From assembly GCF_017068455.1 (NCBI RefSeq), contig NZ_CP070608.1, positions 2,337,488 to 2,401,487 of the forward strand: a DNA stretch of 64,000 nt, given 5' to 3'. Positions 1 to 64,000 of this stretch are shown here, one piece after another. Each line of letters starts with the position of its first letter. Position 1 is the stretch's first letter. Origin of the DNA: Fulvivirga lutea (lineage in GTDB: Bacteria; Bacteroidota; Bacteroidia; Cytophagales; Cyclobacteriaceae). The position numbers were made by a program, and so were the translations under genes. The notes below the pieces were generated by a model, which worked only from the letters and a program-made list of their open reading frames with translations, was not told where the DNA came from and ran no database searches.

Positions 1-149
1 ATTCTAGCATAGCGTTGGTGAAATTTTTTACAGTCCTCCAGTCCGCTTTCGTTTTTATCATAGACTATCACTTTAAACCCACTGATGGCAGTTTGCCATG
101 CTATTTGTGAGCCCAAGGTGCCACCTCCGGCAATCATAATTTTCGTCAT
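1..149 (-). CDS. 3-hydroxyacyl-CoA dehydrogenase, N-terminal fragment (runs off window)
   Basis: Only the first 49 codons lie in the window; the gene continues past base 1. The translation opens with a beta strand and the glycine loop GGGTLGSQIAWQTA, followed by an acidic residue at the end of the second strand (VIVYDK), which is the NAD-binding Rossmann pattern of the 3-hydroxyacyl-CoA dehydrogenase family (beta-oxidation or 3-hydroxybutyryl-CoA dehydrogenase). The ATG at 149 overlaps the stop of the upstream same-strand gene as ATGA, so the two are probably translationally coupled. The substrate cannot be told from this fragment. Confidence 0.75.
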   Translation of the reverse strand, partial: MTKIMIAGGGTLGSQIAWQTAISGFKVIVYDKNESGLEDCKKFHQRYAR

Positions 150-694
150 GCAGCTGCTTTTTTGTTCAAATATTTTAGCCCCAGTGCTGCTTTAAGTTCT
201 GATAAAATATTTTGAACCTGAGCTAGCTCTGTGTCTTCGAATCGCAATAATGTGTAGGTTTTGCTTGTCGTTTCTAAATCAATAAAATAGTGGGTATGAG
301 AAACACCATCATTAAACGCATTGGAATCCTGAAACTCCTCAAAAGTGGAAATACTCATATCTTTCACCTCATTCAGTTTAAAGGTTTTGGTAAATGATCC
401 ATAAATCTTGTAGAAGCTAATAACATTATCGTGGTTATTGATGGTTATGGAGTTGGGTATCTCTGTTTGTTTCAAGAGTTTGTAACCTGGGTACAATGAT
501 AGAAATGCAGCTAGTAAAGCGAACGCTCCATTTAGCGTAATAAGTGTTAGGGGTATGGCAATGAGCAAAGCAATAAATGCAACCAGTGAAATACCTGTTG
601 CCACTTTCTTGGAAGTGATATACACCGATGAACCCTTAACAAGGATGGAATACCCTTCGGATTCAAATATTCTTTGTGAATTTTCGCTTATCAC
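146..694 (-). CDS. Unknown two-helix membrane protein
   Basis: A 182-residue protein I do not recognise. Residues about 30-75 form two hydrophobic segments separated by a short turn, and the rest is a predicted cytoplasmic beta-rich domain with alternating hydrophobic residues ending in an amphipathic helix, somewhat like a small bacterial PH-type domain. It lies directly upstream of the acyl-CoA dehydrogenase gene with a 4-base ATGA overlap, which suggests co-expression but not a shared function. Confidence 0.65.
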   Translation of the reverse strand: MISENSQRIFESEGYSILVKGSSVYITSKKVATGISLVAFIALLIAIPLTLITLNGAFALLAAFLSLYPGYKLLKQTEIPNSITINNHDNVISFYKIYGSFTKTFKLNEVKDMSISTFEEFQDSNAFNDGVSHTHYFIDLETTSKTYTLLRFEDTELAQVQNILSELKAALGLKYLNKKAAA

Positions 695-732
695 CTACGT
701 AAGTTAGTAAATTGTACTCAAATTATCAGCTA

Positions 733-1305
733 ATGACATTAATCAGACTTTTCGTGCTCACATTATTATCTATTGCCATGAATGCTAACGCACAGGAACT
801 TCCATTTCGGGAAGTATCAGATTATCCCAAAAAATATACTGCCGGAACTACAGCTGCCCGTACGATTGAAGGGTTGGGGTTTCGATATTACTGGGCTACG
901 GATTCATTAAGAGACGAGGATCTAAGCTATAAACCAAGTGAAGATGGTCGGACCATTCTGGAAACGCTACATCATATTTACGAGATGTCATTCATGATAA
1001 AGAATGCAACATTAAAAGAGGTGAATGTACTGCCCGATACTGTTGACTTTGATATGATGAGGAAAATAACCCTGGCCAACCTGGAAGTGGCGCATGCCAA
1101 GCTAATGTCAGTCGATGATATGTCCGACATGAACGTAATTTTTGAAGGTAAAAACAGAAGAGTGGAGTATCCTTTCTGGCATCTATTAAATGGCCCGATT
1201 GCCGATTGTACCTGGCACGTGGGTCAAATTGTTGCCTTTAGAAGGGCTAATGGGAATCCTATTGCAACTGGGATAAGTTTTTTTAATGGTACAGCAAAGC
1301 CCTAA
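733..1305 (+). CDS. Secreted DinB-like protein
   Basis: A 190-residue protein from the ATG at 733; the longer frame begins with TTG at 712 and I prefer the ATG because a clean signal peptide (ending ANAQ) follows it. The mature part has the features of the DinB/DfsB four-helix family: a histidine-containing helix (LHHIYEMS) and a C-terminal helix HVGQIVAFRRANGNP, which supply the metal-binding histidines in that family. DinB-like proteins are mostly uncharacterised or act as thiol-dependent enzymes. The signal peptide is unusual for DinB proteins elsewhere but common in Bacteroidota. It converges on the DUF1801 gene, and the stops overlap. Confidence 0.7.
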   Translation: MTLIRLFVLTLLSIAMNANAQELPFREVSDYPKKYTAGTTAARTIEGLGFRYYWATDSLRDEDLSYKPSEDGRTILETLHHIYEMSFMIKNATLKEVNVLPDTVDFDMMRKITLANLEVAHAKLMSVDDMSDMNVIFEGKNRRVEYPFWHLLNGPIADCTWHVGQIVAFRRANGNPIATGISFFNGTAKP

Positions 1306-1733
1306 TCAGGGTACTTTTCCTGCATTCTCTGGAATGAAAGGGTGATCATTTTTTTCAGCACGTCCATATCCACCTGATCCAGTGATTTAATGTACAAGCA
1401 GCTTTTACCAATCTTATGCTTTCCTAGTTTTTGAAGTAGCTCATCATATTCCTTAAAACCTGCCATCAGATAAATGGTGAGGGCTTGCTTACGTGGTGAG
1501 AAGCCAGCTCGAAAGAAATCGCCTTCACGGCCACTATCATATTTGTAATGATAGTCGCCAAAACCAATGATACTTCCGCCCCACATTTTTGGTTCTAGCT
1601 GAGTTATATCTTTGATAATCTCAAGAATACGGAAGCTATCCTTTCTTCTGGTTTCATCTTCCACACTTTCTAAAAACTTGACAACAGATTGGTTGTTAGC
1701 GGTGGTTTTGTTTTGGGACATAGTGTTAAGCAT
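1302..1733 (-). CDS. DUF1801 family protein
   Basis: A 143-residue soluble protein (139 if the second ATG, at 1721, is used). The pattern of DUF1801 is clear: an N-terminal helical stretch (VVKFLESVEDETRRKDSFRI), then MWGGSIIGFGDYHYKY and a strand-rich half containing FSPRKQALTIYLM and LGKHKIGKSCLYIKSL. DUF1801 proteins share the fold of iron-sulfur assembly frataxin-like proteins in structural surveys, but their function is not established. Single gene, convergent with the DinB-like gene. Confidence 0.8.
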   Translation of the reverse strand: MLNTMSQNKTTANNQSVVKFLESVEDETRRKDSFRILEIIKDITQLEPKMWGGSIIGFGDYHYKYDSGREGDFFRAGFSPRKQALTIYLMAGFKEYDELLQKLGKHKIGKSCLYIKSLDQVDMDVLKKMITLSFQRMQEKYPD

Positions 1734-1821
1734 TGATTATCAACCATTAAATTAACAAATACTCTAATGCCATAGTAAGCTCAATCTCGAAATATTGATT
1801 ATATTAATCTTTGATTTAGCC

Positions 1822-3927
1822 ATGAGAATAGTTGGTATCATCTTTTTAACACTAGTATACACTACTGCATTTGCACAGGATTCAGTGATAGATAGCCTTG
1901 AAGCTGTTTTAAAAACATTGCCTGAAGAAACAAGTAAAGTAGATACCCAATGTGCGCTGGCCTTAGCTTATTACAACTCCAACGCCAATAAAACCCTCGA
2001 ATACGGCCAGAAGGCTAAAGAGCTTTCACAAAAATTAGATTACAAAAAAGGCATCTTAGAGAGCTTGAAAATGATTGGTATCGGCCATTGGATTAAAGGG
2101 AATATAGAGGAGTCACTTGCCAATTATCAGGAAGCCTTGGATTTGGCTATTACGTTAAAAGAATACCGTCATGAAGCTACGCTGTATAATAATATGGCCG
2201 TGGTGCATAACGATCAAGGCGAATATTATATCGCGCTCAATTTATTTTTCGAAGGGTTAAAGGTGCTCGAGGAATCAGAAATCAAGGAACTCATCCCTTC
2301 CTTTATTCAGAATATCGGAGATACCTATAAGGACTTAGAAGATTATGAAAATGCCATTCGCTACACGGAAAAAGCTATCAGTTTATTTCGTGAATTAAAT
2401 AATGAAACGGGGCTGGCTGTTTGCATCAATAATCTTGGTGAAATATATACTATCCAAGGCAAGTATGAGCGGGCACTGTCGAATTTGATGGAATCTCGAA
2501 ATTTATTCATCAAATATGATAATACGAGAGGTGAGTCTATCACCACTCGCAATATTGGTGACATTTACCTTAAAACAGGAAGATTAGAAGCCGCCAAAAG
2601 TGAACTATTAAAAGCCATGCGACTATTTATGCAACTAGATAATCAGCATGGACTAGCACATACTTTGAATCAACTAGGTCAGTTGGAGTTTGAAAATGGA
2701 AATAAGACAAAGGCTCTTGACTATTTTAATGAAGCTTATGACATTGTTAATGACATTGGTCTAAAAGACATACAACGCGATGTGCTAGCCTCATTGGCTC
2801 GATATTATAAAAATGAAGGTGATTATAAAAAGGCACTTAAATATTATGAAAGTCACCTTCAGCTACGTGATAGTCTTTTTAATATTGACAGAAACCGACA
2901 AGTAGTTGAACTTCAAACGCTTTATGAAAGTGAAAAAAAAGAGCGTGAAAACATTCAGTTGAAAGAAGAGCAGTTAAAAAAAGATGAGTTGCTGATGCAG
3001 CAGCTTTCCAGGCAGCGCATGCTCATTGCCTTTTTGATAGTGACTACTGTATTTGTGGTCGTTCTGATTTATTTTATTATTCAATCGCGTAAAGCCAATA
3101 ATAAATTAAAAATGTTGAACAAAGTGGTTGTGGAACGCAACGAAGAAATTCAGGCGCAATCAGAAGAGTTGAATGAGGCTTATGAAGAGATTAAGACTAT
3201 TAATGCCAACTTGGAGCAGACTGTACTGAGTAGAACGGAAAAATTAAATAAGTCGAATGCTGAATTGTCAGAGTTTCTTTACCGTGCCTCGCATGATTTA
3301 AAAGGGCCCATTATGACGCTACAGGGGCTAGCATACCTTGGTAGCAGGGATGGAGAAAAGACCTATGAAGATATAATTGAGCGAGTGAATAAAACAGCGG
3401 ACGAAATGAATTCAACGTTGAATAATTTGCTGCACGTAAATGTAGTGCGTAAGAGCGATCTTGCTAATCAGAAAATAGATTTTGATGAGATTGTAAAAAA
3501 GGTGGTAAAGCCTAAAGCAAGACTTATTAGCGATAGGGGGATTTCCATTAAAACTACCATACAAGTAGATAATACATTTGACTCAGACCCTGATTTGTTG
3601 GGAATAATCTTCGAGAATTTGATCAGTAACGGTATTCAATATTGTGACCCAAACAAAGATGAAAAGAGGGTTGAAGTAACTATTACAGGCAGACAAGATT
3701 CAGTTCTAGTACATGTATGTGATAATGGGGTGGGTATTGAAGGTGATCAGTTGGAGAAAATTTTTGAAATGTTCTATCGAGGTAATATTCGTTCTCATGG
3801 CAATGGGTTGGGCCTGTACATCACTAAGGTGGCGGTAGAGAGCCTGAAGGGTAAAATAGAAATTAACAGCGAAGTAGGTGAGGGTACCGATGTGAAGATG
3901 GTTTTTCCAAGAATTCCCTCCGTTTAA
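1822..3927 (+). CDS. TPR sensor histidine kinase
   Basis: A 701-residue membrane sensor kinase starting at the ATG at 1822, which is followed by a signal peptide ending AFAQ; the frame is open back to a TTG at 1795. Residues about 50-360 are tetratricopeptide repeats (repeated AxxYNNxGxxYxxxGxY patterns) predicted to be periplasmic. One transmembrane helix follows at about 400-420, then a coiled coil to about 485. The kinase core begins with an H-box RASHDLKGPI (His491), the HDLKGP variant typical of Bacteroidota, and continues with an N-box near 598 and the ATP-binding DNGVGIE near 634 and GNGLGLYI. No response regulator is adjacent. The H-box is closely similar to that of the kinase at 36970-40155. 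Confidence 0.9.
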   Translation: MRIVGIIFLTLVYTTAFAQDSVIDSLEAVLKTLPEETSKVDTQCALALAYYNSNANKTLEYGQKAKELSQKLDYKKGILESLKMIGIGHWIKGNIEESLANYQEALDLAITLKEYRHEATLYNNMAVVHNDQGEYYIALNLFFEGLKVLEESEIKELIPSFIQNIGDTYKDLEDYENAIRYTEKAISLFRELNNETGLAVCINNLGEIYTIQGKYERALSNLMESRNLFIKYDNTRGESITTRNIGDIYLKTGRLEAAKSELLKAMRLFMQLDNQHGLAHTLNQLGQLEFENGNKTKALDYFNEAYDIVNDIGLKDIQRDVLASLARYYKNEGDYKKALKYYESHLQLRDSLFNIDRNRQVVELQTLYESEKKERENIQLKEEQLKKDELLMQQLSRQRMLIAFLIVTTVFVVVLIYFIIQSRKANNKLKMLNKVVVERNEEIQAQSEELNEAYEEIKTINANLEQTVLSRTEKLNKSNAELSEFLYRASHDLKGPIMTLQGLAYLGSRDGEKTYEDIIERVNKTADEMNSTLNNLLHVNVVRKSDLANQKIDFDEIVKKVVKPKARLISDRGISIKTTIQVDNTFDSDPDLLGIIFENLISNGIQYCDPNKDEKRVEVTITGRQDSVLVHVCDNGVGIEGDQLEKIFEMFYRGNIRSHGNGLGLYITKVAVESLKGKIEINSEVGEGTDVKMVFPRIPSV

Positions 3928-4217
3928 ACCTGCATCCACGACCATAAAATATATGCCAGTAAGAAACCACCAATAAGTGCAATAATTAGTCTTTTTATAA
4001 ACCGAATTCTTTCTTCTTTTTGTCTTTTTATAAGCAACTCATTTACATAAGATTTTTGCTCACTGGAAAGGGGTTGTACATGCTCTTGCTTTATATCACC
4101 TTTCGGACTAATTGATTTATCTTGGTTATTGAATAAACTATTTCTCTTTAAAAGATTTCTGTTTTGCTGAAGCCTTTTATTGGCATCATGCATAAAACCA
4201 CCTGCTCCGCCTCCCAT
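3924..4217 (-). CDS. Small C-tail membrane protein, paralogue 1
   Basis: A 97-residue protein of unknown function. It starts with a glycine-rich MGGGAGGFMHD, has a lysine/arginine-rich middle and ends in one transmembrane helix (about residues 75-95) preceded by a basic amphipathic segment. It is a diverged duplicate of the neighbouring 94-residue protein at 4225-4509, sharing the opening M-G/A-GGAG, the basic linker and the C-terminal helix. It is last in a three-gene unit behind the symporter and overlaps the end of the TPR kinase gene by a few bases tail to tail. Confidence 0.7.
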   Translation of the reverse strand: MGGGAGGFMHDANKRLQQNRNLLKRNSLFNNQDKSISPKGDIKQEHVQPLSSEQKSYVNELLIKRQKEERIRFIKRLIIALIGGFLLAYILWSWMQV

Positions 4218-4224
4218 AATTAAA

Positions 4225-4509
4225 TCAAGTTAGTATTTTATAAATATAGAAAGATAAAATACTTCCGATTAAAAATGTGATTGTGGCTGCAACCATTGTT
4301 TTTGATCGTTGTATAATAAATTCTTTACGTACTTGCTCTCTTATTAATCTTAGATCATCTTGAGTAGCACGTTTATAAACGAATTTCTTTTTGATCAGAA
4401 CTTTTTGGTACGTTTTCTTAACTTTTAATCGATGTGATTTTTTTCTTATGGCACTATTATTTCTAATAGAACCAATCATATCATAAATAAAACCTGCTCC
4501 CCCAGCCAT
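4225..4509 (-). CDS. Small C-tail membrane protein, paralogue 2
   Basis: A 94-residue protein resembling the one at 3924-4217: glycine-rich N terminus (MAGGAGFIYDMIG), very basic centre (KKSHRLKVKKTYQ) and one C-terminal transmembrane helix. Its start codon overlaps the stop of the symporter gene as TAATG, so it is probably translated by coupling. The tight link suggests an accessory subunit or regulator of the symporter, but that is inference; I know no characterised homologue. Confidence 0.7.
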   Translation of the reverse strand: MAGGAGFIYDMIGSIRNNSAIRKKSHRLKVKKTYQKVLIKKKFVYKRATQDDLRLIREQVRKEFIIQRSKTMVAATITFLIGSILSFYIYKILT

Positions 4510-6266
4510 TACTTAAATATCTCCACTTTTCTGGCGCATACTCTCATAAGTATAAAGGACAGTATAGCCGTACATAAATACATGGCCGCATAAATATAAT
4601 TCTGTAGAATTAAGCTGCCTGTTGAAAATAAAATACAATAGGCCATTACGATAGCACTTAACCAACATACAGCCAAGATGGCCAATCGCTGAATCTTCCA
4701 GTCTTTACGGAAATGCCTCCAATCACCTTCCGGTTGTATTCTATCGTAAAAGGCTTTTAATACTTCGCCATCGGTTCTGGAAGTGTAGGTGGCTATAATC
4801 CAGGAGATGGTTGTAAAACCTACAGTAAAGAAAAAGCCCTTTGGATTTTCGCCAATTCCCAGGGCCCAAGAAGGGTCATATATCACGAAAACATATTTGG
4901 TGAGTGCGTAACCAATAAAAGGTGCAATGGTAGCTACTATTTCACTCCATGCATTAATTCGCCACCAATACCAACGTAAGATCATTACCAGACCTAAACC
5001 AGCACCACACTCAATGATAAATGCCCACACGCCAGATATGGTTTTAATTTGTGTAGTAACGAAAATGGCAATGATCATTATTAACACGGTCACTATTCTC
5101 GAAGCCTTAATTTGTTGCTTATTGTCGGCCTTTTTGTTGATAAAGCGATTGTATAAATCATTAATTAAATAGCTTGTTCCCCAGTTTAATTGTGTTGAGA
5201 TGGTACTCATATAAGCTGCAAAAAAAGCTACTAGCAACAGACCTTTCAGCCCGGTGGGAAGGTAGTCTTTCATGGCCATCACATACCCCAACTTACTATC
5301 TTCTGCACTTAATTCTGGGTATAGTATCACAGCACAAAGTGCTACGATTATCCATGGCCATGGGCGAATACAATAATGTGCTATTTGAAAGAAAAGGGTA
5401 GAGTAGATGGCATCTTTCTCCGATTTTGTACTCATCATTCGTTGTGCAATGTATCCGCCACCACCGGGCTCGGCACCCGGATACCAACTTGCCCACCACT
5501 GAATACCGATGAATGCAAAGAAACTACTAAAACCCAGCACGAGAACGGTACCTGAATTTTCAGAACCGATAGTCGGAAAGAAAGAAAGCGACCCATCCGG
5601 GAGATTGGCTTTTAGGTTTTGTATGCCACCAATTTCATCGGAGTTAAGTACTATGATGGCAAGAACAATACTGCCAACCATGGCAATTACAAATTGAATA
5701 ACATCAGTAAAGGCAACTCCTAACAAACCAGACATAGCTGAATATAACGCTACTACCACCATGGCGGCTGCAACATAAAAAATTTGTTCATTGGCCGGAA
5801 TGTCAAAAAATACTTCCAGTAAAGACATTAAAGCTACATTTACCCAACCTATGATCAGTACGTTCATAAACAACCCAAAGTAGATTGCTCTAAAACCTCT
5901 TAAAAATTGCGCTGGTTTACCGCTATACCTTATTTCGATAAGTTCTAAGTCAGTAAGTACGTTGGCTCTGCGCCAATAGCGTGCAAAGAAGAATGTGGTA
6001 AGCATGCCACCGGCCAGCATATTCCACCACAGCCAGTTTCCTGCAATTCCATTTTGAGCCACCAGCTCAGTAACAGCCAAGGGTGTATCAGCGGCAAAAG
6101 TTGTGGCCACCATCGATATTCCGGCTATGTACCAGGGCAGGTTTCTGCCACCTAAGAAGAATTCACTAATATCCTTACCTGCCTGATTTTTATACTTTAG
6201 GCCGATGTATAATGTAATAACAATAAAAACGGCAATGATCAGGTAATCCAGAAATTCTAACTGCAT
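4509..6266 (-). CDS. Sodium:solute symporter family protein
   Basis: A 585-residue inner-membrane transporter from the ATG at 6266 (the frame extends to a TTG at 6287 but MQLEFLDYLII is the natural start). The protein has about 13-14 hydrophobic helices. The early segment EFFLGGRNLPWYIAGISMVATTFAADTP is split here as EFFLGGRNLPWY and SMVATTFAADTP, the hallmark of the SSS family, with small and polar residues forming the Na+ site. This Bacteroidota branch usually has unknown substrates (sugars, amino acids or carboxylates are possible). It is the first gene of a unit with two small membrane proteins. Confidence 0.88.
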   Translation of the reverse strand: MQLEFLDYLIIAVFIVITLYIGLKYKNQAGKDISEFFLGGRNLPWYIAGISMVATTFAADTPLAVTELVAQNGIAGNWLWWNMLAGGMLTTFFFARYWRRANVLTDLELIEIRYSGKPAQFLRGFRAIYFGLFMNVLIIGWVNVALMSLLEVFFDIPANEQIFYVAAAMVVVALYSAMSGLLGVAFTDVIQFVIAMVGSIVLAIIVLNSDEIGGIQNLKANLPDGSLSFFPTIGSENSGTVLVLGFSSFFAFIGIQWWASWYPGAEPGGGGYIAQRMMSTKSEKDAIYSTLFFQIAHYCIRPWPWIIVALCAVILYPELSAEDSKLGYVMAMKDYLPTGLKGLLLVAFFAAYMSTISTQLNWGTSYLINDLYNRFINKKADNKQQIKASRIVTVLIMIIAIFVTTQIKTISGVWAFIIECGAGLGLVMILRWYWWRINAWSEIVATIAPFIGYALTKYVFVIYDPSWALGIGENPKGFFFTVGFTTISWIIATYTSRTDGEVLKAFYDRIQPEGDWRHFRKDWKIQRLAILAVCWLSAIVMAYCILFSTGSLILQNYIYAAMYLCTAILSFILMRVCARKVEIFK

Positions 6267-6318
6267 GTATTGGTATTTTGGTCTCAAATTAGATTAAAAT
6301 ATTTGTGCTACAAAAACT

Positions 6319-6326
6319 TATCTTTG
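6319..6326 (+). promoter_or_regulatory. Candidate -7 box of the thioesterase gene
   Basis: TATCTTTG matches the Bacteroidota -7 consensus TA-N2-TTTG and ends 4 bases before the ATG at 6331. If used, the transcript would be leaderless or nearly so. A TTTG at 6302-6305 is closer than the usual spacing, so the -33 element is uncertain. Confidence 0.4.
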
Positions 6327-6330
6327 ACCA

Positions 6331-6714
6331 ATGCCATTCTCGCACAGAATAACCGTTAAAGCTGATGATATTGACCAAATGGGTCATGTAAATAATGTGG
6401 TGTATTTGCGTTATGTACAAGAAGTAGCTGAAGCTCATTGGAAATCATTTGCATCCACCGAATTACAAAAAGAAGTATTATGGGTGGTACTACGTCATGA
6501 GATCGACTATAAAAAACCAGCATTTGAAAGTGATGTACTAACAGGTGAGACTTGGGTTGAGGAGGCTTCGGGACCTAAAATGCCAAGAAATGTAGTGCTA
6601 AAGAATACCAAAGGAGAGATAGTAATTCAGGCTAGAACTACATGGTGCGCACTTAATTCATCCACCATGCGGCCACAAAGAATAGAAGAGTCATTGTATC
6701 ATCAATTCAAGTAG
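6331..6714 (+). CDS. Acyl-CoA thioesterase (hotdog fold, YbgC/4HBT type)
   Basis: A 127-residue protein that should hydrolyse acyl-CoA thioesters. The signature VKADDIDQMGHVNNVVYLRY is seen in its core DQMGHVNNVVYLRY: an aspartate followed by MGHVNN and a tyrosine-containing helix, the active-site pattern of the 4-hydroxybenzoyl-CoA thioesterase family. The length fits a single hotdog domain that acts as a tetramer. Substrate chain length cannot be predicted. The 83-residue gene follows after one base, so the two are co-transcribed. Confidence 0.85.
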   Translation: MPFSHRITVKADDIDQMGHVNNVVYLRYVQEVAEAHWKSFASTELQKEVLWVVLRHEIDYKKPAFESDVLTGETWVEEASGPKMPRNVVLKNTKGEIVIQARTTWCALNSSTMRPQRIEESLYHQFK

Positions 6715-6715
6715 C

Positions 6716-6967
6716 ATGAAGGGGTATTGTTCAACGGGCAAGAATTATTACCACAATAAGGATGCAGCCGAAGAGGCACTTATTGAGCACTTAGGTAGAA
6801 ATAGCTATGCTAAAGGAACCGGGCCCATCAATGTTTATCTATGTGAGTTTTGCGATGGCTACCATTTCACATCCAAAGGCGAGGAAAGTGAATTATTACA
6901 TGACCCTGAAGTTTTAAGAAGAATCAAGAAACTCAGAATTCAATCCGAATGGGACGATAATTATTAA
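6716..6967 (+). CDS. Small putative zinc-binding protein
   Basis: An 83-residue protein with a likely zinc site: Cys5 near the N terminus, then C43-x2-C46 and His50 in LCEFCDGYHFTSK. Lys9, Tyr12 and an alanine-rich helix lie between, a spacing seen in small treble-clef-like proteins from bacteria and phages. No function is known to me. It starts one base after the thioesterase stop and converges on the pullulanase gene with no gap. Confidence 0.65.
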   Translation: MKGYCSTGKNYYHNKDAAEEALIEHLGRNSYAKGTGPINVYLCEFCDGYHFTSKGEESELLHDPEVLRRIKKLRIQSEWDDNY

Positions 6968-8950
6968 CTACTCTTGAAAAGCAATCATCATTGAAAGGGC
7001 AGGTACATTTAATGTGTCTTGCAAGTTTGTAATTCCTGCTTCATCTATTTCACTACCTTGCACCGCAATAGTCCATTTGCCTGTAAGAGGCAGCGTTACT
7101 GCCGATTTGTTTGCGTTGTAGATTACCAAAATATTCTTCCAGGAATCGCTATTGGCATTGTCATGTATCTGATAAGCAACAATACCAGGATTTGAGGAAA
7201 CAAAACTTAGTTTATCTCTTACCATTTGGGCATTCGGCATATAAAAAGCTGGATGATTTTTTCGTAGTCCTATGATTTGCCTATAATACTCAACAATATG
7301 ATTATATTCTGCTTTCCTTGTCCAATCGATCTGATTTACTGAATCTGGCTTATTATACGAATTGTGTTCACCACCTTTTGTTCTAAGCATTTCAACTCCG
7401 GCATGTAGAAAAGGAACTCCTTGAGAGGTTAAAACAATGGCATTTGCCAACTTATGCATGGCTTCAATTTCAGCTGGAGTTGCATCCTGTTGAGAGATTG
7501 TGAGCTTATCAAATAATGTATGATTATCATGGCAAGAAACATACGAAACTGCCTGCCAAGGCTCATTGGCCCATGAAGTATCAGAATAATTAACTTTTTT
7601 ATATTCAATTTGAGGATGATCAATGGAGCCAACAACGCCAAATTTTATAGTCTCCTCCAGGTTTTCGTCACCACTCACAAACCCTGTGCTTTTCTCATCG
7701 AAAACAGAACCTTTAATGCCATCTCGAATATCGTCACTAAAGGCACTAACGTTGGGCATTTGTTTGGTGCTGGCCTTTAAAGCCCTATTGGCTTGGGGTA
7801 GAGGAGAATCTCCGGCAGTCCAGCCCTCACCATATACGAATGCATTAGGATTAATTTTCTTCACTGCCAAAGCAACCTCATTCATCGTTTCTATGTCGTG
7901 AATACCCATTAAATCGAATCTAAAACCATCTAAATGATACTCTTTGGCCCAATATTTTACTGATTCAACTATAAATTTTCGAGTCATTGGCCTATCTGAA
8001 GAAGTTTCATTGCCGCAGGCTGAAGCATCGGACCATTTTCCATCAGCCCACTGGCGGTAGTAATAACCAGGAACTTCCTGATTAAAATTAGATTCGGCTG
8101 TTTTTCCTGTATGGTTATACACAACATCTAAAATTACACCTATGCCAGCCTCATGGAAGGTTTTAACCATTTGTTTAAACTCTTTAATTCTTACTTCGGC
8201 ATTATAAGGATCAGATGAAAATGAACCTTCAGGTACATTGTAATTTTGCGGATCATAGCCCCAGTTAAATTGGGCACTATCTAAATTTGTTTCATCAATT
8301 GAATAATGATCAAAAGTTGGTAGTAGATGCACATGAGTGATACCCATTTCTTTTATATGATCTATACCTGTGGCTATTCCTTTTGGAGTACGTGTTCCTG
8401 ATTCAACTAAGCCGAGATACTTACCCTTAGCAGAAGCTCCACTCGAAGGGCTAATTGTCATATCTCGAATATGCAGCTCATAAATAATAGCTTCATTAGG
8501 AGTTTTAATTTGAGGTCCTTTATCTACATTCCAACCTTCTGGGTTGGTCTTTTCCAAATCGATGACCATTGCTCTATGACCGTTTACACCAACAGCCTGA
8601 GCGTAAATTCCTGGTGTTTCATTGAGCCATTTTCCATTGATTTTTACCTGAAATGTGTAGTAAGTTCCGGCATGATCCCCAGGGATGTTTTTACTCCAAA
8701 CCCCCTCAGAACTTTTAGTTAATGTGTGTGATTCATGGCTAATGCTGTTATCTCCATCTTTGTAAAATAACAACTTCACCTCCTCGGCTGTTGGCGACCA
8801 AAGCTTGAAGGTTGTAGCGGTAGGGGTGTAATCAACCCAAAGATTTTCTTCTGTTGGTGAGGGGTATTTGGTAAAGTCTGAATATTCGACTCCATTTTTG
8901 CAGCCAAATAATATTGCTGAAAAAGCAGCAATTAATTTTACCCTTCTCAT
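6968..8950 (-). CDS. pulA: Type I pullulanase, lipoprotein
   Basis: A 660-residue glycoside hydrolase (GH13) predicted to debranch alpha-1,6 linkages in pullulan, glycogen or starch. A short hydrophobic leader ends in a lipobox (ILFGC), so the enzyme is probably anchored to an outer or inner membrane. Residues about 30-130 form a CBM48-type beta sandwich. The catalytic barrel shows the pullulanase motif YDPQNYNVPEGSFSSDP, conserved region I DVVYNHTG, the nucleophile in GFRFDLMG, the acid/base in VYGEGW, and CHDNHTL carrying the transition-state aspartate. A beta-rich C-terminal domain closes the chain. No SusC/SusD pair or transporter is adjacent, so this looks like a stand-alone enzyme. The TraB-like gene lies 12 bases upstream on the same strand. 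Confidence 0.92.
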   Translation of the reverse strand: MRRVKLIAAFSAILFGCKNGVEYSDFTKYPSPTEENLWVDYTPTATTFKLWSPTAEEVKLLFYKDGDNSISHESHTLTKSSEGVWSKNIPGDHAGTYYTFQVKINGKWLNETPGIYAQAVGVNGHRAMVIDLEKTNPEGWNVDKGPQIKTPNEAIIYELHIRDMTISPSSGASAKGKYLGLVESGTRTPKGIATGIDHIKEMGITHVHLLPTFDHYSIDETNLDSAQFNWGYDPQNYNVPEGSFSSDPYNAEVRIKEFKQMVKTFHEAGIGVILDVVYNHTGKTAESNFNQEVPGYYYRQWADGKWSDASACGNETSSDRPMTRKFIVESVKYWAKEYHLDGFRFDLMGIHDIETMNEVALAVKKINPNAFVYGEGWTAGDSPLPQANRALKASTKQMPNVSAFSDDIRDGIKGSVFDEKSTGFVSGDENLEETIKFGVVGSIDHPQIEYKKVNYSDTSWANEPWQAVSYVSCHDNHTLFDKLTISQQDATPAEIEAMHKLANAIVLTSQGVPFLHAGVEMLRTKGGEHNSYNKPDSVNQIDWTRKAEYNHIVEYYRQIIGLRKNHPAFYMPNAQMVRDKLSFVSSNPGIVAYQIHDNANSDSWKNILVIYNANKSAVTLPLTGKWTIAVQGSEIDEAGITNLQDTLNVPALSMMIAFQE

Positions 8951-8962
8951 GAATTTGAAAAA

Positions 8963-9832
8963 TTAGAAGCTCACTTCAACAGGCGAGACTTTATAGCCTT
9001 TGGTTTCAAGTAAGTTCAAAAGACTTACATCACCAACTAAGTAAGGAGCACCAAGAGCTATAAAAGTGGGCTTGTCTTTCATCATTTCCTCTATTTTAGG
9101 TAACCAGCCCAAAGCTCTTGAATCGTAATACACTTTTTTGAATTGCTGACTTTCATTTGTAGCCTTAAAAGTTTCATTTTTCACTTTTACAAGATCCTGA
9201 TTTTTTAGGTAATCAGCTACCATCTCATCGTACTCAGCAATATGTTGATCAAAGTTATTAACAGTATGCTTTAAGGCTTCCACCTGATCTTCTATTGGAA
9301 ATTTTTCAAAAGCTGCAATTTCCTCTTGTATAGTTCCTAGGCTCTCTGTCTTTAGCTTGTGCTTTTTTGCCACCTCGTGCAATTTGAGTTCAGTATAAAC
9401 AATGTTATCACCCAGCTTCAGTGCCGTGGTTGTAGGTACCAGAATAATTGGCTGTAATCTGCTGTAAAAATCATGATATGCATGTTCTTTAACCTCCATA
9501 TCAAGCAATAGTAATAATCTCAGTTGGTTCAGTTCGTCATCTGTCAAATAATCGTTAATCCAACCGTTATTAGGTATTTTAACAGCTTCGTTGAATTTCT
9601 TTTGAGTCTTTCTGTTCTGCTCAAACTTTGCAGCATACACTTCACACTCTTCCATTGCTTTATCTACAGCTGCAGGTATTTTAAACTGATCTGCAGGTAA
9701 GAAATTGATAATACCCATCAAATAAGAGGGTTTCTCCAAACCATTTCCGGTTACCTTATACAATACTGACTTTTCCTGTGCTTGCAGCGATGCCGCAATA
9801 AAAAGAAGCGCAACAATAAATCTACCAACCAT
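8963..9832 (-). CDS. Degenerate TraB/GumN family protein
   Basis: A 289-residue secreted protein (signal peptide ending LQAQ) with the overall layout of the TraB/GumN (Tiki-like) family: an N-terminal KPSYLMGIINFLP, a long helical middle and a C-terminal FIALGAPYLVGDVSLLNLL followed by GYKVSPV. In active family members the first motif is GTIH and the last is GAxHLVG, and both histidines bind metal. Here they are Asn43 and Tyr264, so a metalloprotease activity is unlikely. It lies 12 bases upstream of the pullulanase gene and may be co-transcribed with it. Confidence 0.75.
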   Translation of the reverse strand: MVGRFIVALLFIAASLQAQEKSVLYKVTGNGLEKPSYLMGIINFLPADQFKIPAAVDKAMEECEVYAAKFEQNRKTQKKFNEAVKIPNNGWINDYLTDDELNQLRLLLLLDMEVKEHAYHDFYSRLQPIILVPTTTALKLGDNIVYTELKLHEVAKKHKLKTESLGTIQEEIAAFEKFPIEDQVEALKHTVNNFDQHIAEYDEMVADYLKNQDLVKVKNETFKATNESQQFKKVYYDSRALGWLPKIEEMMKDKPTFIALGAPYLVGDVSLLNLLETKGYKVSPVEVSF

Positions 9833-9942
9833 GAGCTTATTCGATTAATTAAGGATGTGCAATATAATGAGCCGAATGCTTAGGTAGAAGAAAGATGTTA
9901 AGAAATTACTGTCGATGTAATTTTTTTTAAAAGATTGTAGAA

Positions 9943-11841
9943 TTAGTACATAAATTCATAGGCACTTTTATATAACCCATTACTTTGGGCATACTCAATA
10001 AAGGCATTGTAGAATTTGTTCTGGCTCAAAGTGGCGCTATCGCCTACTACCACTAATTTCTTTTTTGCTCGTGTCATGGCAACGTTCATTCTTCGCTCAT
10101 TGGCAAGAAAACCTATTTCACCTTTTTCATTAGATCGCACCATGCTTATGTAAATAATATCACGTTCCTGCCCTTGAAAGCCATCGATGGTGTTAATTGA
10201 CAACTTGCCTTCAAAGCCTTCCGGGGCTTCAATTCTTTCTTTTAACCGTGTAATTTGCGCACTGTAAGGAGCAATAATACCAACGCTTAGTTCTTTGGTG
10301 CCTCCAATGCTAATAAGTTGGTTTAAATAGTTTGTTAAATGTGTTTGTAAGATTCCGGCCTCTTCTTCATTAAAAGAGCTTTTTGTTTCGGGGTCAATAG
10401 ATTCGTAAAATCCGGTGCCTGCAGTGTCAATGAATTCCAAGGGGTCATCTTCAGGGAAAATAGTGTGGTTTGCCACTGAAGTATGTGCTTTTAGTTGACC
10501 ATCGTAGAAGTAATTATTGGAAAAGCCCATAATGACCTCATTCATTCTATACTGCACCTGAAGTAAGGTTTGAGCTTCATTTTTTCGCATAGCTTTCTCA
10601 AACAAACTTACATCTAAACCGCCCTTGGCTGCTTCCATCGATTTGATTGTTGGCGGAAGTTGGTGATGATCGCCAGCGAAAATAACACGCTCGGCTTTCA
10701 GAATGGGTATCCAGGTAGCAGGCTCTAAGGCCTGAGCAGCTTCGTCAATAAATACCGTTTTAAATTTGATACCCTTTACTGCATAATTATTGGCAGCCAC
10801 GAGTGTACCTGCAATTACCTGAGCCTTAGAGATGATGTCATTCGTAATATAGAAATTCAGTTGCTCGGCTGCATCTTTGTATTGATGGGCCTCATCATAT
10901 AAAAGTTTACGCTGTTCACGCTCAGCATAGCCAAAAGAGCGTTTGTACTTTTTGGCCATCCCAAAAAACTCATCGGCCTTCTTACGCATGGCCTTGTAAT
11001 CTTTAAAATCTTTATGATTGGCTATTTTGGCATCAAGGGTTAAACTCAGCATTTCCTCTGTTACTCTGGCAGGGTGGCCAATTCTCAACACATTCACCTG
11101 ATGCTCGGTAAGCTTTTCTACAAGTAAGTCCACCGCATTATTACTTGGTGCACAAACCAAAACCTGATTCTCAGATTTTAGTGTTTCAACGATTGATTCA
11201 ATGAGTGTTGTTGTTTTTCCGGTACCGGGAGGCCCATGAATCACACTTACAGTTTCAGCATTTAATACTTTATTTAAAGCGGTATTCTGGCTATCATTTA
11301 AGCCTTGTGATTGATAAGGTTTGCTTTCTTTGAATAAGGGTGTTTCATTACCCAGTAGTATATTTTTGAGTTTTAGTGTATGTGCTTCTTCGGTTTTGAT
11401 GAGCTTCTTGAGCGCCTTGTTCATTTCCCTGTAGGAGCTTTCATCAAATAACAACTGCACGCCCAGTTGTCCTTTTTTCATCCAATAGGGCTCGTCATCG
11501 CTATTTAAGGTGATCAGCATCTGATCTTTCGAAACATTGTTAACTACTCCGTTGATACTTTCTTTATTCTCGCCTTCCGCACTGAAAAAACTCACCAACT
11601 TACCCGATGAAAATAGATGAGGCTCCTGATACTTGTCAGGTCTTCTAACACTAATTACGAGCCGCTCACCTGCATTGAATCTCGTGTTTTCTATGATGAG
11701 TGGGAACCAACACACGCCTTGCTTTCTGCGCTCTGCAATAGAAGTATCGCTCATTTTAAGTTTATATTGGAGAAGGTCTTCTTCTTTTTCGATTTTAAGA
11801 AGTTCTATAAGTCGCTTAATTCCCTGATCTATATCCGGCAT
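9943..11841 (-). CDS. Superfamily 1 helicase, IGHMBP2/UPF1-like
   Basis: A 632-residue ATP-dependent DNA or RNA helicase. The N-terminal 190 residues form a beta-barrel-type domain that precedes the Q-motif and Walker A loop GPPGTGKTTTLIE. Walker B is FIDEAAQ, followed by FAGDHHQLPPT (motif III), QYRM (motif IV), INTIDGFQGQERDIIYISMVRS (seen as TIDGFQGQERDIIY, motif V) and VAMTRAKKKLVVVGD (motif VI). This is the bacterial SMUBP-2-like family with 5'-3' polarity in studied relatives. Single gene; its promoter region faces the thioredoxin gene. Confidence 0.9.
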   Translation of the reverse strand: MPDIDQGIKRLIELLKIEKEEDLLQYKLKMSDTSIAERRKQGVCWFPLIIENTRFNAGERLVISVRRPDKYQEPHLFSSGKLVSFFSAEGENKESINGVVNNVSKDQMLITLNSDDEPYWMKKGQLGVQLLFDESSYREMNKALKKLIKTEEAHTLKLKNILLGNETPLFKESKPYQSQGLNDSQNTALNKVLNAETVSVIHGPPGTGKTTTLIESIVETLKSENQVLVCAPSNNAVDLLVEKLTEHQVNVLRIGHPARVTEEMLSLTLDAKIANHKDFKDYKAMRKKADEFFGMAKKYKRSFGYAEREQRKLLYDEAHQYKDAAEQLNFYITNDIISKAQVIAGTLVAANNYAVKGIKFKTVFIDEAAQALEPATWIPILKAERVIFAGDHHQLPPTIKSMEAAKGGLDVSLFEKAMRKNEAQTLLQVQYRMNEVIMGFSNNYFYDGQLKAHTSVANHTIFPEDDPLEFIDTAGTGFYESIDPETKSSFNEEEAGILQTHLTNYLNQLISIGGTKELSVGIIAPYSAQITRLKERIEAPEGFEGKLSINTIDGFQGQERDIIYISMVRSNEKGEIGFLANERRMNVAMTRAKKKLVVVGDSATLSQNKFYNAFIEYAQSNGLYKSAYEFMY

Positions 11842-11926
11842 AAAAAAATATTGAATTGCAAATATAGAAAAGGAACCACCAGCCTATATTGTTTTGTTAC
11901 TATTGAAATAATTAATCAGAATACGA

Positions 11927-12223
11927 ATGTCTAAATTCAATGAATTGATCAATGGCGACCAACCCGTGTTGGTCGATTTTTTTGCTACCTGGTGTGGGCC
12001 ATGTAAAATGATGGCACCTATGCTGGACCAATTAAAAAATGAGATAGGCGATAAGGCCAGAATTGTAAAAGTGGATGTAGATAAAAATCAGGCTGCTGCA
12101 CAAAAGTATCAGGTGAGGGGAGTGCCTACCCTAATTCTATTTAAGAATGGTCAGATTAAATGGCAACAGTCCGGAGTGGTTCAACCAGCCCAATTGAAGC
12201 TGGTGATAGAGCAGTTTAGTTAA
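11927..12223 (+). CDS. trxA: Thioredoxin
   Basis: A 98-residue cytoplasmic thioredoxin. The active site WCGPCK (Cys23, Cys26) follows VLVDFFAT, Asp17 sits at the conserved buried acid position, and the cis-proline lies in the motif [13 protein letters not shown]. The protein is slightly shorter than E. coli thioredoxin at the N terminus, as is common for Bacteroidota paralogues, so another main thioredoxin may exist elsewhere in the genome. It converges on the outer-membrane protein gene with a 4-base overlap. Confidence 0.92.
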
Positions 12224-12888
12224 TCGTTATTTTTATTTGAAATAGAATAGCTAATTCCTGCTGAGATCAAAATACTGCGTAGCTTAATATCATCACTTGC
12301 AAAGTATTCATCGGTAGATAAGCTGGTGAAACTCATCAGATAGGACGCTATTAAACCTAATGTTAGTTTATCTGATAAATTATAGTTGCCACCTAACTCA
12401 ACTATTCCACCAATGTCTAAACTTCTCACTTGATCTGTTACATCTAAATTTTCTTCTGGCCTGCCTAAAAAAGCTGGGGTTTCATGTGTAGCTTTTATCA
12501 AAATAGAGGGGACGATTCCCACATTAACGTATCCTGATAAAGTACTTCCAAAATGACGCCCAACTTTTATTGGGATTGAAACATATCGATAATTGAATTG
12601 TGCTTCTTCCACACCAATTTGATTGCCCTCTGCATCACGTAAAAATATTTCAAAGTTAAATCCACGAGTTAAGTAAAGGAGGTCTGCATCAAGATGATAT
12701 TTTTCATTTAAGAAATAGTTGTAGTTCAGACCTGCTAAAACCGAAGTGAGGTTGTTCGTGTCATCAAAAACTTCGTTTTGATACGAATTGCTTAATGACG
12801 CACCGAATTTAAGACCAACTTTATGTTGCGAAATACCTTTTATCGAAATAATAAAAAAAAGGCAGATAAGTAGTGATTTTAAGCGCAT
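12220..12888 (-). CDS. Outer-membrane beta-barrel protein (PorT/OmpW-like)
   Basis: A 222-residue protein from the ATG at 12888, where a signal peptide begins (a longer frame reaches 12924). After cleavage near GISQ the chain is a series of alternating amphipathic strands such as [28 protein letters not shown] and [14 protein letters not shown], ending in SYSIS-type strands. This is the small porin-family barrel annotated as PorT-like or outer membrane beta-barrel protein in Bacteroidota. Role unknown; possibly structural or a small pore. The next lipoprotein gene lies just upstream on the same strand. Confidence 0.75.
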
Positions 12889-12931
12889 GACAATTTTAAA
12901 GTGTTCGGTTAAAACAAGATACAATTATTAG

Positions 12932-13777
12932 TTATTGACAAGTTGAATCTACTGATTCTATAGGTGAAAGAGCCTCTTTCCTTTTATTTCGACTTCCTAA
13001 ATCGGTAAAATCTCCTTCTTCTATGACAAGAACTAATCTATCGATGGCAAAGCTGCTTGATCTTCCTGAAATAAGTATGGTATACGTGCCAGGACTATCA
13101 AATCTGGCATAAACTGCATGAGCATCACTATCACTGGTACTTCCTTCATACCACCATTCATCTAATTGGTTCATATATACTTTTAAGTACCCTATGTTTC
13201 TTGGGTTTGAACCATTTGGAACTTTATAAGTTGCTCCAGGATAAGTTTCAGCTAAGATCGGATCATTACGATCCGGATTTGACGAATCTATACCTTCATC
13301 ATTAGGAATAGCTATGGTGTTTGAGTTGGAACGGTAGCCATAAAAAGCATCAGCATCTGGAAAATTAACAAAGGCATCATTGTGTTCTGTATTATTATCA
13401 CCAGTCCCTATGGTACTTGCATATAAAAAACGATAAATACCGGGCGTATTGATCTTCACATTATATGTAATAATCGAATTACCTGCATCTCTAAATGAAT
13501 CTTCACCTTTGAAAACAATGAAGCCTTCTCCGCTATGGCCACTTACATTATTTATAGATCCACTTTGAAACTCCCATTCACCGATGTTTGATCTATTTGG
13601 TACATCTTCGGCTTCAATAATTACTAAACCATTACTTTCTTCAAAATAAAGGGCGGGTGCATTTGGGCAATCACTGGTGAGACCTGGACTTTCGTCATCA
13701 TCATCGCAGGAAATGAAAATAGTTGGAAAAATAAACAGACTTAATAGACAAGTAAGTAGTTGGTTTTTAACATTCAT
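12932..13777 (-). CDS. Surface lipoprotein with CBM6/35-like beta sandwich
   Basis: A 281-residue lipoprotein: the leader ends FISCDDDDESP, a lipobox followed by an acidic stretch that in Bacteroidota often marks surface export. From about residue 50 the sequence GLVIIEAEDVPN, then a glycine-rich strand set and the ending GTYTILISGRSSSFAIDRLVLV, resembles carbohydrate-binding modules of the CBM6/CBM35 type, where the E-A-E-D region binds calcium. No catalytic domain is attached. It may bind a glycan at the cell surface; the ligand is unknown. It precedes the barrel gene by a few dozen bases on the same strand. Confidence 0.6.
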   Translation of the reverse strand: MNVKNQLLTCLLSLFIFPTIFISCDDDDESPGLTSDCPNAPALYFEESNGLVIIEAEDVPNRSNIGEWEFQSGSINNVSGHSGEGFIVFKGEDSFRDAGNSIITYNVKINTPGIYRFLYASTIGTGDNNTEHNDAFVNFPDADAFYGYRSNSNTIAIPNDEGIDSSNPDRNDPILAETYPGATYKVPNGSNPRNIGYLKVYMNQLDEWWYEGSTSDSDAHAVYARFDSPGTYTILISGRSSSFAIDRLVLVIEEGDFTDLGSRNKRKEALSPIESVDSTCQ

Positions 13778-13842
13778 TGAATGAAATTACTCACAGAATA
13801 CGTATTTGCAACATATTCTAGATTAATGATTTGTTATCATAG

Positions 13843-14571
13843 TTAAATGGTAGTTTTTGTCGCTCCCATCACTTCCAAACTCTTTTCAACCTGTAGGTAG
13901 AGAATCAGTAATTTTTCATCAGAGGTAAATTCTGGTAATTCGAGAGATAATGAGCCGCTATCATCAGCATTAATTGTTTTCAGGTTTCTTACCACATTAT
14001 CATGATTTAATGTTTTGCCATGATTCTCACCTCTAGGCACATAATTCTCTACATGGCGTTCAACAATTGCAGCATTGAGAAGAAGATTTGTTGGTTGTTT
14101 GTCCAGAGAATAAGAAAAGGTAAGCTTACCACTATGCATTTTTAAATCAGAAATTGAGATAGAGATTGGATCAAGCTCAATTTTATTAAGTGCATTATTC
14201 AATTTGGATTCGTAAGAACCAACAAACTCATACTTACCATTCACTACCATTTGAGGCGTGTAAATGGTATTTAATTTAAAATGGTTGCCATATTTCCGCT
14301 GCCTCTTAGTAAACTCTTCACTACTGTATGGGTCTTTCCAGCCCAAGTAATTCCAATAGCTCACATGATAGGAGAGGGCAAATACGTTATCATTACCGGC
14401 AATTTTACTCAGTACTTCATCTGCAGCCGGACAGCTGGAGCAGCCCTGTGAAGTAAATAGCTCGACTACGGCAATGGATTCACTTTTAACAGCTTTGGTT
14501 TCTTCGAAATGAGTGAATGAGATAATAAAAATGGAACTACTTATAATGAGGAGTAAGGCTAATCGTTTCAT
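13843..14571 (-). CDS. DUF1223 secreted thioredoxin-fold protein
   Basis: A 242-residue protein with an N-terminal hydrophobic leader and the DUF1223 signature VELFTSQGCSSCPAADEVL, a CxxC (C-S-S-C) at the start of a thioredoxin-like fold. Further family motifs follow: LSYHVSYWNYLGWKDPYS and YTPQMVVNG, where TPQ carries the cis-proline equivalent. Predicted to be periplasmic and redox-active, but no substrate is known for the family. It stands alone between a lipoprotein gene and the HExxH protein gene. Confidence 0.85.
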   Translation of the reverse strand: MKRLALLLIISSSIFIISFTHFEETKAVKSESIAVVELFTSQGCSSCPAADEVLSKIAGNDNVFALSYHVSYWNYLGWKDPYSSEEFTKRQRKYGNHFKLNTIYTPQMVVNGKYEFVGSYESKLNNALNKIELDPISISISDLKMHSGKLTFSYSLDKQPTNLLLNAAIVERHVENYVPRGENHGKTLNHDNVVRNLKTINADDSGSLSLELPEFTSDEKLLILYLQVEKSLEVMGATKTTI

Positions 14572-14724
14572 ACAATAGTATACTCTAATTGCATCTTGCG
14601 GTTATGTAAGTTGAAAGACAATCTGAGTTATTTGTTAATTTAAAGTGCTTATGGTTCTTTTTTGTCTATTTTTCAGAACCAATGTTATTGCTGGCTTTTG
14701 ATGTTGTAAACTAATCAGAATGTT

Positions 14725-15477
14725 ATGATAAAATATCTTATTGCTTACCTACTTATAATTTTTTGTGTTGATATTCTTCAGGCTCAAACAATAAGCTGGC
14801 AAGATTCTTCAAGTAATGCTGTAGTTTACTTACATATTGACGAGGCCGATTTTAAAGAACATAAACACCGAACATCAGGCAAGTTTGATGTGATAGAAAC
14901 CCATCCTAAGTATCATCAAACAGTTTTGGCAACGATTAACAAGGCACTCAGAAAATATCCTGCATCGGTTATCAATGAACACTTTACCACGATTTATGTG
15001 TATGACGAGTTTGATAAGAAACGCATTATGATGGGCACCTATTTGGGTAGGCATGGGTTCTTCTTTGCTGTAAAATATATGGAAGATGGTTCAGTTAATA
15101 CAGAAATGTTGGAACGTTTGATACATCATGAGTTTTCTCACCGATTATTTCTGTTTGAAAGTAAAGGGTTTGATGATAAAGCCTGGACAGCTAACAATAC
15201 ATTAAAGTATGGCGATATAAAAAGTTATAGGCAAAACTTAGAAACTGAGTTATTTGACAAAGGCTTTATTTACAAATACAGTGTTATGAACAAACTGGAA
15301 GACTTTTCCACTTTTGCGGAAAACCTGTTCGTAAGTAAACCAGGGTTTTGGGAAGCGATTAAAAGCCATGAAACATTAAGGAACAAATTCAAAGTTGCTA
15401 GTGAGTTTTACGAATCAATTGACCCACAATTCAACGAAGCCTATTTTTTAGATATGCATGGTGTAAGCCTAGATTGA
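14725..15477 (+). CDS. Secreted putative zinc metallopeptidase (HExxH)
   Basis: A 250-residue protein with a signal peptide ending LQAQ. It has a HExxH zinc-protease motif, HHEFSH, at residues 135-139 (His135, Glu136, His139), and a downstream acidic helix EDFSTFAENLF with Glu199, spaced as a gluzincin third zinc ligand would be; the F-A-E pattern recalls anthrax-toxin-lethal-factor-like peptidases. The remaining sequence is unfamiliar to me. Peptidase activity is inferred from the motif only. Single gene. Confidence 0.6.
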   Translation: MIKYLIAYLLIIFCVDILQAQTISWQDSSSNAVVYLHIDEADFKEHKHRTSGKFDVIETHPKYHQTVLATINKALRKYPASVINEHFTTIYVYDEFDKKRIMMGTYLGRHGFFFAVKYMEDGSVNTEMLERLIHHEFSHRLFLFESKGFDDKAWTANNTLKYGDIKSYRQNLETELFDKGFIYKYSVMNKLEDFSTFAENLFVSKPGFWEAIKSHETLRNKFKVASEFYESIDPQFNEAYFLDMHGVSLD

Positions 15478-15533
15478 CATCTTGGGTTGTCTTGTCATTT
15501 GTCTCATTAGATCTTCTCTAATAATTTCACACC

Positions 15534-16172
15534 ATGCAGGAATATGTACTTCATGGTGTATTACTTAATCTGTTGAAAGAAAAGGCTATTTTCATTCCTG
15601 AAAACCGAACTCTTTTAATCTCAGATTTGCATTTAGGTAAAGTCAATCACTTCAGAAGGTCTGGCATTCCTGTACCTCAAAAGGCGAATGATCGAAATAT
15701 TGAATTATTAATTGGCCTGCTCCAACAACAAAAGCCTGAGCGAGTTATTTTTTTAGGAGATCTTTTTCATAGTCACTACAATTCTGAGTGGGAAGTATTT
15801 GGTCAGGTGCTTAAGGCATTTCCAGAAATGCAATTTGAGTTGGTTCAAGGCAATCATGACATTATGAGTCCTTATCAATATGATAAATTGAAGATTCTGG
15901 TACATAAAGATCAATTGCAATTGAGTTCGCTGCTACTGTCCCACGAGCCGTTACAAGAATTTGAGGGCTATAATTTAGCTGGCCATATTCATCCAGCAGT
16001 AAAACTTCGAGGTTCTGCCCGACAAAGTTTGCGTTTACCTTGCTTTCATTTTGGTGAAAAACAGGGGCTCATGCCTGCCTTTGGTGAGTTTACAGGAGCC
16101 TATACTATCACACCTAAAAAAGGAGATGATGTATTCGTTATAATGGAAGAGACTGTAGTAAAAGTGGGCTAG
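15534..16172 (+). CDS. pdeM: Ligase-associated DNA damage response endonuclease PdeM
   Basis: A 212-residue calcineurin-like metallophosphoesterase. It carries the PdeM pattern: LLISDLHLGKVNHFRRSG with the first metal ligands (D-x-H), FLGDLFHS (GDxxH), QGNHD (GNHD) and a late LAGHIHP (GHxH). PdeM proteins are usually encoded with a DNA-ligase-associated Lhr-type helicase, an exonuclease-like beta-lactamase fold protein and a ligase; none of those partners is seen here, so it is either separated from them or acts alone. Confidence 0.85.
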   Translation: MQEYVLHGVLLNLLKEKAIFIPENRTLLISDLHLGKVNHFRRSGIPVPQKANDRNIELLIGLLQQQKPERVIFLGDLFHSHYNSEWEVFGQVLKAFPEMQFELVQGNHDIMSPYQYDKLKILVHKDQLQLSSLLLSHEPLQEFEGYNLAGHIHPAVKLRGSARQSLRLPCFHFGEKQGLMPAFGEFTGAYTITPKKGDDVFVIMEETVVKVG

Positions 16173-16197
16173 ACAAAACCCAAAATATTCTTTTAAG

Positions 16198-16296
16198 GTC
16201 ATCCTGACGAAGGAAGGATCTTCCTAAGTTCGAACAACAATTGTAAAAAGTAACGTAAACTCACTTAGTAAGATGCCTCCTTTTGTCGGCATGACA
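16198..16296. repeat. Dispersed palindromic repeat, copy R1
   Basis: A 99-base element whose ends are imperfect inverted repeats: it opens GTCATCCTGACGAAGGA and closes with TCCTTTTGTCGGCATGAC. It is nearly identical to R2 at 16391-16501 apart from a few substitutions and a replaced internal segment. Its first 25 bases also match, inverted, the right arm of the element at 18693-18760. No coding potential. This looks like a REP or MITE family. Confidence 0.85.
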
Positions 16297-16390
16297 CATT
16301 CTATTGGATTTTTGCACTGAGTTACAGAGAGTCAACTTTTGATTTGTTTTAGTCACATCACTAAAAAATCAAATTACTCTATACAATAAA

Positions 16391-16501
16391 GTCATCCTGA
16401 CGAAGGAAGGATCTTCCTAAGTTCGTACAACAATTGTAAAAAGTATCGTAAACCCACTTAGTAAGGCCGATAGCTATCGGACTCCTTTTGTCGGCATGAC
16501 A
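16391..16501. repeat. Dispersed palindromic repeat, copy R2
   Basis: A 111-base second copy of R1, in the same orientation. It differs by three or four point changes and by carrying the perfect 14-base palindrome CCGATAGCTATCGG at about 16467-16480 where R1 has a short unrelated stretch. The element ends 90 bases upstream of the sigma factor start. Confidence 0.85.
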
Positions 16502-16592
16502 GCATTTGATAGTATGAAATCACAATTTGAAAAAAAAATCAAATTATTTTTTCACTACCTTGTAACATACTCCCATCACGGTCGTCTTGCCT

Positions 16593-17114
16593 ATGAATAT
16601 GAGTTTGGAAGCTTTTAAAACAAGAGTATTACCTACTAAGGATAAGCTATTTCGATTTGCTCTTAAGTTAGTAGGTGATGCCGATGAAGCTCGGGATATC
16701 GTTCAGGAAGTTTTCATAAAAGTATGGAACAAGCGTAATGAAATGGATGAACTTGAAAATATGGAAGCCTGGTGCATGCGAGTGACCAGAAACCTTTCAT
16801 TAGACAAGTTAAAATCCAAAAAACGTAAGCTGACCGATAGCCTGGATCAAACACATGATATTAGTATGGGTGAGAATATTACACCGTACAGATCAACAGA
16901 GTTAAGTGATACAATGATTAAAATAGGAACATTTATTTCATCTCTACCAGACAAACAGAAGCAGGTAATTCAGCTTCGGGATGTGGAAGGGTATTCCTAT
17001 CAGGAGATATGTGACATCCTGGAAATAGATATGAATCAGGTAAAAGTAAACCTGTTCAGAGCAAGAAAATCGGTCCGTGAGAATTTATTAAATGCAAATG
17101 CATATGGACTCTAA
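16593..17114 (+). CDS. ECF-type RNA polymerase sigma factor
   Basis: A 173-residue sigma-70 family factor of the extracytoplasmic-function class (ATG at 16593; an ATG at 16599 is equally possible). Region 2 is visible as FRFALKLVGDADEARDIVQEVFIKVW (core: DEARDIVQEVFIKVW) and AWCMRVTRNLSLDKL; region 4 as LPDKQKQVIQLRDVEGYSYQEI followed by the helix DMNQVKVNLFRARKSVREN. It directs RNA polymerase to a small regulon, probably including the genes downstream. The next gene overlaps its 3' end by 11 bases, the classical sigma / anti-sigma arrangement. Confidence 0.9.
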   Translation: MNMSLEAFKTRVLPTKDKLFRFALKLVGDADEARDIVQEVFIKVWNKRNEMDELENMEAWCMRVTRNLSLDKLKSKKRKLTDSLDQTHDISMGENITPYRSTELSDTMIKIGTFISSLPDKQKQVIQLRDVEGYSYQEICDILEIDMNQVKVNLFRARKSVRENLLNANAYGL

Positions 17115-17613
17115 AAGAATTGAACAGTTAATAGCGAAATACTGGGAGTGTGAAACCACGCTGGAAGAGGAGAAAGAATTAAAAAACTACTTCTCAGCTG
17201 GTGACTATGATGCAAAGTTTAAAGATGTAGCTCCACTATTTCAATATTATACAAATGAAAAGGAATCGGCTTCATTAGATGGCTTGTTTGATGAACAGGT
17301 TCTGGCAGAAATTGAGCAGGGCGTACCATCAAGCCCTAAAAAGGGTAAGGTGATGAGCATGTTCACCAATATCTCTAAAGTAGCCGCTGTAATATTAGTA
17401 GTTGTGGTGGCAGGGTATTTTATCCAGCAGGAGATAAAAGAAAAGGAGCAGCCTTATTTAACCGATACATTCGAAGATCCTGAAAAGGCATTTGAAGAAA
17501 CAAAAAAGGCACTTCAATTAATAAGTAAAAACTTCAATAAAGGTAGAAAACAGGCTAAAAAGCTTTCCACATTTAACGAAGCACAAGAAAGAGTAAAAGA
17601 CAATAATTTATAA
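17104..17613 (+). CDS. Putative anti-sigma factor, single-pass membrane protein
   Basis: A 169-residue protein; I choose the ATG at 17104 because MDSKRIEQLIAKYWECETT is the usual opening of small Bacteroidota anti-sigma-like proteins (the frame extends to 17092). The N-terminal half is a helical cytoplasmic region, a single transmembrane helix lies at about residues 95-115 (VAAVILVVVVAGYFI), and a charged helical tail follows. It overlaps the sigma gene by 11 bases. Its role as an anti-sigma factor is inferred from position and topology; there is no zinc-binding HxxxCxxC motif. Confidence 0.65.
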   Translation: MDSKRIEQLIAKYWECETTLEEEKELKNYFSAGDYDAKFKDVAPLFQYYTNEKESASLDGLFDEQVLAEIEQGVPSSPKKGKVMSMFTNISKVAAVILVVVVAGYFIQQEIKEKEQPYLTDTFEDPEKAFEETKKALQLISKNFNKGRKQAKKLSTFNEAQERVKDNNL

Positions 17614-17624
17614 AGAATAAAGAC

Positions 17625-18137
17625 ATGAAGAAGGTATTAACAGTATTGGCAGTTCTGGTAGCTTTTGCAGCAAACGGACAAGATGCAATATCAAGATTTT
17701 TCGATAAGTATGCTGATGATGAGACATTTACGAATGTAACCATCACAAGCAGAATGTTCAGCTTGTTTACTGATCTTGAAATGGAATCTAAAGAAGATCA
17801 GGAAATTCTGGATGCAATTAGCAAGTTGAAAGGTCTTAAAATACTCGCCAAGGAAGAAGTGAATGGTAAAGCCATGTACAAAGAAGCTTTAGGGCTTCTA
17901 CCAAAAGGTGAGTTTGATGAGCTGATGTCTATCAAAGATGAAGACAAAGACATGAAGTTCATGATCAAAGAAAATGATAAGAAAATCAGTGAACTGGTAA
18001 TGATTATGGGTGGTGATAAGGAATTTTTTATCCTCACACTCTTCGGTGAAATAGATCTGAAGCAAGTGGCCAAAATTTCTAAAGCCATGGATATCGATGG
18101 CCTCGATAATCTTAACAAACTAGATAAAGGAAACTAA
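17625..18137 (+). CDS. DUF4252 secreted protein 1
   Basis: A 170-residue protein with a signal peptide ending in NGQ. It belongs to the DUF4252 family: after FDKYADDETFTNVTITSRMFSLF comes a helical and strand segment, KLKGLKILAKEE, and the ending LFGEIDLKQVAKISKAM. The family is restricted mainly to Bacteroidota and has no known activity. It follows the anti-sigma-like gene by 11 bases and is the first of three diverged copies. Confidence 0.85.
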   Translation: MKKVLTVLAVLVAFAANGQDAISRFFDKYADDETFTNVTITSRMFSLFTDLEMESKEDQEILDAISKLKGLKILAKEEVNGKAMYKEALGLLPKGEFDELMSIKDEDKDMKFMIKENDKKISELVMIMGGDKEFFILTLFGEIDLKQVAKISKAMDIDGLDNLNKLDKGN

Positions 18138-18168
18138 TAATAATTAATAACTCAAAATAAACAACAAC

Positions 18169-18675
18169 ATGAAAAAGTTAAGTCTAATAGTAGCAGCATT
18201 GGTAATTTGTGGGAGTGCATTTAGCCAAAGCAAATCGGTAGAAGCATTTCACAGCAAGTACCAGGATGACCGTGATGCCTCAGTAGTAACACTTAATGGA
18301 AACATCTTTGAGCTTATATCAAGCATCACAGGTTTCTCGGAAGAAGAAGATGCACAAACAGTTTCCAGAATTGCCAAAGGAATCAACTCCATGAATGTTT
18401 TGGCATTACCAATGGACAAAATCGGTATCAGTGTAAAGGAAATTGATAACCTTAGAGATGATATCAAAAAAGAAGGTTATGAAGAAATGATGACCGTTAG
18501 AGATGGCAGAGAGCGAGTTTATTTCCTTGCTAAAACCAACAAAAGTCAGATAAACAATATGCTGATTCTAACTAACAAAGATGATGACGAATTTGTGCTG
18601 ATCAACCTGGATGGTATCCTTGAAATGAAAGACCTGGCGTATTTAGCAGATCATCATAAAGAGTGGAGTAAGTAA
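18169..18675 (+). CDS. DUF4252 secreted protein 2
   Basis: A 168-residue paralogue of the preceding protein: signal peptide ending AFSQ, then FHSKYQDDRDASVVTLNGNIFELIS and LVLINLDGILEMKDLAYL (core FVLINLDGILEMKDLAYL), the family's C-terminal motif. It lies 31 bases after copy 1 and before a palindromic repeat. Same presumed operon; function unknown. Confidence 0.85.
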   Translation: MKKLSLIVAALVICGSAFSQSKSVEAFHSKYQDDRDASVVTLNGNIFELISSITGFSEEEDAQTVSRIAKGINSMNVLALPMDKIGISVKEIDNLRDDIKKEGYEEMMTVRDGRERVYFLAKTNKSQINNMLILTNKDDDEFVLINLDGILEMKDLAYLADHHKEWSK

Positions 18676-18692
18676 CATCATAATCGAATAAG

Positions 18693-18760
18693 TGTCATCC
18701 CGAAGGTATGAGGGATCTTACTGAATAATTAAGTAAGATCCTTCCTTCGTCAGGATGACA
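18693..18760. repeat. Palindromic repeat R3 with TGTCATCC ends
   Basis: A 68-base element between DUF4252 copies 2 and 3 whose ends are the exact inverted pair TGTCATCC / GGATGACA. Inside, GGATCTTACT and AGTAAGATCC pair around a short loop, so the whole element can fold into one hairpin with an internal bulge. Its right arm, read inverted, is the same sequence as the left end of R1 and R2 over 25 bases. It may also attenuate transcription between the flanking genes. Confidence 0.85.
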
Positions 18761-18799
18761 TATCTTTTATATATTTAACTTCTCAATTAATAATTGTCT

Positions 18800-19267
18800 A
18801 TGATGAAGACACTCACATTGTTGCTTTTGGCACTACCCGTCATTTGCTTCTCACAAAGCAAAACCACCAAAGCGTTTCATGATGATCATGAAGATGCCTT
18901 TGTTTTATTCTTTTACAGTAATACACTTAAAATGCTCAATCAGGATGATAACCCTGAGTTTGAAGAGCTGATAAAGGACATTGATAAAATGAAATTCATC
19001 AGAGTGGATAAAGCCGCTGAAAATGTAGACAAGGATGATTACAAGGAGCTTGTAGCAAGTTATTACGATGAGGATTTTGAAGATCTTATGACCATGCGCC
19101 ACGAGGGCATGAATGTAAATGCCTACATACAGGAAGAAGATGGCGTAACCACCGGCATCGTATTGTTGATGCAGGATAATGAAAGCCTGTCAATTCTCGA
19201 TATTAAAGGATCAGTTGCCATTAGCAAATTGGCTACACTTATTTCAAAAGTTCAAAATTTCAACTAA
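18800..19267 (+). CDS. DUF4252 secreted protein 3
   Basis: A 155-residue third paralogue, starting at the ATG at 18800 (the frame opens at a TTG at 18794). The signal peptide ends CFSQ; the mature chain has FHDDHEDAFVLFFYSNTLKML and SILDIKGSVAISKLATLIS, matching the start and end of the DUF4252 pattern. It is shorter and more acidic than copies 1 and 2. Seven bases separate it from the ABC ATPase gene. Confidence 0.8.
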   Translation: MMKTLTLLLLALPVICFSQSKTTKAFHDDHEDAFVLFFYSNTLKMLNQDDNPEFEELIKDIDKMKFIRVDKAAENVDKDDYKELVASYYDEDFEDLMTMRHEGMNVNAYIQEEDGVTTGIVLLMQDNESLSILDIKGSVAISKLATLISKVQNFN

Positions 19268-19273
19268 CCATCT

Positions 19274-20173
19274 ATGGAGTCAGTTCTGACGATTAATAAT
19301 CTTACAAAAAGGTATGGGAGACTTGTTGCCGTTAACGACCTGACATTGGAAATCAAGAAAGGGGAGGTGTTCGGTATTCTTGGGCCTAACGGTAGTGGTA
19401 AAACTACCACATTGGGGATGCTGCTGGATGTTATCAGAAAAACCAGTGGCGATTTCAAATGGTTTGGTCAGCCTGCTACGAAAGAAATGCGCAAGAAGAT
19501 TGGTGCAATTCTGGAAACGCCCATTTTTTATCCTTACCTATCTGCAGTTAAGAATTTGGAAATTGTGGCTGAGATAAAAAATGCCCCAAAGGAGAACATT
19601 GAACCTGCCCTTAAAAAAGTAGAACTGTTTGAGCGTAAGCATGATAAATTCAAGACTTACTCTTTGGGTATGAAACAGCGTTTGTCTATTGCATCTGCTT
19701 TGGTGTGCGACCCCGAGGTGATGATTTTAGATGAACCTACCAATGGGTTAGACCCCCAGGGTATAGCCGAAATACGCGAATTGATTAAAAGCATTGCTAA
19801 AGATGGTAAGACAATTATTCTCGCAAGCCATTTGCTTGATGAAGTGCAGAAGGTATGTACCAACTTTGCCGTATTGAAGAAGGGTGACCTACTTTATTCC
19901 GGTTTAGTGGATGATATCGATAAGGGTGAAGTGAATGTGGAAGTTGCATCTGATGACCCGAGTTTGTTGGAGAAATTAGAGACTTGCCCATTTGTAGCTC
20001 GTGTATCAGAAGATATGGGCAAATACACCGCATTATTGAAAGATGATAAACTAGCAGCAGACCTCAATAAATACCTTTTTGATGCAGGGATAATGGTTTC
20101 TCATTTGGTAACCATGAAAAAGAGCCTCGAAAAACAATTCCTTGAACTTTTAGCAGAGTCAGATAACGCTTAA
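19274..20173 (+). CDS. ABC transporter ATP-binding protein
   Basis: A 299-residue ATPase that powers the permease encoded next. Walker A is GPNGSGKTTT, the Q-loop lies in GAILETPIFYP, the signature is YSLGMKQRL, Walker B is VMILDEPTNGLDP and the H-loop is ILASHLLDEV. The C-terminal 80 residues form the extension seen in ABC-2 type exporters of the CcmA/NatA/bacitracin-resistance group. Substrate unknown. It follows the DUF4252 genes closely, so the pump may belong to the sigma factor's regulon. Confidence 0.92.
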   Translation: MESVLTINNLTKRYGRLVAVNDLTLEIKKGEVFGILGPNGSGKTTTLGMLLDVIRKTSGDFKWFGQPATKEMRKKIGAILETPIFYPYLSAVKNLEIVAEIKNAPKENIEPALKKVELFERKHDKFKTYSLGMKQRLSIASALVCDPEVMILDEPTNGLDPQGIAEIRELIKSIAKDGKTIILASHLLDEVQKVCTNFAVLKKGDLLYSGLVDDIDKGEVNVEVASDDPSLLEKLETCPFVARVSEDMGKYTALLKDDKLAADLNKYLFDAGIMVSHLVTMKKSLEKQFLELLAESDNA

Positions 20174-20194
20174 ACCTAGCCGAACAACACTTTT

Positions 20195-21001
20195 ATGAAT
20201 ATTATCAAACTAGTTAAAATAGATTTAATAAAGCTTACCAACTACAGGGCATTCAACGTGCTGGTAGGCTTGTATGCTTTACTAATTATAAGTGTGCCTG
20301 TCTCTGTAACTGAGTTTTTAAAATGGTTGAAAGTAAAAGGAGCAGAGTTCGATCAATTTGACCCAATGAAGATTCCTATTCTTCATTTCCCGGATATCTG
20401 GCAAAATGTTACTTACGTATATACTTTCTTAAAGATTTTCTTAGCTATTGTGGTAATTATCTCCGTTTCCAATGAGTTTTCTTACAAAACGGTAAGGCAG
20501 AATATTATTGATGGACTCTCCAGAACAGATTTCCTTATATCAAAAGTGGCTACCATCTTATTATTATCCATTTCTTCGGCAGTGCTTGTTTTTATTACTA
20601 CTTACGTTACCGGATGGATTTACACACCTGATGTAAGTATTGGTGAGAGTTTAGAAACAAGCAGTTTCGTTTTTGCTTATTTTCTGGATTTATTCGGCTA
20701 TTTGATATTTGCTTTTCTCCTAACGGTAATACTAAAGAGATCGGCATTAACCATTTTTATATTAATGCTTTACCGACCAATAGAATTAACTATTGCAGGG
20801 TTGCTACCGGAGAAGTTAGAATTTCTAGGTGAATACTTTCCTTTAAATGTTTTAAGCAGGTTGATAGAAATTCCTTTCCCGCGTTACTGGTTTCAGGAAA
20901 TTCAGGACTATGTAGCCTGGGATGCCGTGGCGATGGTGATTGTGTATATAGCACTCTTTGTTTATGCAGTGCATGCGAAGTTGAAGAGTAGTGATTTGTA
21001 G
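20195..21001 (+). CDS. ABC-2 type permease
   Basis: A 268-residue membrane protein with about six transmembrane helices, forming the transport path for the preceding ATPase (21-base gap). Features of ABC-2 permeases include the N-terminal amphipathic IDLIKLTNYRAFNVLV and the conserved cytoplasmic stretch SNEFSYKTVRQNIIDGLSR, seen in the NatB/BcrB-like group. The C-terminal part ends in a helix and a charged tail. It is the last gene of the co-directional block. Confidence 0.88.
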   Translation: MNIIKLVKIDLIKLTNYRAFNVLVGLYALLIISVPVSVTEFLKWLKVKGAEFDQFDPMKIPILHFPDIWQNVTYVYTFLKIFLAIVVIISVSNEFSYKTVRQNIIDGLSRTDFLISKVATILLLSISSAVLVFITTYVTGWIYTPDVSIGESLETSSFVFAYFLDLFGYLIFAFLLTVILKRSALTIFILMLYRPIELTIAGLLPEKLEFLGEYFPLNVLSRLIEIPFPRYWFQEIQDYVAWDAVAMVIVYIALFVYAVHAKLKSSDL

Positions 21002-21200
21002 GATTTAAAAGGGGCCAAATGCACTATTGCGGAATGTTACCTACTTTATTTATTTCTTAAGTATTAAACTTCAACTTCCAAATCAAGCAGAGCCTTTTCT
21101 AAAGGCGTTAGTGTAAACATTATAGCTTTTAGCGTTAGTTTCTTTCTAGTCTTTAAAGTGATTGAATTATAAACCTTTACTAATCTTATTAAAAAATAAT

Positions 21201-22010
21201 TTACGCCTTTCTATATTGATAGTATGATAAAAGAATGGAGATAATTAAAGAAATGCTTATTAAAAGGAAGTATTCTCTTAGATACCAAACTTTTTCGCTA
21301 GACATATTATCATTTTCAAATAATACCTTCCCTTGATCATCGTAAATTTTGTAAATATCATTTAAATGAACATTGTTTCGCGGTGCAAGAGAGTCTACAA
21401 TTAAAATTATTTCTCCATCAATGAGCTCATTAATTCTATCTGAAACATCTGTAAATTTTTCAAATGAATTTGAAGCGCCACCTCTAAATTTATTGTTTAT
21501 ATCAGAAAATGAATTGAGAGAAAATGAATAATATCTATCATGATTTGAATCTTTTAAAAAAATGTAATAGAGCGCCCAGGGCTCATTGAAAATATCGTAT
21601 TTCGTATTATTAATGATTGTGTCAGCTGGAAATTTGTCATTCATTTCTAAGAATTTCTTCTCAATTATATTTTTGTCAATATACTTTAAAGTGTCCGTGT
21701 GTTGGGCTTGTTGAAGAAAAGGCTTGTAGTAGTTTAATAGGGATTTTTGAATTTCAACGTTTCTGTCTGACAGAGTAAATGAGGTTTTATCTAATTCTGT
21801 TGCCCCCACTTCCTTAAAATGAATACCGTTTGCCATTAACTTTGGATTGTAGTCAATGATATAATATACATTCTCTTTTGAACTATTTACTTTAATAAAA
21901 TTCTCATCTATTGATTTCTGAGTAGGCCCTATGATCCATGAAAAACAAATCCAAGTGATTAATAAAGCAATTGCTAATAAAAAGTTTGTTTTTTTTCTTC
22001 CTTTTGACAT
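21201..22010 (-). CDS. Unknown protein with N- and C-terminal membrane helices
   Basis: A 269-residue protein I do not recognise. A transmembrane helix lies at residues 9-28 (FLLAIALLITWICFSWIIG) and another near the C terminus (about 247-264), with a hydrophilic domain of about 200 residues between, so the middle probably faces the periplasm. The domain has no familiar motif. It lies 20 bases downstream of an outer-membrane protein gene on the same strand and may share its transcript. Confidence 0.6.
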   Translation of the reverse strand: MSKGRKKTNFLLAIALLITWICFSWIIGPTQKSIDENFIKVNSSKENVYYIIDYNPKLMANGIHFKEVGATELDKTSFTLSDRNVEIQKSLLNYYKPFLQQAQHTDTLKYIDKNIIEKKFLEMNDKFPADTIINNTKYDIFNEPWALYYIFLKDSNHDRYYSFSLNSFSDINNKFRGGASNSFEKFTDVSDRINELIDGEIILIVDSLAPRNNVHLNDIYKIYDDQGKVLFENDNMSSEKVWYLREYFLLISISLIISILLSYYQYRKA

Positions 22011-22030
22011 TCTTTTTCTTCTCTAATAGA

Positions 22031-22723
22031 TCACTGTGTAATAATCACACCCAAAGAAATTTCCAGCCCGGTGAAATCAAGGGTAGCATCTTTGTAATCC
22101 ACTTCTCTAGTCACTAAAGGGCCAGCCATGTTACCCCCTGTATAACTTCCTTTAATTGGAAAATCTGCACCACCAATGTAGTAGTTCACTTCAAAGCTTA
22201 AACCCCACTGACTGGTAACATACACCACATATTCGGCACCAAACATAACTCCAAAACCAAGTCCGCTATCAAAATCAACATCAGAATTGGCTGCATCCCA
22301 ACCTTCAAAAGTACGTATCGCCTTGTCTAAGTTTCCATTCATAATTTTATTATCGAATGTGCCAAAGCCAAAACCGCCTCCTTTAATTTTAAACTCCTGG
22401 TTTTGAGTAACATATTGTAATACCAGCTCTGCGGGTATTAGCAATGTAAAGTTTGGTCCAACAATAGGATCTTTCGTTTTTAGGTCGCCCATGTCAGTGA
22501 CATTCATGCCCGACATCCTGTAAAGTGAAAAACCGCTTTGTACCACTATAAAATCACCAAACTGAATGCCCAATCCGCGCAGTGAGAACGGGCTTATTGG
22601 TGTAGAAAAGTAGCCATTCTTCGGAAGAAAGTATGAAAATGAAATTCCAACTTCCTGAGCTTGTGCTGGTTTGCTAAATGCAAACAAAGAAGTGAATAAT
22701 AAAACGGCAATCAGTTTTTTCAT
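22031..22723 (-). CDS. Putative outer-membrane beta-barrel protein
   Basis: A 230-residue secreted protein from the ATG at 22723 (signal peptide ending PAQAQ; the frame extends to a TTG at 22741). The mature chain consists of alternating strands rich in glycine and aromatic residues (GISFSYFLPKNGYF, GLGIQFGDFIVVQSGF, WGLSFEVNYYIGGAD) and ends in ISLGVIITQ. This fits a small barrel. No specific family recognised. Confidence 0.6.
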   Translation of the reverse strand: MKKLIAVLLFTSLFAFSKPAQAQEVGISFSYFLPKNGYFSTPISPFSLRGLGIQFGDFIVVQSGFSLYRMSGMNVTDMGDLKTKDPIVGPNFTLLIPAELVLQYVTQNQEFKIKGGGFGFGTFDNKIMNGNLDKAIRTFEGWDAANSDVDFDSGLGFGVMFGAEYVVYVTSQWGLSFEVNYYIGGADFPIKGSYTGGNMAGPLVTREVDYKDATLDFTGLEISLGVIITQ

Positions 22724-22778
22724 AGCATGAATATTCTTCAACTAATTAGTAATTTTCTGAATTGATAATATAGCTGAC

Positions 22779-22896
22779 TATCTCAAAATCGGACTTGTCA
22801 TTCTGAATTAATTTCAGAATCTCAAATTTAGAACTGCTCCTGAACAAAAGATCCTGAAATTAATTCAGAATGACAGTATTATTTGATTTTGAGATA
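22779..22896. repeat. Nested inverted repeat R4
   Basis: A composite palindrome between divergent genes. The inner pair is a perfect 22-base inverted repeat (22796-22817 and 22854-22875), opening TGTCATTCTGAATTAATTTC. An outer perfect 12-base pair, TATCTCAAAATC / GATTTTGAGATA, lies at 22779-22790 and 22885-22896. It shares the TGTCAT start with R1-R3 but is otherwise a different sequence family. No coding potential. Confidence 0.85.
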
Positions 22897-22931
22897 ATAA
22901 AAAACAATAAGTTAAAACTAAGAATATATTT

Positions 22932-24656
22932 ATGAATCTAAGACACGCCTTTTCTCTTTCTCTCCTCATTATTGGTTTATACAGCTGTACAACTTCAGAT
23001 GAAAAACAATACGCGGATACCATCTATACCAACGGAAATATCTACACGGCTGATTCTTCCAATAGCATGGTTGAAGCGGTGGCAGTTAAAAATGGAAGGA
23101 TAATAGCCACAGGTCAACTAGCAGAGGTCAATAAACTAAAGGATAATTCAACTCAATCAGTAGATTTAAATGGTGCAACCATGACCCCGGGCTTTATTGA
23201 AGGTCACGGGCATTTAATGGGCTTAGGTTTTAATCAATTAGATGTTGACTTGTTGGCGGTGAGATCCTATGATGAGCTAATAGAAAAGATAAAAGAAGCG
23301 GTAGCTAAATCACAGCCTGGTGATTGGATTCAAGGCAGGGGCTGGCATCAGGATAAATGGAATAATGAGGGACTAGAATTGATTAAAGGCTTTCCAGTTC
23401 ATGATAGGCTAAGTGAAATATCACCTGATAACCCGGTTTTTTTAAAGCATGCAAGTGGTCATGCGGCACTGGCTAATTATAAGGCTATGCAGTTAGCTGG
23501 GGTATTACCTATGTCTACAGAATCTATGAAAAACTTGAATGTAGAGGGAGCAGAGATTGTGAGGGATGAGCAGGGTAATCCTACCGGTGTATTTATCGAA
23601 CCAGCTGCTTACGAGTTGATTAGCGACCAAATCACAAAGAATTCAACGGCTAGATATGAAAAGGCGCTGGAGTTGGCTATTGAAGCTAGTCATAAAAACG
23701 GTATTACTGGGTTTCATACAGCCGGCATTCATCCTGATACGGTAGATCTATTTTACAAGTTTAAGAATGATGGTAGACTAAAGCTTAGGCTTTACGCCAT
23801 GCTTAGTGGTTGGAATAGAAACCTATTGAATGAATGGTATGAAAAAGGTCCTGATATTGATACCACAGATTACCTGCTCACCATTCGCTCCGTTAAGCTG
23901 AATTGTGATGGAGCACTTGGTTCTAGAGGAGCCTGGTTGTTAGAGGAATATACGGATAGACCCGGGCATTATGGCCATGAAACATTGCCTATGGAGTTTG
24001 TTTATGAAACAGCAAAGAATGGTTTAGCAAATGGCTTTCAGGTTTGTGCCCATGCCATTGGCGATAGAGCCAATAAAGAAATCCTGGATCGCTATGAAAA
24101 AGCTTTTGCTGAATTTCCCGATGTAAAAGATCACCGTTTTAGAATAGAACATGCACAGCACCTTCATCCGGAGGATATACCGAGGTTTGGAGAATTAAAT
24201 GTTATTCCCGCCATGCAGGCCATTCATATGTCGTCTGACAGGCCCTGGGCTATTGACAGGCTAGGCCAAAAGCGTATAGATGAAGGCGCTTATATGTGGA
24301 GGGCATTAATTGATTCAGGCGCCATTATAGTAAATGGTACGGATGTGCCTGTAGAACCCGTTGACCCTTTGGCCAGTTTCTATGCTAGTGTTACAAGAAA
24401 AACATTGGCTGGCACACCCGAGGGCGGTTATGAACCCACTCAAAAAATGACAAGAGAAGAAGCTTTGAAATCCTATACGATTAATGCTGCTTACGGTGCA
24501 TTTCAGGAAGATGCTCTTGGTTCAATCGAAGTAGGTAAGTTGGCAGATTTCACGGTTTTTGATAAAGATATTATGACAATACCTGAGGATGAGATATTGA
24601 AAACAAAAGTTATAAAAACCATTTTTGGCGGTGAAGTAGTCTATGAAAATAACTAA
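22932..24656 (+). CDS. Amidohydrolase of the YtcJ type, lipoprotein
   Basis: A 574-residue metal-dependent hydrolase with a lipobox (LYSCTTS), so probably on the periplasmic side of a membrane. The amidohydrolase fold shows a beta sandwich start (YTNGNIYTADSS), the metal motif FIEGHGHLMGLG (HxH), a central helix region, HAIGD, RIEHAQHL and NGTDVPVEP with the late aspartate. YtcJ-like enzymes hydrolyse amides, imines or formyl groups; the substrate here is unknown. The last 14 bases overlap the D-threonine aldolase-like gene, pointing to one transcript. Confidence 0.88.
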   Translation: MNLRHAFSLSLLIIGLYSCTTSDEKQYADTIYTNGNIYTADSSNSMVEAVAVKNGRIIATGQLAEVNKLKDNSTQSVDLNGATMTPGFIEGHGHLMGLGFNQLDVDLLAVRSYDELIEKIKEAVAKSQPGDWIQGRGWHQDKWNNEGLELIKGFPVHDRLSEISPDNPVFLKHASGHAALANYKAMQLAGVLPMSTESMKNLNVEGAEIVRDEQGNPTGVFIEPAAYELISDQITKNSTARYEKALELAIEASHKNGITGFHTAGIHPDTVDLFYKFKNDGRLKLRLYAMLSGWNRNLLNEWYEKGPDIDTTDYLLTIRSVKLNCDGALGSRGAWLLEEYTDRPGHYGHETLPMEFVYETAKNGLANGFQVCAHAIGDRANKEILDRYEKAFAEFPDVKDHRFRIEHAQHLHPEDIPRFGELNVIPAMQAIHMSSDRPWAIDRLGQKRIDEGAYMWRALIDSGAIIVNGTDVPVEPVDPLASFYASVTRKTLAGTPEGGYEPTQKMTREEALKSYTINAAYGAFQEDALGSIEVGKLADFTVFDKDIMTIPEDEILKTKVIKTIFGGEVVYENN

Positions 24657-25716
24657 ACCAACACTTATTCTTAATGCGGCTGTTTGCAGAGCAAACATTG
24701 CCCGGATGGTCAATAAAGCTCAAAGCCAAGGCTTAGAGCTTCAGCCTCATTTCAAAACACATCAGTCGAAACAAATAGGGCAGTGGTTTCAAGAGCTGGG
24801 TGTATATAAAATAACAGTCAGCTCATTGGGTATGGCGCAATATTTTGCTGCTAGTGGCTGGAATGATATTACAGTCGCTTTTCCTTGCAACATATTGGAA
24901 ATTGATGCTATCAATGAATTAGCCAAAGATATTGCCTTGACAGTGCTGGTTGATAATTCAGATATTGCTGAGCTACTGAATAGTCAAGTTCGAAATTCGA
25001 TATCTGTTTACATAGAAATTGATTCGGGTGGTAACAGGTCAGGAATTAAACCTCATCAACTCGAAAAAGTAAGGGATTTAGCTAATCAGATAAGTGCTTC
25101 TGATAAACTAAAGTTTAAAGGTCTTTATAGCCATGCCGGACATACGTATGGAGCAAAAGGTGAGTCGGAGATTCAAAACTTAGCAAATAAGTCTATTGAG
25201 CAGCTATCTTCATTAAAACAATTGCTGCTTTCTGAGTACCCTCACCTTATCGCATGTTTTGGTGATACGCCCTCATGCAGTGTTTTGGATTCTTTTGCGA
25301 ACATAGATCGTATCAGTCCTGGAAATTTTGTGTTTTACGATGTAATGCAGTCTGAAATAGGCTCATGTCAGTTGCAAGATATAGCTGTCACCGTTGCGTG
25401 CCCCGTTGTCTCTATTAAGCAAGAAGAAAATCAATTAATTATTTATGGCGGAGCCGTTCATTTTTCCAAAGACCATAGTGGTAAATATGGTTATGGACAG
25501 GTAGTTGAGTTCATTAATAACGGCTGGGAAATAATAGAAGGAGCGACCTTAATAAAGGTATCTCAGGAACATGGCATCATACAATTAGAGGATGGCTTAA
25601 CCTCAGAATTTAAGATTGGAGATGTGATTGGAGTACTTCCAATACATTCGTGCTTAACGGCTGAATGTTTGAGAAGCTATCAAACACTCAATGGAGAACT
25701 AATGGATCATTATTAA
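24643..25716 (+). CDS. D-threonine aldolase-like PLP enzyme (alanine racemase N-terminal fold)
   Basis: A 357-residue pyridoxal-phosphate enzyme of the D-TA family, which cleaves D-threonine and other beta-hydroxy-D-amino acids. PHFKTHQS carries the PLP lysine in the barrel domain, and IPIHSCLTAECL near the C terminus gives the His-x-Cys metal site typical of D-threonine aldolases and D-serine dehydratases. The gene overlaps the amidohydrolase by 14 bases: a lipoprotein hydrolase that releases a D-amino-acid product plus this enzyme would be a logical pair, but this is inference. A terminator follows at once. Confidence 0.85.
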   Translation: MKITKPTLILNAAVCRANIARMVNKAQSQGLELQPHFKTHQSKQIGQWFQELGVYKITVSSLGMAQYFAASGWNDITVAFPCNILEIDAINELAKDIALTVLVDNSDIAELLNSQVRNSISVYIEIDSGGNRSGIKPHQLEKVRDLANQISASDKLKFKGLYSHAGHTYGAKGESEIQNLANKSIEQLSSLKQLLLSEYPHLIACFGDTPSCSVLDSFANIDRISPGNFVFYDVMQSEIGSCQLQDIAVTVACPVVSIKQEENQLIIYGGAVHFSKDHSGKYGYGQVVEFINNGWEIIEGATLIKVSQEHGIIQLEDGLTSEFKIGDVIGVLPIHSCLTAECLRSYQTLNGELMDHY

Positions 25717-25745
25717 AAAAGCTCCGAGATTCTCGGAGCTTTTTC
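25717..25745. terminator. Bidirectional terminator
   Basis: GCTCCGAG pairs with CTCGGAGC around a 3-base loop, with an A-run before and a T-run after. It ends the amidohydrolase/aldolase unit and, read on the other strand, the TerB-like gene. Confidence 0.9.
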
Positions 25746-25747
25746 TG

Positions 25748-26143
25748 TTATGCTAAATACTTTTGTGCTTTTTTCTTGAGTGCATCACGATCTGAAGTGA
25801 TAGATGGGTCGCTATAAATTTTAGAGGATAATTCTGCAATCACTCCTTTTTTATAGCCTAAGCGAGAAGCAATGTCTTCGCAGAATACAATCTCACTTTT
25901 AAATACCTGGCCATCAATTTTCATCATCTGCACAACATGATAAAGGTGCTCGAATTTCTGATCATCCGTTAATGTACTTAAATCACCAATAGGTTTTCTT
26001 GGGTTTTTAAGCATTTCATCGATATCTTCTGCAGGGACACCATTAGAAACACCTATCATTTTTATCAGTTTAGCTTCTTTATCAGCAACATTATTGTCGC
26101 TGGCAGCCAACTGTATTAATACGTTTAATTGTTCCTTTATCAT
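25748..26143 (-). CDS. TerB-like helical protein
   Basis: A 131-residue all-helical cytoplasmic protein. The pattern LIQLAASDNNVADKEAKLIKMIG followed by HLYHVVQMMKIDGQVFKSEIVFCEDIA (two repeats of hxxxAxxDGxVxxxE) is that of TerB/DjlA-type domains, which bind metal ions through acidic residues. Members are often called tellurite-resistance proteins but most are unlinked to tellurite, as here: no other ter gene is present. Single gene. Confidence 0.8.
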   Translation of the reverse strand: MIKEQLNVLIQLAASDNNVADKEAKLIKMIGVSNGVPAEDIDEMLKNPRKPIGDLSTLTDDQKFEHLYHVVQMMKIDGQVFKSEIVFCEDIASRLGYKKGVIAELSSKIYSDPSITSDRDALKKKAQKYLA

Positions 26144-26373
26144 TTTATCCTAATTATTTTGTGCCTTTATAATTAATTAATGTCAAGACCAATATAATCA
26201 AATTTTTCGTTTGTCGAATCTAAAAACATAAAAAAGACGAGGCAGCAAGCTTGGAATCTGAATCAAATAATTACTAGTGTAAGATTGTAAGAAATTTAAT
26301 TATCATTGTTTATTGTGAGATGCAACCATTAGATTATTAACTGGTCTTTGGATCAAATGAAAATATTTAAACT

Positions 26374-27054
26374 ATGAAGAAGTACATATTAAGTCTTGTG
26401 ATATTCAGCTTCGCAATTGGGTCTTTCGCACAGGAAGTAGAGGAGAGAAAATTATCATCTTTTGATGAAGTGCAAGTGTCTCAGGGTATTGATGCTTACC
26501 TGCAAAAAGGAACAAAAGAATCGATAAAAGTGGAAGTAAAAGGCATACCATTGGAGGATGTACTTACTGAGGTTTTTGGAGATCGTTTAAAAGTACATTT
26601 GGTGAGAAATAGATGGCGAGATTATTCGGTAGTTGTTCATATAACTTACGTAAAGCTGGAAGAAATTTCAGCAAGTAGTGCAGCAAATGTAGTAGGCAGA
26701 AATAAGATCCAGTCAGACAGGTTAATTTTGGATGTATCGAGTGCGGCAGATATTGAGGTTGACGTGGAGGTGAACGAATTAACTGCGGATGCTTCCAGCT
26801 CGGGTGATATTGAAGTATCAGGTAAGGCTAAATACTTTGAAGTTGACGCCAGTAGTGCAGGGGGAGTAGATGCCTATGATTTGGAAGCAGAAATTGTTAG
26901 AGTGGATGTAAGCAGTGGAGCGGATGCAAGAGTTTACGCAACAAAAGAAATTGATGCTGAGGCGAGCAGTGGTGGCAGTGTTCGGTATAGAGGTAATCCA
27001 GGTAAATCGAGATCGGATACCAGTAGTGGCGGCTCTGTTAGAAAGTCTAATTAA
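26374..27054 (+). CDS. DUF2807 (head GIN) secreted beta-helix protein
   Basis: A 226-residue protein with a signal peptide ending SFAQ. The mature chain is a right-handed beta-helix-like DUF2807 domain: FDEVQVSQGIDAYLQKG opens it, and repeated ASSAANV, VSSAADIEV, ASSSGDIEV and ASSGGSV rungs follow at regular intervals. Such proteins are common in Bacteroidota and have no defined function; putative auto-transporter adhesin is a frequent label. The serine-glycine-rich end stops just before a strong terminator. Confidence 0.88.
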   Translation: MKKYILSLVIFSFAIGSFAQEVEERKLSSFDEVQVSQGIDAYLQKGTKESIKVEVKGIPLEDVLTEVFGDRLKVHLVRNRWRDYSVVVHITYVKLEEISASSAANVVGRNKIQSDRLILDVSSAADIEVDVEVNELTADASSSGDIEVSGKAKYFEVDASSAGGVDAYDLEAEIVRVDVSSGADARVYATKEIDAEASSGGSVRYRGNPGKSRSDTSSGGSVRKSN

Positions 27055-27058
27055 TTAC

Positions 27059-27087
27059 AACCCTGACGGTTCCGTCAGGGTTTTTTT
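27059..27087 (+). terminator. Rho-independent terminator
   Basis: AACCCTGACGG pairs with CCGTCAGGGTT around a 2-base centre and is followed by seven T. It lies between the DUF2807 gene and the ATG of the DUF2062 gene, and shows that the long frame starting at 26915 is not the true start of that gene. Confidence 0.92.
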
Positions 27088-27106
27088 ATTTCTATCTTGG
27101 TGGCGT

Positions 27107-27589
27107 ATGGCCAATAAGTTTCGCAAAAAGATAGAAGAAAAGATTCTGAAGCCAATCATTGGCTTCTTAAAACAGGGGATGACCCCAACAAAGCTCGCTT
27201 TGTCCATCAGCCTTGGGTTTTGTTTTGGCTTATTTCCAATAGTTGGTATTACTACTTTACTCTGCCTCATTATCGCCTTTGTCTTTAAATTGAATCTTGC
27301 GGCAATCCAGTTGATCAATTATTTGGTTTATCCTTTTCAATTGGTTGTACTAATTCCATTAATACACCTTGGTTCTAATATGTTAGGTGTTAACCCAATA
27401 CCTTACTCCATACAGGAAGTTATGGATTTAATAAGTGAAGATTGGTTGAAGGCAGTTGAAATGCTATGGATGGCCACACTTATGGGAATGTTTGCCTGGT
27501 TAGTAACCATTGTGCCAGCTAGTTTTATTGGATACTTTATTTTAAGAAGTATCTTTCTAAAAATGGCAGGTAAGCCTAGCGATGATTAA
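27107..27589 (+). CDS. DUF2062 membrane protein
   Basis: A 160-residue inner-membrane protein, start placed at the ATG at 27107. The DUF2062 pattern is clear: a basic N-terminal helix, TPTKLALSISLGFCFGLFPI and then three more transmembrane segments (LCLIIAFVFKL, NYLVYPFQLVVLIPL, VPASFIGYFILRSIF). The open frame begins 64 codons earlier, but that part is the DUF2807 gene read in another frame and it runs through a terminator, so I reject it. Function of the family is unknown. It ends 14 bases inside the LtaS-like gene on the other strand. Confidence 0.85.
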   Translation: MANKFRKKIEEKILKPIIGFLKQGMTPTKLALSISLGFCFGLFPIVGITTLLCLIIAFVFKLNLAAIQLINYLVYPFQLVVLIPLIHLGSNMLGVNPIPYSIQEVMDLISEDWLKAVEMLWMATLMGMFAWLVTIVPASFIGYFILRSIFLKMAGKPSDD

Positions 27590-29402
27590 AATCTAAATAT
27601 AACTTTTGTAAATAAGCACGACCTTTTTGTTTGCCGGTGTCGTTGGCTCCTTCATTAGTAATAAATTGCTTTCCTGTATTGTCGTAAATTACTTTCTCAT
27701 TTTTAGACAAGTAACCTACTCCATTGTTGTAAATAAATATAGCAAACGGGTCTAAATTATCGGAAAGCATGTTGTTGCTAAAAATGTAAGATGAATCCTG
27801 AAAGCCTAATTGCGCAAACAGAGTGTTGGCAATGTCTGTTTGTGTTCCGTAATTATGAATTACGGTATCTTGTTTGTTAATAGCACCACCTAACCAAAGC
27901 ATTGGAATTTTAAATCGGTCAGGATTTGAAATACCTTCATTGCCAGGCATAAAATGTCCATGATCTGCAGTGATAATAATTAATGTACTGTCCCACCAAT
28001 TGGTTTGCTTGGCCTTTGCAATAAATTCCCCGAGACTCTTATCTGTATAATATGCGGAGTTTTTGAACATACTTTCATTATCATCACCTTCAATGACTGT
28101 TTCCATTGGCACTTCAAATGGCTCATGACTACTTTGTGTCATCATGATTTTAAAGAATGGTTCTTTTACCGCCTTGGCTTCTTCCAAAAACTTATCGAAT
28201 ACGAAATGGTCATGAACGCCCCATTTGGAGGTATTATGTTCTGGCGGAAAATTCTTGCTGTGTGTTACCTTATCAAATTGCCCGTTAGTGAGGTACGATT
28301 TGAAATTAGCATAGTCGATATTATAGCCATAAGTAAATTGAGTTGCATACCCTCTGGCCTTTAAATTTTTGTTGATATATGGTAGCGTACTGGTTTTTTT
28401 AGGGAATTTGATGATTGAACCAAGTGGTTGTCTTGGGTAGCCGTTAAGAACGGAAATGATGCCCATGTCGGTTCTATCTCCTGAAGAATAGAAATTATCA
28501 AAAAGTATTCCCTCATGAACGAGATTATTAATGTTTGGTGTAATTCCCGGCAATCCGCCTAGTGGCTCAATAAACCTGAAAGAATAACTTTCTAGCATTA
28601 TAATCATCACATTGGGCTTTTTAACATTCAAAAGTTTTAAGCCAGTGGTGTCCTGCACAATAAGATTTTCAAAAATGCTATCTGATAAATCCTTTTCAAG
28701 ATAGTTTTCAGGGTACTTTAATCGATTAATTTTTCTTACGGCATAGCCAAAATTGTATACAACATTAATTGCCGAATGATTGGCAAACATATTGGAGTCA
28801 TGGAAATAAACGGTTCCTGTGTTTATTGGGGCCACTCCGGTGGTGCCGCGAATTGGTGCAATTAGAAGCCCTGTCAATAATAAAATAACCAAGCTAGACT
28901 TATATTCAGATTTTTCAAGATTGGATATAGCCGATCCGATAAATCTATGGTAACAGTACACTGACGCAGAAAAGAACAATAGCCAGAAAGTAACCATGAT
29001 GATGGTTGTTAACGGATCACCTGATCCTGCCGCTTCCTTGCCTATATATAGTAATGGAGTTGCATCCATTCTAAAGCTCCAGTGGCTGTAAAGTTCCATG
29101 TCTAATACCACGATAAAAGAGCTAATAAAAAGCATTAAAGTGGTATAAGCCAACAGACTAATTTTTAGAACTTTTGAATTAAAGTAGGTGGTGAGTGTTA
29201 TTAACAGTCCTGGTATTAATGTGAAATATCCGGCTACTGTTAAGTCTAACCTCGCCCCATTGAGCATGGATAGTATAATATCACCAAAGCCCATAGCAGC
29301 TGTATTTTCATATTGATACACCATGAAAAACACTCTGGAGATTTGAAAAAACACAAACCAGAATAAAAAATAGCTGAGAAATAGCTTTATGCGCTGAGCC
29401 AT
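27576..29402 (-). CDS. LtaS-like membrane phospho-head-group transferase (alkaline phosphatase superfamily)
   Basis: A 608-residue membrane protein starting at the ATG at 29402 (the frame extends to a TTG at 29420). Five transmembrane helices occupy about residues 1-200; the rest is an extracytoplasmic sulfatase-type domain. MIIMLESYSFRF supplies the first metal ligand (E), SSGDRTDMGI carries the Thr nucleophile (Thr311), and IITADHGHF the late D-H metal pair. Relatives transfer phosphoglycerol or phosphoethanolamine from a lipid to an acceptor, or cleave it. It is the last gene of the phosphonate unit, 53 bases after the HAD gene, which suggests the head group handled here is aminoethylphosphonate; that is inference. 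Confidence 0.85.
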   Translation of the reverse strand: MAQRIKLFLSYFLFWFVFFQISRVFFMVYQYENTAAMGFGDIILSMLNGARLDLTVAGYFTLIPGLLITLTTYFNSKVLKISLLAYTTLMLFISSFIVVLDMELYSHWSFRMDATPLLYIGKEAAGSGDPLTTIIMVTFWLLFFSASVYCYHRFIGSAISNLEKSEYKSSLVILLLTGLLIAPIRGTTGVAPINTGTVYFHDSNMFANHSAINVVYNFGYAVRKINRLKYPENYLEKDLSDSIFENLIVQDTTGLKLLNVKKPNVMIIMLESYSFRFIEPLGGLPGITPNINNLVHEGILFDNFYSSGDRTDMGIISVLNGYPRQPLGSIIKFPKKTSTLPYINKNLKARGYATQFTYGYNIDYANFKSYLTNGQFDKVTHSKNFPPEHNTSKWGVHDHFVFDKFLEEAKAVKEPFFKIMMTQSSHEPFEVPMETVIEGDDNESMFKNSAYYTDKSLGEFIAKAKQTNWWDSTLIIITADHGHFMPGNEGISNPDRFKIPMLWLGGAINKQDTVIHNYGTQTDIANTLFAQLGFQDSSYIFSNNMLSDNLDPFAIFIYNNGVGYLSKNEKVIYDNTGKQFITNEGANDTGKQKGRAYLQKLYLDFNHR

Positions 29403-29455
29403 ACTTAAAATTTTCCGCAAAGAAAATGTTATTAAATGGGTCTTACAAATATTGA

Positions 29456-30109
29456 TTAATTATTAGCAGTAAGTAGAGCAGATAGTTCCTGAGGAGTGTC
29501 CACCAAATAATCAGGATGAAAAGAACTTAACACCTTTTTGGTATGGAATCCCCAAGTTACACTCACTATCGGTAACCCGCATTGCTGTGCTGCTTCAATA
29601 TCTCTGGTTTCATCACCAATTAAAAGAATTTGTCGAGGATCTAATTCATACTCTTTTATAAGAGCATTAATGGTTCTGTACTTTTTGAATAAGCGGATGC
29701 CGGTAGAATAATATGAAAACGATTCTGTCAGTCCGTGATTATCGAGAAACGTTTTAGTGTTTTGTAACGAATTGCTGGTAACAATACCAAGCTTATAATT
29801 TTCAGCAAGGTCTTTTATTACCTCTACCATTCCCTCGAAAGGATGTAATTGATCTATGCTTTTTGATAAACTCTTACGAAAGGCGGAGGCCACAAACGGA
29901 AGCTTAACCAACGATATACCAATAGCTTTAATAGCATTTTGAGTGGATAGATTTCTGTAAAAATCTAAATCCTGTTTATCAGCAATTTGTTTGTATCGGA
30001 ATTTATGAGATAATTGATTTGATATTTTTATGCCTAATTCGAGCGTATCGGCAATGGTTCCATCAAAGTCGAATATGATGGTTTCTATATTTTTAAGCTT
30101 ATCAGGCAA
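29456..30109 (-). CDS. HAD-family phosphatase, phosphoglycolate-phosphatase-like
   Basis: A 217-residue haloacid-dehalogenase-type hydrolase. Motif I is IIFDFDGTIADT (two aspartates), motif II VTSNSL, motif III a lysine in LFKKYRTI and motif IV LLIGDETRDIEAA; a helical cap lies between motifs I and II. It starts with TTG (no ATG lies before motif I) 3 bases after the nucleotidyltransferase stop. It lacks the motif pattern of phosphonoacetaldehyde hydrolase PhnX, so it is more likely a phosphatase; its substrate in this pathway is unknown. Confidence 0.82.
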   Translation of the reverse strand: MPDKLKNIETIIFDFDGTIADTLELGIKISNQLSHKFRYKQIADKQDLDFYRNLSTQNAIKAIGISLVKLPFVASAFRKSLSKSIDQLHPFEGMVEVIKDLAENYKLGIVTSNSLQNTKTFLDNHGLTESFSYYSTGIRLFKKYRTINALIKEYELDPRQILLIGDETRDIEAAQQCGLPIVSVTWGFHTKKVLSSFHPDYLVDTPQELSALLTANN

Positions 30110-30112
30110 GAA

Positions 30113-30856
30113 TTATTGATCTCGTTGCTGTATCAATGGATAAACCATTTCCAGTGCTCTGTTCAAATGATTTTCATCATCAATTTCGCACCATGCGAGG
30201 CCTTCCACTTTTTTTATAAAGATATCTTTTGTCTTAGAAATACCAACGAAATCATCCTCATAATGAAAGCTACGATCACCCTTATCGTATAATTTCATAG
30301 CATAATCACACATGAGGTTGAAGGTGCTTAATGATATTTTGCTAATGCCTACCAATTCGCCTGATATGTGATTTAACTCTGAAGGTTTCTTGCTCATGTT
30401 GGTTAAATGAGACTGCTCATTAGCCTCAATGTACACTTCATCATTCGAGTTTGTTTTACCACTCGCTAAAACAATATCTTGGTGTGTGTCTGTAATTAAA
30501 TGTGTAAGAGCTGCTTTTTCATAGAGCAAATCACCTTCGAGTAGTAAAAAATCTTCATTGATTAAAGATTTTAAATTGTACAGAGTGTACATGCTGCCTG
30601 TAGCCGCGTAATCGTCATTGCGATGTGTTTCTATTTGAGGAAACTCATTTTTAAGATTATCAAAGAACTCATTTAAATAGCCAGTACCAATGATGATTCG
30701 GGTAATTCCCTGGTTTAGTAAGTTTTCAATAGAGCGATGAATTAATGTTTTTCCATCAATTTCTAAAAAGGCCTTGGGCTTTTCTTTTGTTCGATCTTTT
30801 AATCTGCTGCCTAGTCCGGCAGCCAAAATAACAGCCGTTTTAATAGCGCCACTCAT
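30113..30856 (-). CDS. Nucleotidyltransferase, candidate CTP:2-aminoethylphosphonate cytidylyltransferase
   Basis: A 247-residue sugar-phosphate-type nucleotidyltransferase. The canonical NTP loop is intact: VILAAGLGSRLKDRTKEKPK, with G-x-G-x-R and the PK pair. EGDLLYE carries the metal-binding aspartate and WCEIDDENHL the second acidic site. Given the operon, the likely reaction is activation of aminoethylphosphonate as CMP-AEP (PntC-like), which the CDP-alcohol phosphotransferase could use. A phosphocholine or other small-molecule cytidylyltransferase is the main alternative. It overlaps the upstream stop as TAATG. Confidence 0.78.
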   Translation of the reverse strand: MSGAIKTAVILAAGLGSRLKDRTKEKPKAFLEIDGKTLIHRSIENLLNQGITRIIIGTGYLNEFFDNLKNEFPQIETHRNDDYAATGSMYTLYNLKSLINEDFLLLEGDLLYEKAALTHLITDTHQDIVLASGKTNSNDEVYIEANEQSHLTNMSKKPSELNHISGELVGISKISLSTFNLMCDYAMKLYDKGDRSFHYEDDFVGISKTKDIFIKKVEGLAWCEIDDENHLNRALEMVYPLIQQRDQ

Positions 30857-31983
30857 TAGTTTTTAAGAAAATTCATGAGCCGTTCTTTCACCTCGTGAGG
30901 TTTAATAGTTGGCCTGCCAAGTTCTTTTGGAGAACCTTTGGCTATTTTTAAATGAATAAAAGTGGCCTTTGGGTTTGATGACCAATTGGCAAGTTCATCT
31001 TTCAACTCATCTAAGGTGTTTACTTTAATAGCCACGGGGTAGCCGGTAGCATGAGCCACAGTGGCAAAATCGATATTAGGTGAAATGGTAGCCTGACCAC
31101 CGGTAGAATCGTGTGTGCTATTATCGAGTAGGATGTGTAACAGATTATTCGGGTGGTAGTAACCATTGGTTCCAAAATTACCCATCCTCATTAGTGCCGC
31201 ACCATCACCATCTATAGCTACTGATTTTATGGATTTGTCGGCAAGTGCCAAACCCAAAGCCATGGAGCTAATGCAACCCATGGATCCTACCATATACAAA
31301 TTATTAGGCTTGTCTTCAATTTCGAATAACTCTCTGCCGGTTTTACCTGTTGTGGCTAATAATGCTGTTTTATTATCAGCCCAATTAGAAATAGCTGTTA
31401 AAGCTTCGGTTCTGGTAGGTGATACTTCTTCTTTATCCGAATGTTTTAATTCTTTGGCGAAAGTTGTTGAGATATTTTGTGTTTTAAGTGTCACCTCATC
31501 AAATGTGCCCTTCTTTACTACAAAGAAAAATGTCTTGTTATTTTCTATTGCTTGATTGGCTCTTTTAAGTTGCTCTTTAGCTTCATTCAAATCATTAGCC
31601 AGATATTCCCACTCAACCTCCATAGAGCTTAGCATATTTCCTGTGATTCGCCCCATTAATTCGTGCTGTGGTTCATCGTTCAGTCCTTCTTCGCCACGCA
31701 AGCTTACAAAGCCTAGTACAGGTAATTTAAATGAGTAATTCAATGAGGTAAGGGGAGAAGTAGCATTGGTTAATCCAGAGTTTTGCATCAACACCACAGA
31801 TTTTTTACCTGCAAGATATGCACCGGCTGAGGTAGCTACTGCATCACCCTCATTCGCAGCCATTACATAGTCACACTCATTAATAGCATAATTGATGAGG
31901 TATTTAAGAAAGGAGCAAGGCACCCCACTGTAAAAATCAAAACCTAAATCTTTTAAAGCTGAGCCAAATTGTTGTGTATTCAT
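30856..31983 (-). CDS. aepY: Phosphonopyruvate decarboxylase
   Basis: A 375-residue thiamine-diphosphate enzyme that converts phosphonopyruvate to phosphonoacetaldehyde, pulling the mutase reaction forward. The N terminus FYSGVPCSFLKYLI and the glutamate in AANEGDAVATSAGAYLAGK are typical of Ppd, as is the segment RGEEGLNDEPQHELMG. The C-terminal ThDP-binding motif is DGDGAALMRMGNFGTNG with a following HDSTGGQ. Length equals the family norm. It lies 3 bases after the mutase stop and overlaps the next start by one base. Confidence 0.93.
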   Translation of the reverse strand: MNTQQFGSALKDLGFDFYSGVPCSFLKYLINYAINECDYVMAANEGDAVATSAGAYLAGKKSVVLMQNSGLTNATSPLTSLNYSFKLPVLGFVSLRGEEGLNDEPQHELMGRITGNMLSSMEVEWEYLANDLNEAKEQLKRANQAIENNKTFFFVVKKGTFDEVTLKTQNISTTFAKELKHSDKEEVSPTRTEALTAISNWADNKTALLATTGKTGRELFEIEDKPNNLYMVGSMGCISSMALGLALADKSIKSVAIDGDGAALMRMGNFGTNGYYHPNNLLHILLDNSTHDSTGGQATISPNIDFATVAHATGYPVAIKVNTLDELKDELANWSSNPKATFIHLKIAKGSPKELGRPTIKPHEVKERLMNFLKN

Positions 31984-31986
31984 TGC

Positions 31987-33582
31987 TTAAATTCTGAGTT
32001 TACCTGCTTCTTGATAATCAACCATAGTATCTACATCTAACCAGGCACCGCTAATGTATTTTACCGCAATTGTATGTTCTTTGGCGATTTCATTAAATAG
32101 ATCAGTGCAAGTCATTTGTTTGAAATTCTTGTCTTTACTCAACGTATCTAATGCCTTTCTTACAATCTCAGATCCATTTGAATTAACCTTCCATAAACCA
32201 ATAAATTCACCATGCGCTTTCTTTTCTAATTCAATACCCATGGACTTGAATTTGGCAGTGCCTCTGAAGTTCTTTTTACTATACTTCTTACTTGCTCTTA
32301 CCAGATCTTTGTCACCCGTTGGTTTTTTGCTATCTGCATCAACAATCAAAGTAATGTCATTGGTATCATTCAATAATTCGTGAAGAACATATTTCTTAAA
32401 AATGATGTCTCCATAGCTGATAACGGTGTTTTCTTTTATTTCATCTTTGGCCAGATAGAGTGAATACAACTCTTTAGTAGAGGCAAAATCATCGTTATCA
32501 ACTGCCTTGATGTTACCGAGGCTTATTTTGTCTTTTGCAAAACCTCTCACCACCGTAATATCCTTAATACCAACCTGATTAAATTCATCAATTTGAGTAC
32601 TTAATAATGATTTACCATTAACCTCTAATAAGGTTTTAGGTTTGTCTTTTACTAACTCTCCCAGTGAACCCTGGCTAGCGGCAAGGATTATATTATTCAC
32701 TTTTTTACCTGTTGTTGGTAAATACAGTTTTTCAGCTTCCTTCAACTCATCTGCACCTTGTATTCTAAACACCTCAGAAACGGTCACTACGTTGCCCTCT
32801 ACATTTATCAATGATTGATCATCGTAAATCCGCTTCGTGGTGTCTTGCATTACCTTTATAGAAGCACGCATATTATGGTTCGCCCAAATAGCCATGCTTA
32901 CACCTAAGTCTCTAAAATGATCTGTTGGCGTAGAATAATATTTTGTAGGAACAATAATGACAGGGCAACGGTCACCCCATTCTTTCATAAATGCATCAAC
33001 ATCTGAAGAATCAGCCTTTTTGCTGTGGCAAAGGATCGCATCAGCTCCGGCATTATGATAGGCATCTGCTCTTCTCAATGCTTCATCTAATCCCCAGCCT
33101 GCAATAAATGCCTCAAGTCTGGCCACCACAGAAAAATCAGGGTCTTGTTGAGTATCCTTTGCCGCTTTTATTTTGCCGGAAAATTCGTCAATATCTGCTA
33201 ATGGCTGATTTTCACCGCCTATAAATGAATTAGTTTTAGGAAACAGCTTGTCTTCTATACAAACGGCTGCAACATCTCTTTGCTCCAGTTTTTTCACCAG
33301 CCTTCTCATGTTGTTGAAGTTTCCATAACCAGTATCGCCATCTAAAAGTATTGGAATAGTGGTGGCATCACTCATAAACTCCAGCACATCAAGTACCTGA
33401 GTCCAGGAGGCTTCGTTGTTATCTCTTACACCTAATGCCGCTGATATTGACAGACCACTGCCCCATATGCCTTTAAAACCTGCTTCTTCAACTATTTTTG
33501 CTGAAAGCCCATTATGAGCTTCCATTATAAATTCTAACTCCTTGCTAAGGAGCATTTTTCTAAACTGGGTAGTTTTTTTCAT
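31987..33582 (-). CDS. aepX: Phosphoenolpyruvate mutase fused to a nucleotidyltransferase-like domain
   Basis: A 531-residue fusion starting at the ATG at 33582; the frame opens with a TTG at 33591 that lies inside the promoter. Residues 1-290 are PEP mutase, forming the C-P bond: [11 protein letters not shown], the diagnostic [11 protein letters not shown] at about 109-119 (EDKxxxxxNS separates mutases from isocitrate-lyase relatives) and [11 protein letters not shown]. From about 295 an NTP-transferase-like domain follows, but its loop reads [17 protein letters not shown]: the first glycine is serine and the usual arginine is missing, so nucleotide use is uncertain. First gene of a five-gene unit. 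Confidence 0.93.
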
Positions 33583-33588
33583 AGGGCA

Positions 33589-33596
33589 CAAATATA
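33589..33596 (-). promoter_or_regulatory. -7 box of the PEP mutase unit
   Basis: On the minus strand TATATTTG (33596 to 33589) matches the Bacteroidota -7 consensus and ends 6 bases before the ATG at 33582. The in-frame TTG at 33591 lies inside it and therefore cannot be the start of a transcript-encoded protein. No clear -33 TTTG is seen. Confidence 0.5.
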
Positions 33597-33736
33597 GAAG
33601 GATTTTAGTCTTTGGGCGTAATTAAATAGCGATTGGAAGCTTAATAATTATGCAATCGTTTGTTCTAATTTCGCATAAGCTTGCTAATTGGAATCTCATT
33701 CGGATGTAAGGGCATTTTTGATTTTATTTGCAGTCC

Positions 33737-34738
33737 ATGAAGCCGTATGCATATCAGTGTAAAGATTATTCTTTGCTTACCCCCTTGTTTAAAAAGATAT
33801 TTATTGAGCCTTTAATAGGCTTTATTCCATGGGCGATACCGGCCAACATTATTACTATAATCTCAAATGCCTTCTTCTATATAGCGCTTTACTTTTCGTT
33901 TGATATTTCACTATTAGGAAACGCCACGTTCTTTGTTATTCCTTTATTGCTGCTACTATATTTAATAGGTGATCACCTAGACGGTGCACAAGCTAAAAGG
34001 ACTAAAACTGGTTCGGCTTTAGGTGAGTTTTGTGATCATTATTTAGATGCATTTAATAATGGGATATTGATGCTCATTTTGTTTAACTTATTTTCGGTTA
34101 CAAACCCATATTTGGTAGCCGTTGTACTTGTTACATCATATTGCGCTCATGTAATTGTTTTCTATGAACAATTTAAAACAGGTTGGCTTATTTTTGAAAA
34201 GGTAGGATCGTTAGAAGGAGTCATCCTGGCTATTTTTATCATTATGGCTGCCAGCATTGAACCTGTTTATCAATTTTATGTTAACCCATTAATTTTTGGT
34301 TATTCTGCCATTGAATTACTGCTTATTGGTATAAGCATTGGAGCTGTAGGCACATTTGTAAAAACAGTATTAAGAACACCCAATGTGCGTTATAGTATTT
34401 GGATGTACGTGGTAATCGTATCATTAATTGCTTATCTGGGCAATTATGTGTTCAGTGTTGCAGAGTTAACAGCTGTAGTTACATTATACTCTTCGTTATA
34501 TCTGGGTAAGATCATGCAAGGTCATCTTATTGATGGTATAGAAAGAAGCCCCGGTCTATTTACACCATTGTTTCTTATTATCATTATGGGAGTTCCATCG
34601 CTATATGAGGGGAATACACTTACAGTTTTAATCATCTATTTAGTAGCTAGTATTTTATTATTGATTTATAGAACATTCCAGTCCTTAGGTAAATTTTGGG
34701 TTTGGGTTAATCCTCGTTTAGAAAATGAAATTAGTTGA
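33737..34738 (+). CDS. CDP-alcohol phosphotransferase, choline/ethanolamine phosphotransferase-like
   Basis: A 333-residue membrane protein with about eight transmembrane helices, starting at the ATG at 33737 (TTG at 33728 also in frame). It catalyses transfer of an alcohol-linked head group from a CDP-type donor to a lipid. The active site is DHLDGAQAKRTKTGSALGEF followed by CDHYLD: DG-x2-A-K-x8-G-x3-D-x3-D at residues 82-104, with lysine in place of the common arginine. The stretch GxxAxRTxxxxxLGEFxDHxxD is closer to eukaryotic choline/ethanolamine phosphotransferases than to PgsA or Pss. In this context the donor is probably CMP-AEP and the product a phosphonolipid (inference). The next gene overlaps by 14 bases. 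Confidence 0.88.
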   Translation: MKPYAYQCKDYSLLTPLFKKIFIEPLIGFIPWAIPANIITIISNAFFYIALYFSFDISLLGNATFFVIPLLLLLYLIGDHLDGAQAKRTKTGSALGEFCDHYLDAFNNGILMLILFNLFSVTNPYLVAVVLVTSYCAHVIVFYEQFKTGWLIFEKVGSLEGVILAIFIIMAASIEPVYQFYVNPLIFGYSAIELLLIGISIGAVGTFVKTVLRTPNVRYSIWMYVVIVSLIAYLGNYVFSVAELTAVVTLYSSLYLGKIMQGHLIDGIERSPGLFTPLFLIIIMGVPSLYEGNTLTVLIIYLVASILLLIYRTFQSLGKFWVWVNPRLENEIS

Positions 34739-35822
34739 TAGAAAAATATTGTTGAATCCTGGTCCAGCAACTACTACGGATACAGTTAAAAATGCGATGG
34801 TGGTAGAAGACATTTGCCCACGCGAAGAGGAGTTTGGCAGTCTGATTGAAGGTATTAAGACCGATCTCGTAAAGGTTGTACATGGCGAAGGTGCATATAA
34901 ATGCGCATTATTTGCAGCTAGTGGCACCGGTGGATTAGAAGCAGCAATTACATCGGCTGTGCCTGAAGGTAAAAAACTATTGGTTATTGAAAATGGTGCC
35001 TATGGCGCTAGAATGGTAAAAATTGCGCAGACTTTTGGCATCGAAGTGGTACATTACCAACTGGAATATGGTGATTATATTGATGTTGCCACAGTTGAAA
35101 AATTGTTAGCAGAGGATCAAACAATTAGTCATTTGGCAGTTGTTCATCATGAAACAACTACAGGAATGCTCAATCCTGTGCAAAAAATTTGTGATATTGC
35201 CCATAACCATAAGGTAGAAGTTATTGTCGATTGCATGAGCTCTTATGCCGGCATTCCTATCGACTTGCGTGAATGGAATGCAGAATATATTATTTCTTCC
35301 TCAAACAAATGTATACAGGGAATGGCAGGCCTTGTATTTGTGATTTTCAAGGAATCTCTTTTGCCATCATTAGCGAATCAAAAAAGGTCTTTTTATTTCA
35401 ATATTTACAATCAGTATGTAGGCTTTGAAAAAACGGGACAGATGCAATTTACACCACCAGTGCAGGTGTGCTATGCCTTAAGACAGGCTATTAACGAATA
35501 CTTTGAAGAAACAGAGCAGGGCAGGTGGAATAGGTATCAAAACAACTGGGATGTTTTAGTGGAAGGGTTACAAGACTTAGGCTTCTCATTTTTACTACCT
35601 TACGACCAGCAATCTAAAATTCTTTTGGCCATTATAGAGCCTAAAAGTGAAAAGTATGATTTCGATGAGATGCATAACTTCTTGTACGAAAAAGGTTATA
35701 CAATTTACCCCGGTAAAGGAGCTAAGAAATCCACATTCAGATTGTCAGTTTTAGGAGACTTGCACGAAGAGGATATCAATGGATTTTTGAGCGAGTTGAA
35801 AAGATATATGGGCTCTTTATGA
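34725..35822 (+). CDS. phnW: 2-aminoethylphosphonate:pyruvate aminotransferase
   Basis: A 365-residue class-V PLP aminotransferase that interconverts phosphonoacetaldehyde and 2-aminoethylphosphonate. LLNPGPATTTDTVKNAM opens it as in PhnW, CPREEEF and ASGTGGLEAAI follow, and the PLP lysine is Lys195 in SSSNKCIQGM. Although PhnW is catabolic in many bacteria, here it sits with PEP mutase and decarboxylase and without phosphonatase, so it should run in the biosynthetic direction. Co-transcribed with the phosphotransferase. Confidence 0.93.
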   Translation: MKLVDRKILLNPGPATTTDTVKNAMVVEDICPREEEFGSLIEGIKTDLVKVVHGEGAYKCALFAASGTGGLEAAITSAVPEGKKLLVIENGAYGARMVKIAQTFGIEVVHYQLEYGDYIDVATVEKLLAEDQTISHLAVVHHETTTGMLNPVQKICDIAHNHKVEVIVDCMSSYAGIPIDLREWNAEYIISSSNKCIQGMAGLVFVIFKESLLPSLANQKRSFYFNIYNQYVGFEKTGQMQFTPPVQVCYALRQAINEYFEETEQGRWNRYQNNWDVLVEGLQDLGFSFLLPYDQQSKILLAIIEPKSEKYDFDEMHNFLYEKGYTIYPGKGAKKSTFRLSVLGDLHEEDINGFLSELKRYMGSL

Positions 35823-35877
35823 TTTTTATTTTAAGGGGTATTTGATTAACTTATATAACTCTAAAAATCATCCCAAC

Positions 35878-36969
35878 ATGAAAAAGTTAATCATAAGCCT
35901 GTTTAGTATCTTAATTTTATTTACTTACTCATCGTGTGACGATGAAGAAGAAAACACCGTAGCCACTGAAATTGTTGTGCCTGAAAACTTTACAGTTGAT
36001 ATACCATCTTCTATCAGTACGGACGCCAATGGAGGCTTAACAGGTAGAACTGAAGGTGATGGTGATGGGATAATTGAGGGCAATGAAATTTATCAGGCCG
36101 TGCCATTTTTTATATTTATTGGGGAAGAAAGTGCACGAATTATTGAATTGATATTTCCTATTGCTGCCGCTCTCGAACAGCAAAATGTGCAAACTTTAAT
36201 TTATACAAGCGATGATGACGGGCGAGATAAAGAAGTAACGATAAATAGAAATGTTACCAGAGGAGGAAAAGAATACGCATACGAATTGACTACTTTTGAT
36301 GTATTGGACAATGCTCAGGCACTGCAAATGCTTTGGAACACCGAGCCTATAGAAGGGATAGCCATTATTAGTCCTTATCAAATTGATCATACAGATGACT
36401 CTGAACCAGATGCTCTTTTACGCATAGACTATTCAGAAGATGACCCTGATTACGAAGCAACAATGACTGTATATATATCAGGTATAGATCCAGAAGTGGA
36501 TGGACTTGATAACTTAAAATTATGGGCTGGTAGAAATGGTAACGTTGTTGATGTGGTTGGAAACTCTAACCATCCTGGATTCGTATTATTTGATGCTAAT
36601 TTTACTGGTGGTCGTAATTATGCGTTTGTTGGTCGCGGAGATGAAACAACAGATATTGGGGTAATAAATTTGGCGTTGCCGCCATCAAATGTGACGACTA
36701 ATAATATTTTAACAGAATATTCCGTCTACAATGTTCTTTTTGGAGAAATAGATGCTGTAGCTGGAGGTTTCTTTACTCCTGAAGAGATTGATGATATTTT
36801 GGCAGAAGCTAATTCTCCTGCTTATTTTAACGATGTTCAGGGATTTATTACTTCAGGTTTGGATAATCAGCCAGCTGGATTTTCTAATGAATTCATAGAC
36901 TTAAGTAATCTAACGCCTTTTGTTCCCAATGATATAAGAACCTTAGAAGTTCAATTTATTATCAATTAA
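35878..36969 (+). CDS. Unknown acidic lipoprotein
   Basis: A 363-residue lipoprotein, start placed at the ATG at 35878 since a signal sequence with lipobox YSSCDDEEE follows (the frame begins at 35842). The acidic tail after the cysteine suggests surface export. The mature chain is strand-rich and strongly acidic with asparagine and glycine turns; I recognise no domain. It lies 55 bases after phnW on the same strand and could be in the same transcript, but nothing links it to phosphonates otherwise. Confidence 0.65.
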   Translation: MKKLIISLFSILILFTYSSCDDEEENTVATEIVVPENFTVDIPSSISTDANGGLTGRTEGDGDGIIEGNEIYQAVPFFIFIGEESARIIELIFPIAAALEQQNVQTLIYTSDDDGRDKEVTINRNVTRGGKEYAYELTTFDVLDNAQALQMLWNTEPIEGIAIISPYQIDHTDDSEPDALLRIDYSEDDPDYEATMTVYISGIDPEVDGLDNLKLWAGRNGNVVDVVGNSNHPGFVLFDANFTGGRNYAFVGRGDETTDIGVINLALPPSNVTTNNILTEYSVYNVLFGEIDAVAGGFFTPEEIDDILAEANSPAYFNDVQGFITSGLDNQPAGFSNEFIDLSNLTPFVPNDIRTLEVQFIIN

Positions 36970-39900
36970 CTACTTTGGAATTATTATAGTGAACTTCGTA
37001 TAAACATTATATTCACTTTCAACTTTAATACTTCCACCTAATTTTTCGATAGCCATTTGCGATAAGTATAATCCTAGTCCACTTCCTTTGGACTGGTCTG
37101 ACCCACGATGGAACATATTAAATACCTTATCTATATGTTCTGGGGGTATACCAGCACCATTATCAGTAAAAGTGATGGTGTATTCAGTCTCACTTTGAGC
37201 CGTAGTGATATTTATTTCACACGGCTTTCCGCTATGTCTAAAAATGAGTGAGTTTTCCATCAGGTTGGTAAGTACTATGGCGAGCAGAAAAGGATCAGTT
37301 TTTACCTGCAATGTGGTTTCGAGGTTGAAGGAATATTTGGCTGTATCCTCAGGATCTAGAAATTTGATGGTATTTCTAACATCTGAAATCATTACAGGTA
37401 GGTCAATAACACTCTTTTCCACTTCGCAGTTAATTACCTCATGCACCTGGGTAAGCTTGGCTAGCAACTTATTCATGTCCTTAGCCACCAACTCAATTAA
37501 GTTATAATACTTAATGTCATTAGGGTTGCTGGCTTCTAATTTAGCTAAAGAAGTTAGTCCGTTAATTCTACTGATGGGGCCTTTCAAGTCATGCGATGCC
37601 CTATAAATGAAAGTATCTAACTCAGCGATAGTAGATTGCAACTTTTTAACCGTGACTCTAATTTCAGAAGTACGCTCATCCACTTTTTTCTCTAAAGAAG
37701 AATTGAGCTCTTGTAGCCGTTCATTAATACTTAGAATTTCTTCCTGCGATAATTCCAACTCCTGATTTTTTTCATTGATATCATCTCGCTGCTGCTGGAT
37801 TTCCTCAAACTGTTCTTTAAGTTTTTCGTTCTGCTTTTCTATTTCTTTTTTCTGAGATAGCACTTCGAAAGTTCTATCTGCTACAATGAGCTTCAGTTTT
37901 CTGCGCTGCAACCTTACGCGGTAAGAATAAGCCAAAACAATAAACCAGATACTTAAAACACCACCTATAGCAAACAAGGCATAGGCCCAGGTTGTCATAT
38001 ACCAAGGAGGAAGAATCGTAAAAGTGTAGGTGGCTGTAGTTCCTTCTTCTTTAAATACATTTAGAGATTTCACTTTAAATGTATATTGGCCCGGAGAAAG
38101 GTTGGTATACTCTTTTGTGGTTTCCTTAGTCCATTCCGACCATGTTTTATCATAGCCCTCCAAGGAGTAGGAATACTTAGTTTTCTCAGGTAGCTCTAAA
38201 AATGTAGCAGCGTATTCAAATCTGATTGAGTTATAATCATACGTTAGGCTAGGTATTGCCTCTTTGGTTTGATTGGTGCTAATTCTTGGAATCGTGTCTG
38301 ATGACGTATAGACAGTGTAGTATCCTCGTGATAAAGTTGAATCTATGCTGCTTACATTTCTTATCAGCGTGTTGAACTTGGTGTTGAGGTAGTTAGTGTT
38401 TTGAGTATCGAATTTGTAAATATTGTCAGCAGTGGTGAAATAAACGTATCGTTTGCCATCGTAATCGATATCCTCAAGTTCTCGAAATGGGAAGTTGTTG
38501 AATTTGTATGACTCAATGTGGTAAGAATTTGCAGAAAAATTTACTTCATATAAAAACTTCTCATTTAGATTATTTTCTCCAAATACTATATAATTATCGC
38601 CTATTTCTTGAATTGCCTTTATTATGCCCTCTTTAAACGTGTAAGCATATTCGAAAGAATTCTTTTTAGTAGAAAATTTATACAATTTATTTCCTACTGT
38701 GGTGAATATCTGGTCATCAATAATGAGTAAAGAACACTCTCTTTTGAAGTCTAAACCATCAATGTTTGAAAATTTCTCAAATGTTCCATTATCCACATTG
38801 ACAATAAATACCTCTCCAAATTTAGTAGTAAACCATGCTTTTCCATTATGAATTTTTGAATCATAAAAAACAGGATGTGGTAAGTTCAATCGTTTGATTT
38901 GTTTCAGCTCATTATTACTAATTTTAAAAAGATAGGTGTCACTTGATTGACTGACAAGTAAATGGTTTTGGTCTATAAATTTTACAAATGCTGTGATTGG
39001 AAGGTTTATGCTATCAACTATTTCTAAATTTAGATTGAGCAATTGTATACCCTGCCTTGTGCCTAAAATAATTCGATTATCTAGAACATCCATACTTTGA
39101 AATAGATCAATAGCTAAGTTCGTTTGTTTATCTTCTTCTATTTTTATGATATGCTTCGAAGTGGCTGTTAAAAACATATTATTATGCAGAAAAGTGACTT
39201 GGAAGGATTCTTGTGATTGACTAAAGTCTTGGATTTGCCATGGAGACCCAATTTTGACATGTGAAAGTCCGTTTGTGGATGTGGCCCATATGTTACCAAG
39301 ACGATCTTCTTCGGCATGTCTAGTAAAGCCATCTGCAAGGCCATTTTCTTTATTTAATGAAGTTATTTCTAATAAGTTTTTGTCAAACAGTTGAATGCCA
39401 TTTTCAGCATTAGTAAATAAGAGTGATGAGTCCTTTAAAAAGAATGGGTATAGAATTTTATCATTTACTTTAGATTTGAAAATGTTTGGTCCGATTACAT
39501 TCCCATCATCATATAAAAAGATAAAGCTGTTATTTTGTTGAAAAACGGATGCAAGTCGCATATCTTCTTGAGGTATTGAAGTTTTTAATACTCTTTTATT
39601 TCCATCAAACAGATATAATATAGAGTCACCTTGGGAGTAATATAGATTAGTTCGATCATAGAACATTCGTGTTCCATTTCCCAAGTAATCAATGCTATCT
39701 TTTTCTTTAATTTCCCAAAGAAAAATACCTTTGTTAGTACTAAATAAAACTAATTCATCTGTGCTGAAAATTCTCCATGTAATAAATGAGGATGGTATTT
39801 CAGGAACCAGTTTTGATAAGTCATTAAGCACAAATAACCCTTTACTATTAATTGAGATATAACCAAAGTGGTTTTTTCCACCATAAAGTAATAAATTATG

Positions 39901-40155
39901 TATTGAATCATAATAGATACAAGGTACGATCTCTCCTCCAAATTCTAGTCTCCATTTATTGCCATCATAGCTTATTAATCCTTCATAATTAGCCAGAACC
40001 AATAAGCCACTTTTGTGCTCTGTAATAGTTATGTTGGACCTAGAAGCATTAATATCAGTATTCTTATAGATTTTAATTTCAAGGCCTTCGTGAACTTGAC
40101 CAATTGAGTTCAGCGATAGAGTTAGAAATAATATTGTTGATAGGTATCTGAGCAC
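36970..40155 (-). CDS. Propeller/Y_Y_Y sensor histidine kinase
   Basis: A 1061-residue sensor kinase. A signal peptide is followed by about 620 residues of beta-propeller repeats of the two-component regulator (Reg_prop) type, for example ENGLADGFTRHAEEDRLGNIW. A Y_Y_Y domain ends with TKEYTNLSPGQYTFKVKS near residue 700, then one transmembrane helix at about 719-744 and a coiled coil. The kinase core has the H-box RASHDLKGPISRI (His855) and DNGAGIP near 997 and GSGLGLYL. Unlike the hybrid systems of glycan loci, there is no receiver or AraC domain, and no response regulator is adjacent. Confidence 0.9.
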   Translation of the reverse strand: MLRYLSTILFLTLSLNSIGQVHEGLEIKIYKNTDINASRSNITITEHKSGLLVLANYEGLISYDGNKWRLEFGGEIVPCIYYDSIHNLLLYGGKNHFGYISINSKGLFVLNDLSKLVPEIPSSFITWRIFSTDELVLFSTNKGIFLWEIKEKDSIDYLGNGTRMFYDRTNLYYSQGDSILYLFDGNKRVLKTSIPQEDMRLASVFQQNNSFIFLYDDGNVIGPNIFKSKVNDKILYPFFLKDSSLLFTNAENGIQLFDKNLLEITSLNKENGLADGFTRHAEEDRLGNIWATSTNGLSHVKIGSPWQIQDFSQSQESFQVTFLHNNMFLTATSKHIIKIEEDKQTNLAIDLFQSMDVLDNRIILGTRQGIQLLNLNLEIVDSINLPITAFVKFIDQNHLLVSQSSDTYLFKISNNELKQIKRLNLPHPVFYDSKIHNGKAWFTTKFGEVFIVNVDNGTFEKFSNIDGLDFKRECSLLIIDDQIFTTVGNKLYKFSTKKNSFEYAYTFKEGIIKAIQEIGDNYIVFGENNLNEKFLYEVNFSANSYHIESYKFNNFPFRELEDIDYDGKRYVYFTTADNIYKFDTQNTNYLNTKFNTLIRNVSSIDSTLSRGYYTVYTSSDTIPRISTNQTKEAIPSLTYDYNSIRFEYAATFLELPEKTKYSYSLEGYDKTWSEWTKETTKEYTNLSPGQYTFKVKSLNVFKEEGTTATYTFTILPPWYMTTWAYALFAIGGVLSIWFIVLAYSYRVRLQRRKLKLIVADRTFEVLSQKKEIEKQNEKLKEQFEEIQQQRDDINEKNQELELSQEEILSINERLQELNSSLEKKVDERTSEIRVTVKKLQSTIAELDTFIYRASHDLKGPISRINGLTSLAKLEASNPNDIKYYNLIELVAKDMNKLLAKLTQVHEVINCEVEKSVIDLPVMISDVRNTIKFLDPEDTAKYSFNLETTLQVKTDPFLLAIVLTNLMENSLIFRHSGKPCEINITTAQSETEYTITFTDNGAGIPPEHIDKVFNMFHRGSDQSKGSGLGLYLSQMAIEKLGGSIKVESEYNVYTKFTIIIPK

Positions 40156-40197
40156 ATTATCTGATTAGTCGTGCTAAAATATGATTTTGAGATAAAT

Positions 40198-40225
40198 AAA
40201 AAAGGCTGTTTAAACAGCCTTTTTT
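40198..40225. terminator. Palindromic bidirectional terminator containing a stop codon
   Basis: The perfect palindrome AAAAAAGGCTGTTTAAAC and its mirror half form a hairpin flanked by A- and T-runs on both strands. The last codons and the TAA of the GRDP-like gene (40210-40710) lie in it. It separates that gene from the sensor kinase gene. Confidence 0.88.
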
Positions 40226-40710
40226 ATTTTACCAATATATTCGGGGGTATATTTAGTTGGCCATGTTTCATACCACTTTAATAAAGTGTCAGCACCAAAC
40301 TTATCGTAAATCCTTGAATATTGATCCTTTAACTTCTCTTCTTGTTCTTGCAAAACCAGTGAAGGATTAGTAGATAATCGTTCATTCAATGCCATTTTTT
40401 CCTTATTGCTTGTAGGAACATGATGTATGAAACGATTGAATTTTCCCAAACAAAACTGCATGTATTGTTTGGTATGAAGTATAAAAGTATGCCACATCTC
40501 ATCAATGATAAGTAGTGGTTTGTCAACAAAAAGACTTTGTCCTTCCTGACTCATATCGGAAGCTAATTCTAAAAACTTCTTTGTCTCTTCAAAGATTTCT
40601 TTAGCTTCTTCGTAATCAACGTCATATCTGTCCATGAAGCCTTGAATAACTACCTCCTCATTTTCTGCAAGAGAAAGTTCGTTATCTAGCTCCTTTTCAA
40701 GTATTTGCAT
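40210..40710 (-). CDS. GRDP-like (glycine-rich domain-containing protein-like) protein
   Basis: A 166-residue soluble acidic protein. The central conserved stretch IIDEMWHTFILHTKQYMQFC followed by FIHHVP, rich in His, Asp and aromatic residues, is that of the GRDP-like family (first named from plant glycine-rich-domain proteins; no glycine-rich part is present here). The conserved DxxWH, HT, FC and HH residues could bind a metal, but function is not established. The last four codons lie in a terminator. A 45-codon peptide gene lies 37 bases upstream on the same strand, so the two are probably an operon. Confidence 0.75.
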   Translation of the reverse strand: MQILEKELDNELSLAENEEVVIQGFMDRYDVDYEEAKEIFEETKKFLELASDMSQEGQSLFVDKPLLIIDEMWHTFILHTKQYMQFCLGKFNRFIHHVPTSNKEKMALNERLSTNPSLVLQEQEEKLKDQYSRIYDKFGADTLLKWYETWPTKYTPEYIGKIKKAV

Positions 40711-40747
40711 CTTAATAAAATGATATCAGAGCGATGTGAAACTAATA

Positions 40748-40885
40748 TTAAATTGCTCCGCAACCCGATGTGATACAAGCAGATAAATTAGCTTTATCTT
40801 TAGACAAGTTTTTATTAACCAAATTATTGATTAATTCTTCTTTAGTTGTAACTTTAGTAGATGTAGTTGATTTTAAAGTAGTCAT
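40748..40885 (-). CDS. Unannotated 45-residue peptide with Cys-containing tail
   Basis: A short frame from the ATG at 40885 to TAA at 40748-40750. The peptide has a Ser/Thr/Lys-rich, helix-forming N-terminal part (TKEELINNLVNKNLSKDK) and a short C-terminal tail SACITSGCGAI with two cysteines, threonine and serine. This leader-plus-core layout resembles precursors of ribosomally made, modified peptides, though no GG or other known cleavage site is seen and no modification enzyme of a known class is adjacent. A good promoter lies 38-70 bases upstream and the GRDP-like gene follows. Real coding is likely; function is unknown. Confidence 0.6.
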   Translation of the reverse strand: MTTLKSTTSTKVTTKEELINNLVNKNLSKDKANLSACITSGCGAI

Positions 40886-40922
40886 TTTTTTGTATGATTT
40901 TGGTTGATTTTGTATTCGGCTG

Positions 40923-40954
40923 CAATGTTATGTTATGCTTGCATAATAATCAAA
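40923..40954 (-). promoter_or_regulatory. Promoter of the small peptide / GRDP-like unit
   Basis: On the minus strand TTTG (40954-40951), a 20-base spacer and TAACATTG (40930-40923) fit the Bacteroidota -33 / -7 arrangement with one mismatch in the -7 box. It would give a 5' leader of about 30 bases before the ATG at 40885. Confidence 0.55.
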
Positions 40955-41274
40955 TAACACTTTCTTAACTTCTCTATTCTTGAATAAGTGCAATGAATAG
41001 ATTGCATTTGTATAGTTACATCATCCTGTAGAATTATTTATTTTGTATCAATCAGCATCTGATTAATTCTATAATCGAATGTGGATAACTTTTTTTAATT
41101 TTTTTTGTTACAACTCATCTCTTTAACGCACTCTTCAATTTCAATATCACCCTAATTTCTAATGATGTTTTCCTCTTTTAAGCCAAATGGGCGGATTTAT
41201 GACCCCTATGAATCGAATTTTGCTACTTTTTTAACAAAATAGGGTTAAAAAATATATCTGATATCCAAAATCAT

Positions 41275-41282
41275 TATATTTG
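41275..41282 (+). promoter_or_regulatory. -7 box of the glutamine synthetase gene
   Basis: TATATTTG is a perfect match to the Bacteroidota -7 consensus and lies 40 bases before the ATG at 41323. The -33 element is not clear. Confidence 0.5.
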
Positions 41283-41322
41283 CTACCGTTTTTAAACGAA
41301 AATTTAAACTAATAATCACTAC

Positions 41323-43482
41323 ATGGCACATTTAAGATTCAAAGCACTTGATTTGGCTAATAACAGGTCTAAAATTAAAGTGGAATCTCAGGGGAAAATT
41401 TCTGACTATTTTGCTTCCGATGTTTTTGGACTCAAGCAGATGCAGGAACTTCTTTCGCCTGATGTATTTAAAAAAGTTAAAAAAGCGATAGACGAAGGTC
41501 TTAAGATTGATGATGACACTGCAGATGCAGTTGCTTCAGCAGCCAAATCTTGGGCAATAAGTAAAGGAGCTACTCACTTTACACACTGGTTTCAACCACT
41601 AACAGGCTCTACCGCTGAGAAACACGATACATTTTTTGATGCGCATGCGGGAATAGAAAAATTTAAAGGAACTGCTCTTGTGCAGCAAGAACCTGATGCC
41701 TCTTCATTTCCAAATGGTGGTATTCGTAGCACATTTGAAGCAAGAGGCTATACTGCATGGGACCCTAGTTCTCCAATGTTCATATATGGCGTTACTCTTT
41801 GTATTCCAACAGTTTTTGTAGCGTATACAGGTGAAGCGCTTGACAATAAAGCTCCACTTTTAAAAGCTGTAGAAGCTGTGGATAAAGCCGCAACGCAGGT
41901 TTGCCAGCTTTTTGATAAAAAGGTTACACGCGTTAAAGCTTCTTTAGGTTGTGAGCAAGAATACTTTGTAATTGACAAAGCCTTATTCGCAAGCAGACCT
42001 GACTTGGTAATGGCGGGCAGAACGGTTTTCGGTCATAATCCTGCAAGAGGTCAGCAATTAGATGATCACTATTTTGGGTCAATACCACCAAGGATTTATG
42101 ATTTTATGAAAGACTTTGAAACGTCTGCCTTAAAATTGGGAATTCCTGTAAGTACCAGACACAATGAAGTGGCACCAAGTCAATTTGAGGTAGCACCAGT
42201 ATTTGAAGACATTAACGTGGCTACCGATCATAACCAACTTTTAATGGATGTGATGTCTAAAGTGGCTGAGCGTCATAGATTAAAAGTATTGTTCCATGAA
42301 AAACCGTTTGCAGGTTTAAATGGATCAGGAAAGCACAATAACTGGTCGCTGATTACCAATACAGGTGTGAATTTATTCCAACCTAGTTCAAGTGCCAGAG
42401 AAAACCTATTGTTCTTAACCTTCCTGGTAACTACAATCAAAGCGGTGCACGACAATGCAGAACTTCTAAGAGCAAGTATCGCTTCTGCAGGTAACGATCA
42501 TAGGCTTGGAGCCAACGAGGCGCCACCAGCTATTATGTCTGTTTTCTTAGGGTCACAGTTGAATAGTGTACTTGACGAACTTGAGAAAAACGGAAATATA
42601 AAAGTTGAGAAAGGGGATAACATGTATATGAAGCTGGGTATCGATAAGATTCCACCGATTATACTTGATAATACAGATAGAAACAGAACTTCTCCATTTG
42701 CATTTACAGGTAATAAATTCGAGTTCAGAGCAGTAGGTAGCACAGATAACCCTGCAACACCAATGACTATTTTGAATGCGATTGTAGCTGATCAACTGAA
42801 TGATTTTTATTCAGCAGTTCAAAAGGAAATGAAGAAGGGTACAGATAAGCGTTTAGCCATTGTTGGAGTGCTTAGAAAATACATTAAAGACTCTAAAAAT
42901 GTTCGCTTTGAAGGTGACGGTTATTCTGAAGAGTGGGTGAAAGAAGCTAAAAAAAGAGGCTTAGCGAACGTAAAAGACACTCCAAGAGCACTTGATGCTT
43001 ATTTAAGCGAGAAGTCAAGAAAGTTATTTGCCAAGTTGAATATTTTGAATGAGATTGAGCTTGAGGCACGTAATGAGATTCAGTGGGAAAATTATATCAT
43101 GAAGGTTCAAATTGAATCGAGAGTGATGGGTGACCTTGTACAGAATCATATTATCCCTACTGCAGTAGCTTATCAGAATAAGTTGATTCAAAATGCGAAA
43201 GGATTGAAAGAAGTTGGTGTTAATAATAAGCAAGTGGTATCCACGATTGAGTCAATTTCGAAACATATTGAAATTTTGCACACCGAAATTGAAAATATGA
43301 CCGAAGAAAGAAAGCGAATCAATAAAATAGAAGATACAAGAAAGAAGGCAATTGCCTATTGCGATGATGTGAAAGGTAAATACTTCGAAAAAATCAGATA
43401 TTCAGTAGATAAGCTGGAGTTAGTGGTTGACGATGAGGATTGGCCATTAGTTAAATATCGTGAGATGTTATTCTTAAGATAA
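41323..43482 (+). CDS. glnN: Glutamine synthetase type III
   Basis: A 719-residue enzyme that makes glutamine from glutamate, ammonia and ATP. Its length and motifs match GSIII, the large dodecameric form of Bacteroidota and cyanobacteria: WAISKGATHFTHWFQPLTGS, the metal site LGCEQEYFVID, VSTRHNEVAPSQFEVAPVFE (seen as RHNEVAPSQFEVAP), GLNGSGKHNNWSL with the nucleotide/glutamate residues, and NRTSPFAFTGNKFEFRAVGS near the end of the core. A C-terminal helical extension closes the chain. GSIII is usually nitrogen-regulated; no operator could be defined here. Followed by a terminator. Confidence 0.95.
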   Translation: MAHLRFKALDLANNRSKIKVESQGKISDYFASDVFGLKQMQELLSPDVFKKVKKAIDEGLKIDDDTADAVASAAKSWAISKGATHFTHWFQPLTGSTAEKHDTFFDAHAGIEKFKGTALVQQEPDASSFPNGGIRSTFEARGYTAWDPSSPMFIYGVTLCIPTVFVAYTGEALDNKAPLLKAVEAVDKAATQVCQLFDKKVTRVKASLGCEQEYFVIDKALFASRPDLVMAGRTVFGHNPARGQQLDDHYFGSIPPRIYDFMKDFETSALKLGIPVSTRHNEVAPSQFEVAPVFEDINVATDHNQLLMDVMSKVAERHRLKVLFHEKPFAGLNGSGKHNNWSLITNTGVNLFQPSSSARENLLFLTFLVTTIKAVHDNAELLRASIASAGNDHRLGANEAPPAIMSVFLGSQLNSVLDELEKNGNIKVEKGDNMYMKLGIDKIPPIILDNTDRNRTSPFAFTGNKFEFRAVGSTDNPATPMTILNAIVADQLNDFYSAVQKEMKKGTDKRLAIVGVLRKYIKDSKNVRFEGDGYSEEWVKEAKKRGLANVKDTPRALDAYLSEKSRKLFAKLNILNEIELEARNEIQWENYIMKVQIESRVMGDLVQNHIIPTAVAYQNKLIQNAKGLKEVGVNNKQVVSTIESISKHIEILHTEIENMTEERKRINKIEDTRKKAIAYCDDVKGKYFEKIRYSVDKLELVVDDEDWPLVKYREMLFLR

Positions 43483-43505
43483 CCAATTGATTTAGTGATT
43501 AGGAA

Positions 43506-43531
43506 AGGCGGGTGAAAACCCGCTTTTTTTT
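43506..43531 (+). terminator. Terminator of glnN
   Basis: GCGGGT pairs with ACCCGC across a GAAA tetraloop and is followed by eight T, 24 bases after the glnN stop. Confidence 0.92.
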
Positions 43532-43575
43532 GTATCATTCTATTTCGTGTATTTACAGTTTCTCGCTAAACGAGA

Positions 43576-45234
43576 TTATTTCTTAGCTAGAATACTGTCG
43601 TATTTGCTGCGTTCATTCAAAACTTCTATGGCTTTGGAAATGTCCTGATCTACATCAAAGGAAGACTCAATAGAACCTCTTTCAAGATAGTAACGGGAAG
43701 TGATTTCTTCTTCCAAGAGAGTTTTAATTTGAGATTTGAAATCATTTAAATCATTCGCCTTACTCTCTTCTAATGTCTTTTCAAGGTTTTGAATGGTATG
43801 TTCTATGTCCTGATAGTATTTTTCTTCCAGCGCATATTCTTTCAGTTTCTTTAGATTCTTTTCAACTTGGGTAGTGTAAGAGTAATCCTTGCCATTTAAC
43901 CATTTTTTATAATCTTCATACTGAGCATCTGTTAAAGAAAACTCTTTTGCAGAGGCAATATTTGGGTTAGAATAATAGAATTCAGTAGCATAATCAAAAA
44001 TGTGGCCTTTGGTGTACAATGCATAGGCAACAGGAGACATTGGAGATTTTTCTACTACAATATCAGGATCAATGCCACCGCCATCATAAACTGATCGATT
44101 ATTTATCGTTCTAAACTCAGATTTAAGTGAGTCAGGTACTTTACCTACACTACCGTCTTCATTTCTGTGACTGTAGTCTAACGCCTGAATACATCTTCCA
44201 CTTGGAGTATAATATTTGGCCGTTGTTACTTTTAACTGAGCATTATAAGTTAAAGGTCGAGTGATCTGAACGAGTCCTTTTCCAAAAGATTTCTGACCAA
44301 TAATCACCGCTCTATCGTAATCCTGCAGAGTGCCTGCAACAATTTCGGAGGCTGAAGCACTGCCACTATTAATTAATACTACCAGCGGTATTTCAGTATC
44401 TACAGGTTGATTAAGGGTTTTGTAATCTTGATTATGATCTTCGATTTTACCTTTTGTAGAAACAACTTCTTTACCCTTTGGAATAAACACGTTGGTGATA
44501 TTCACTGCTTCCATTAGCAGACCACCCGGGTTGCCTCTTACATCTAAAATGATCTTATTGGCACCTTGTGATTTTAACTTTATTACAGCTTCTTTTACTT
44601 CTTTTCCGGCATCTAATGTAAAGTCAGATAATTTTATATAACCGATATTATCGGATACCATGCCCATAAAAGGCACATTATTAATTTTTACTTTCTCTCT
44701 GGTGAAATTAAGTGTGATAGGTTCGGTTTTGCCATATCTTTTTACTGTTAAACTAACTGGAGTGTTGGCCTGGCCTTTCATTAAGTCTGCTGCCTCTTCT
44801 CTTTCCAGTTTAGTAATATCTATATTGTCTATTTTTATTACTTCATCACCTATTTTAAGGCCATTCTTCTGAGCAGAATAGCCCTCAACGATCATTGTAA
44901 CTTTAATTTTCCCATCAATTTTGCTTGTAAGAGCACCTATTCCACCATACTGCCCAGTACTCTGCGTTCTGAAATCTTCTATATCATCTTCAGGTATGTA
45001 GTTGGTGTAAGGATCTAGTGAAGATAGCATGGCATCAATACCGGTTCTTATAACCTTATTAGGGTTTACTTCATCTACATATAAAGCATTGACCTCCTTA
45101 AAAAGTGTGGCGAAAATGTCTAGGTTCTTTGCTATTTCAAAATACCTTTCACCAGGGCTGGTGAATGCAAAGGCGGTAATTATAAGAACGATTGCGGCAA
45201 TTAAAGCCTTAATTTTAATAGTTAATTTATTCAT
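43576..45234 (-). CDS. S41 family C-terminal processing peptidase
   Basis: A 552-residue periplasmic serine protease anchored by an N-terminal helix (residues about 5-25). A PDZ domain (about 90-165, with YGGIGALTSKIDG and IVEGYSAQKNGLKIGDEV) precedes the tail-specific protease core: DVRGNPGGLL, then INSGSASASEIVAGTLQDY holding the catalytic serine and FGKGLVQ holding the catalytic lysine. It probably trims or degrades envelope proteins. The C-terminal extension of about 130 residues is helical and charged. Single gene. Confidence 0.92.
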   Translation of the reverse strand: MNKLTIKIKALIAAIVLIITAFAFTSPGERYFEIAKNLDIFATLFKEVNALYVDEVNPNKVIRTGIDAMLSSLDPYTNYIPEDDIEDFRTQSTGQYGGIGALTSKIDGKIKVTMIVEGYSAQKNGLKIGDEVIKIDNIDITKLEREEAADLMKGQANTPVSLTVKRYGKTEPITLNFTREKVKINNVPFMGMVSDNIGYIKLSDFTLDAGKEVKEAVIKLKSQGANKIILDVRGNPGGLLMEAVNITNVFIPKGKEVVSTKGKIEDHNQDYKTLNQPVDTEIPLVVLINSGSASASEIVAGTLQDYDRAVIIGQKSFGKGLVQITRPLTYNAQLKVTTAKYYTPSGRCIQALDYSHRNEDGSVGKVPDSLKSEFRTINNRSVYDGGGIDPDIVVEKSPMSPVAYALYTKGHIFDYATEFYYSNPNIASAKEFSLTDAQYEDYKKWLNGKDYSYTTQVEKNLKKLKEYALEEKYYQDIEHTIQNLEKTLEESKANDLNDFKSQIKTLLEEEITSRYYLERGSIESSFDVDQDISKAIEVLNERSKYDSILAKK

Positions 45235-45349
45235 GCAGTACGCGTTTCTTTCGTATACGATATAACACTTGAAAAGGTATGTTTTTTACACAATGTAAAA
45301 TTCAGGTGCCGAGTGTAAAACAAAAATTGGCTATGAAAAATTCTTAAAA

Positions 45350-45385
45350 ACATCGCGTAGTTTTTTTAATAGAACTACGCGATGT
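45350..45385 (-). terminator. Terminator downstream of the SulP gene
   Basis: A 13-base stem (ACATCGCGTAGTT with its complement at 45373-45385) with a 10-base loop; on the minus strand it is followed by a T-rich stretch. It lies between the SulP stop and the S41 protease start. Confidence 0.85.
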
Positions 45386-45412
45386 TCATTTTATAGCTTT
45401 AAACTTAAAATC

Positions 45413-47065
45413 TTATGAGTTAAAAACAGTGGTCCAATAAGATTTTTTCTTATTGTTTCCATTATTCACCTTGCTCCTAAAATGAGCAACAGGATTGACC
45501 TTGTTCTCATCAAACTTGCCTTTAATGGTTAATTCGATACCAGTATTTTTAGCATGAATCTCAAAATCACTGATAATTTCAATTACATCAGGATGAACAT
45601 ATTTTGATTTCGTTATATCTATAACCACTTTACTGTTATCAGGTATCATATTCAAGGTCTGCAATATGCTTGCCTTGTTCAAAAAGGTAACATTTTCTGA
45701 TAATTCTATGATAAATGGACCACCTTCTTCATGCTTTTCTACATAGCTAAAAGGAGTATTCAGGTTTTTTCTTAAGATTAAGAATACCGCAACCGCCATG
45801 CCTATACCAATACCAATTAACAGGTCAGTAAAAATTATACCCAGTATTGTAATCATAAACGGAACAAACTGACCACGTCCTTTGGCTTTCATTTCTCTGA
45901 ATAATGATGGTTTTGCAAGCTTGTAGCCTACAAGGAATAGAATTGCTGCTAAACTTGATAGCGGGATCATATTCATGACACCTGGAATAAGCATCACACT
46001 GAATAAGATTAGTATACCATGAAAAAAGGCTGACATCTTTGTTTTACCACCTGATTGTATGTTGGCAGAACTTCTTACAATTACCTGAGTAATTGGAAGA
46101 CCACCTATAAGTCCGGAAATAACATTACCAGTACCCTGTGCGAGCAATTCCCGATTGGTTGGGGTAACATTCTTTTCTGGGTCTAGTTTGTCGGTTGCTT
46201 CTACACACAATAGCGTTTCTAGACTCGCAACAATAGCTATGGTAATACCTATCAAAATAATTTCAAATGAAAAAATACGGCTCCAATCAGGTGTAGTAAA
46301 GAGGTTTGTAAAGCCCCCTTGTTCAGAGGCAATAGGAATAGTTACCATCTCATCTTGTGCTAGATTAAACCCTTCCATACCAATAAGCAACCTGCTTAAG
46401 ATAATACCAGTAACAACTACCACTAAAGGCCCTTGAATAAGCTGAAAAAGCTTAATCCTTTTCATGAAATTTTGTTCCCAGAGGATCAAAATAATCATTG
46501 AGATTAGTGTAATGATTACTGCGGCAGGATTAATATCACCTAAAGAAATCCATATTTCAGTGAAGGTATTCTCACCATCCGACTGGAAAAATGATTCAAC
46601 ACCATCCGGAATAACATCGTGGCCTAAAGCATGTGGTATTTGCTTTAAAATAATAATAATACCAATGGCCGATAACATGCCCTTGATAACCGAATTGGGG
46701 AAATAATATCCAATAATACCTGCTTTACAAAAGGCTAGAATAATTTGAAATATACCACCCAGTACAACCGCAGAAAGAAATAGAGCAAACCCCCTTTCAA
46801 AATCATAAACGCCATCTGAATTGGTGCCAAGTTGTGTGATAGAATCGGCCACTATAACGGCCAAACCTGCAGCGGGGCCACTAACACCGATATTGGAACC
46901 ACTTATAAGTGCAACAACAGTACCGCCAACAATACCTGCAATAATTCCAGAAAATAAGGGAGCTCCGGAGGCGAGTGCGATACCCAGACACAGTGGAACG
47001 GCTACTAAGAATACGACAATACCAGCAGGCAAGTCATTTTTTAAATTAGAGAATATGTCTTTCAT
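45413..47065 (-). CDS. SulP family inorganic anion transporter
   Basis: A 550-residue transporter with 10-12 membrane helices followed by a STAS domain. The N-terminal AGIVVFLVAVPLCLGIALASGAPL (core FLVAVPLCLGIALASGAP) and GGTVVALISGSNIGVSGPAAGL form the SulP signature; the anti-sigma-antagonist-like STAS domain covers about residues 430-530. Bacterial relatives carry sulfate or bicarbonate; BicA-like bicarbonate uptake or a Na+-coupled anion exchange are both possible. No carbonic anhydrase gene is adjacent. The small secreted protein gene lies 70 bases upstream. Confidence 0.9.
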   Translation of the reverse strand: MKDIFSNLKNDLPAGIVVFLVAVPLCLGIALASGAPLFSGIIAGIVGGTVVALISGSNIGVSGPAAGLAVIVADSITQLGTNSDGVYDFERGFALFLSAVVLGGIFQIILAFCKAGIIGYYFPNSVIKGMLSAIGIIIILKQIPHALGHDVIPDGVESFFQSDGENTFTEIWISLGDINPAAVIITLISMIILILWEQNFMKRIKLFQLIQGPLVVVVTGIILSRLLIGMEGFNLAQDEMVTIPIASEQGGFTNLFTTPDWSRIFSFEIILIGITIAIVASLETLLCVEATDKLDPEKNVTPTNRELLAQGTGNVISGLIGGLPITQVIVRSSANIQSGGKTKMSAFFHGILILFSVMLIPGVMNMIPLSSLAAILFLVGYKLAKPSLFREMKAKGRGQFVPFMITILGIIFTDLLIGIGIGMAVAVFLILRKNLNTPFSYVEKHEEGGPFIIELSENVTFLNKASILQTLNMIPDNSKVVIDITKSKYVHPDVIEIISDFEIHAKNTGIELTIKGKFDENKVNPVAHFRSKVNNGNNKKKSYWTTVFNS

Positions 47066-47135
47066 TAGAAATAATGGAATTAAAAATTAATACAGTGGTC
47101 TCCTTTATTGGAGGGAAATTAGGCTACTATGGAAT

Positions 47136-47459
47136 TTAAGCCTTAGGTGGTGGTAATGATGTCTCAAGTGTATGTTCACGAATATCCTTTAGGTGAAAAC
47201 CAAAAGTAATTACTGATAACAATCTATTAGAAGAATCAGAAATCAAAGACCAATTTCTACTATGAGTAATTATCTCTTCCTCTTCTTCTAACTCGGGTAA
47301 TACTGGTAATGGGTTTTTCTTGTTTTTAGCTTTTTGTTGAATGCAGGCATCTTTCCCCACCTCCTTATTTTCTAATGCGGTAAACACATTGGTACTAATT
47401 GCAGTGATTTGAAATGCCAGCAGGAGCGTTACGATATGGACTAATAGGTTATGTTTCAT
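47136..47459 (-). CDS. Small secreted or membrane-anchored unknown protein
   Basis: A 107-residue protein with an N-terminal hydrophobic segment (LLVHIVTLLLAFQITAIS), a lysine-rich then proline- and glutamate-rich middle (ELEEEEE) and a short C-terminal half ending SLPPPKA. No domain recognised. It lies upstream of the SulP gene on the same strand and may share its transcript. Confidence 0.55.
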   Translation of the reverse strand: MKHNLLVHIVTLLLAFQITAISTNVFTALENKEVGKDACIQQKAKNKKNPLPVLPELEEEEEIITHSRNWSLISDSSNRLLSVITFGFHLKDIREHTLETSLPPPKA

Positions 47460-47602
47460 TACCTATCTCAAAGAAACGATTATTATTAAGATAAGTTAAT
47501 GTAAATAATTAATAATATTTATGAGTAAGGTATTTTAATCAAAATGGATGATCAGATTAAAGAGTTAAAACCCAAATCTGATATTGCCGTAAGAATCGAT
47601 TT

Positions 47603-48715
47603 ATGAGAGAGTTGTTATTAATTGGAGGTGCTCAGGGGTTTATACTTTCTATTGGCCTATTGTTGATAAAAAAACCGGTCAATCAGAAAAGTAATCAGGT
47701 GTTTGCATTGTTTATTGCTTTAGTATCACTTTTTCTGGTAATCACATCTCAGCAACAGTTTTTTGGAGAATATCCTAAATTTTTTCTCACCAGCTATTTA
47801 CTTATTTACCTCTATTGCCCCATTTATTACTTTTATCTTCAGTCACTTGTAAACCCTCATTGGAAAATTAAAAGGAGCCATCTGGCATATTTTTTACCAG
47901 CGTTAGTATTTCAAATACTGTTGTTTAAGTATTATGCTATGTCCAATGAAGAGCTTGTAATTGGCTTGCAAGAGTATGATTATGCTGATCTAATGCTAGT
48001 TGATATTATAGCAATAGCTTTTAACTTTTACATGATTTTTCGGTGCGAGAAGGTTTTAAAGCTCAATAAGAGGGAATTACCCATTGAGTCATCAGGTGTT
48101 GCTTTCAGAATTATTAACCTGATTCTTTTTTTGAGCAATATGGTGTGGGCTATATCATTGTCAAATCAATTTAGTTGGAGCTTCTTTGGTTTGTGTATAC
48201 CGTTTTCCATTGATATCACCTATATAATGATGTCACTTTTTGTGATTCAGTTTTCCTACATGGTCATTGTAAAGAATTATTATTTCGCAAAACCTGAAAT
48301 TCATAAACCAGAGAGTTATAAGCAAAATAATTATGACAAACAGGGTTTGGATGAGTTATCAGAAAAGATTTGTGATATTTTAAAAAGCCAAAGGCCTTAT
48401 TTAAATCAAGAGTTTTCTTTGAAAGATCTTGCCGATTTATGCCAGACAGATAAGTTTAAAATATCTTACACAATTAATAATGTATTAAATACCACCTTCA
48501 CTAATCTAATAAACAGAAATAGGGTAGAAGCATTTATTGAGCTTACTAATGATGATAAGCTCAAGCATTACAATTTTGTTGGTATTGCCCAGGAAGCAGG
48601 CTTTAAAACTAAATCGACCTTTTATAAATCTTTTAAGGAAATTAAAGGGTGTACACCTAAGGAGTATTTTTCCGCCTATGATAAACAGGGCGAAATACAA
48701 CCCGCAATAGCCTAA
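47603..48715 (+). CDS. AraC-family transcriptional regulator with membrane N terminus
   Basis: A 370-residue regulator. Residues 1-225 contain about seven transmembrane helices, and the C-terminal 100 residues are an AraC-type DNA-binding domain: FSLKDLADLCQTDKFKISYTIN (first helix-turn-helix) and FVGIAQEAGFKTKSTFYKSFKEIKGCTPKEYF (second, core AQEAGFKTKSTFYKSFKE). Such membrane-bound AraC proteins are frequent in Bacteroidota and are thought to sense a signal at the membrane. It stands upstream of a lipoprotein / NTF2-like gene pair it might control. Confidence 0.88.
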   Translation: MRELLLIGGAQGFILSIGLLLIKKPVNQKSNQVFALFIALVSLFLVITSQQQFFGEYPKFFLTSYLLIYLYCPIYYFYLQSLVNPHWKIKRSHLAYFLPALVFQILLFKYYAMSNEELVIGLQEYDYADLMLVDIIAIAFNFYMIFRCEKVLKLNKRELPIESSGVAFRIINLILFLSNMVWAISLSNQFSWSFFGLCIPFSIDITYIMMSLFVIQFSYMVIVKNYYFAKPEIHKPESYKQNNYDKQGLDELSEKICDILKSQRPYLNQEFSLKDLADLCQTDKFKISYTINNVLNTTFTNLINRNRVEAFIELTNDDKLKHYNFVGIAQEAGFKTKSTFYKSFKEIKGCTPKEYFSAYDKQGEIQPAIA

Positions 48716-48908
48716 AATCATCGGTTTTTAGTCCAAACAATTTATTCGGACTTCTTCAAACATAATTTTTAAGATCTTTCTAGCTTATCTCCGTACCCTT
48801 GAACACAGGTTATCACAAACCCTTTGCCTTTACTATTAATCAAGGGTGAATATTCAGTTATGGTTAAGGTGTTTAGACAACCCTATAGATACATCAAAAC
48901 TTAATAGA

Positions 48909-49988
48909 ATGAAAAGAACACAATTGTTAACAATAGTATTGTTGATACTCCTTACATCATGTCAAAAAGAGGCAGCTGTAGAAACAAAATATTATACACA
49001 ACTGGCCGGAATTATATCACCATTTTTGGATTATAAACCTTGTGGTGAACTTGATAAGAGCGAGTTGCAAAAAAACAATTACTATGCTGTAAGCTATGAT
49101 GAAAAAGACAGAATTAAGGAAATCAAATACTTTCGGCAAAATGAACCAAGCAATGATTCTTACTTCTATGCCCACAAAGTAGTTTATGATTATGATGATG
49201 ATCAATTAAGCAGGACATACTTTGGAATAGATGGTAAGAAGACGAATATGTGGAGACATTATTATCAAGGAAATGGTGTGCACAAAGAGTTATTTCGCCT
49301 TAATGATAAAGGGCAGAGAATTTCATTACAAATGTTTGATACCCTTGGTTATCGAATTTCAAATGGTCTAAATATTTATCATTATCGTGCTCGACACCTT
49401 AACGATAGTCAATTTATTCAACAGCAGTTTGATAGCCTTGATAATGCGGTAACACTCACTAACTACTTCCCTTTTGTTAATGCAAAAATTGGAACAGATT
49501 CACAGGGTTATCTGCAAACAATAGATAATGTTGATGAATCTGGCAATCTGGCAATGCAAGACTCTGCAGGTTTTGGGCGCGTATGGTTTGATTTCGATCA
49601 ATATGGAAATGAGCTGGGGTGGGCATTCTATGATATTGAAGGTAACCTGGCCAACAGGCAGCCCTATGGTAAATTAGACCATGGATATGCTATATGGATC
49701 TATGAAACGGATTGGTTAGATAGATCTTTAGGGCTTTCTTCAGGTTTTAATCAGAAATTATTTGATGAGGATAGCTTGCCCACTAATGACAATAGTGGAA
49801 TACACCAAACACGATATAGAATGAATGATTATGGACAGTTAAAATCTGTAGAATATTTGAATTCGAGGAGTGAATTGGTACTAAATCCTGAAACAGGTTA
49901 TGCAAGAGCTGAGATTCGATATGACAAATCAGGTAACCGAAGTAGTGTGATTAAATACGATAATGAAGGAAATGAAATCAATAAATAA
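48909..49988 (+). CDS. Lipoprotein with YD/MORN-like repeats
   Basis: A 359-residue lipoprotein starting at the ATG at 48909, where the signal and lipobox (LLTSC) begin; the frame is open back to 48846. The mature chain holds many short repeats with aromatic residues and Asp-x-x-Gly turns, such as YDEKDRIKEIKYF, FDQYGNELGWAFYDIEGNL and RYDKSGNRSSVIKYDNEGN, resembling YD or toxin-type wing repeats. Function unknown; perhaps a surface-displayed binding protein. Followed almost immediately by the NTF2-like gene. Confidence 0.65.
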   Translation: MKRTQLLTIVLLILLTSCQKEAAVETKYYTQLAGIISPFLDYKPCGELDKSELQKNNYYAVSYDEKDRIKEIKYFRQNEPSNDSYFYAHKVVYDYDDDQLSRTYFGIDGKKTNMWRHYYQGNGVHKELFRLNDKGQRISLQMFDTLGYRISNGLNIYHYRARHLNDSQFIQQQFDSLDNAVTLTNYFPFVNAKIGTDSQGYLQTIDNVDESGNLAMQDSAGFGRVWFDFDQYGNELGWAFYDIEGNLANRQPYGKLDHGYAIWIYETDWLDRSLGLSSGFNQKLFDEDSLPTNDNSGIHQTRYRMNDYGQLKSVEYLNSRSELVLNPETGYARAEIRYDKSGNRSSVIKYDNEGNEINK

Positions 49989-49992
49989 TAGA

Positions 49993-50922
49993 ATGAAAAG
50001 AATAATAATGATCAGTGCCCTGGCATTTATAGGGGTGGCAAGTTACAGCCAAAGCAATGTTGAAATTGCGAACAAGTTTTTCGAAGCTTATGAAGCTCAG
50101 GATTTTGATAAAATGGCTTCCTATTGGCATGATTCAGTTAGAGGTCAGGATGTGGTTTATGGAGATTTGTTTAAAACACAAGATACATACTTTGGTAGAG
50201 AAACAATTCTGAGCTTATGGAAAGAAGCATTTCGTATTAAACCCAATTACATAAATATTGATATCCGTGAGCAGTTTACCAGTGGTAATTTTGTGGTTAC
50301 AGATCAGCTTTTTGAAACATCCACAACGCGGGATGGAAAAGTAAATGTAATTCATGGTGAGATGATTACTGTATTCAAATTTGAGAATGGTAAGATTAGG
50401 GAACAGTACGATTTTGGCGATTACTATGCTTGGGATAGACAAACAAAGTCAGCTATGAATGGAATTCATAACCCAGAAAGAAAAGAAGAAAAGAATTTAA
50501 AAATAGCCAGGGATTATATTGAGGCTTATTCCAATAAAAACGCTGAGGGCATGGCAGCTTATTATGCTGATAATGTGGAGTTTAAAGACCTTACTGCAAA
50601 AGACGCCTTTGGTTCTACTAATTTTGAGCATACTGGTAAAGAAGAAGTGAAAAGTTTTTGGAAAAGTATTCTTGTAGACTCCAATCCTCCATATTTGAAT
50701 GTGCAGGTAGATGGGGCATATTATTCAGGTAGTTATGTGATGCTCAATACCACATTTTCAATGGTGCTACCTGTTTCCTGGACCAATGGTAAAGACGATG
50801 TGTTTGTTAGAATACCTATTAAAACAATACTACAGATTAAAGAAGATAAAATTCTAAGACATTGGGATTTTGCCGATTATAATTCATATAATGAGCAAAT
50901 AAGAGTTCAGAAGGGCAGGTAA
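49993..50922 (+). CDS. Secreted protein with two NTF2/SnoaL-like domains
   Basis: A 309-residue protein from the ATG at 49993, directly before a signal peptide ending SYSQ (the frame extends to 49963). Two NTF2-like cone-fold domains follow in tandem: ANKFFEAYEAQDFDKMASYWHDSV ... IREQYDFGDYYAWD and ARDYIEAYSNKNAEGMAAYYADNVEF ... LRHWDFADYNSYNE; the repeat opening and closing motifs show an internal duplication. Tandem fusion and secretion are typical of Bacteroidota SnoaL-like proteins of unknown activity. It starts 5 bases after the lipoprotein stop. Confidence 0.78.
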   Translation: MKRIIMISALAFIGVASYSQSNVEIANKFFEAYEAQDFDKMASYWHDSVRGQDVVYGDLFKTQDTYFGRETILSLWKEAFRIKPNYINIDIREQFTSGNFVVTDQLFETSTTRDGKVNVIHGEMITVFKFENGKIREQYDFGDYYAWDRQTKSAMNGIHNPERKEEKNLKIARDYIEAYSNKNAEGMAAYYADNVEFKDLTAKDAFGSTNFEHTGKEEVKSFWKSILVDSNPPYLNVQVDGAYYSGSYVMLNTTFSMVLPVSWTNGKDDVFVRIPIKTILQIKEDKILRHWDFADYNSYNEQIRVQKGR

Positions 50923-51009
50923 ACTAGGGTAAAATCCTACAGTTTTTATCCTCAATTAATTAATTCGAACAGGTTTGAATAATTGACGCTGTATCATTGA
51001 TTAAAAACG

Positions 51010-51516
51010 ATGAAGCAGCTTGCTATACTATTAATTTTAACACTGAATAAAACTGGAGCTTTTAGTCAGGGTACTTCTGATTTAAACTTTTTATTAGGCG
51101 AATGGAAAGTGAAAAGAATCTATTCACCTAATACAGATAAGGTACGTGAATATGCTGGTAAAATGAGTTCAGTCTATTCTCTAGATTCAGCTTTTATAGA
51201 ATGCAGATTTGAGTTTGAGCGACCCGATAAAAAGAAAGCCATTGACTTGGTGTTCTTCAATTACAACTCACTTTTCAATCAATATGAAAGTATGTGGTTA
51301 AGCTCCACCTGGCCGGTGAAAGTTTTGATGGAAGGTAAAATTGAACAAAATGTACTTTCTACAGCTGCACAATTTCCATTAGGAAATGGACAAACGGAAT
51401 ATGTGCGAGATACACTTGAGTTTACGAATAACAAGCTATTGAGAAGAACTTATATTACTACAGACTCAACTCTTAGGAATTGGACTTATCATTTGTTAGA
51501 AGTGAGTGAGAAATAA
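51010..51516 (+). CDS. Secreted protein, DUF1579-like
   Basis: A 168-residue protein with a signal peptide (ending AFSQ) and a single domain: LNFLLGEWKVKRIYSPNTDKV, then ECRFEFERP and YESMWLSSTWPVKVLMEGKIE. The FLLGxWxxx opening and strand layout resemble a lipocalin-like or DUF1579-type domain, but I hold this loosely. It lies 87 bases after the NTF2-like gene. Confidence 0.6.
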   Translation: MKQLAILLILTLNKTGAFSQGTSDLNFLLGEWKVKRIYSPNTDKVREYAGKMSSVYSLDSAFIECRFEFERPDKKKAIDLVFFNYNSLFNQYESMWLSSTWPVKVLMEGKIEQNVLSTAAQFPLGNGQTEYVRDTLEFTNNKLLRRTYITTDSTLRNWTYHLLEVSEK

Positions 51517-51571
51517 AAAAGCCATTAATGAAATTTTATGAAGCAAAATAAAAATTTACCATTATTGGGTA

Positions 51572-52198
51572 ATGATAGAGGGAAAGACCATTAGTAAGCC
51601 ATATGACATTAGAATTCATGAAATCCTTGATGAGTCATGGAAGATATTTAAAAGCCAATTTATTCATGGGAGGCATGAAATAAATAAAGAAGCTCCCTTT
51701 CAGCATCACTTCGCCCAAATAATAAGGTCAGTTGGTAATTTATATTCTATTGGTGAATCAGACCTATTTAAGGTTGATTTAGAAACAAAATGTGACAATA
51801 TACGAGGCAAAAGTAAGTATGTAGATATTACATGTGAATTTTACAATCATATAAACTGTGCAATTGAACTGAAGTTTAAGACTGCTCGCCAGAGTGCTCA
51901 AGACCATGGTAGAGTTGATGCTTACCTAGATATTGAAGCTGTTGAACAGTTAGTTGAACAGCAATTTGACTTAGGAAAATTCTATATGATTACCGATAGT
52001 ACTGCATATATAAATCCATCCAAAAAAGGTGTAGGAACTGTATTTACCTTACATAACAAACATGTTACTTCTAGTGACAGATTGGTAGCTAATACCGTAG
52101 GGAGGATGGGTATAGAAGTTACTTTGAATGGAGAGTATGTCATGAATTGGGAGCAAATAGATCATTGGTATTTCTTGGATTTGACAATTAATAAGTAA
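51572..52198 (+). CDS. PD-(D/E)XK nuclease-superfamily-like protein
   Basis: A 208-residue soluble protein not familiar to me. Its core matches the PD-(D/E)XK pattern: a helix (PFQHHFAQIIRSVGN), an acidic strand YVDITCEF, then CAIELKFKT, where Asp and E-x-K would bind metal and drive catalysis, and a helix rich in Gln and Asp. Such proteins range from restriction enzymes to repair nucleases. No methylase or other defence gene is adjacent, and it ends just before a terminator and tRNA-Leu, a place where acquired genes often sit. Nuclease function is inferred only. Confidence 0.5.
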   Translation: MIEGKTISKPYDIRIHEILDESWKIFKSQFIHGRHEINKEAPFQHHFAQIIRSVGNLYSIGESDLFKVDLETKCDNIRGKSKYVDITCEFYNHINCAIELKFKTARQSAQDHGRVDAYLDIEAVEQLVEQQFDLGKFYMITDSTAYINPSKKGVGTVFTLHNKHVTSSDRLVANTVGRMGIEVTLNGEYVMNWEQIDHWYFLDLTINK

Positions 52199-52229
52199 TC
52201 TCAATTTTTTTGCTACCCATAAAAAGATA

Positions 52230-52263
52230 AAAGCCTGATAATCAATTGATTATTAGGCTTTTT
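52230..52263. terminator. Bidirectional terminator between the PD-(D/E)XK gene and tRNA-Leu
   Basis: A 16-base stem with one imperfect pair (AAAGCCTGATAATCAA / TTGATTATTAGGCTTT), with A- and T-runs on either side. Confidence 0.88.
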
Positions 52264-52265
52264 AG

Positions 52266-52347
52266 TACCCAGGGCCGGAGTCGAACCGGCACGTCCGAAG
52301 ACATTGGTGTTTGAGACCAACGCGTCTACCAATTCCGCCACCTGGGC
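52266..52347 (-). tRNA. tRNA-Leu (CAA)
   Basis: On the minus strand the 82-base sequence starts GCCCAGGTGGCGGAATTGG and ends GGTTCGACTCCGGCCCTGGG-TA. The 7-base loop CTCAAAC between TTGGT and ACCAA gives anticodon CAA; the long variable arm (TGTCTTCGGACG) fits leucine. CCA is not encoded. The acceptor closes with a G-U pair at the first position. Confidence 0.95.
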
Positions 52348-52349
52348 TT

Positions 52350-52392
52350 GAGCGCCACCTGCCTGCCAGCCGAAGCTTGCGAAGGATGGGGC
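52350..52392. repeat. GC-rich short repeat next to tRNA-Leu
   Basis: Directly upstream of the tRNA 5' end there is a stretch that is far more GC-rich than its surroundings, with CCTGCCTGCCAGCC and CGAAGCTTGCGAAGG. Similar short sequences occur as dispersed repeats in Bacteroidota genomes, but only one copy is in this window. Confidence 0.45.
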
Positions 52393-52441
52393 ATTTGAAA
52401 TTGGGATGCAAATATGACTAATCATCCCATATAATACAATA

Positions 52442-52735
52442 TCAAACTTCAATATATTTCTTAGAGGAAAAGGCCATTGGTTTATCCGAAAATAACGCTT
52501 TTGTCTTCGCCCAAACACCTTCGAATAACTCTGAATGACGGTATGCGTCTAAGGCGGTTTCATCATCCCAAATACTATAGGTGCTAAAAATGTTTGGTTG
52601 ATTGTAATCCTTTAATAATTCAAGATGCTGGCATCCTGGAAAATTTCGAATTCTATCTTTGCTTTCATTAAATACGGCAAGAAAGTCATCCACATTCTTC
52701 TGTTCGAAAGTCATTCGTACTACTCTTATTAACAT
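52442..52735 (-). CDS. Antibiotic biosynthesis monooxygenase-family (YgiN-like) protein
   Basis: A 97-residue single ferredoxin-like domain: LIRVVRMTFEQKNVDDFLAVF opens it, then FPGCQHLELLKDYNQP and YSIWDDETALDAYRHSELF, the ABM pattern of small quinol or heme-type monooxygenases. The substrate is unknown; such proteins often detoxify or handle quinones. It lies between tRNA-Leu and the SAM hydrolase, each on the same strand. Confidence 0.85.
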   Translation of the reverse strand: MLIRVVRMTFEQKNVDDFLAVFNESKDRIRNFPGCQHLELLKDYNQPNIFSTYSIWDDETALDAYRHSELFEGVWAKTKALFSDKPMAFSSKKYIEV

Positions 52736-52813
52736 ATAATTCCTTTAAAGTTCAAAGTTTAAAGAATACGCTATTATTAACTTTGAACATAGAACATTTA
52801 ACTTAAAACATTC

Positions 52814-53584
52814 TTACTCGTCAAAATTAACCATTACCGGGCTATCATAATTTAAACCAAGTAGCTCCGATGCATTCCCTTGATTGATTCCCACCTCTAA
52901 TAAACCTGAATCATTAAATACAACATATATATCACCGGCATCTACACTGAAGATGTTTTCGTGTATTCTGCGGCTATTTTCCCTGCCGAACTTAATATTA
53001 AACGTTTTTTGTTTGCTGAGAATGTCAAAGGTTTGTTTGTCGATGTTGGTAATTAAATTACCATAATGATCTACCCGTATTACATGCCCTGAAATTAAAC
53101 TCTTATTTGCCTTTAAGTGCCGGCCTAGCATCTTCTTGAAATGCTCGATAGGCTTGCCCAATGATTCCAGCTTTTCTCCGCCCGCTAGTTTTGCTGCAGC
53201 TTCGGCAAAATAGGTTTTGGAAGGAAATGTTGTTGCATGGTTTTCAGAACTGATTTCTACCTGAGCCGTAGCTTCCTGGTCGCTGATTAGTCCGAGAAGA
53301 CCGTTATCAGTACAAACAAAAAAGTGGCCTTCTAATTCTACAGCAATGTATTTGTCGCCTTGCTGGCCTACTGAATTGATTGCCACCAAATGAACGGTAC
53401 CTTTTGGGAAATCGCGAAAAACAGATTTTAATACATGGGCACCGTGTGCAATATCGCAGGGTGTAATTTGATGACTGATATCTACAATTCCCTGATTAGG
53501 ATTCTTAGTCAGTATTTTGGCTTTAACTGCTGCTACATAATGGTCACTTTCACCGAAGTCAGATAAAAATGTGATGATGGCCAT
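52814..53584 (-). CDS. SAM hydroxide adenosyltransferase (DUF62)
   Basis: A 256-residue enzyme that hydrolyses S-adenosylmethionine to adenosine and methionine. Motifs: FLSDFGESDHYVAAVKAKI, DISHQITPCDIAHGAHVLKS and FFVCTDNGLLGLI, then VDHYGNLITNI in the C-terminal domain. It belongs to the same family as the fluorinase and chlorinase, but the hydroxide-using motif set (D, R-H-D region) and the lack of halogenase neighbours point to the hydrolase. Divergent from phoH. Confidence 0.88.
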   Translation of the reverse strand: MAIITFLSDFGESDHYVAAVKAKILTKNPNQGIVDISHQITPCDIAHGAHVLKSVFRDFPKGTVHLVAINSVGQQGDKYIAVELEGHFFVCTDNGLLGLISDQEATAQVEISSENHATTFPSKTYFAEAAAKLAGGEKLESLGKPIEHFKKMLGRHLKANKSLISGHVIRVDHYGNLITNIDKQTFDILSKQKTFNIKFGRENSRRIHENIFSVDAGDIYVVFNDSGLLEVGINQGNASELLGLNYDSPVMVNFDE

Positions 53585-53717
53585 ATAAATTTTTGGAGAT
53601 TTGGGCTTTGTACTTAATTTATTCCCGTTTGTTCAGCAGTGGTTATTCCACTATTTTTGTTGAACAAAATTAGATAAATTTTGACCATTAAAAATTCCAT
53701 ATAAAATAATTTAGTCT

Positions 53718-54668
53718 TTGGTAGAAAAAGTCATCACATTAGAGAATGTATCGCTGCTGGATTTTCTGGGAGTAGAAAATAAAAACATTAAAGAAGTAGC
53801 CTCTGCATTTCCAAAAAGCAAGATCGTTTCACGAGGGAATGAGATTCGCATAAAAGGCACATCCACTGAAATTATTAAAATCAATGAGATTCTTCACTCT
53901 CTTATTGAGCATTACCATAAGTATGGGAAAGTTACAGAAGAGAATGTACAAAACTATCTGGCGCAGGAAGTAGAAGAACGCCTCACTGACGAGGAAGAAG
54001 TATTAATTTATGGAACCAGAGGCTCTGCTATTAAGCCAAAGACCATCAATCAGCAAAAGCTGGTTTATGCTGTAAAAGAAAATGATCTTGTTTTTGCACT
54101 AGGGCCTGCCGGTACAGGTAAAACCTATATTTCTGTAGCCTTGGCCGTTAAAGCGCTCAAGAATAAAGAAGTGAAGAAAATTATTATTACCCGACCTGCT
54201 GTGGAGGCAGGGGAGACTTTAGGTTTTCTTCCTGGTGATTTAAAAGAAAAGCTTGACCCGTATTTACGCCCTATTTATGATGCATTGCATGACATGGTGC
54301 CGTCTGAGAAGTTACGCTACTATATGGAAAACAATGTGATTGAGATAGCACCATTAGCCTATATGCGTGGTAGAACATTGAATAATGCCTTTATCCTTCT
54401 GGATGAGGCTCAGAACACAACGCCTATGCAGATAAAGATGTTCTTAACGCGTATGGGGCCTGATTCTAAAGTGATAGTTACGGGTGACTCCTCGCAAATC
54501 GACTTGCCAAAGAAACAGAAGTCAGGTTTAATAGAGTCGATACGAATTCTGAGAGACATAAAAGGAATTGGATTTATTGAGTTGTCGGGCAAAGATGTGG
54601 TAAGACATAAGCTGGTAAAAGAGATTATCTCAGCCTATGACGATCATGAAAAAATTGAGAATCAATGA
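53718..54668 (+). CDS. phoH: PhoH family ATPase
   Basis: A 316-residue protein with an N-terminal KH-like segment (VENKNIKEVASAFPKSKIVS) and a PhoH ATPase core: GPAGTGKTYISVALAV (Walker A), FILLDEAQNTT (Walker B) and GDSSQIDLP. PhoH-like proteins link to RNA processing and YbeY-type endonucleases. The start is a TTG at 53718 by family alignment (VEKVITLENVS is the usual opening). The next gene starts inside its stop codon. Confidence 0.88.
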   Translation: MVEKVITLENVSLLDFLGVENKNIKEVASAFPKSKIVSRGNEIRIKGTSTEIIKINEILHSLIEHYHKYGKVTEENVQNYLAQEVEERLTDEEEVLIYGTRGSAIKPKTINQQKLVYAVKENDLVFALGPAGTGKTYISVALAVKALKNKEVKKIIITRPAVEAGETLGFLPGDLKEKLDPYLRPIYDALHDMVPSEKLRYYMENNVIEIAPLAYMRGRTLNNAFILLDEAQNTTPMQIKMFLTRMGPDSKVIVTGDSSQIDLPKKQKSGLIESIRILRDIKGIGFIELSGKDVVRHKLVKEIISAYDDHEKIENQ

Positions 54669-55102
54669 CCCTTATCATCAAGGAAATATCCTCCGATGAG
54701 GAATTAAAGAAGGCATTTGAAATTAGAAAAATTGTATTTGTAGAAGGCCAAAATGTTCCTTTTGAAGAGGAGCTTGACAAATACGAAAATGAATCCCATC
54801 ACTTATTAGCAGTTTATAATAATGAACCTGCTGGTACTTGCCGATGGAGGTTTACCAACGAAGGAATAAAGCTGGAGCGTTTTGCTGTTCTTGAGAAATT
54901 CAGAGGCAACAAAATTGGCAGCGCCTTGGTTGAAACCACTTTACAAAATATCAAAACACACCCCAAATTCTCTGGTCAAATGCTGTATCTGAATTCACAG
55001 ATTGATGCCGTGCCACTCTATAAGAAATTTGGTTTTAAAACAATAGGCGAGGAGTTTCTGGAGTGCGATATCCGTCATCTTAAAATGATTAAATACTTGT
55101 AA
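54665..55102 (+). CDS. GNAT family N-acetyltransferase
   Basis: A 145-residue acetyltransferase. IRKIVFVEGQNVPFEEELDK is the opening of the ElaA/GCN5-like group; the acetyl-CoA loop is KFRGNKIGSALVE (R/Q-x-x-G-x-G/A pattern) and the C-terminal motif VPLYKKFGFKTIGEEF follows. Substrate unknown. It starts 4 bases inside phoH (ATGA overlap), so it is co-translated, and comEC follows within 2 bases. Confidence 0.85.
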   Translation: MTLIIKEISSDEELKKAFEIRKIVFVEGQNVPFEEELDKYENESHHLLAVYNNEPAGTCRWRFTNEGIKLERFAVLEKFRGNKIGSALVETTLQNIKTHPKFSGQMLYLNSQIDAVPLYKKFGFKTIGEEFLECDIRHLKMIKYL

Positions 55103-55103
55103 A

Positions 55104-57182
55104 ATGTATAAATGGCTGCCTTTTGCACTTGTGAGGGTAACCTTCTTCTACATTATTGGAATTCTGCTAGGGGTATATGTGGGTGAATTTATATCAATAG
55201 ACCAAGCCTTTTATCTAACACTTTTTCTCTCCTTTTTATCATTTATAAGTTTCATTGTATTAAGAAAAGAAAGGTTTGTTCGCTATAACCTCATTTTCTC
55301 CGTTCTCACATTCATTACAATAACTTCCTTTGGTTTCTACAATCTGAAGCTCAATGACGATTCACTAAAGACCAATCACCTCTCCAAGTTTAATAACATT
55401 TCGGCTTTTACTGCCATGGTTGATGACATCGGGTATGAAACAGACAAAACGTACCGATACCTTTTAAAAGCATATTCAGTGAATGACGACCACTGGCAAG
55501 ATGCAACAGGAAATCTGTATCTCTATTTAAGCAAGGATTCTGAGACTCAATTAAGCTATGGTGATGTTATTTTAATAAAAGGAAAACCCAATGATCTTTC
55601 CGGACCGATGAACCCGGGCGAGTTTGATTACAAGCAATTTCTCTCATTTAAAAACATCGATTTTCAGTATTATTCTACAGGCGACAATTTGGAAATTGTT
55701 GGTTCGGGTTATGGTAATCAAATGCTCTCAAAGGTGTATGAAATGAGAAATTATGTGGTGGAGGTACTTACCAACGCCATTGATACTGAACGTGAACTTA
55801 ACATAGCCAAGGCATTGATCATTGGTGTAAAGGATGGCCTGACCGATGACATTAAGCAAGCATATTCTGCATCTGGCGCCATGCATGTACTAGCCGTTTC
55901 CGGCCTCCATGTAGGAATTATTTATGCCATTGTACTACTTGTTTTTGGTAGACTGCAATCCTCAAATTATGGTAGGTGGCACCTTGCTTTTATTACCGTT
56001 TTTCTGCTTTGGATTTATGCAGCGGTCACGGGCTTTTCGCCATCTGTTTTGAGAGCAGTGACTATGTTTACCTTCGTGGCTATTTCCAAAGCATCGCTTA
56101 GGACCACAAACATCTATAATACACTTGCGGCCTCCGCATTTGTCCTGTTGTTGTTTAATCCATACCTGATTATGTCGGTTGGGTTTCAGTTATCATACCT
56201 GGCTGTAGTTGGTATCGTATACATACAACCTAAAATCTATCATTTATGGATTCCAAAAGCTTATATTGCTGACAAAGTATGGCAGATAACGAGCGTTTCA
56301 ATTGCTGCACAGCTAGCCACATTTTCATTGGGGTTATTGTATTTCCATCAGTTTCCAACATTTTTTCTGCTTTCAAATTTAGTGGTAATACCGGGAGCGT
56401 TTCTGGTTCTGTTGGGTGGTATTTTCACCATTGTTACCAGTTTTTACGCACCATTATCAGCGTTTATCGGGGGCTTACTCAAGTGGTTAATTTTTGGAAT
56501 AAATGAAGTTGTTTTCTGGATTGAGAAATTGCCCCACAGTATAGTAGAAGATATTTATATTAACACCTTAGAAACTTGGCTGATAATAGGTGTCATGTTT
56601 TGTCTTCTGATGGCTGCTCAGAGAAGATCAGCACAACTTGTATATGTATCGCTTGCACTCGCATTTTGTTTTTCGGTATCCAAATGGTCGCATATTTATA
56701 CCAATGCCCAACAAGATAGTCTTACAATATACAGAGTGAATAATCATCTCTCAATCGAGTTTATCTCAAAGGGTAAATCAGAAGTATATACGGATTCATT
56801 GCTTTTTAATGATCAGGATAAAATGCGTTTTCATATTGAACCTAACCAATTACGATCTGGAGTTTTTAGGTCAGTACTCAATACCAGAAAATCGGATACA
56901 CCATTTGAATGGCTGGTTTGGAAAGATAAAAAGGTGTTAATACTCAATGATCGTATTGATCTTGAGTCGATGGAAGTTTTTGGGTATTGTAATTTATTGA
57001 TATTGTCGGATAACTTTTCTGGTGATTTGGCACTATTGGAAGGAATTATAAACTTTGACTTATTGATTTTAGATGGCTCTCTTAAATATTACCGAGCCGA
57101 TGCGCTGCTTGAAAAAGCGAAAGAATTGAACTATCCCGTATACTCTGTTTTTCATGATGGAGCGTACCAACAAATAATTTAG
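55104..57182 (+). CDS. ComEC/Rec2-type DNA uptake channel
   Basis: A 692-residue inner-membrane protein. An N-terminal DUF4131-type domain with two to three helices and an OB-like segment (GDVILIKGKPND) leads into the competence core with about eight helices and the signature SGAMHVLAVSGLHVGI, then GFSPSVLRAVTMF. It carries single-stranded DNA across the inner membrane in transformable bacteria. The C-terminal 170 residues lack the HxHxDH metallo-beta-lactamase motif seen in Bacillus ComEC. Part of a five-gene co-directional run from phoH. Confidence 0.85.
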   Translation: MYKWLPFALVRVTFFYIIGILLGVYVGEFISIDQAFYLTLFLSFLSFISFIVLRKERFVRYNLIFSVLTFITITSFGFYNLKLNDDSLKTNHLSKFNNISAFTAMVDDIGYETDKTYRYLLKAYSVNDDHWQDATGNLYLYLSKDSETQLSYGDVILIKGKPNDLSGPMNPGEFDYKQFLSFKNIDFQYYSTGDNLEIVGSGYGNQMLSKVYEMRNYVVEVLTNAIDTERELNIAKALIIGVKDGLTDDIKQAYSASGAMHVLAVSGLHVGIIYAIVLLVFGRLQSSNYGRWHLAFITVFLLWIYAAVTGFSPSVLRAVTMFTFVAISKASLRTTNIYNTLAASAFVLLLFNPYLIMSVGFQLSYLAVVGIVYIQPKIYHLWIPKAYIADKVWQITSVSIAAQLATFSLGLLYFHQFPTFFLLSNLVVIPGAFLVLLGGIFTIVTSFYAPLSAFIGGLLKWLIFGINEVVFWIEKLPHSIVEDIYINTLETWLIIGVMFCLLMAAQRRSAQLVYVSLALAFCFSVSKWSHIYTNAQQDSLTIYRVNNHLSIEFISKGKSEVYTDSLLFNDQDKMRFHIEPNQLRSGVFRSVLNTRKSDTPFEWLVWKDKKVLILNDRIDLESMEVFGYCNLLILSDNFSGDLALLEGIINFDLLILDGSLKYYRADALLEKAKELNYPVYSVFHDGAYQQII

Positions 57183-57185
57183 CTT

Positions 57186-57959
57186 ATGGAATTTGTACAA
57201 TACGAAGTAGAAAATAGAATTGCATATATCACACTCAATCGCCCTGATAAGCGTAATGCCCTCAACTATCAGGTTGTTGCTGAACTAAAAGAGGCATTTA
57301 GTCAGGCTTCAATGGATGAAGAAGCAAAGGTGGTGGTTTTAAAAGCAAATGGAGCTGCATTTTGTGCCGGGGCTGATTTGGCTTACTTGCAGCAACTTCA
57401 GAAAAATACATATGAGGAGAACTTAGAAGACAGCTCTCATTTAAAAGAGTTGTTCTATCAAATCTACACCTTGAATAAGGTTGTAATTGCACAGATAGAA
57501 GGCCATGCCATTGCAGGTGGTTGTGGTTTAGCCACAGTCTGCGACTTCTCCTTTACTTTACCAGAGGCCAAGTTTGGATATACAGAAGTTCGTATAGGTT
57601 TTATTCCGGCCATTGTTAAAGTATTCTTACTACGTAAAATTGGCGAAATCAGATCAAAACAACTGTTGCTTACTGGTGAATTGATAGACGCTCAAAAAGC
57701 TGTAGAACTTGGCCTAATTAACGAAATTTCAGATGCCGAAAATATTAAGAGTAGAGTTAATGAATTCGCTCAAATGCTAATTGAGAATAATAGTGGTCAA
57801 TCAATGGCATTTACTAAACAGATGATTGCCGAGGTACAAAGCAAGACCTTGGAAGAAGGCCTACAATATGCCGCTGAAATGAATGCCAAAGCCAGAGCCA
57901 GTGAGGACTGTCAAAAAGGGATTGCAGCATTTCTTAACAAAGAGCAAGTGAGCTGGTGA
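57186..57959 (+). CDS. Enoyl-CoA hydratase/isomerase family protein
   Basis: A 257-residue crotonase-fold enzyme. CAGADLAYL carries the first part of the oxyanion hole, IEGHAIAGGCGLATVCDF the second, and FGYTEVRIGFIP has the position of the catalytic glutamate (Glu in TEVRIG). The substrate could be an enoyl-CoA in fatty acid or leucine degradation. It lies 3 bases after comEC and overlaps the next gene by 4 bases. Confidence 0.88.
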   Translation: MEFVQYEVENRIAYITLNRPDKRNALNYQVVAELKEAFSQASMDEEAKVVVLKANGAAFCAGADLAYLQQLQKNTYEENLEDSSHLKELFYQIYTLNKVVIAQIEGHAIAGGCGLATVCDFSFTLPEAKFGYTEVRIGFIPAIVKVFLLRKIGEIRSKQLLLTGELIDAQKAVELGLINEISDAENIKSRVNEFAQMLIENNSGQSMAFTKQMIAEVQSKTLEEGLQYAAEMNAKARASEDCQKGIAAFLNKEQVSW

Positions 57960-58858
57960 TCAGACTAGCATTTTCTGATAAGTATATTTATGAACTTCCT
58001 GAGGGACACCGATTTCCTATTGATAAGTATGAAACGGTTAAAGAACAGTTGGTGTATGAAGGAACTATCAAAGAGAGTCAGGTTGTAGACCCAGGGTTAG
58101 TTGATGAGAAATGGATACTTCAGGTTCACACTGAAAAATATTGGAAAAGTCTGGCTACACTTACTATCTCAGAAAAGGAGCGAAAGAAGATAGGACTGCC
58201 TGTTACTGAGTTATCTGTAAAACGAGCTAGAAACAGTGTAGCAGGCACTCTTTTTGCCATTAATGAAGCCCTAGAACATGGGCTTGGCATAAACTTATCT
58301 GGCGGAACCCATCATGCATATGAAAGTCATGGAGAAGGCTTTTGTGTTTTGAATGACCTGGCCATTGGCAGTAAATATCTTTTAAATCAAAATCTGGCAA
58401 CTAAAGTTTTAATTGTTGATTTAGATGTACACCAGGGAAATGGTACTGCTCATATTTTTAGAAATGATGAAAGCGTTTTTACTTTTTCCATGCATGGAAA
58501 AGGCAATTACCCTTTAAAAAAGGAGCAATCTGATCTGGATATTGAAATGCCGCACAATGTGACAGATGATGAGTACTTAGCTAAACTTCAAACAGTGCTT
58601 CCATATTTAATAGAGAAAGTAAGCCCTGACTTTATTTTATATCAGTCCGGAGTGGATGTAATGGAAGGTGATAGACTTGGCAAAATGGCGCTTACCAAAG
58701 AAGGGGTAAAACTGAGGGATTCATTTGTTTTAAATTGTGCCAAACGAAACGGTATACCAGTAGCAGTTACTATGGGAGGTGGTTATTCTGCCAAATTCAC
58801 CAATTTGGTAGAGGCGCATTGCAATACTGTGCGAATAGGCCTCAATTTGTATCAGTAA
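57956..58858 (+). CDS. Histone-deacetylase-family amidohydrolase
   Basis: A 300-residue zinc hydrolase related to acetoin utilisation protein AcuC and acetylpolyamine amidohydrolase. SGGTHHAYESHGEGFCVLNDLA carries the tandem His and first metal region (core GGTHHAYESHGEGFC), and VLIVDLDVHQGNGTAHIF the D-x-H zinc site. Late ISPDF... YQSGVD gives the third ligand. It likely deacetylates a small amine or protein lysine. It starts with GTG overlapping the crotonase stop. Confidence 0.88.
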   Translation: MIRLAFSDKYIYELPEGHRFPIDKYETVKEQLVYEGTIKESQVVDPGLVDEKWILQVHTEKYWKSLATLTISEKERKKIGLPVTELSVKRARNSVAGTLFAINEALEHGLGINLSGGTHHAYESHGEGFCVLNDLAIGSKYLLNQNLATKVLIVDLDVHQGNGTAHIFRNDESVFTFSMHGKGNYPLKKEQSDLDIEMPHNVTDDEYLAKLQTVLPYLIEKVSPDFILYQSGVDVMEGDRLGKMALTKEGVKLRDSFVLNCAKRNGIPVAVTMGGGYSAKFTNLVEAHCNTVRIGLNLYQ

Positions 58859-59248
58859 CTATTTCTTTCTCAATTCCCCTTTCCAATTGAACTTGATCAA
58901 CGTTATAATTTCGATCGATAAAACCATCAGCAAAAAGAGTATCGCATAGTATTTCACAGTTAGCTTATAGGCAGTACAAAAGTTATTATAAACTATGAAA
59001 AGGATATTATTTGCAATGAATGCTGAAATATTAAGATAAAGCCAGCTTGCAAAGAAATGGCGATTTGCAAATTGCCATGTTTTCTCACTTCTAAAAGCCA
59101 TGATTGAACGAAAGCCAACTAGAGCATTTCGTTCATCTGCCCAGCCTTTTTTTTGTATTAAAATGATTAACATGGTAAAAAATAAAGCCGTTAGGCTAAT
59201 TGTAATCCAAATGAATATATGTGTTTCCTCTGTTGTTTCTGGATGCAT
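58859..59248 (-). CDS. SdpI family membrane protein
   Basis: A 129-residue protein with four transmembrane helices. The family motif is visible as NALVGFRSIMAFRSEKTWQFANRHF (core GFRSIMAFRSEKTWQFAN), the GYRT-x(n)-W-x-x-A-N signature of SdpI/YhfL. SdpI in Bacillus gives immunity to the SdpC toxin, but most relatives have no known toxin partner, as here. Convergent with the deacetylase gene; single gene. Confidence 0.85.
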   Translation of the reverse strand: MHPETTEETHIFIWITISLTALFFTMLIILIQKKGWADERNALVGFRSIMAFRSEKTWQFANRHFFASWLYLNISAFIANNILFIVYNNFCTAYKLTVKYYAILFLLMVLSIEIITLIKFNWKGELRKK

Positions 59249-59364
59249 TGAATATTAGTTGAAGAATAAAATCAATAAACAAAACAAATTTAATTTTATC
59301 AATTCTTTTGAACATCCAACTTGAAACATATCACTATATTTTAAGTATTCTTAATTTAGATTAA

Positions 59365-61272
59365 GTGTCAGAAATACACTCCATATTAAAAAAGTATTGG
59401 GGCTACGATACCTTCCGTCCTCTACAGGAGGATATTATCCAAGCTGCACTGGATGGTAATGATGTGCTGGCTTTATTACCTACCGGTGGAGGTAAATCAA
59501 TATGTTTTCAAGTGCCTGCGTTGGTGAAAGAGGGTATATGTATTGTAGTTACGCCCCTTATTGCGCTAATGCAGGATCAGGTAGATCAATTGAAAAAGCG
59601 TGGCATTAAAGCCATTGCTATTAACTCGTCATTAAGCAAACGAGAGATTGATTTAAATCTTGATAATTGCATTTATGGTGATGTTAAATTTTTATATGTT
59701 TCACCGGAGCGGTTGAGCACCGATTTATTTATCGAACGTGCTCAAAAAATGAATATTAATCTTTTGGCTATAGATGAAGCGCATTGTATTTCACAATGGG
59801 GCTATGATTTCAGGCCATCCTATTTGCAGATAGCGGAGTTTAGAAAATTGTTACCAGAAGTTTCCATACTGGCATTAACGGCCACTGCTACACCAGAAGT
59901 AAGAGCAGACATTGCCGAGAAACTTGAATTTAAAAATAAAGGGAATGTATTTGAAAAGAGCTTTGCAAGGGCGAACCTGAGTTACTCCGTAAGAGTTGTA
60001 GATGACAAAGAAAGAAAGCTTATTTCAGCATTGAAAAGTGTGAAAGGCTCAGCAATAGTATATGTAAATACCAGAAAAGCAGCAAAAGAAACGGCCACTT
60101 TACTTTACAAAAACGGCATCTCGGCAGACTTCTATCATGCAGGATTAAGGCATGATGAACGAGCACTGAAGCAGAAAAACTGGGTGCAAAATAAAGCACG
60201 AGTAATGGTAGCTACCAATGCATTTGGTATGGGTATAGACAAGCCCGATGTGCGATTTGTGATCCACATGAATCTTCCAATGGATTTGGAATCATACTAT
60301 CAGGAAGCTGGTAGAGCGGGTCGTGATGAGAAAAAGGCTTTTGCACTTATCATACTCAATAAGGCAGATGTACTGGAAATTAAAGAAAGGGTACGACTTC
60401 AACATCCTGATGTTGATCTGTTAAAACGTGTTTATCAATCACTGGCCAATTATTACAAGTTAGCCGTTGGCAGTGGTGGTGATATAAATTATAATTTTGA
60501 TTTGCATCAATTTTCTGAGAGTTATAAACTAAATCATCTTGAAGTATATAACGCCTTAAAAAAGCTGGAGGATGAAGAACTTTTGCAATTTAATGAGGGC
60601 TTTTATGCCCCATCGCGGTTAAGTTTTGTAGTTGATAACAAAGCACTTTATGAGTTTCAAATTGCCAATGCTAAATACGATCCGCTTATAAAGGCCATTC
60701 TTAGAATATATGGTGGTGAGTTATTTTCCAACTATTTGAAAATTTCTGAATTACAGATTGCTAAATTCCTCCAAACGGATGAGCCAACAATTTCTTCGTC
60801 ATTGCTAAAGTTGAATGAGCTGGGCATTGTTTCCTATGAAAAGCAGAAGGACAGTCCGCAAGTTGTGTTTGTGTGTCAGCGCTATTCTGTAGAAAATCTG
60901 CCTATTAATAAAAGCAGGTTAAAGCAGCGTTCTGAATTAGCGCATTCAAAAATGGATGCAATGATTAATTATGCTCTGGATGATAAAAGATGCCGAACAG
61001 CCCAGCTACTAGATTATTTTGGCGAGAAAAATTATGACGAGTGTGGCGTATGTGATATATGTATTTCAAAGAAAAAGAAAGATCATGATGAAGAAATGCA
61101 TCATTACCATCATCAAATAGTATCAGTTATGGAAGATAAGTCCTGGGCAATAGATGAATTAGTTGAACAACTCAACCCGAAAGATAAAGAAGAGTTTTTA
61201 GAGACAGTGCGGCAGATGGTTGATACAGGGGAGTTGGAGTATGATGAGCATTGGTTGTTGAGGAAAGTTTAA
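59365..61272 (+). CDS. recQ: RecQ family DNA helicase
   Basis: A 635-residue ATP-dependent 3'-5' DNA helicase for recombinational repair. It starts with GTG at 59365. The core opens FRPLQEDIIQAAL, then LLPTGGGKSICFQ (Walker A), AIDEAHCISQWGYDFRP (motif II), TATATPEVR and GMGIDKPDVRFVIHMNLPMDLESYYQEAGRAGRDE (motifs V-VI, core GRAGRDE). The RQC zinc module is RCRTAQLLDYFGEKNYDECG followed by CDIC. Length fits RecQ; I see no clear HRDC domain. Confidence 0.92.
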   Translation: MSEIHSILKKYWGYDTFRPLQEDIIQAALDGNDVLALLPTGGGKSICFQVPALVKEGICIVVTPLIALMQDQVDQLKKRGIKAIAINSSLSKREIDLNLDNCIYGDVKFLYVSPERLSTDLFIERAQKMNINLLAIDEAHCISQWGYDFRPSYLQIAEFRKLLPEVSILALTATATPEVRADIAEKLEFKNKGNVFEKSFARANLSYSVRVVDDKERKLISALKSVKGSAIVYVNTRKAAKETATLLYKNGISADFYHAGLRHDERALKQKNWVQNKARVMVATNAFGMGIDKPDVRFVIHMNLPMDLESYYQEAGRAGRDEKKAFALIILNKADVLEIKERVRLQHPDVDLLKRVYQSLANYYKLAVGSGGDINYNFDLHQFSESYKLNHLEVYNALKKLEDEELLQFNEGFYAPSRLSFVVDNKALYEFQIANAKYDPLIKAILRIYGGELFSNYLKISELQIAKFLQTDEPTISSSLLKLNELGIVSYEKQKDSPQVVFVCQRYSVENLPINKSRLKQRSELAHSKMDAMINYALDDKRCRTAQLLDYFGEKNYDECGVCDICISKKKKDHDEEMHHYHHQIVSVMEDKSWAIDELVEQLNPKDKEEFLETVRQMVDTGELEYDEHWLLRKV

Positions 61273-61283
61273 CCTCAATACTA

Positions 61284-61425
61284 GCGCAAGTCTGTGACTT
61301 GTGCTTAAAAAATGAAAACGAGAGTCTGTCACTTGGCAAAATGAAAAAGAAACGAAAAAATGAGCGCAAACAAAAAATGCGGGTTGCAAACCCCTGATCA
61401 TAAGATGACTCAAGTTGTAAACTTG
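61284..61425. repeat. REP-like repeat cluster after recQ
   Basis: Several small palindromes in a row: GCGCAAGTC-TGT-GACTTGTGC at 61284-61304, GGGTTGCAAACCC at 61381-61393 and CAAGTTGTAAACTTG at 61411-61425, with a degenerate copy of the first near 61322. This short repeat style is known in Bacteroidota intergenic regions. The cluster runs into the 5' end of the next frame. Confidence 0.7.
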
Positions 61426-61674
61426 TGTCAGTTAAGGGATTTATTTAATGCGAATAGTTTGGATGAAATACAATGGAGAACGGAAGGGACTGAGTTTACT
61501 AAGGAAAAATTAGTACAATGGATGACGGAGAATAAATCTAGTATTGAAAATTTGGGATATGATAAAATAAAGAGCTTTTACCCAAATGATGAATTTATGA
61601 ATTCTACGAATTATGTAGATAGATTCAATAATAAATTTAATTCTGAAGCTAATTATAATTCAGTATTTAAATGA
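61360..61674 (+). CDS. Small unknown protein, start inside repeats
   Basis: A 104-residue frame whose first 25 residues are encoded by the REP-like repeats, so the true start is uncertain; the ATG at 61405 also lies in a repeat. The rest is hydrophilic with a helix TKEKLVQWMTENKSSIENLG and an asparagine-rich end. No family recognised. It overlaps the next gene as ATGATG, which argues for real coding. It may be a remnant of a larger gene. Confidence 0.45.
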   Translation: MSANKKCGLQTPDHKMTQVVNLCQLRDLFNANSLDEIQWRTEGTEFTKEKLVQWMTENKSSIENLGYDKIKSFYPNDEFMNSTNYVDRFNNKFNSEANYNSVFK

Positions 61675-62657
61675 TGCAAAAAACCAATGAAATATCTGGT
61701 GTTTGGAGGTTTATTAGTCAATTATCAGGGTCTAGTTTTAGCTTTCTGAATTCACATAAATTATTAAGTATTTATGAAGGAGGGATAAAAGAAGAATTGT
61801 TGAAAAACAGGGTAGAAATTGCAGAAGCGTGGAGGGATGGTTATTTAATCAATGAAACTCAATTTTACTCAGAAGGCAAAATAGAGCCAGTTTTTGAAGA
61901 AAATACCTTAATGGTACTTATAATAGATTATGAGGAATTATTGGTGAAATCCATTGATTATGAGAAAGAAGAAATCAAGTATGGTGTATTTAATTTTTCT
62001 TTAAAAGATATTAAATGGCTTGCTGATTTTGGGGGCGCTCAGCCACGGGTGCTATCAAAGCAAAGAAATCTAATTTCGACAAATGATAACGAAATAAAGT
62101 CTTATTCTTTAGATAAAGGTAATCTTTGGCAACAAACATTTACAGATCTTACGAGTGCTGAAAAAGCGAACTTGCATAGTCGGGTTTTAAGTAGTGATGA
62201 CAAATTATTTTTTGGAATTGATGGCAATGAGAACAGGGGGATTTTTGTATTGGATATTCTGACAGGAACCGTCTTAAAAAAGTTTGATACAGAGAGCTAT
62301 GAGATTTTTAAAAATGGTGATTATATCTATACAACAAAATTTCAGAATGTACTTTGTAGGATCAATACCAAAACTCTAGAGCTTGAGCAATGGGATTGTC
62401 ATAAAATAGTTTCAGAAAATGGATTTCATAGTATTCATGACCATCGCTGTGATGTGATAAATGGTAGGTTCTACTTTACCCAATCAATTGGTGATATCAA
62501 AGCAAAATTGGGTGTGTTAGATTGGGATAAAAAGGAACTGGTTTATAAGTATGATTTTGAACCGAAAAATGGAGCAATAGGAAGTATTCAAGTGAGTGAA
62601 ACGAGAATGTTCGTACACACTCAAGATAATATTTTACATATTTTCTCTTCCATCTAA
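61671..62657 (+). CDS. Unknown beta-propeller-like protein
   Basis: A 328-residue soluble protein with no signal peptide. Strand-turn-strand units recur, for example SDDKLFFGIDGNENRGIFVLDI, NGDYIYTTKFQNVLCRIN and GSIQVSETRMFVHTQDNILHIF, like a WD/PQQ-type propeller. I do not recognise a family. It overlaps the small frame before it by 4 bases. Similar cytoplasmic propellers occur as immunity or binding proteins, but nothing else supports that here. Confidence 0.6.
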   Translation: MMQKTNEISGVWRFISQLSGSSFSFLNSHKLLSIYEGGIKEELLKNRVEIAEAWRDGYLINETQFYSEGKIEPVFEENTLMVLIIDYEELLVKSIDYEKEEIKYGVFNFSLKDIKWLADFGGAQPRVLSKQRNLISTNDNEIKSYSLDKGNLWQQTFTDLTSAEKANLHSRVLSSDDKLFFGIDGNENRGIFVLDILTGTVLKKFDTESYEIFKNGDYIYTTKFQNVLCRINTKTLELEQWDCHKIVSENGFHSIHDHRCDVINGRFYFTQSIGDIKAKLGVLDWDKKELVYKYDFEPKNGAIGSIQVSETRMFVHTQDNILHIFSSI

Positions 62658-62664
62658 ATTAGAT

Positions 62665-63279
62665 ATGACCAAATCAATAAATATTATATTACGACTATCT
62701 ATAGGTATAATGGCCATATTTCTTACTTATAAGATGGGTACTATTTTATTTAATGCGAGCACCGAAAATTTCAAGAAAATAAATGTATCAGGGATCGAAA
62801 TTACCAGCATTAATCAAGGGCATGTTTATCTATTAGATATTTATGCAAATAATAAACATTATGTGAAGAGTTTTACCAGTATAAATACGTTAGCAGACAT
62901 TCTAAATGAAATTTTAATCAATCCACTTCCTGCTGACTGGACTTCGTCACTACCACTTTCACTAAGTCAGTCAAGTGTTACCAATCAAATTGAGATAGAG
63001 GCCCCTAAGAATACAATTGAAAAGTTAAGAGTGAATGGAAAGCTTATCATGGGTTCGCAGGAAGATTCGGCAAACTTTAGCAAGATTTTGGGCTTGTTCT
63101 TTCTTGCAGGAAGTTTATTCCTCTTTATCACATGGTTACTATGGGTTATTAGTTTGATCAAACACCTAAATAAACATCATACCATCCAAAATTATCCTTT
63201 GAATAACACTGTAGCCGATGCTATAAATGGATGGAAATATATTTTAAGTGGATTTAAGAAGCCTGGTAAAAACCTGTAG
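62665..63279 (+). CDS. Unknown protein with two membrane helices
   Basis: A 204-residue protein, start placed at the ATG at 62665, 7 bases after the propeller gene (the frame runs back to 62596 inside that gene). A transmembrane helix lies at about residues 8-28 and a second near 150-172 (FFLAGSLFLFITWLLWVI), with a hydrophilic segment between, so the middle faces the periplasm. No family recognised. Probably co-transcribed with the two genes before it. Confidence 0.6.
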   Translation: MTKSINIILRLSIGIMAIFLTYKMGTILFNASTENFKKINVSGIEITSINQGHVYLLDIYANNKHYVKSFTSINTLADILNEILINPLPADWTSSLPLSLSQSSVTNQIEIEAPKNTIEKLRVNGKLIMGSQEDSANFSKILGLFFLAGSLFLFITWLLWVISLIKHLNKHHTIQNYPLNNTVADAINGWKYILSGFKKPGKNL

Positions 63280-63338
63280 TTCTAAAATATCACAACACTT
63301 TGAAAAAGTCTTAGCAAGCTTAACCAACTAAAAACAAA

Positions 63339-63365
63339 AAAACCTCACTGAATTAGTGAGGTTTT
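63339..63365. terminator. Bidirectional terminator beside tRNA-Cys
   Basis: AAAACCTCACT pairs with AGTGAGGTTTT around a 5-base loop, and on the minus strand T-rich sequence follows. It ends the tRNA-Cys transcript and probably the unknown-gene unit. Confidence 0.85.
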
Positions 63366-63367
63366 AG

Positions 63368-63438
63368 AGGCGCTGAGCGGATTCGAACCGCTGTAGAAGG
63401 TTTTGCAGACCTCTGCCTAGCCACTCGGCCACAGCGCC
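63368..63438 (-). tRNA. tRNA-Cys (GCA)
   Basis: On the minus strand a 71-base cloverleaf: acceptor GGCGCTG ... CAGCGCC, D loop GAGTGGCTAGGC, anticodon loop CTGCAAA with anticodon GCA and T loop GGTTCGAATCC. The discriminator is U, as expected for cysteine; CCA is not encoded. Confidence 0.95.
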
Positions 63439-63507
63439 ATTATTTAAATGAAGTCGCAAACTTATGCATTCTTTGCATTTACATCAATACTTTATTCTCT
63501 TTTATAA

Positions 63508-64000
63508 TTAAAGAATTGGCCTTATCGCATTCAAAACGGTCTCTGCTACAATTTTATGACCATCAACATTCGGGTGAATTCCATCAGCCAGGTTCAGGTG
63601 TTCATTACCGGCAACACCATCTAGCAAAAAGGGTATTAATATTGCATCGTTTTTCTGTGCAAGTTGAGGGAAGATGCTTCTAAACTCATTGGAATACTCT
63701 TCACCCAGGTTGGGCGGCACCATCATACCTGCAATTACAAGCTGAACATCTGGGTTTTTGGCCTTTACTTTATCAATAATTGCCTGTAGATTCTTCTTCG
63801 TTTGATCTAATGGCAGACCACGCAGTCCATCATTCGCACCAAGTTCCAGAACAAAAATGTCTACAGGCTTTTTTAAAATCCAATCCAACCGATTAAGTCC
63901 ACCAGCAGTTGTTTCTCCACTTAATCCTGCATTTATAATTTCATATTCTTTTGAGCCATCATTTAATTTTTCCTCGATTAATGCGGGGAAGGCTTGCTCT
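63508..64000 (-). CDS. Arylesterase / lysophospholipase L1-like SGNH hydrolase (5' end outside window)
   Basis: The last 163 codons of a GDSL/SGNH esterase of the TesA type; the frame stays open to the window edge beyond the internal ATG at 63888. Block II is INAGLSGETTAGGLNR, block III ELGANDGLRGLP and block V DGIHPNVDGHK, giving the catalytic Asp-His pair; the nucleophile serine block lies outside. It probably hydrolyses short acyl or aryl esters in the periplasm. Upstream neighbours are not visible. Confidence 0.88.
   Translation of the reverse strand, partial: EQAFPALIEEKLNDGSKEYEIINAGLSGETTAGGLNRLDWILKKPVDIFVLELGANDGLRGLPLDQTKKNLQAIIDKVKAKNPDVQLVIAGMMVPPNLGEEYSNEFRSIFPQLAQKNDAILIPFLLDGVAGNEHLNLADGIHPNVDGHKIVAETVLNAIRPIL

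Follow-up and report, generated by a model that had tools for sequence, protein, structure and literature searches.

Does a bacterial gene block that makes 2-aminoethylphosphonate (AEP) also attach it to a lipid, and is the head group then handed on to the cell surface? This question is raised by positions 27576-35822 of the window (the whole 64,000-nucleotide stretch of Fulvivirga lutea DNA analysed here), where PEP mutase (PepM), phosphonopyruvate decarboxylase (Ppd), AEP transaminase (AEPT), a separate cytidylyltransferase, a CDP-alcohol phosphotransferase (EPT), a HAD protein and an LtaS-like transferase stand together. According to Rice et al. 2019 (PMC6697681), almost nothing is known of the biosynthesis or roles of bacterial phosphonylated glycans and lipids. 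On balance we suggest that the block forms a Kennedy-type pathway for a C-P lipid, with the LtaS-like enzyme then probably passing the AEP head group on. It would thereby fill a gap in bacterial phosphonate biology, the step of lipid attachment.

The divergent seven-gene set of the first-pass annotation is present, with every open frame at its coordinates and the family profiles over their cut-offs. The features are as follows.

27576..29402, minus strand: LtaS-like transferase, with an N-terminal membrane part and a Sulfatase domain
29456..30109, minus strand: HAD phosphatase, phosphoglycolate-phosphatase-like, an optional accessory (HAD_2, 126.4 bits)
30113..30856, minus strand: predicted PntC, CTP:AEP cytidylyltransferase (alignment to T. 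denticola PntC 6pd1/6pd2)
30856..31983, minus strand: phosphonopyruvate decarboxylase, Ppd (TIGR03297 over cut-off)
31987..32697, minus strand: second nucleotidyltransferase domain, at the mutase C-terminus (NTP_transf_3, 32 bits against a cut-off of 27)
32698..33582, minus strand: PEP mutase domain, PepM/Ppm (TIGR02320 over cut-off)
33583..33736, no strand: 154-bp intergenic stretch between the divergent units, presumed promoter region
33737..34738, plus strand: CEPT1-type CDP-alcohol phosphotransferase, EPT (PF01066 and the fold of the AlphaFold model)
34725..35822, plus strand: AEP transaminase of PhnW/AepZ type, AEPT (TIGR03301 over cut-off)

The tight spacing of the two divergent units is borne out by the measured gaps. 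The minus-strand unit runs through LtaS, HAD, PntC, Ppd and PepM (LtaS-HAD 35 bp, HAD-PntC 3, PntC-Ppd overlap 1, Ppd-PepM 3). EPT and AEPT, overlapping by 14, form the plus-strand unit, and 154 bp separate PepM from EPT. Judged from the sequence, the likely starts are ATG codons at 33582 for PepM, 33737 for EPT and 29402 for LtaS, in place of the listed TTG codons.

The synthesis of AEP is strongly supported, since all three enzymes of the route exceed curated cut-offs: TIGR02320 for PEP mutase (390.6 bits against 319.55), TIGR03297 for Ppd (407.8 against 312.5) and TIGR03301 for the transaminase (425.8 against 360.8). The mutase also has the EDKXXXXXNS motif that had been read in it, a stretch of 10 residues whose first is residue 110 counted from ATG. 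PepM, Ppd and AEPT would thus convert PEP to AEP. The remaining profiles are also over their cut-offs: CDP-OH_P_transf (PF01066) in EPT (31.6 bits against 22), Sulfatase (PF00884) in the LtaS-like protein (136.6 against 25), HAD_2 in the HAD protein (126.4 against 23.8) and NTP_transf_3 (47.6 against 27). As a phosphonatase (PhnX) the HAD protein was rejected, with the PhnX-like profile TIGR03351 reaching only 21.7 against a cut-off of 218.9.

The next step would be the activation of AEP by PntC, CTP and AEP giving CMP-AEP. The 30113-30856 protein aligns over residues 5-245 to the solved T. denticola PntC 6pd1/6pd2 (E 3e-68) and fits the GXG(T/S)RX4-8PK consensus. Counted on the alignment, its R18, K28, E107, K156 and E200 correspond to T. 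denticola R15, K25, E104, K153 and E196, and these five residues are invariant in the four sequences aligned. The sequence hence strongly supports the proposed role in CMP-AEP formation. PepM, Ppd, AEPT and PntC are common to this block and to the Pnt pathway, for which PMC6697681 describes PntC of T. denticola and A. rimae. The neighbourhoods of the Fig. 3c clusters in that paper hold LicD-like phosphotransferases or glycosyltransferases, whereas the window block has a CEPT1-type phosphotransferase and LtaS.

We suggest that EPT takes the place of lipid attachment. Its best solved sequence matches are the eukaryotic CPT1 and CEPT1, of the family that in humans carries out the last step towards phosphatidylethanolamine and phosphatidylcholine. 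With its AlphaFold model (pLDDT 90.5) as query, the best Foldseek match is human CEPT1 8gyw (TMq 0.76 over 351 columns); three CPT1 structures lie at TMq 0.72-0.76, AF2299 at 0.45 and PGP synthase at 0.35. As modelled, EPT has the whole-length CEPT1/CPT1 fold, which extends beyond the short CDP-alcohol core. CDP-alcohol phosphotransferases carry the motif D-x2-D-G-x2-A-R-x8-G-x3-D-x3-D, of which EPT keeps the four aspartates and has lysine at the place of the arginine, a point against the assignment. It thus shares with CEPT1/CPT1 (8gyw, 8ul9, 8ero, 9uet) the predicted fold and the four motif aspartates; it differs in sequence (17-18% identity in structural alignments), in the lysine and in the proposed donor, CMP-AEP instead of CDP-choline or CDP-ethanolamine. 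EPT would move the AEP of CMP-AEP onto diacylglycerol (or ceramide) to form an aminoethylphosphonolipid, an analogue of phosphatidylethanolamine (PE). We regard the formation of a phosphonolipid from these two substrates as likely, and we infer that this is the substrate pair of EPT. EPT is a specific candidate for lipid attachment with solved eukaryotic templates, and the locus lends itself to a five-gene reconstitution.

The last motif aspartate goes together with PepM. Among the 25 Cytophagales genomes that have an EPT homologue and in which PepM is clearly present or absent, it is found in all 12 with PepM and in none of the 13 without, where it is altered or missing each time. Weak matches were excluded from the EPT count (G020, G845, G907, G909, G026, G479), as were weak isocitrate-lyase-family matches from the PepM count (e.g. 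G001, G010, G012, G835). The PepM-bearing EPTs form a single clade (support 97/96), so the link between aspartate and PepM represents few independent events. In favour of the proposed pathway, the G891 locus has an open HAD frame but no more than remnants of PepM, EPT and AEPT. Against it, EPT and PepM lie on separate contigs in G571 and G1042, and G008 keeps AEPT and LtaS with an aspartate-to-glycine change in EPT, neither PepM nor PntC having been found in it; we rejected G008 as a clean loss of PepM, for its contigs break off just where the segment is missing. These relatives offer a natural series of intact, altered and lost EPT catalytic motifs.

It appears to us very unlikely that EPT uses a CDP-alcohol to make ordinary phospholipid and that AEP has another destination, such as a glycan reached via an unlinked transferase. 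EPT homologues do occur in genomes without PepM, but they are those with the changed or lost aspartate. Furthermore, the complete window genome has its own PssA-like/Psd route to PE: its two CDP-OH_P genes are EPT and a PssA-like gene (assigned by eye), and there are two Psd genes. PE need therefore not come from EPT, and a requirement of EPT for PE synthesis was rejected. By eye, no LicD-like frame was seen in the window block, and one was seen in an AEP locus of another family of the phylum (L228). The earlier proposal of a pathway from AEP to a phosphonolipid is hence supported by the predicted CEPT1-type fold, by the last aspartate being kept only with PepM and by the separate genes for ordinary PE.

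The acceptor may differ from diacylglycerol. If it were ceramide, the product would be ceramide aminoethylphosphonate rather than a glycerolipid, which we consider rather unlikely. Bacteriovorax stolpii is reported to contain phosphonate sphingolipids (cited in PMC5648825), an example of a bacterial C-P lipid, and a parallel set of genes is found in its family, with PntC, CDP-OH_P, PepM, Ppd and AEPT together in four Bacteriovoracaceae loci, B. stolpii itself lying outside the sample. However, these four loci have no LtaS match, and their phosphotransferase belongs to a different subfamily, closest to AF2299; the analogy is therefore one of pathway and not of enzyme. The predicted fold of EPT is that of CPT1/CEPT1, which use diacylglycerol, and one matched entry is titled as a diacylglycerol complex.

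The grouping of the genes recurs. The six core genes stand together in all eight uncut loci seen, so the set is not due to chance. The first-pass annotation had proposed a search for the same seven genes; this holds for the six, and HAD is present in only three of the eight blocks, so that the seven as an obligate set were rejected. Named strains with the block include Splendidivirga corallicola and Chryseolinea sp. H1M3-3. Across phyla, a CDP-alcohol phosphotransferase lies within 10 kb per side in 22 of the 43 PepM loci sampled whose flanks are both 5 kb or longer. The chance expectation is about 0.006 per 20 kb (32 matches in about 110 Mb), estimated from relatives of the window and not matched to the taxa of the 43 loci.

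The LtaS-like protein brings the question of onward transfer. It has a Sulfatase domain, the fold family of LtaS (2w8d, 4uoo, 2w5q), and by eye the nucleophile of LtaS-type enzymes is matched by its Thr317 (counted from TTG at 29420) and their metal-site Asp-His by its own, which places it in the superfamily of LtaS-like head-group transferases. It differs from LtaS in that it falls far below the NCBIfam LtaS equivalog cut-off (62.8 bits against 970) and in that, among solved chains, the uncharacterised VP1736 (3lxq) is nearest, followed by LTA synthase 2w8d. We suggest that the enzyme probably takes the AEP head group off the lipid via a threonine intermediate and delivers it to a surface acceptor, and that the diacylglycerol freed in this step is reused by EPT. 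The onward transfer, the acceptor, the recycling of diacylglycerol and the role of HAD are what we infer.

It is possible, and we take it as a serious alternative of lower probability, that the AEP lipid is a structural end product and that LtaS is an older neighbour which moves phosphoethanolamine or another head group of ordinary phospholipid, independently of AEP. In 7 of the 13 PepM-less genomes EPT is found beside LtaS (52-55% identity), followed by a lipid kinase (confirmed by Pfam in one, L027), so the substrate of LtaS need not be AEP. Thr317 is invariant in all 11 aligned sequences, the window included, with or without PepM, and the window genome is able to make PE. G005 and G835 retain LtaS with a broken EPT motif, which speaks against strict coupling of EPT and LtaS. 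On the other hand, LtaS is present in all eight uncut AEP blocks, where it shares the strand of PntC and lies close behind it, and G010, G012 and G013, with no LtaS orthologue, have a broken EPT motif as well. The lipid kinase of the PepM-less relatives is in favour of the preferred pathway: in G005 it pairs with LtaS on another contig, and the best matches in G000, G008, G011, G029 and G030 are at most 43% identical. Against it, no kinase match was found within the 20 kb covered for G835.

Only tentatively do we extend the favoured pathway to a complete Kennedy branch for the C-P head group in the Cytophagales, with a CEPT1-type enzyme, an LtaS-coupled AEP coating of the surface, direct recycling of diacylglycerol by EPT and, fused to mutases of this kind, a conserved derived domain that is no CMP-AEP synthetase and senses CTP or CMP-AEP or docks PntC. 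If the coupled reading is true, the phosphonolipid is the donor that coats a surface polymer with AEP, and the relatives must re-phosphorylate diacylglycerol by the lipid kinase. The literature search, by title and abstract, returned no CEPT1-type enzyme recognised in an AEP cluster; most subscription papers were outside its scope, and the novelty is therefore provisional.

There remains the domain fused to the mutase, which the first-pass annotation overlooked. The mutase frame is a fusion of PF13714 (residues 10-255) and a second NTP_transf_3 (301-412, both counted from TTG), the nucleotidyltransferase domain spanning about residues 296-531 counted from ATG. Clusters of Fig. 3c in PMC6697681 likewise combine such a fusion with another nucleotidyltransferase nearby. 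The window's fused domain has a loop of 11 residues that is without the PntC arginine and has Gln at the AAS-Arg-G place. In the sample, which draws on the best 80 of 560 confirmed matches, the Arg15 equivalent is found in 0 of 81 fused domains and in 44 of 44 separate enzymes, 8 of 52 separate matches at 150 bits or less having been excluded. The Glu104 position is Tyr or Phe in 79 of these 81 and Glu or Asp in 38 of the 44. Because the fused domain was part of the query, mutases in which that domain is canonical may be under-represented; by eye, the arginine also appears to be missing from two further fused domains (L197, L199), which were drawn phylum-wide.

Since the arginine separates the two groups in this way, the fused domain is probably not the one that activates AEP, and its role may lie in regulation, in assembly or with another substrate. 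The opposite assignment, that AEP is activated by the fused domain and that the free-standing enzyme has some other substrate, we judge highly improbable. It accords with the treatment of fused Ppm domains as nucleotidyltransferases in PMC6697681, with the Lys25 and Asp106 equivalents kept in 77 and 79 of the 81 (again among the best 80 of 560 matches), with conservation no less than that of PntC in three relatives, with an arginine at another loop place (AAS-Arg-G) in many fused domains and with 12 of the 43 well-flanked loci having no separate enzyme above 100 bits. Against it, besides the lost Arg15 and Glu104 equivalents, PMC6697681 reports that changing Arg15 of PntC to alanine leaves less than 10% of the activity, and the window's loop has Gln even at the alternative place. 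CMP-AEP synthesis by the commonest PEP mutase fusion domain is thus called into question, at least in the subfamily sampled. Tracking of the loop residue (AAS-Arg-G versus Gln, Lys or eroded) with a separate PntC was tried over the 43 loci (raw Fisher p = 0.007, the residue being unread in seven, e.g. L074, which has Arg); tree-independent pairs gave it no support (median p 1 in a sign test on three starred pairs), and it is kept only as a hint. Outside the 81-domain count, Bacteroidota contain another type of fusion, in frames of 430-439 aa with an extra N-terminal domain.

The first-pass annotation had read this gene set as a pathway from 2-aminoethylphosphonate (AEP) to a phosphonolipid, perhaps continuing to a surface glycan or protein. 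The set itself is real and, judged from sequence and structural modelling, likely leads to a phosphonolipid; the onward surface transfer we only infer. The window spans bases 2337488-2401487 in a complete genome of 4.14 Mb, probably of the order Cytophagales to judge by its named relatives, and all seven open frames are found at the coordinates named earlier. Their families are borne out by Pfam and NCBIfam searches (PEP mutase, phosphonopyruvate decarboxylase, AEP transaminase, separate NTP_transf_3, CDP-alcohol phosphotransferase, HAD phosphatase and Sulfatase), and the measured gaps agree with two divergent, tightly spaced units, which lie 154 bp apart:

Left unit: PEP mutase (PepM), phosphonopyruvate decarboxylase (Ppd), separate cytidylyltransferase (PntC), HAD phosphatase (HAD) and LtaS-like transferase (LtaS), with intergenic gaps of -1 to 35 bp
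Right unit: CDP-alcohol phosphotransferase (EPT) and AEP transaminase (AEPT), with a 14-bp overlap
31987-33582: PEP mutase frame, a fusion in which the mutase domain is followed by another NTP_transf_3 domain that starts near residue 296 and fills the rest of the protein (Pfam)
36970-40155, minus strand: large protein with a histidine-kinase-like end, adjoining the block

Large frames comparable to the last one by place adjoin AEPT in loci L018 and L019.

The search for the same seven genes in other Cytophagales, proposed with the first annotation, recovered six of them throughout. The PepM fusion, Ppd, PntC, EPT, AEPT and LtaS are present in identical order in all eight uncut blocks (the window, L054 of UBA1842, L055 of Chryseolinea sp. 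H1M3-3, L056, L057 of Splendidivirga corallicola, L062, L068 and L291), and HAD only in three (the window, L054 and L057). Two further blocks, L058 and L289, run off their contigs. In L055 an additional Sulfatase-family gene lies between the arms. LtaS-family matches also occur near PepM outside the Cytophagales blocks, in L060, L064, L072, L073, L075 and L091, with L064, L072 and L073 belonging to Firmicutes.

Two nucleotidyltransferase domains of the block could be considered for AEP activation. The T. denticola PntC structure (6pd1/6pd2) aligns to residues 5-245 of the separate enzyme at E 3e-68. The residues named for PntC in the available excerpts of PMC6697681, R15, K25, E104, K153 and E196, correspond by counting on the alignment to R18, K28, E107, K156 and E200, which are invariant in all four aligned PntCs (window, G011, G029 and G030). 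The fused domain carries a different 11-residue loop at the place of LAAGLGSRLKD in PntC. We compared 81 fused domains (the best 80 of 560 confirmed PepM matches plus the window) with 44 separate enzymes, eight weaker ones being excluded. Within this set the Arg15 position is Arg in 0/81 fused domains vs 44/44 separate enzymes, and the Glu104 position is Tyr/Phe in 79/81 of the former and Glu/Asp in 38/44 of the latter; the fused domains retain Lys25 in 77/81 and Asp106 in 79/81. Many of them carry an Arg elsewhere in the loop (AAS-Arg-G; Gln at that place in the window), which disfavours simple loss of function. Identity to the window in the same three relatives is 83.5/63.6/72.0% for the fused domain vs 72.5/60.6/56.1% for PntC; by this sequence measure the fused domain is not decaying among the window's relatives. 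The excerpts of PMC6697681 already describe fusion to PF12804, in 33% of Ppm enzymes, and do not state that the PntC Arg is missing there. The predicted non-PntC character of the fused domain is a main addition. The Bacillus/Priestia PEP mutases of L076, L088, L098 and L106 have a fused domain without a recognisable signature loop. In L191-L196 (Bacteroidota) another PEP mutase form of 430-433 aa has an extra N-terminal domain and lacks the C-terminal one.

The second addition is the identification of EPT as a probable CEPT1-type transferase. Its family profile places eukaryotic CPT1 and CEPT1 on top of the solved sequences (E 1.7e-13 to 1.3e-8), followed by AF2299-based and CDP-diacylglycerol-inositol phosphatidyltransferase entries (E 5.5e-6 and weaker), and the single-sequence search of solved chains gives E < 0.01 for CPT1 and CEPT1 only. 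For the AlphaFold model (pLDDT 90.5), TMq is 0.76 against human CEPT1 (8gyw, E 2.7e-9) and 0.72-0.76 against three CPT1 structures, compared with 0.45 against AF2299 and 0.35 against PGP synthase. This kind of EPT occurs in 8/81 PepM loci (the best 80 of 560 plus the window, some loci being short), all eight from Cytophagales by title. In other phyla PepM and PntC are paired with other CDP-alcohol phosphotransferases; AF2299 was nearest for both of the two compared with solved chains. Bacteria therefore seem to have recruited the superfamily to AEP more than once.

EPT is also found where PepM is absent. Of the 58 genomes in the initial set, the window's among them, four have the PepM fusion, all four with the block; EPT homologues occur in 13 of the 14 remaining members of the genus. 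Seven PepM-less genomes (G001, G002, G004, G006, G007, G009 and G014) have an EPT divergent from LtaS, which is followed by a lipid kinase (DAGK_cat in the one locus checked, L027). This alternative EPT-LtaS-kinase state is another main addition. In G010, G012 and G013 the EPT motif is broken and no LtaS orthologue was found. G005 has LtaS and kinase on one contig and a motif-less EPT on another; in G835 LtaS and HAD adjoin a motif-less EPT, with no kinase match within 20 kb. A strict EPT-LtaS coupling does not fit these last two genomes. At L023:9468-11305 and L025:9495-11268, both from genomes with the broken motif, a putative membrane protein of 204-230 aa with no Pfam match adjoins EPT in the relatives' LtaS position. 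At L027:10512-13367 EPT faces a convergent subtilase that has a Por secretion tail, and frames comparable by size and place lie in L026 and L028-L031.

The family-wide search gave EPT matches in 29/390 genomes, 25 of them convincing, and the order-wide search in 5/390, where G571 adds one convincing match, 26 in all. The PepM fusion is present in 12 of them (interrupted by the end of a contig in G571 and G1042) and absent from 13; G008 is excluded from the following count because its contigs stop at LtaS and at EPT and lack the stretch in between. The last motif Asp of EPT is Asp in 12/12 genomes with PepM. Among the 13 PepM-less genomes it is Glu in seven, another residue or no motif in G005, G010, G012, G013 and G835, and gone by EPT truncation in G891. 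There the promoter region between the divergent arms is flanked by remnants of PepM (about 34 residues), EPT (33) and AEPT (30), and an open HAD frame lies next to them (L297:3442-4551). The block thus seems to have lost its two arms in G891, with misassembly a possible explanation in a genome of 680 contigs. The apparent tie of the last catalytic Asp to PepM, the fourth main addition, is a consistent pattern; EPTs with PepM form one clade (support 97/96), so it reflects few independent events and is no statistical proof.

We suggest the following pathway. Steps 1-3: PepM, Ppd and AEPT would convert PEP to AEP, reactions that are well established for enzymes of these three families. Step 4: PntC would make CMP-AEP, as its residue identity indicates. 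Step 5: EPT would transfer AEP to lipid, either diacylglycerol or ceramide. Three points suggest this: the predicted CEPT1 fold, the link with PepM, and a route to PE that is separate from EPT. That route would use the only other CDP-OH_P gene of the genome, whose 227-aa product looks PssA-like by eye, and two Psd genes. Step 6: LtaS would move AEP to a surface acceptor, because it shares a unit with AEP genes in 8/8 uncut blocks. The LtaS matches include phosphonate monoester hydrolase 2w8s, so enzymes of this fold can act on C-P compounds. We hypothesize that the diacylglycerol which LtaS frees goes back into use through the kinase in PepM-less relatives and through EPT in block genomes, because the kinase gene follows LtaS in the seven PepM-less genomes and its best match in G000, G008, G011, G029 and G030 reaches <=43% identity. 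The excerpts of PMC8931226 favour glycoproteins for marine producers, a caution that AEP-type clusters do not necessarily end in lipid.

Among 43 PepM loci with >=5 kb on both sides, a CDP-alcohol phosphotransferase occurs in 22, a separate PntC (>150 bits) in 30 and both together in 20; a LicD-like gene is present in at least three, a lower bound from a profile seeded with one protein (L228), LicD-like by eye. In four Bacteriovoracaceae loci the gene order, with other frames interspersed, runs from PntC through the phosphotransferase and a small membrane-like protein to PepM, Ppd and AEPT; the available part of PMC5648825 cites phosphonate sphingolipids from Bacteriovorax stolpii. The membrane-like protein (208-212 aa; L087:9351-9989, L094:9351-9986, L100:5900-6526 and L111:3956-4585) lies between the CDP-alcohol phosphotransferase and PepM, occurs in Bacteriovoracaceae and two other lineages, and is possibly a transporter.
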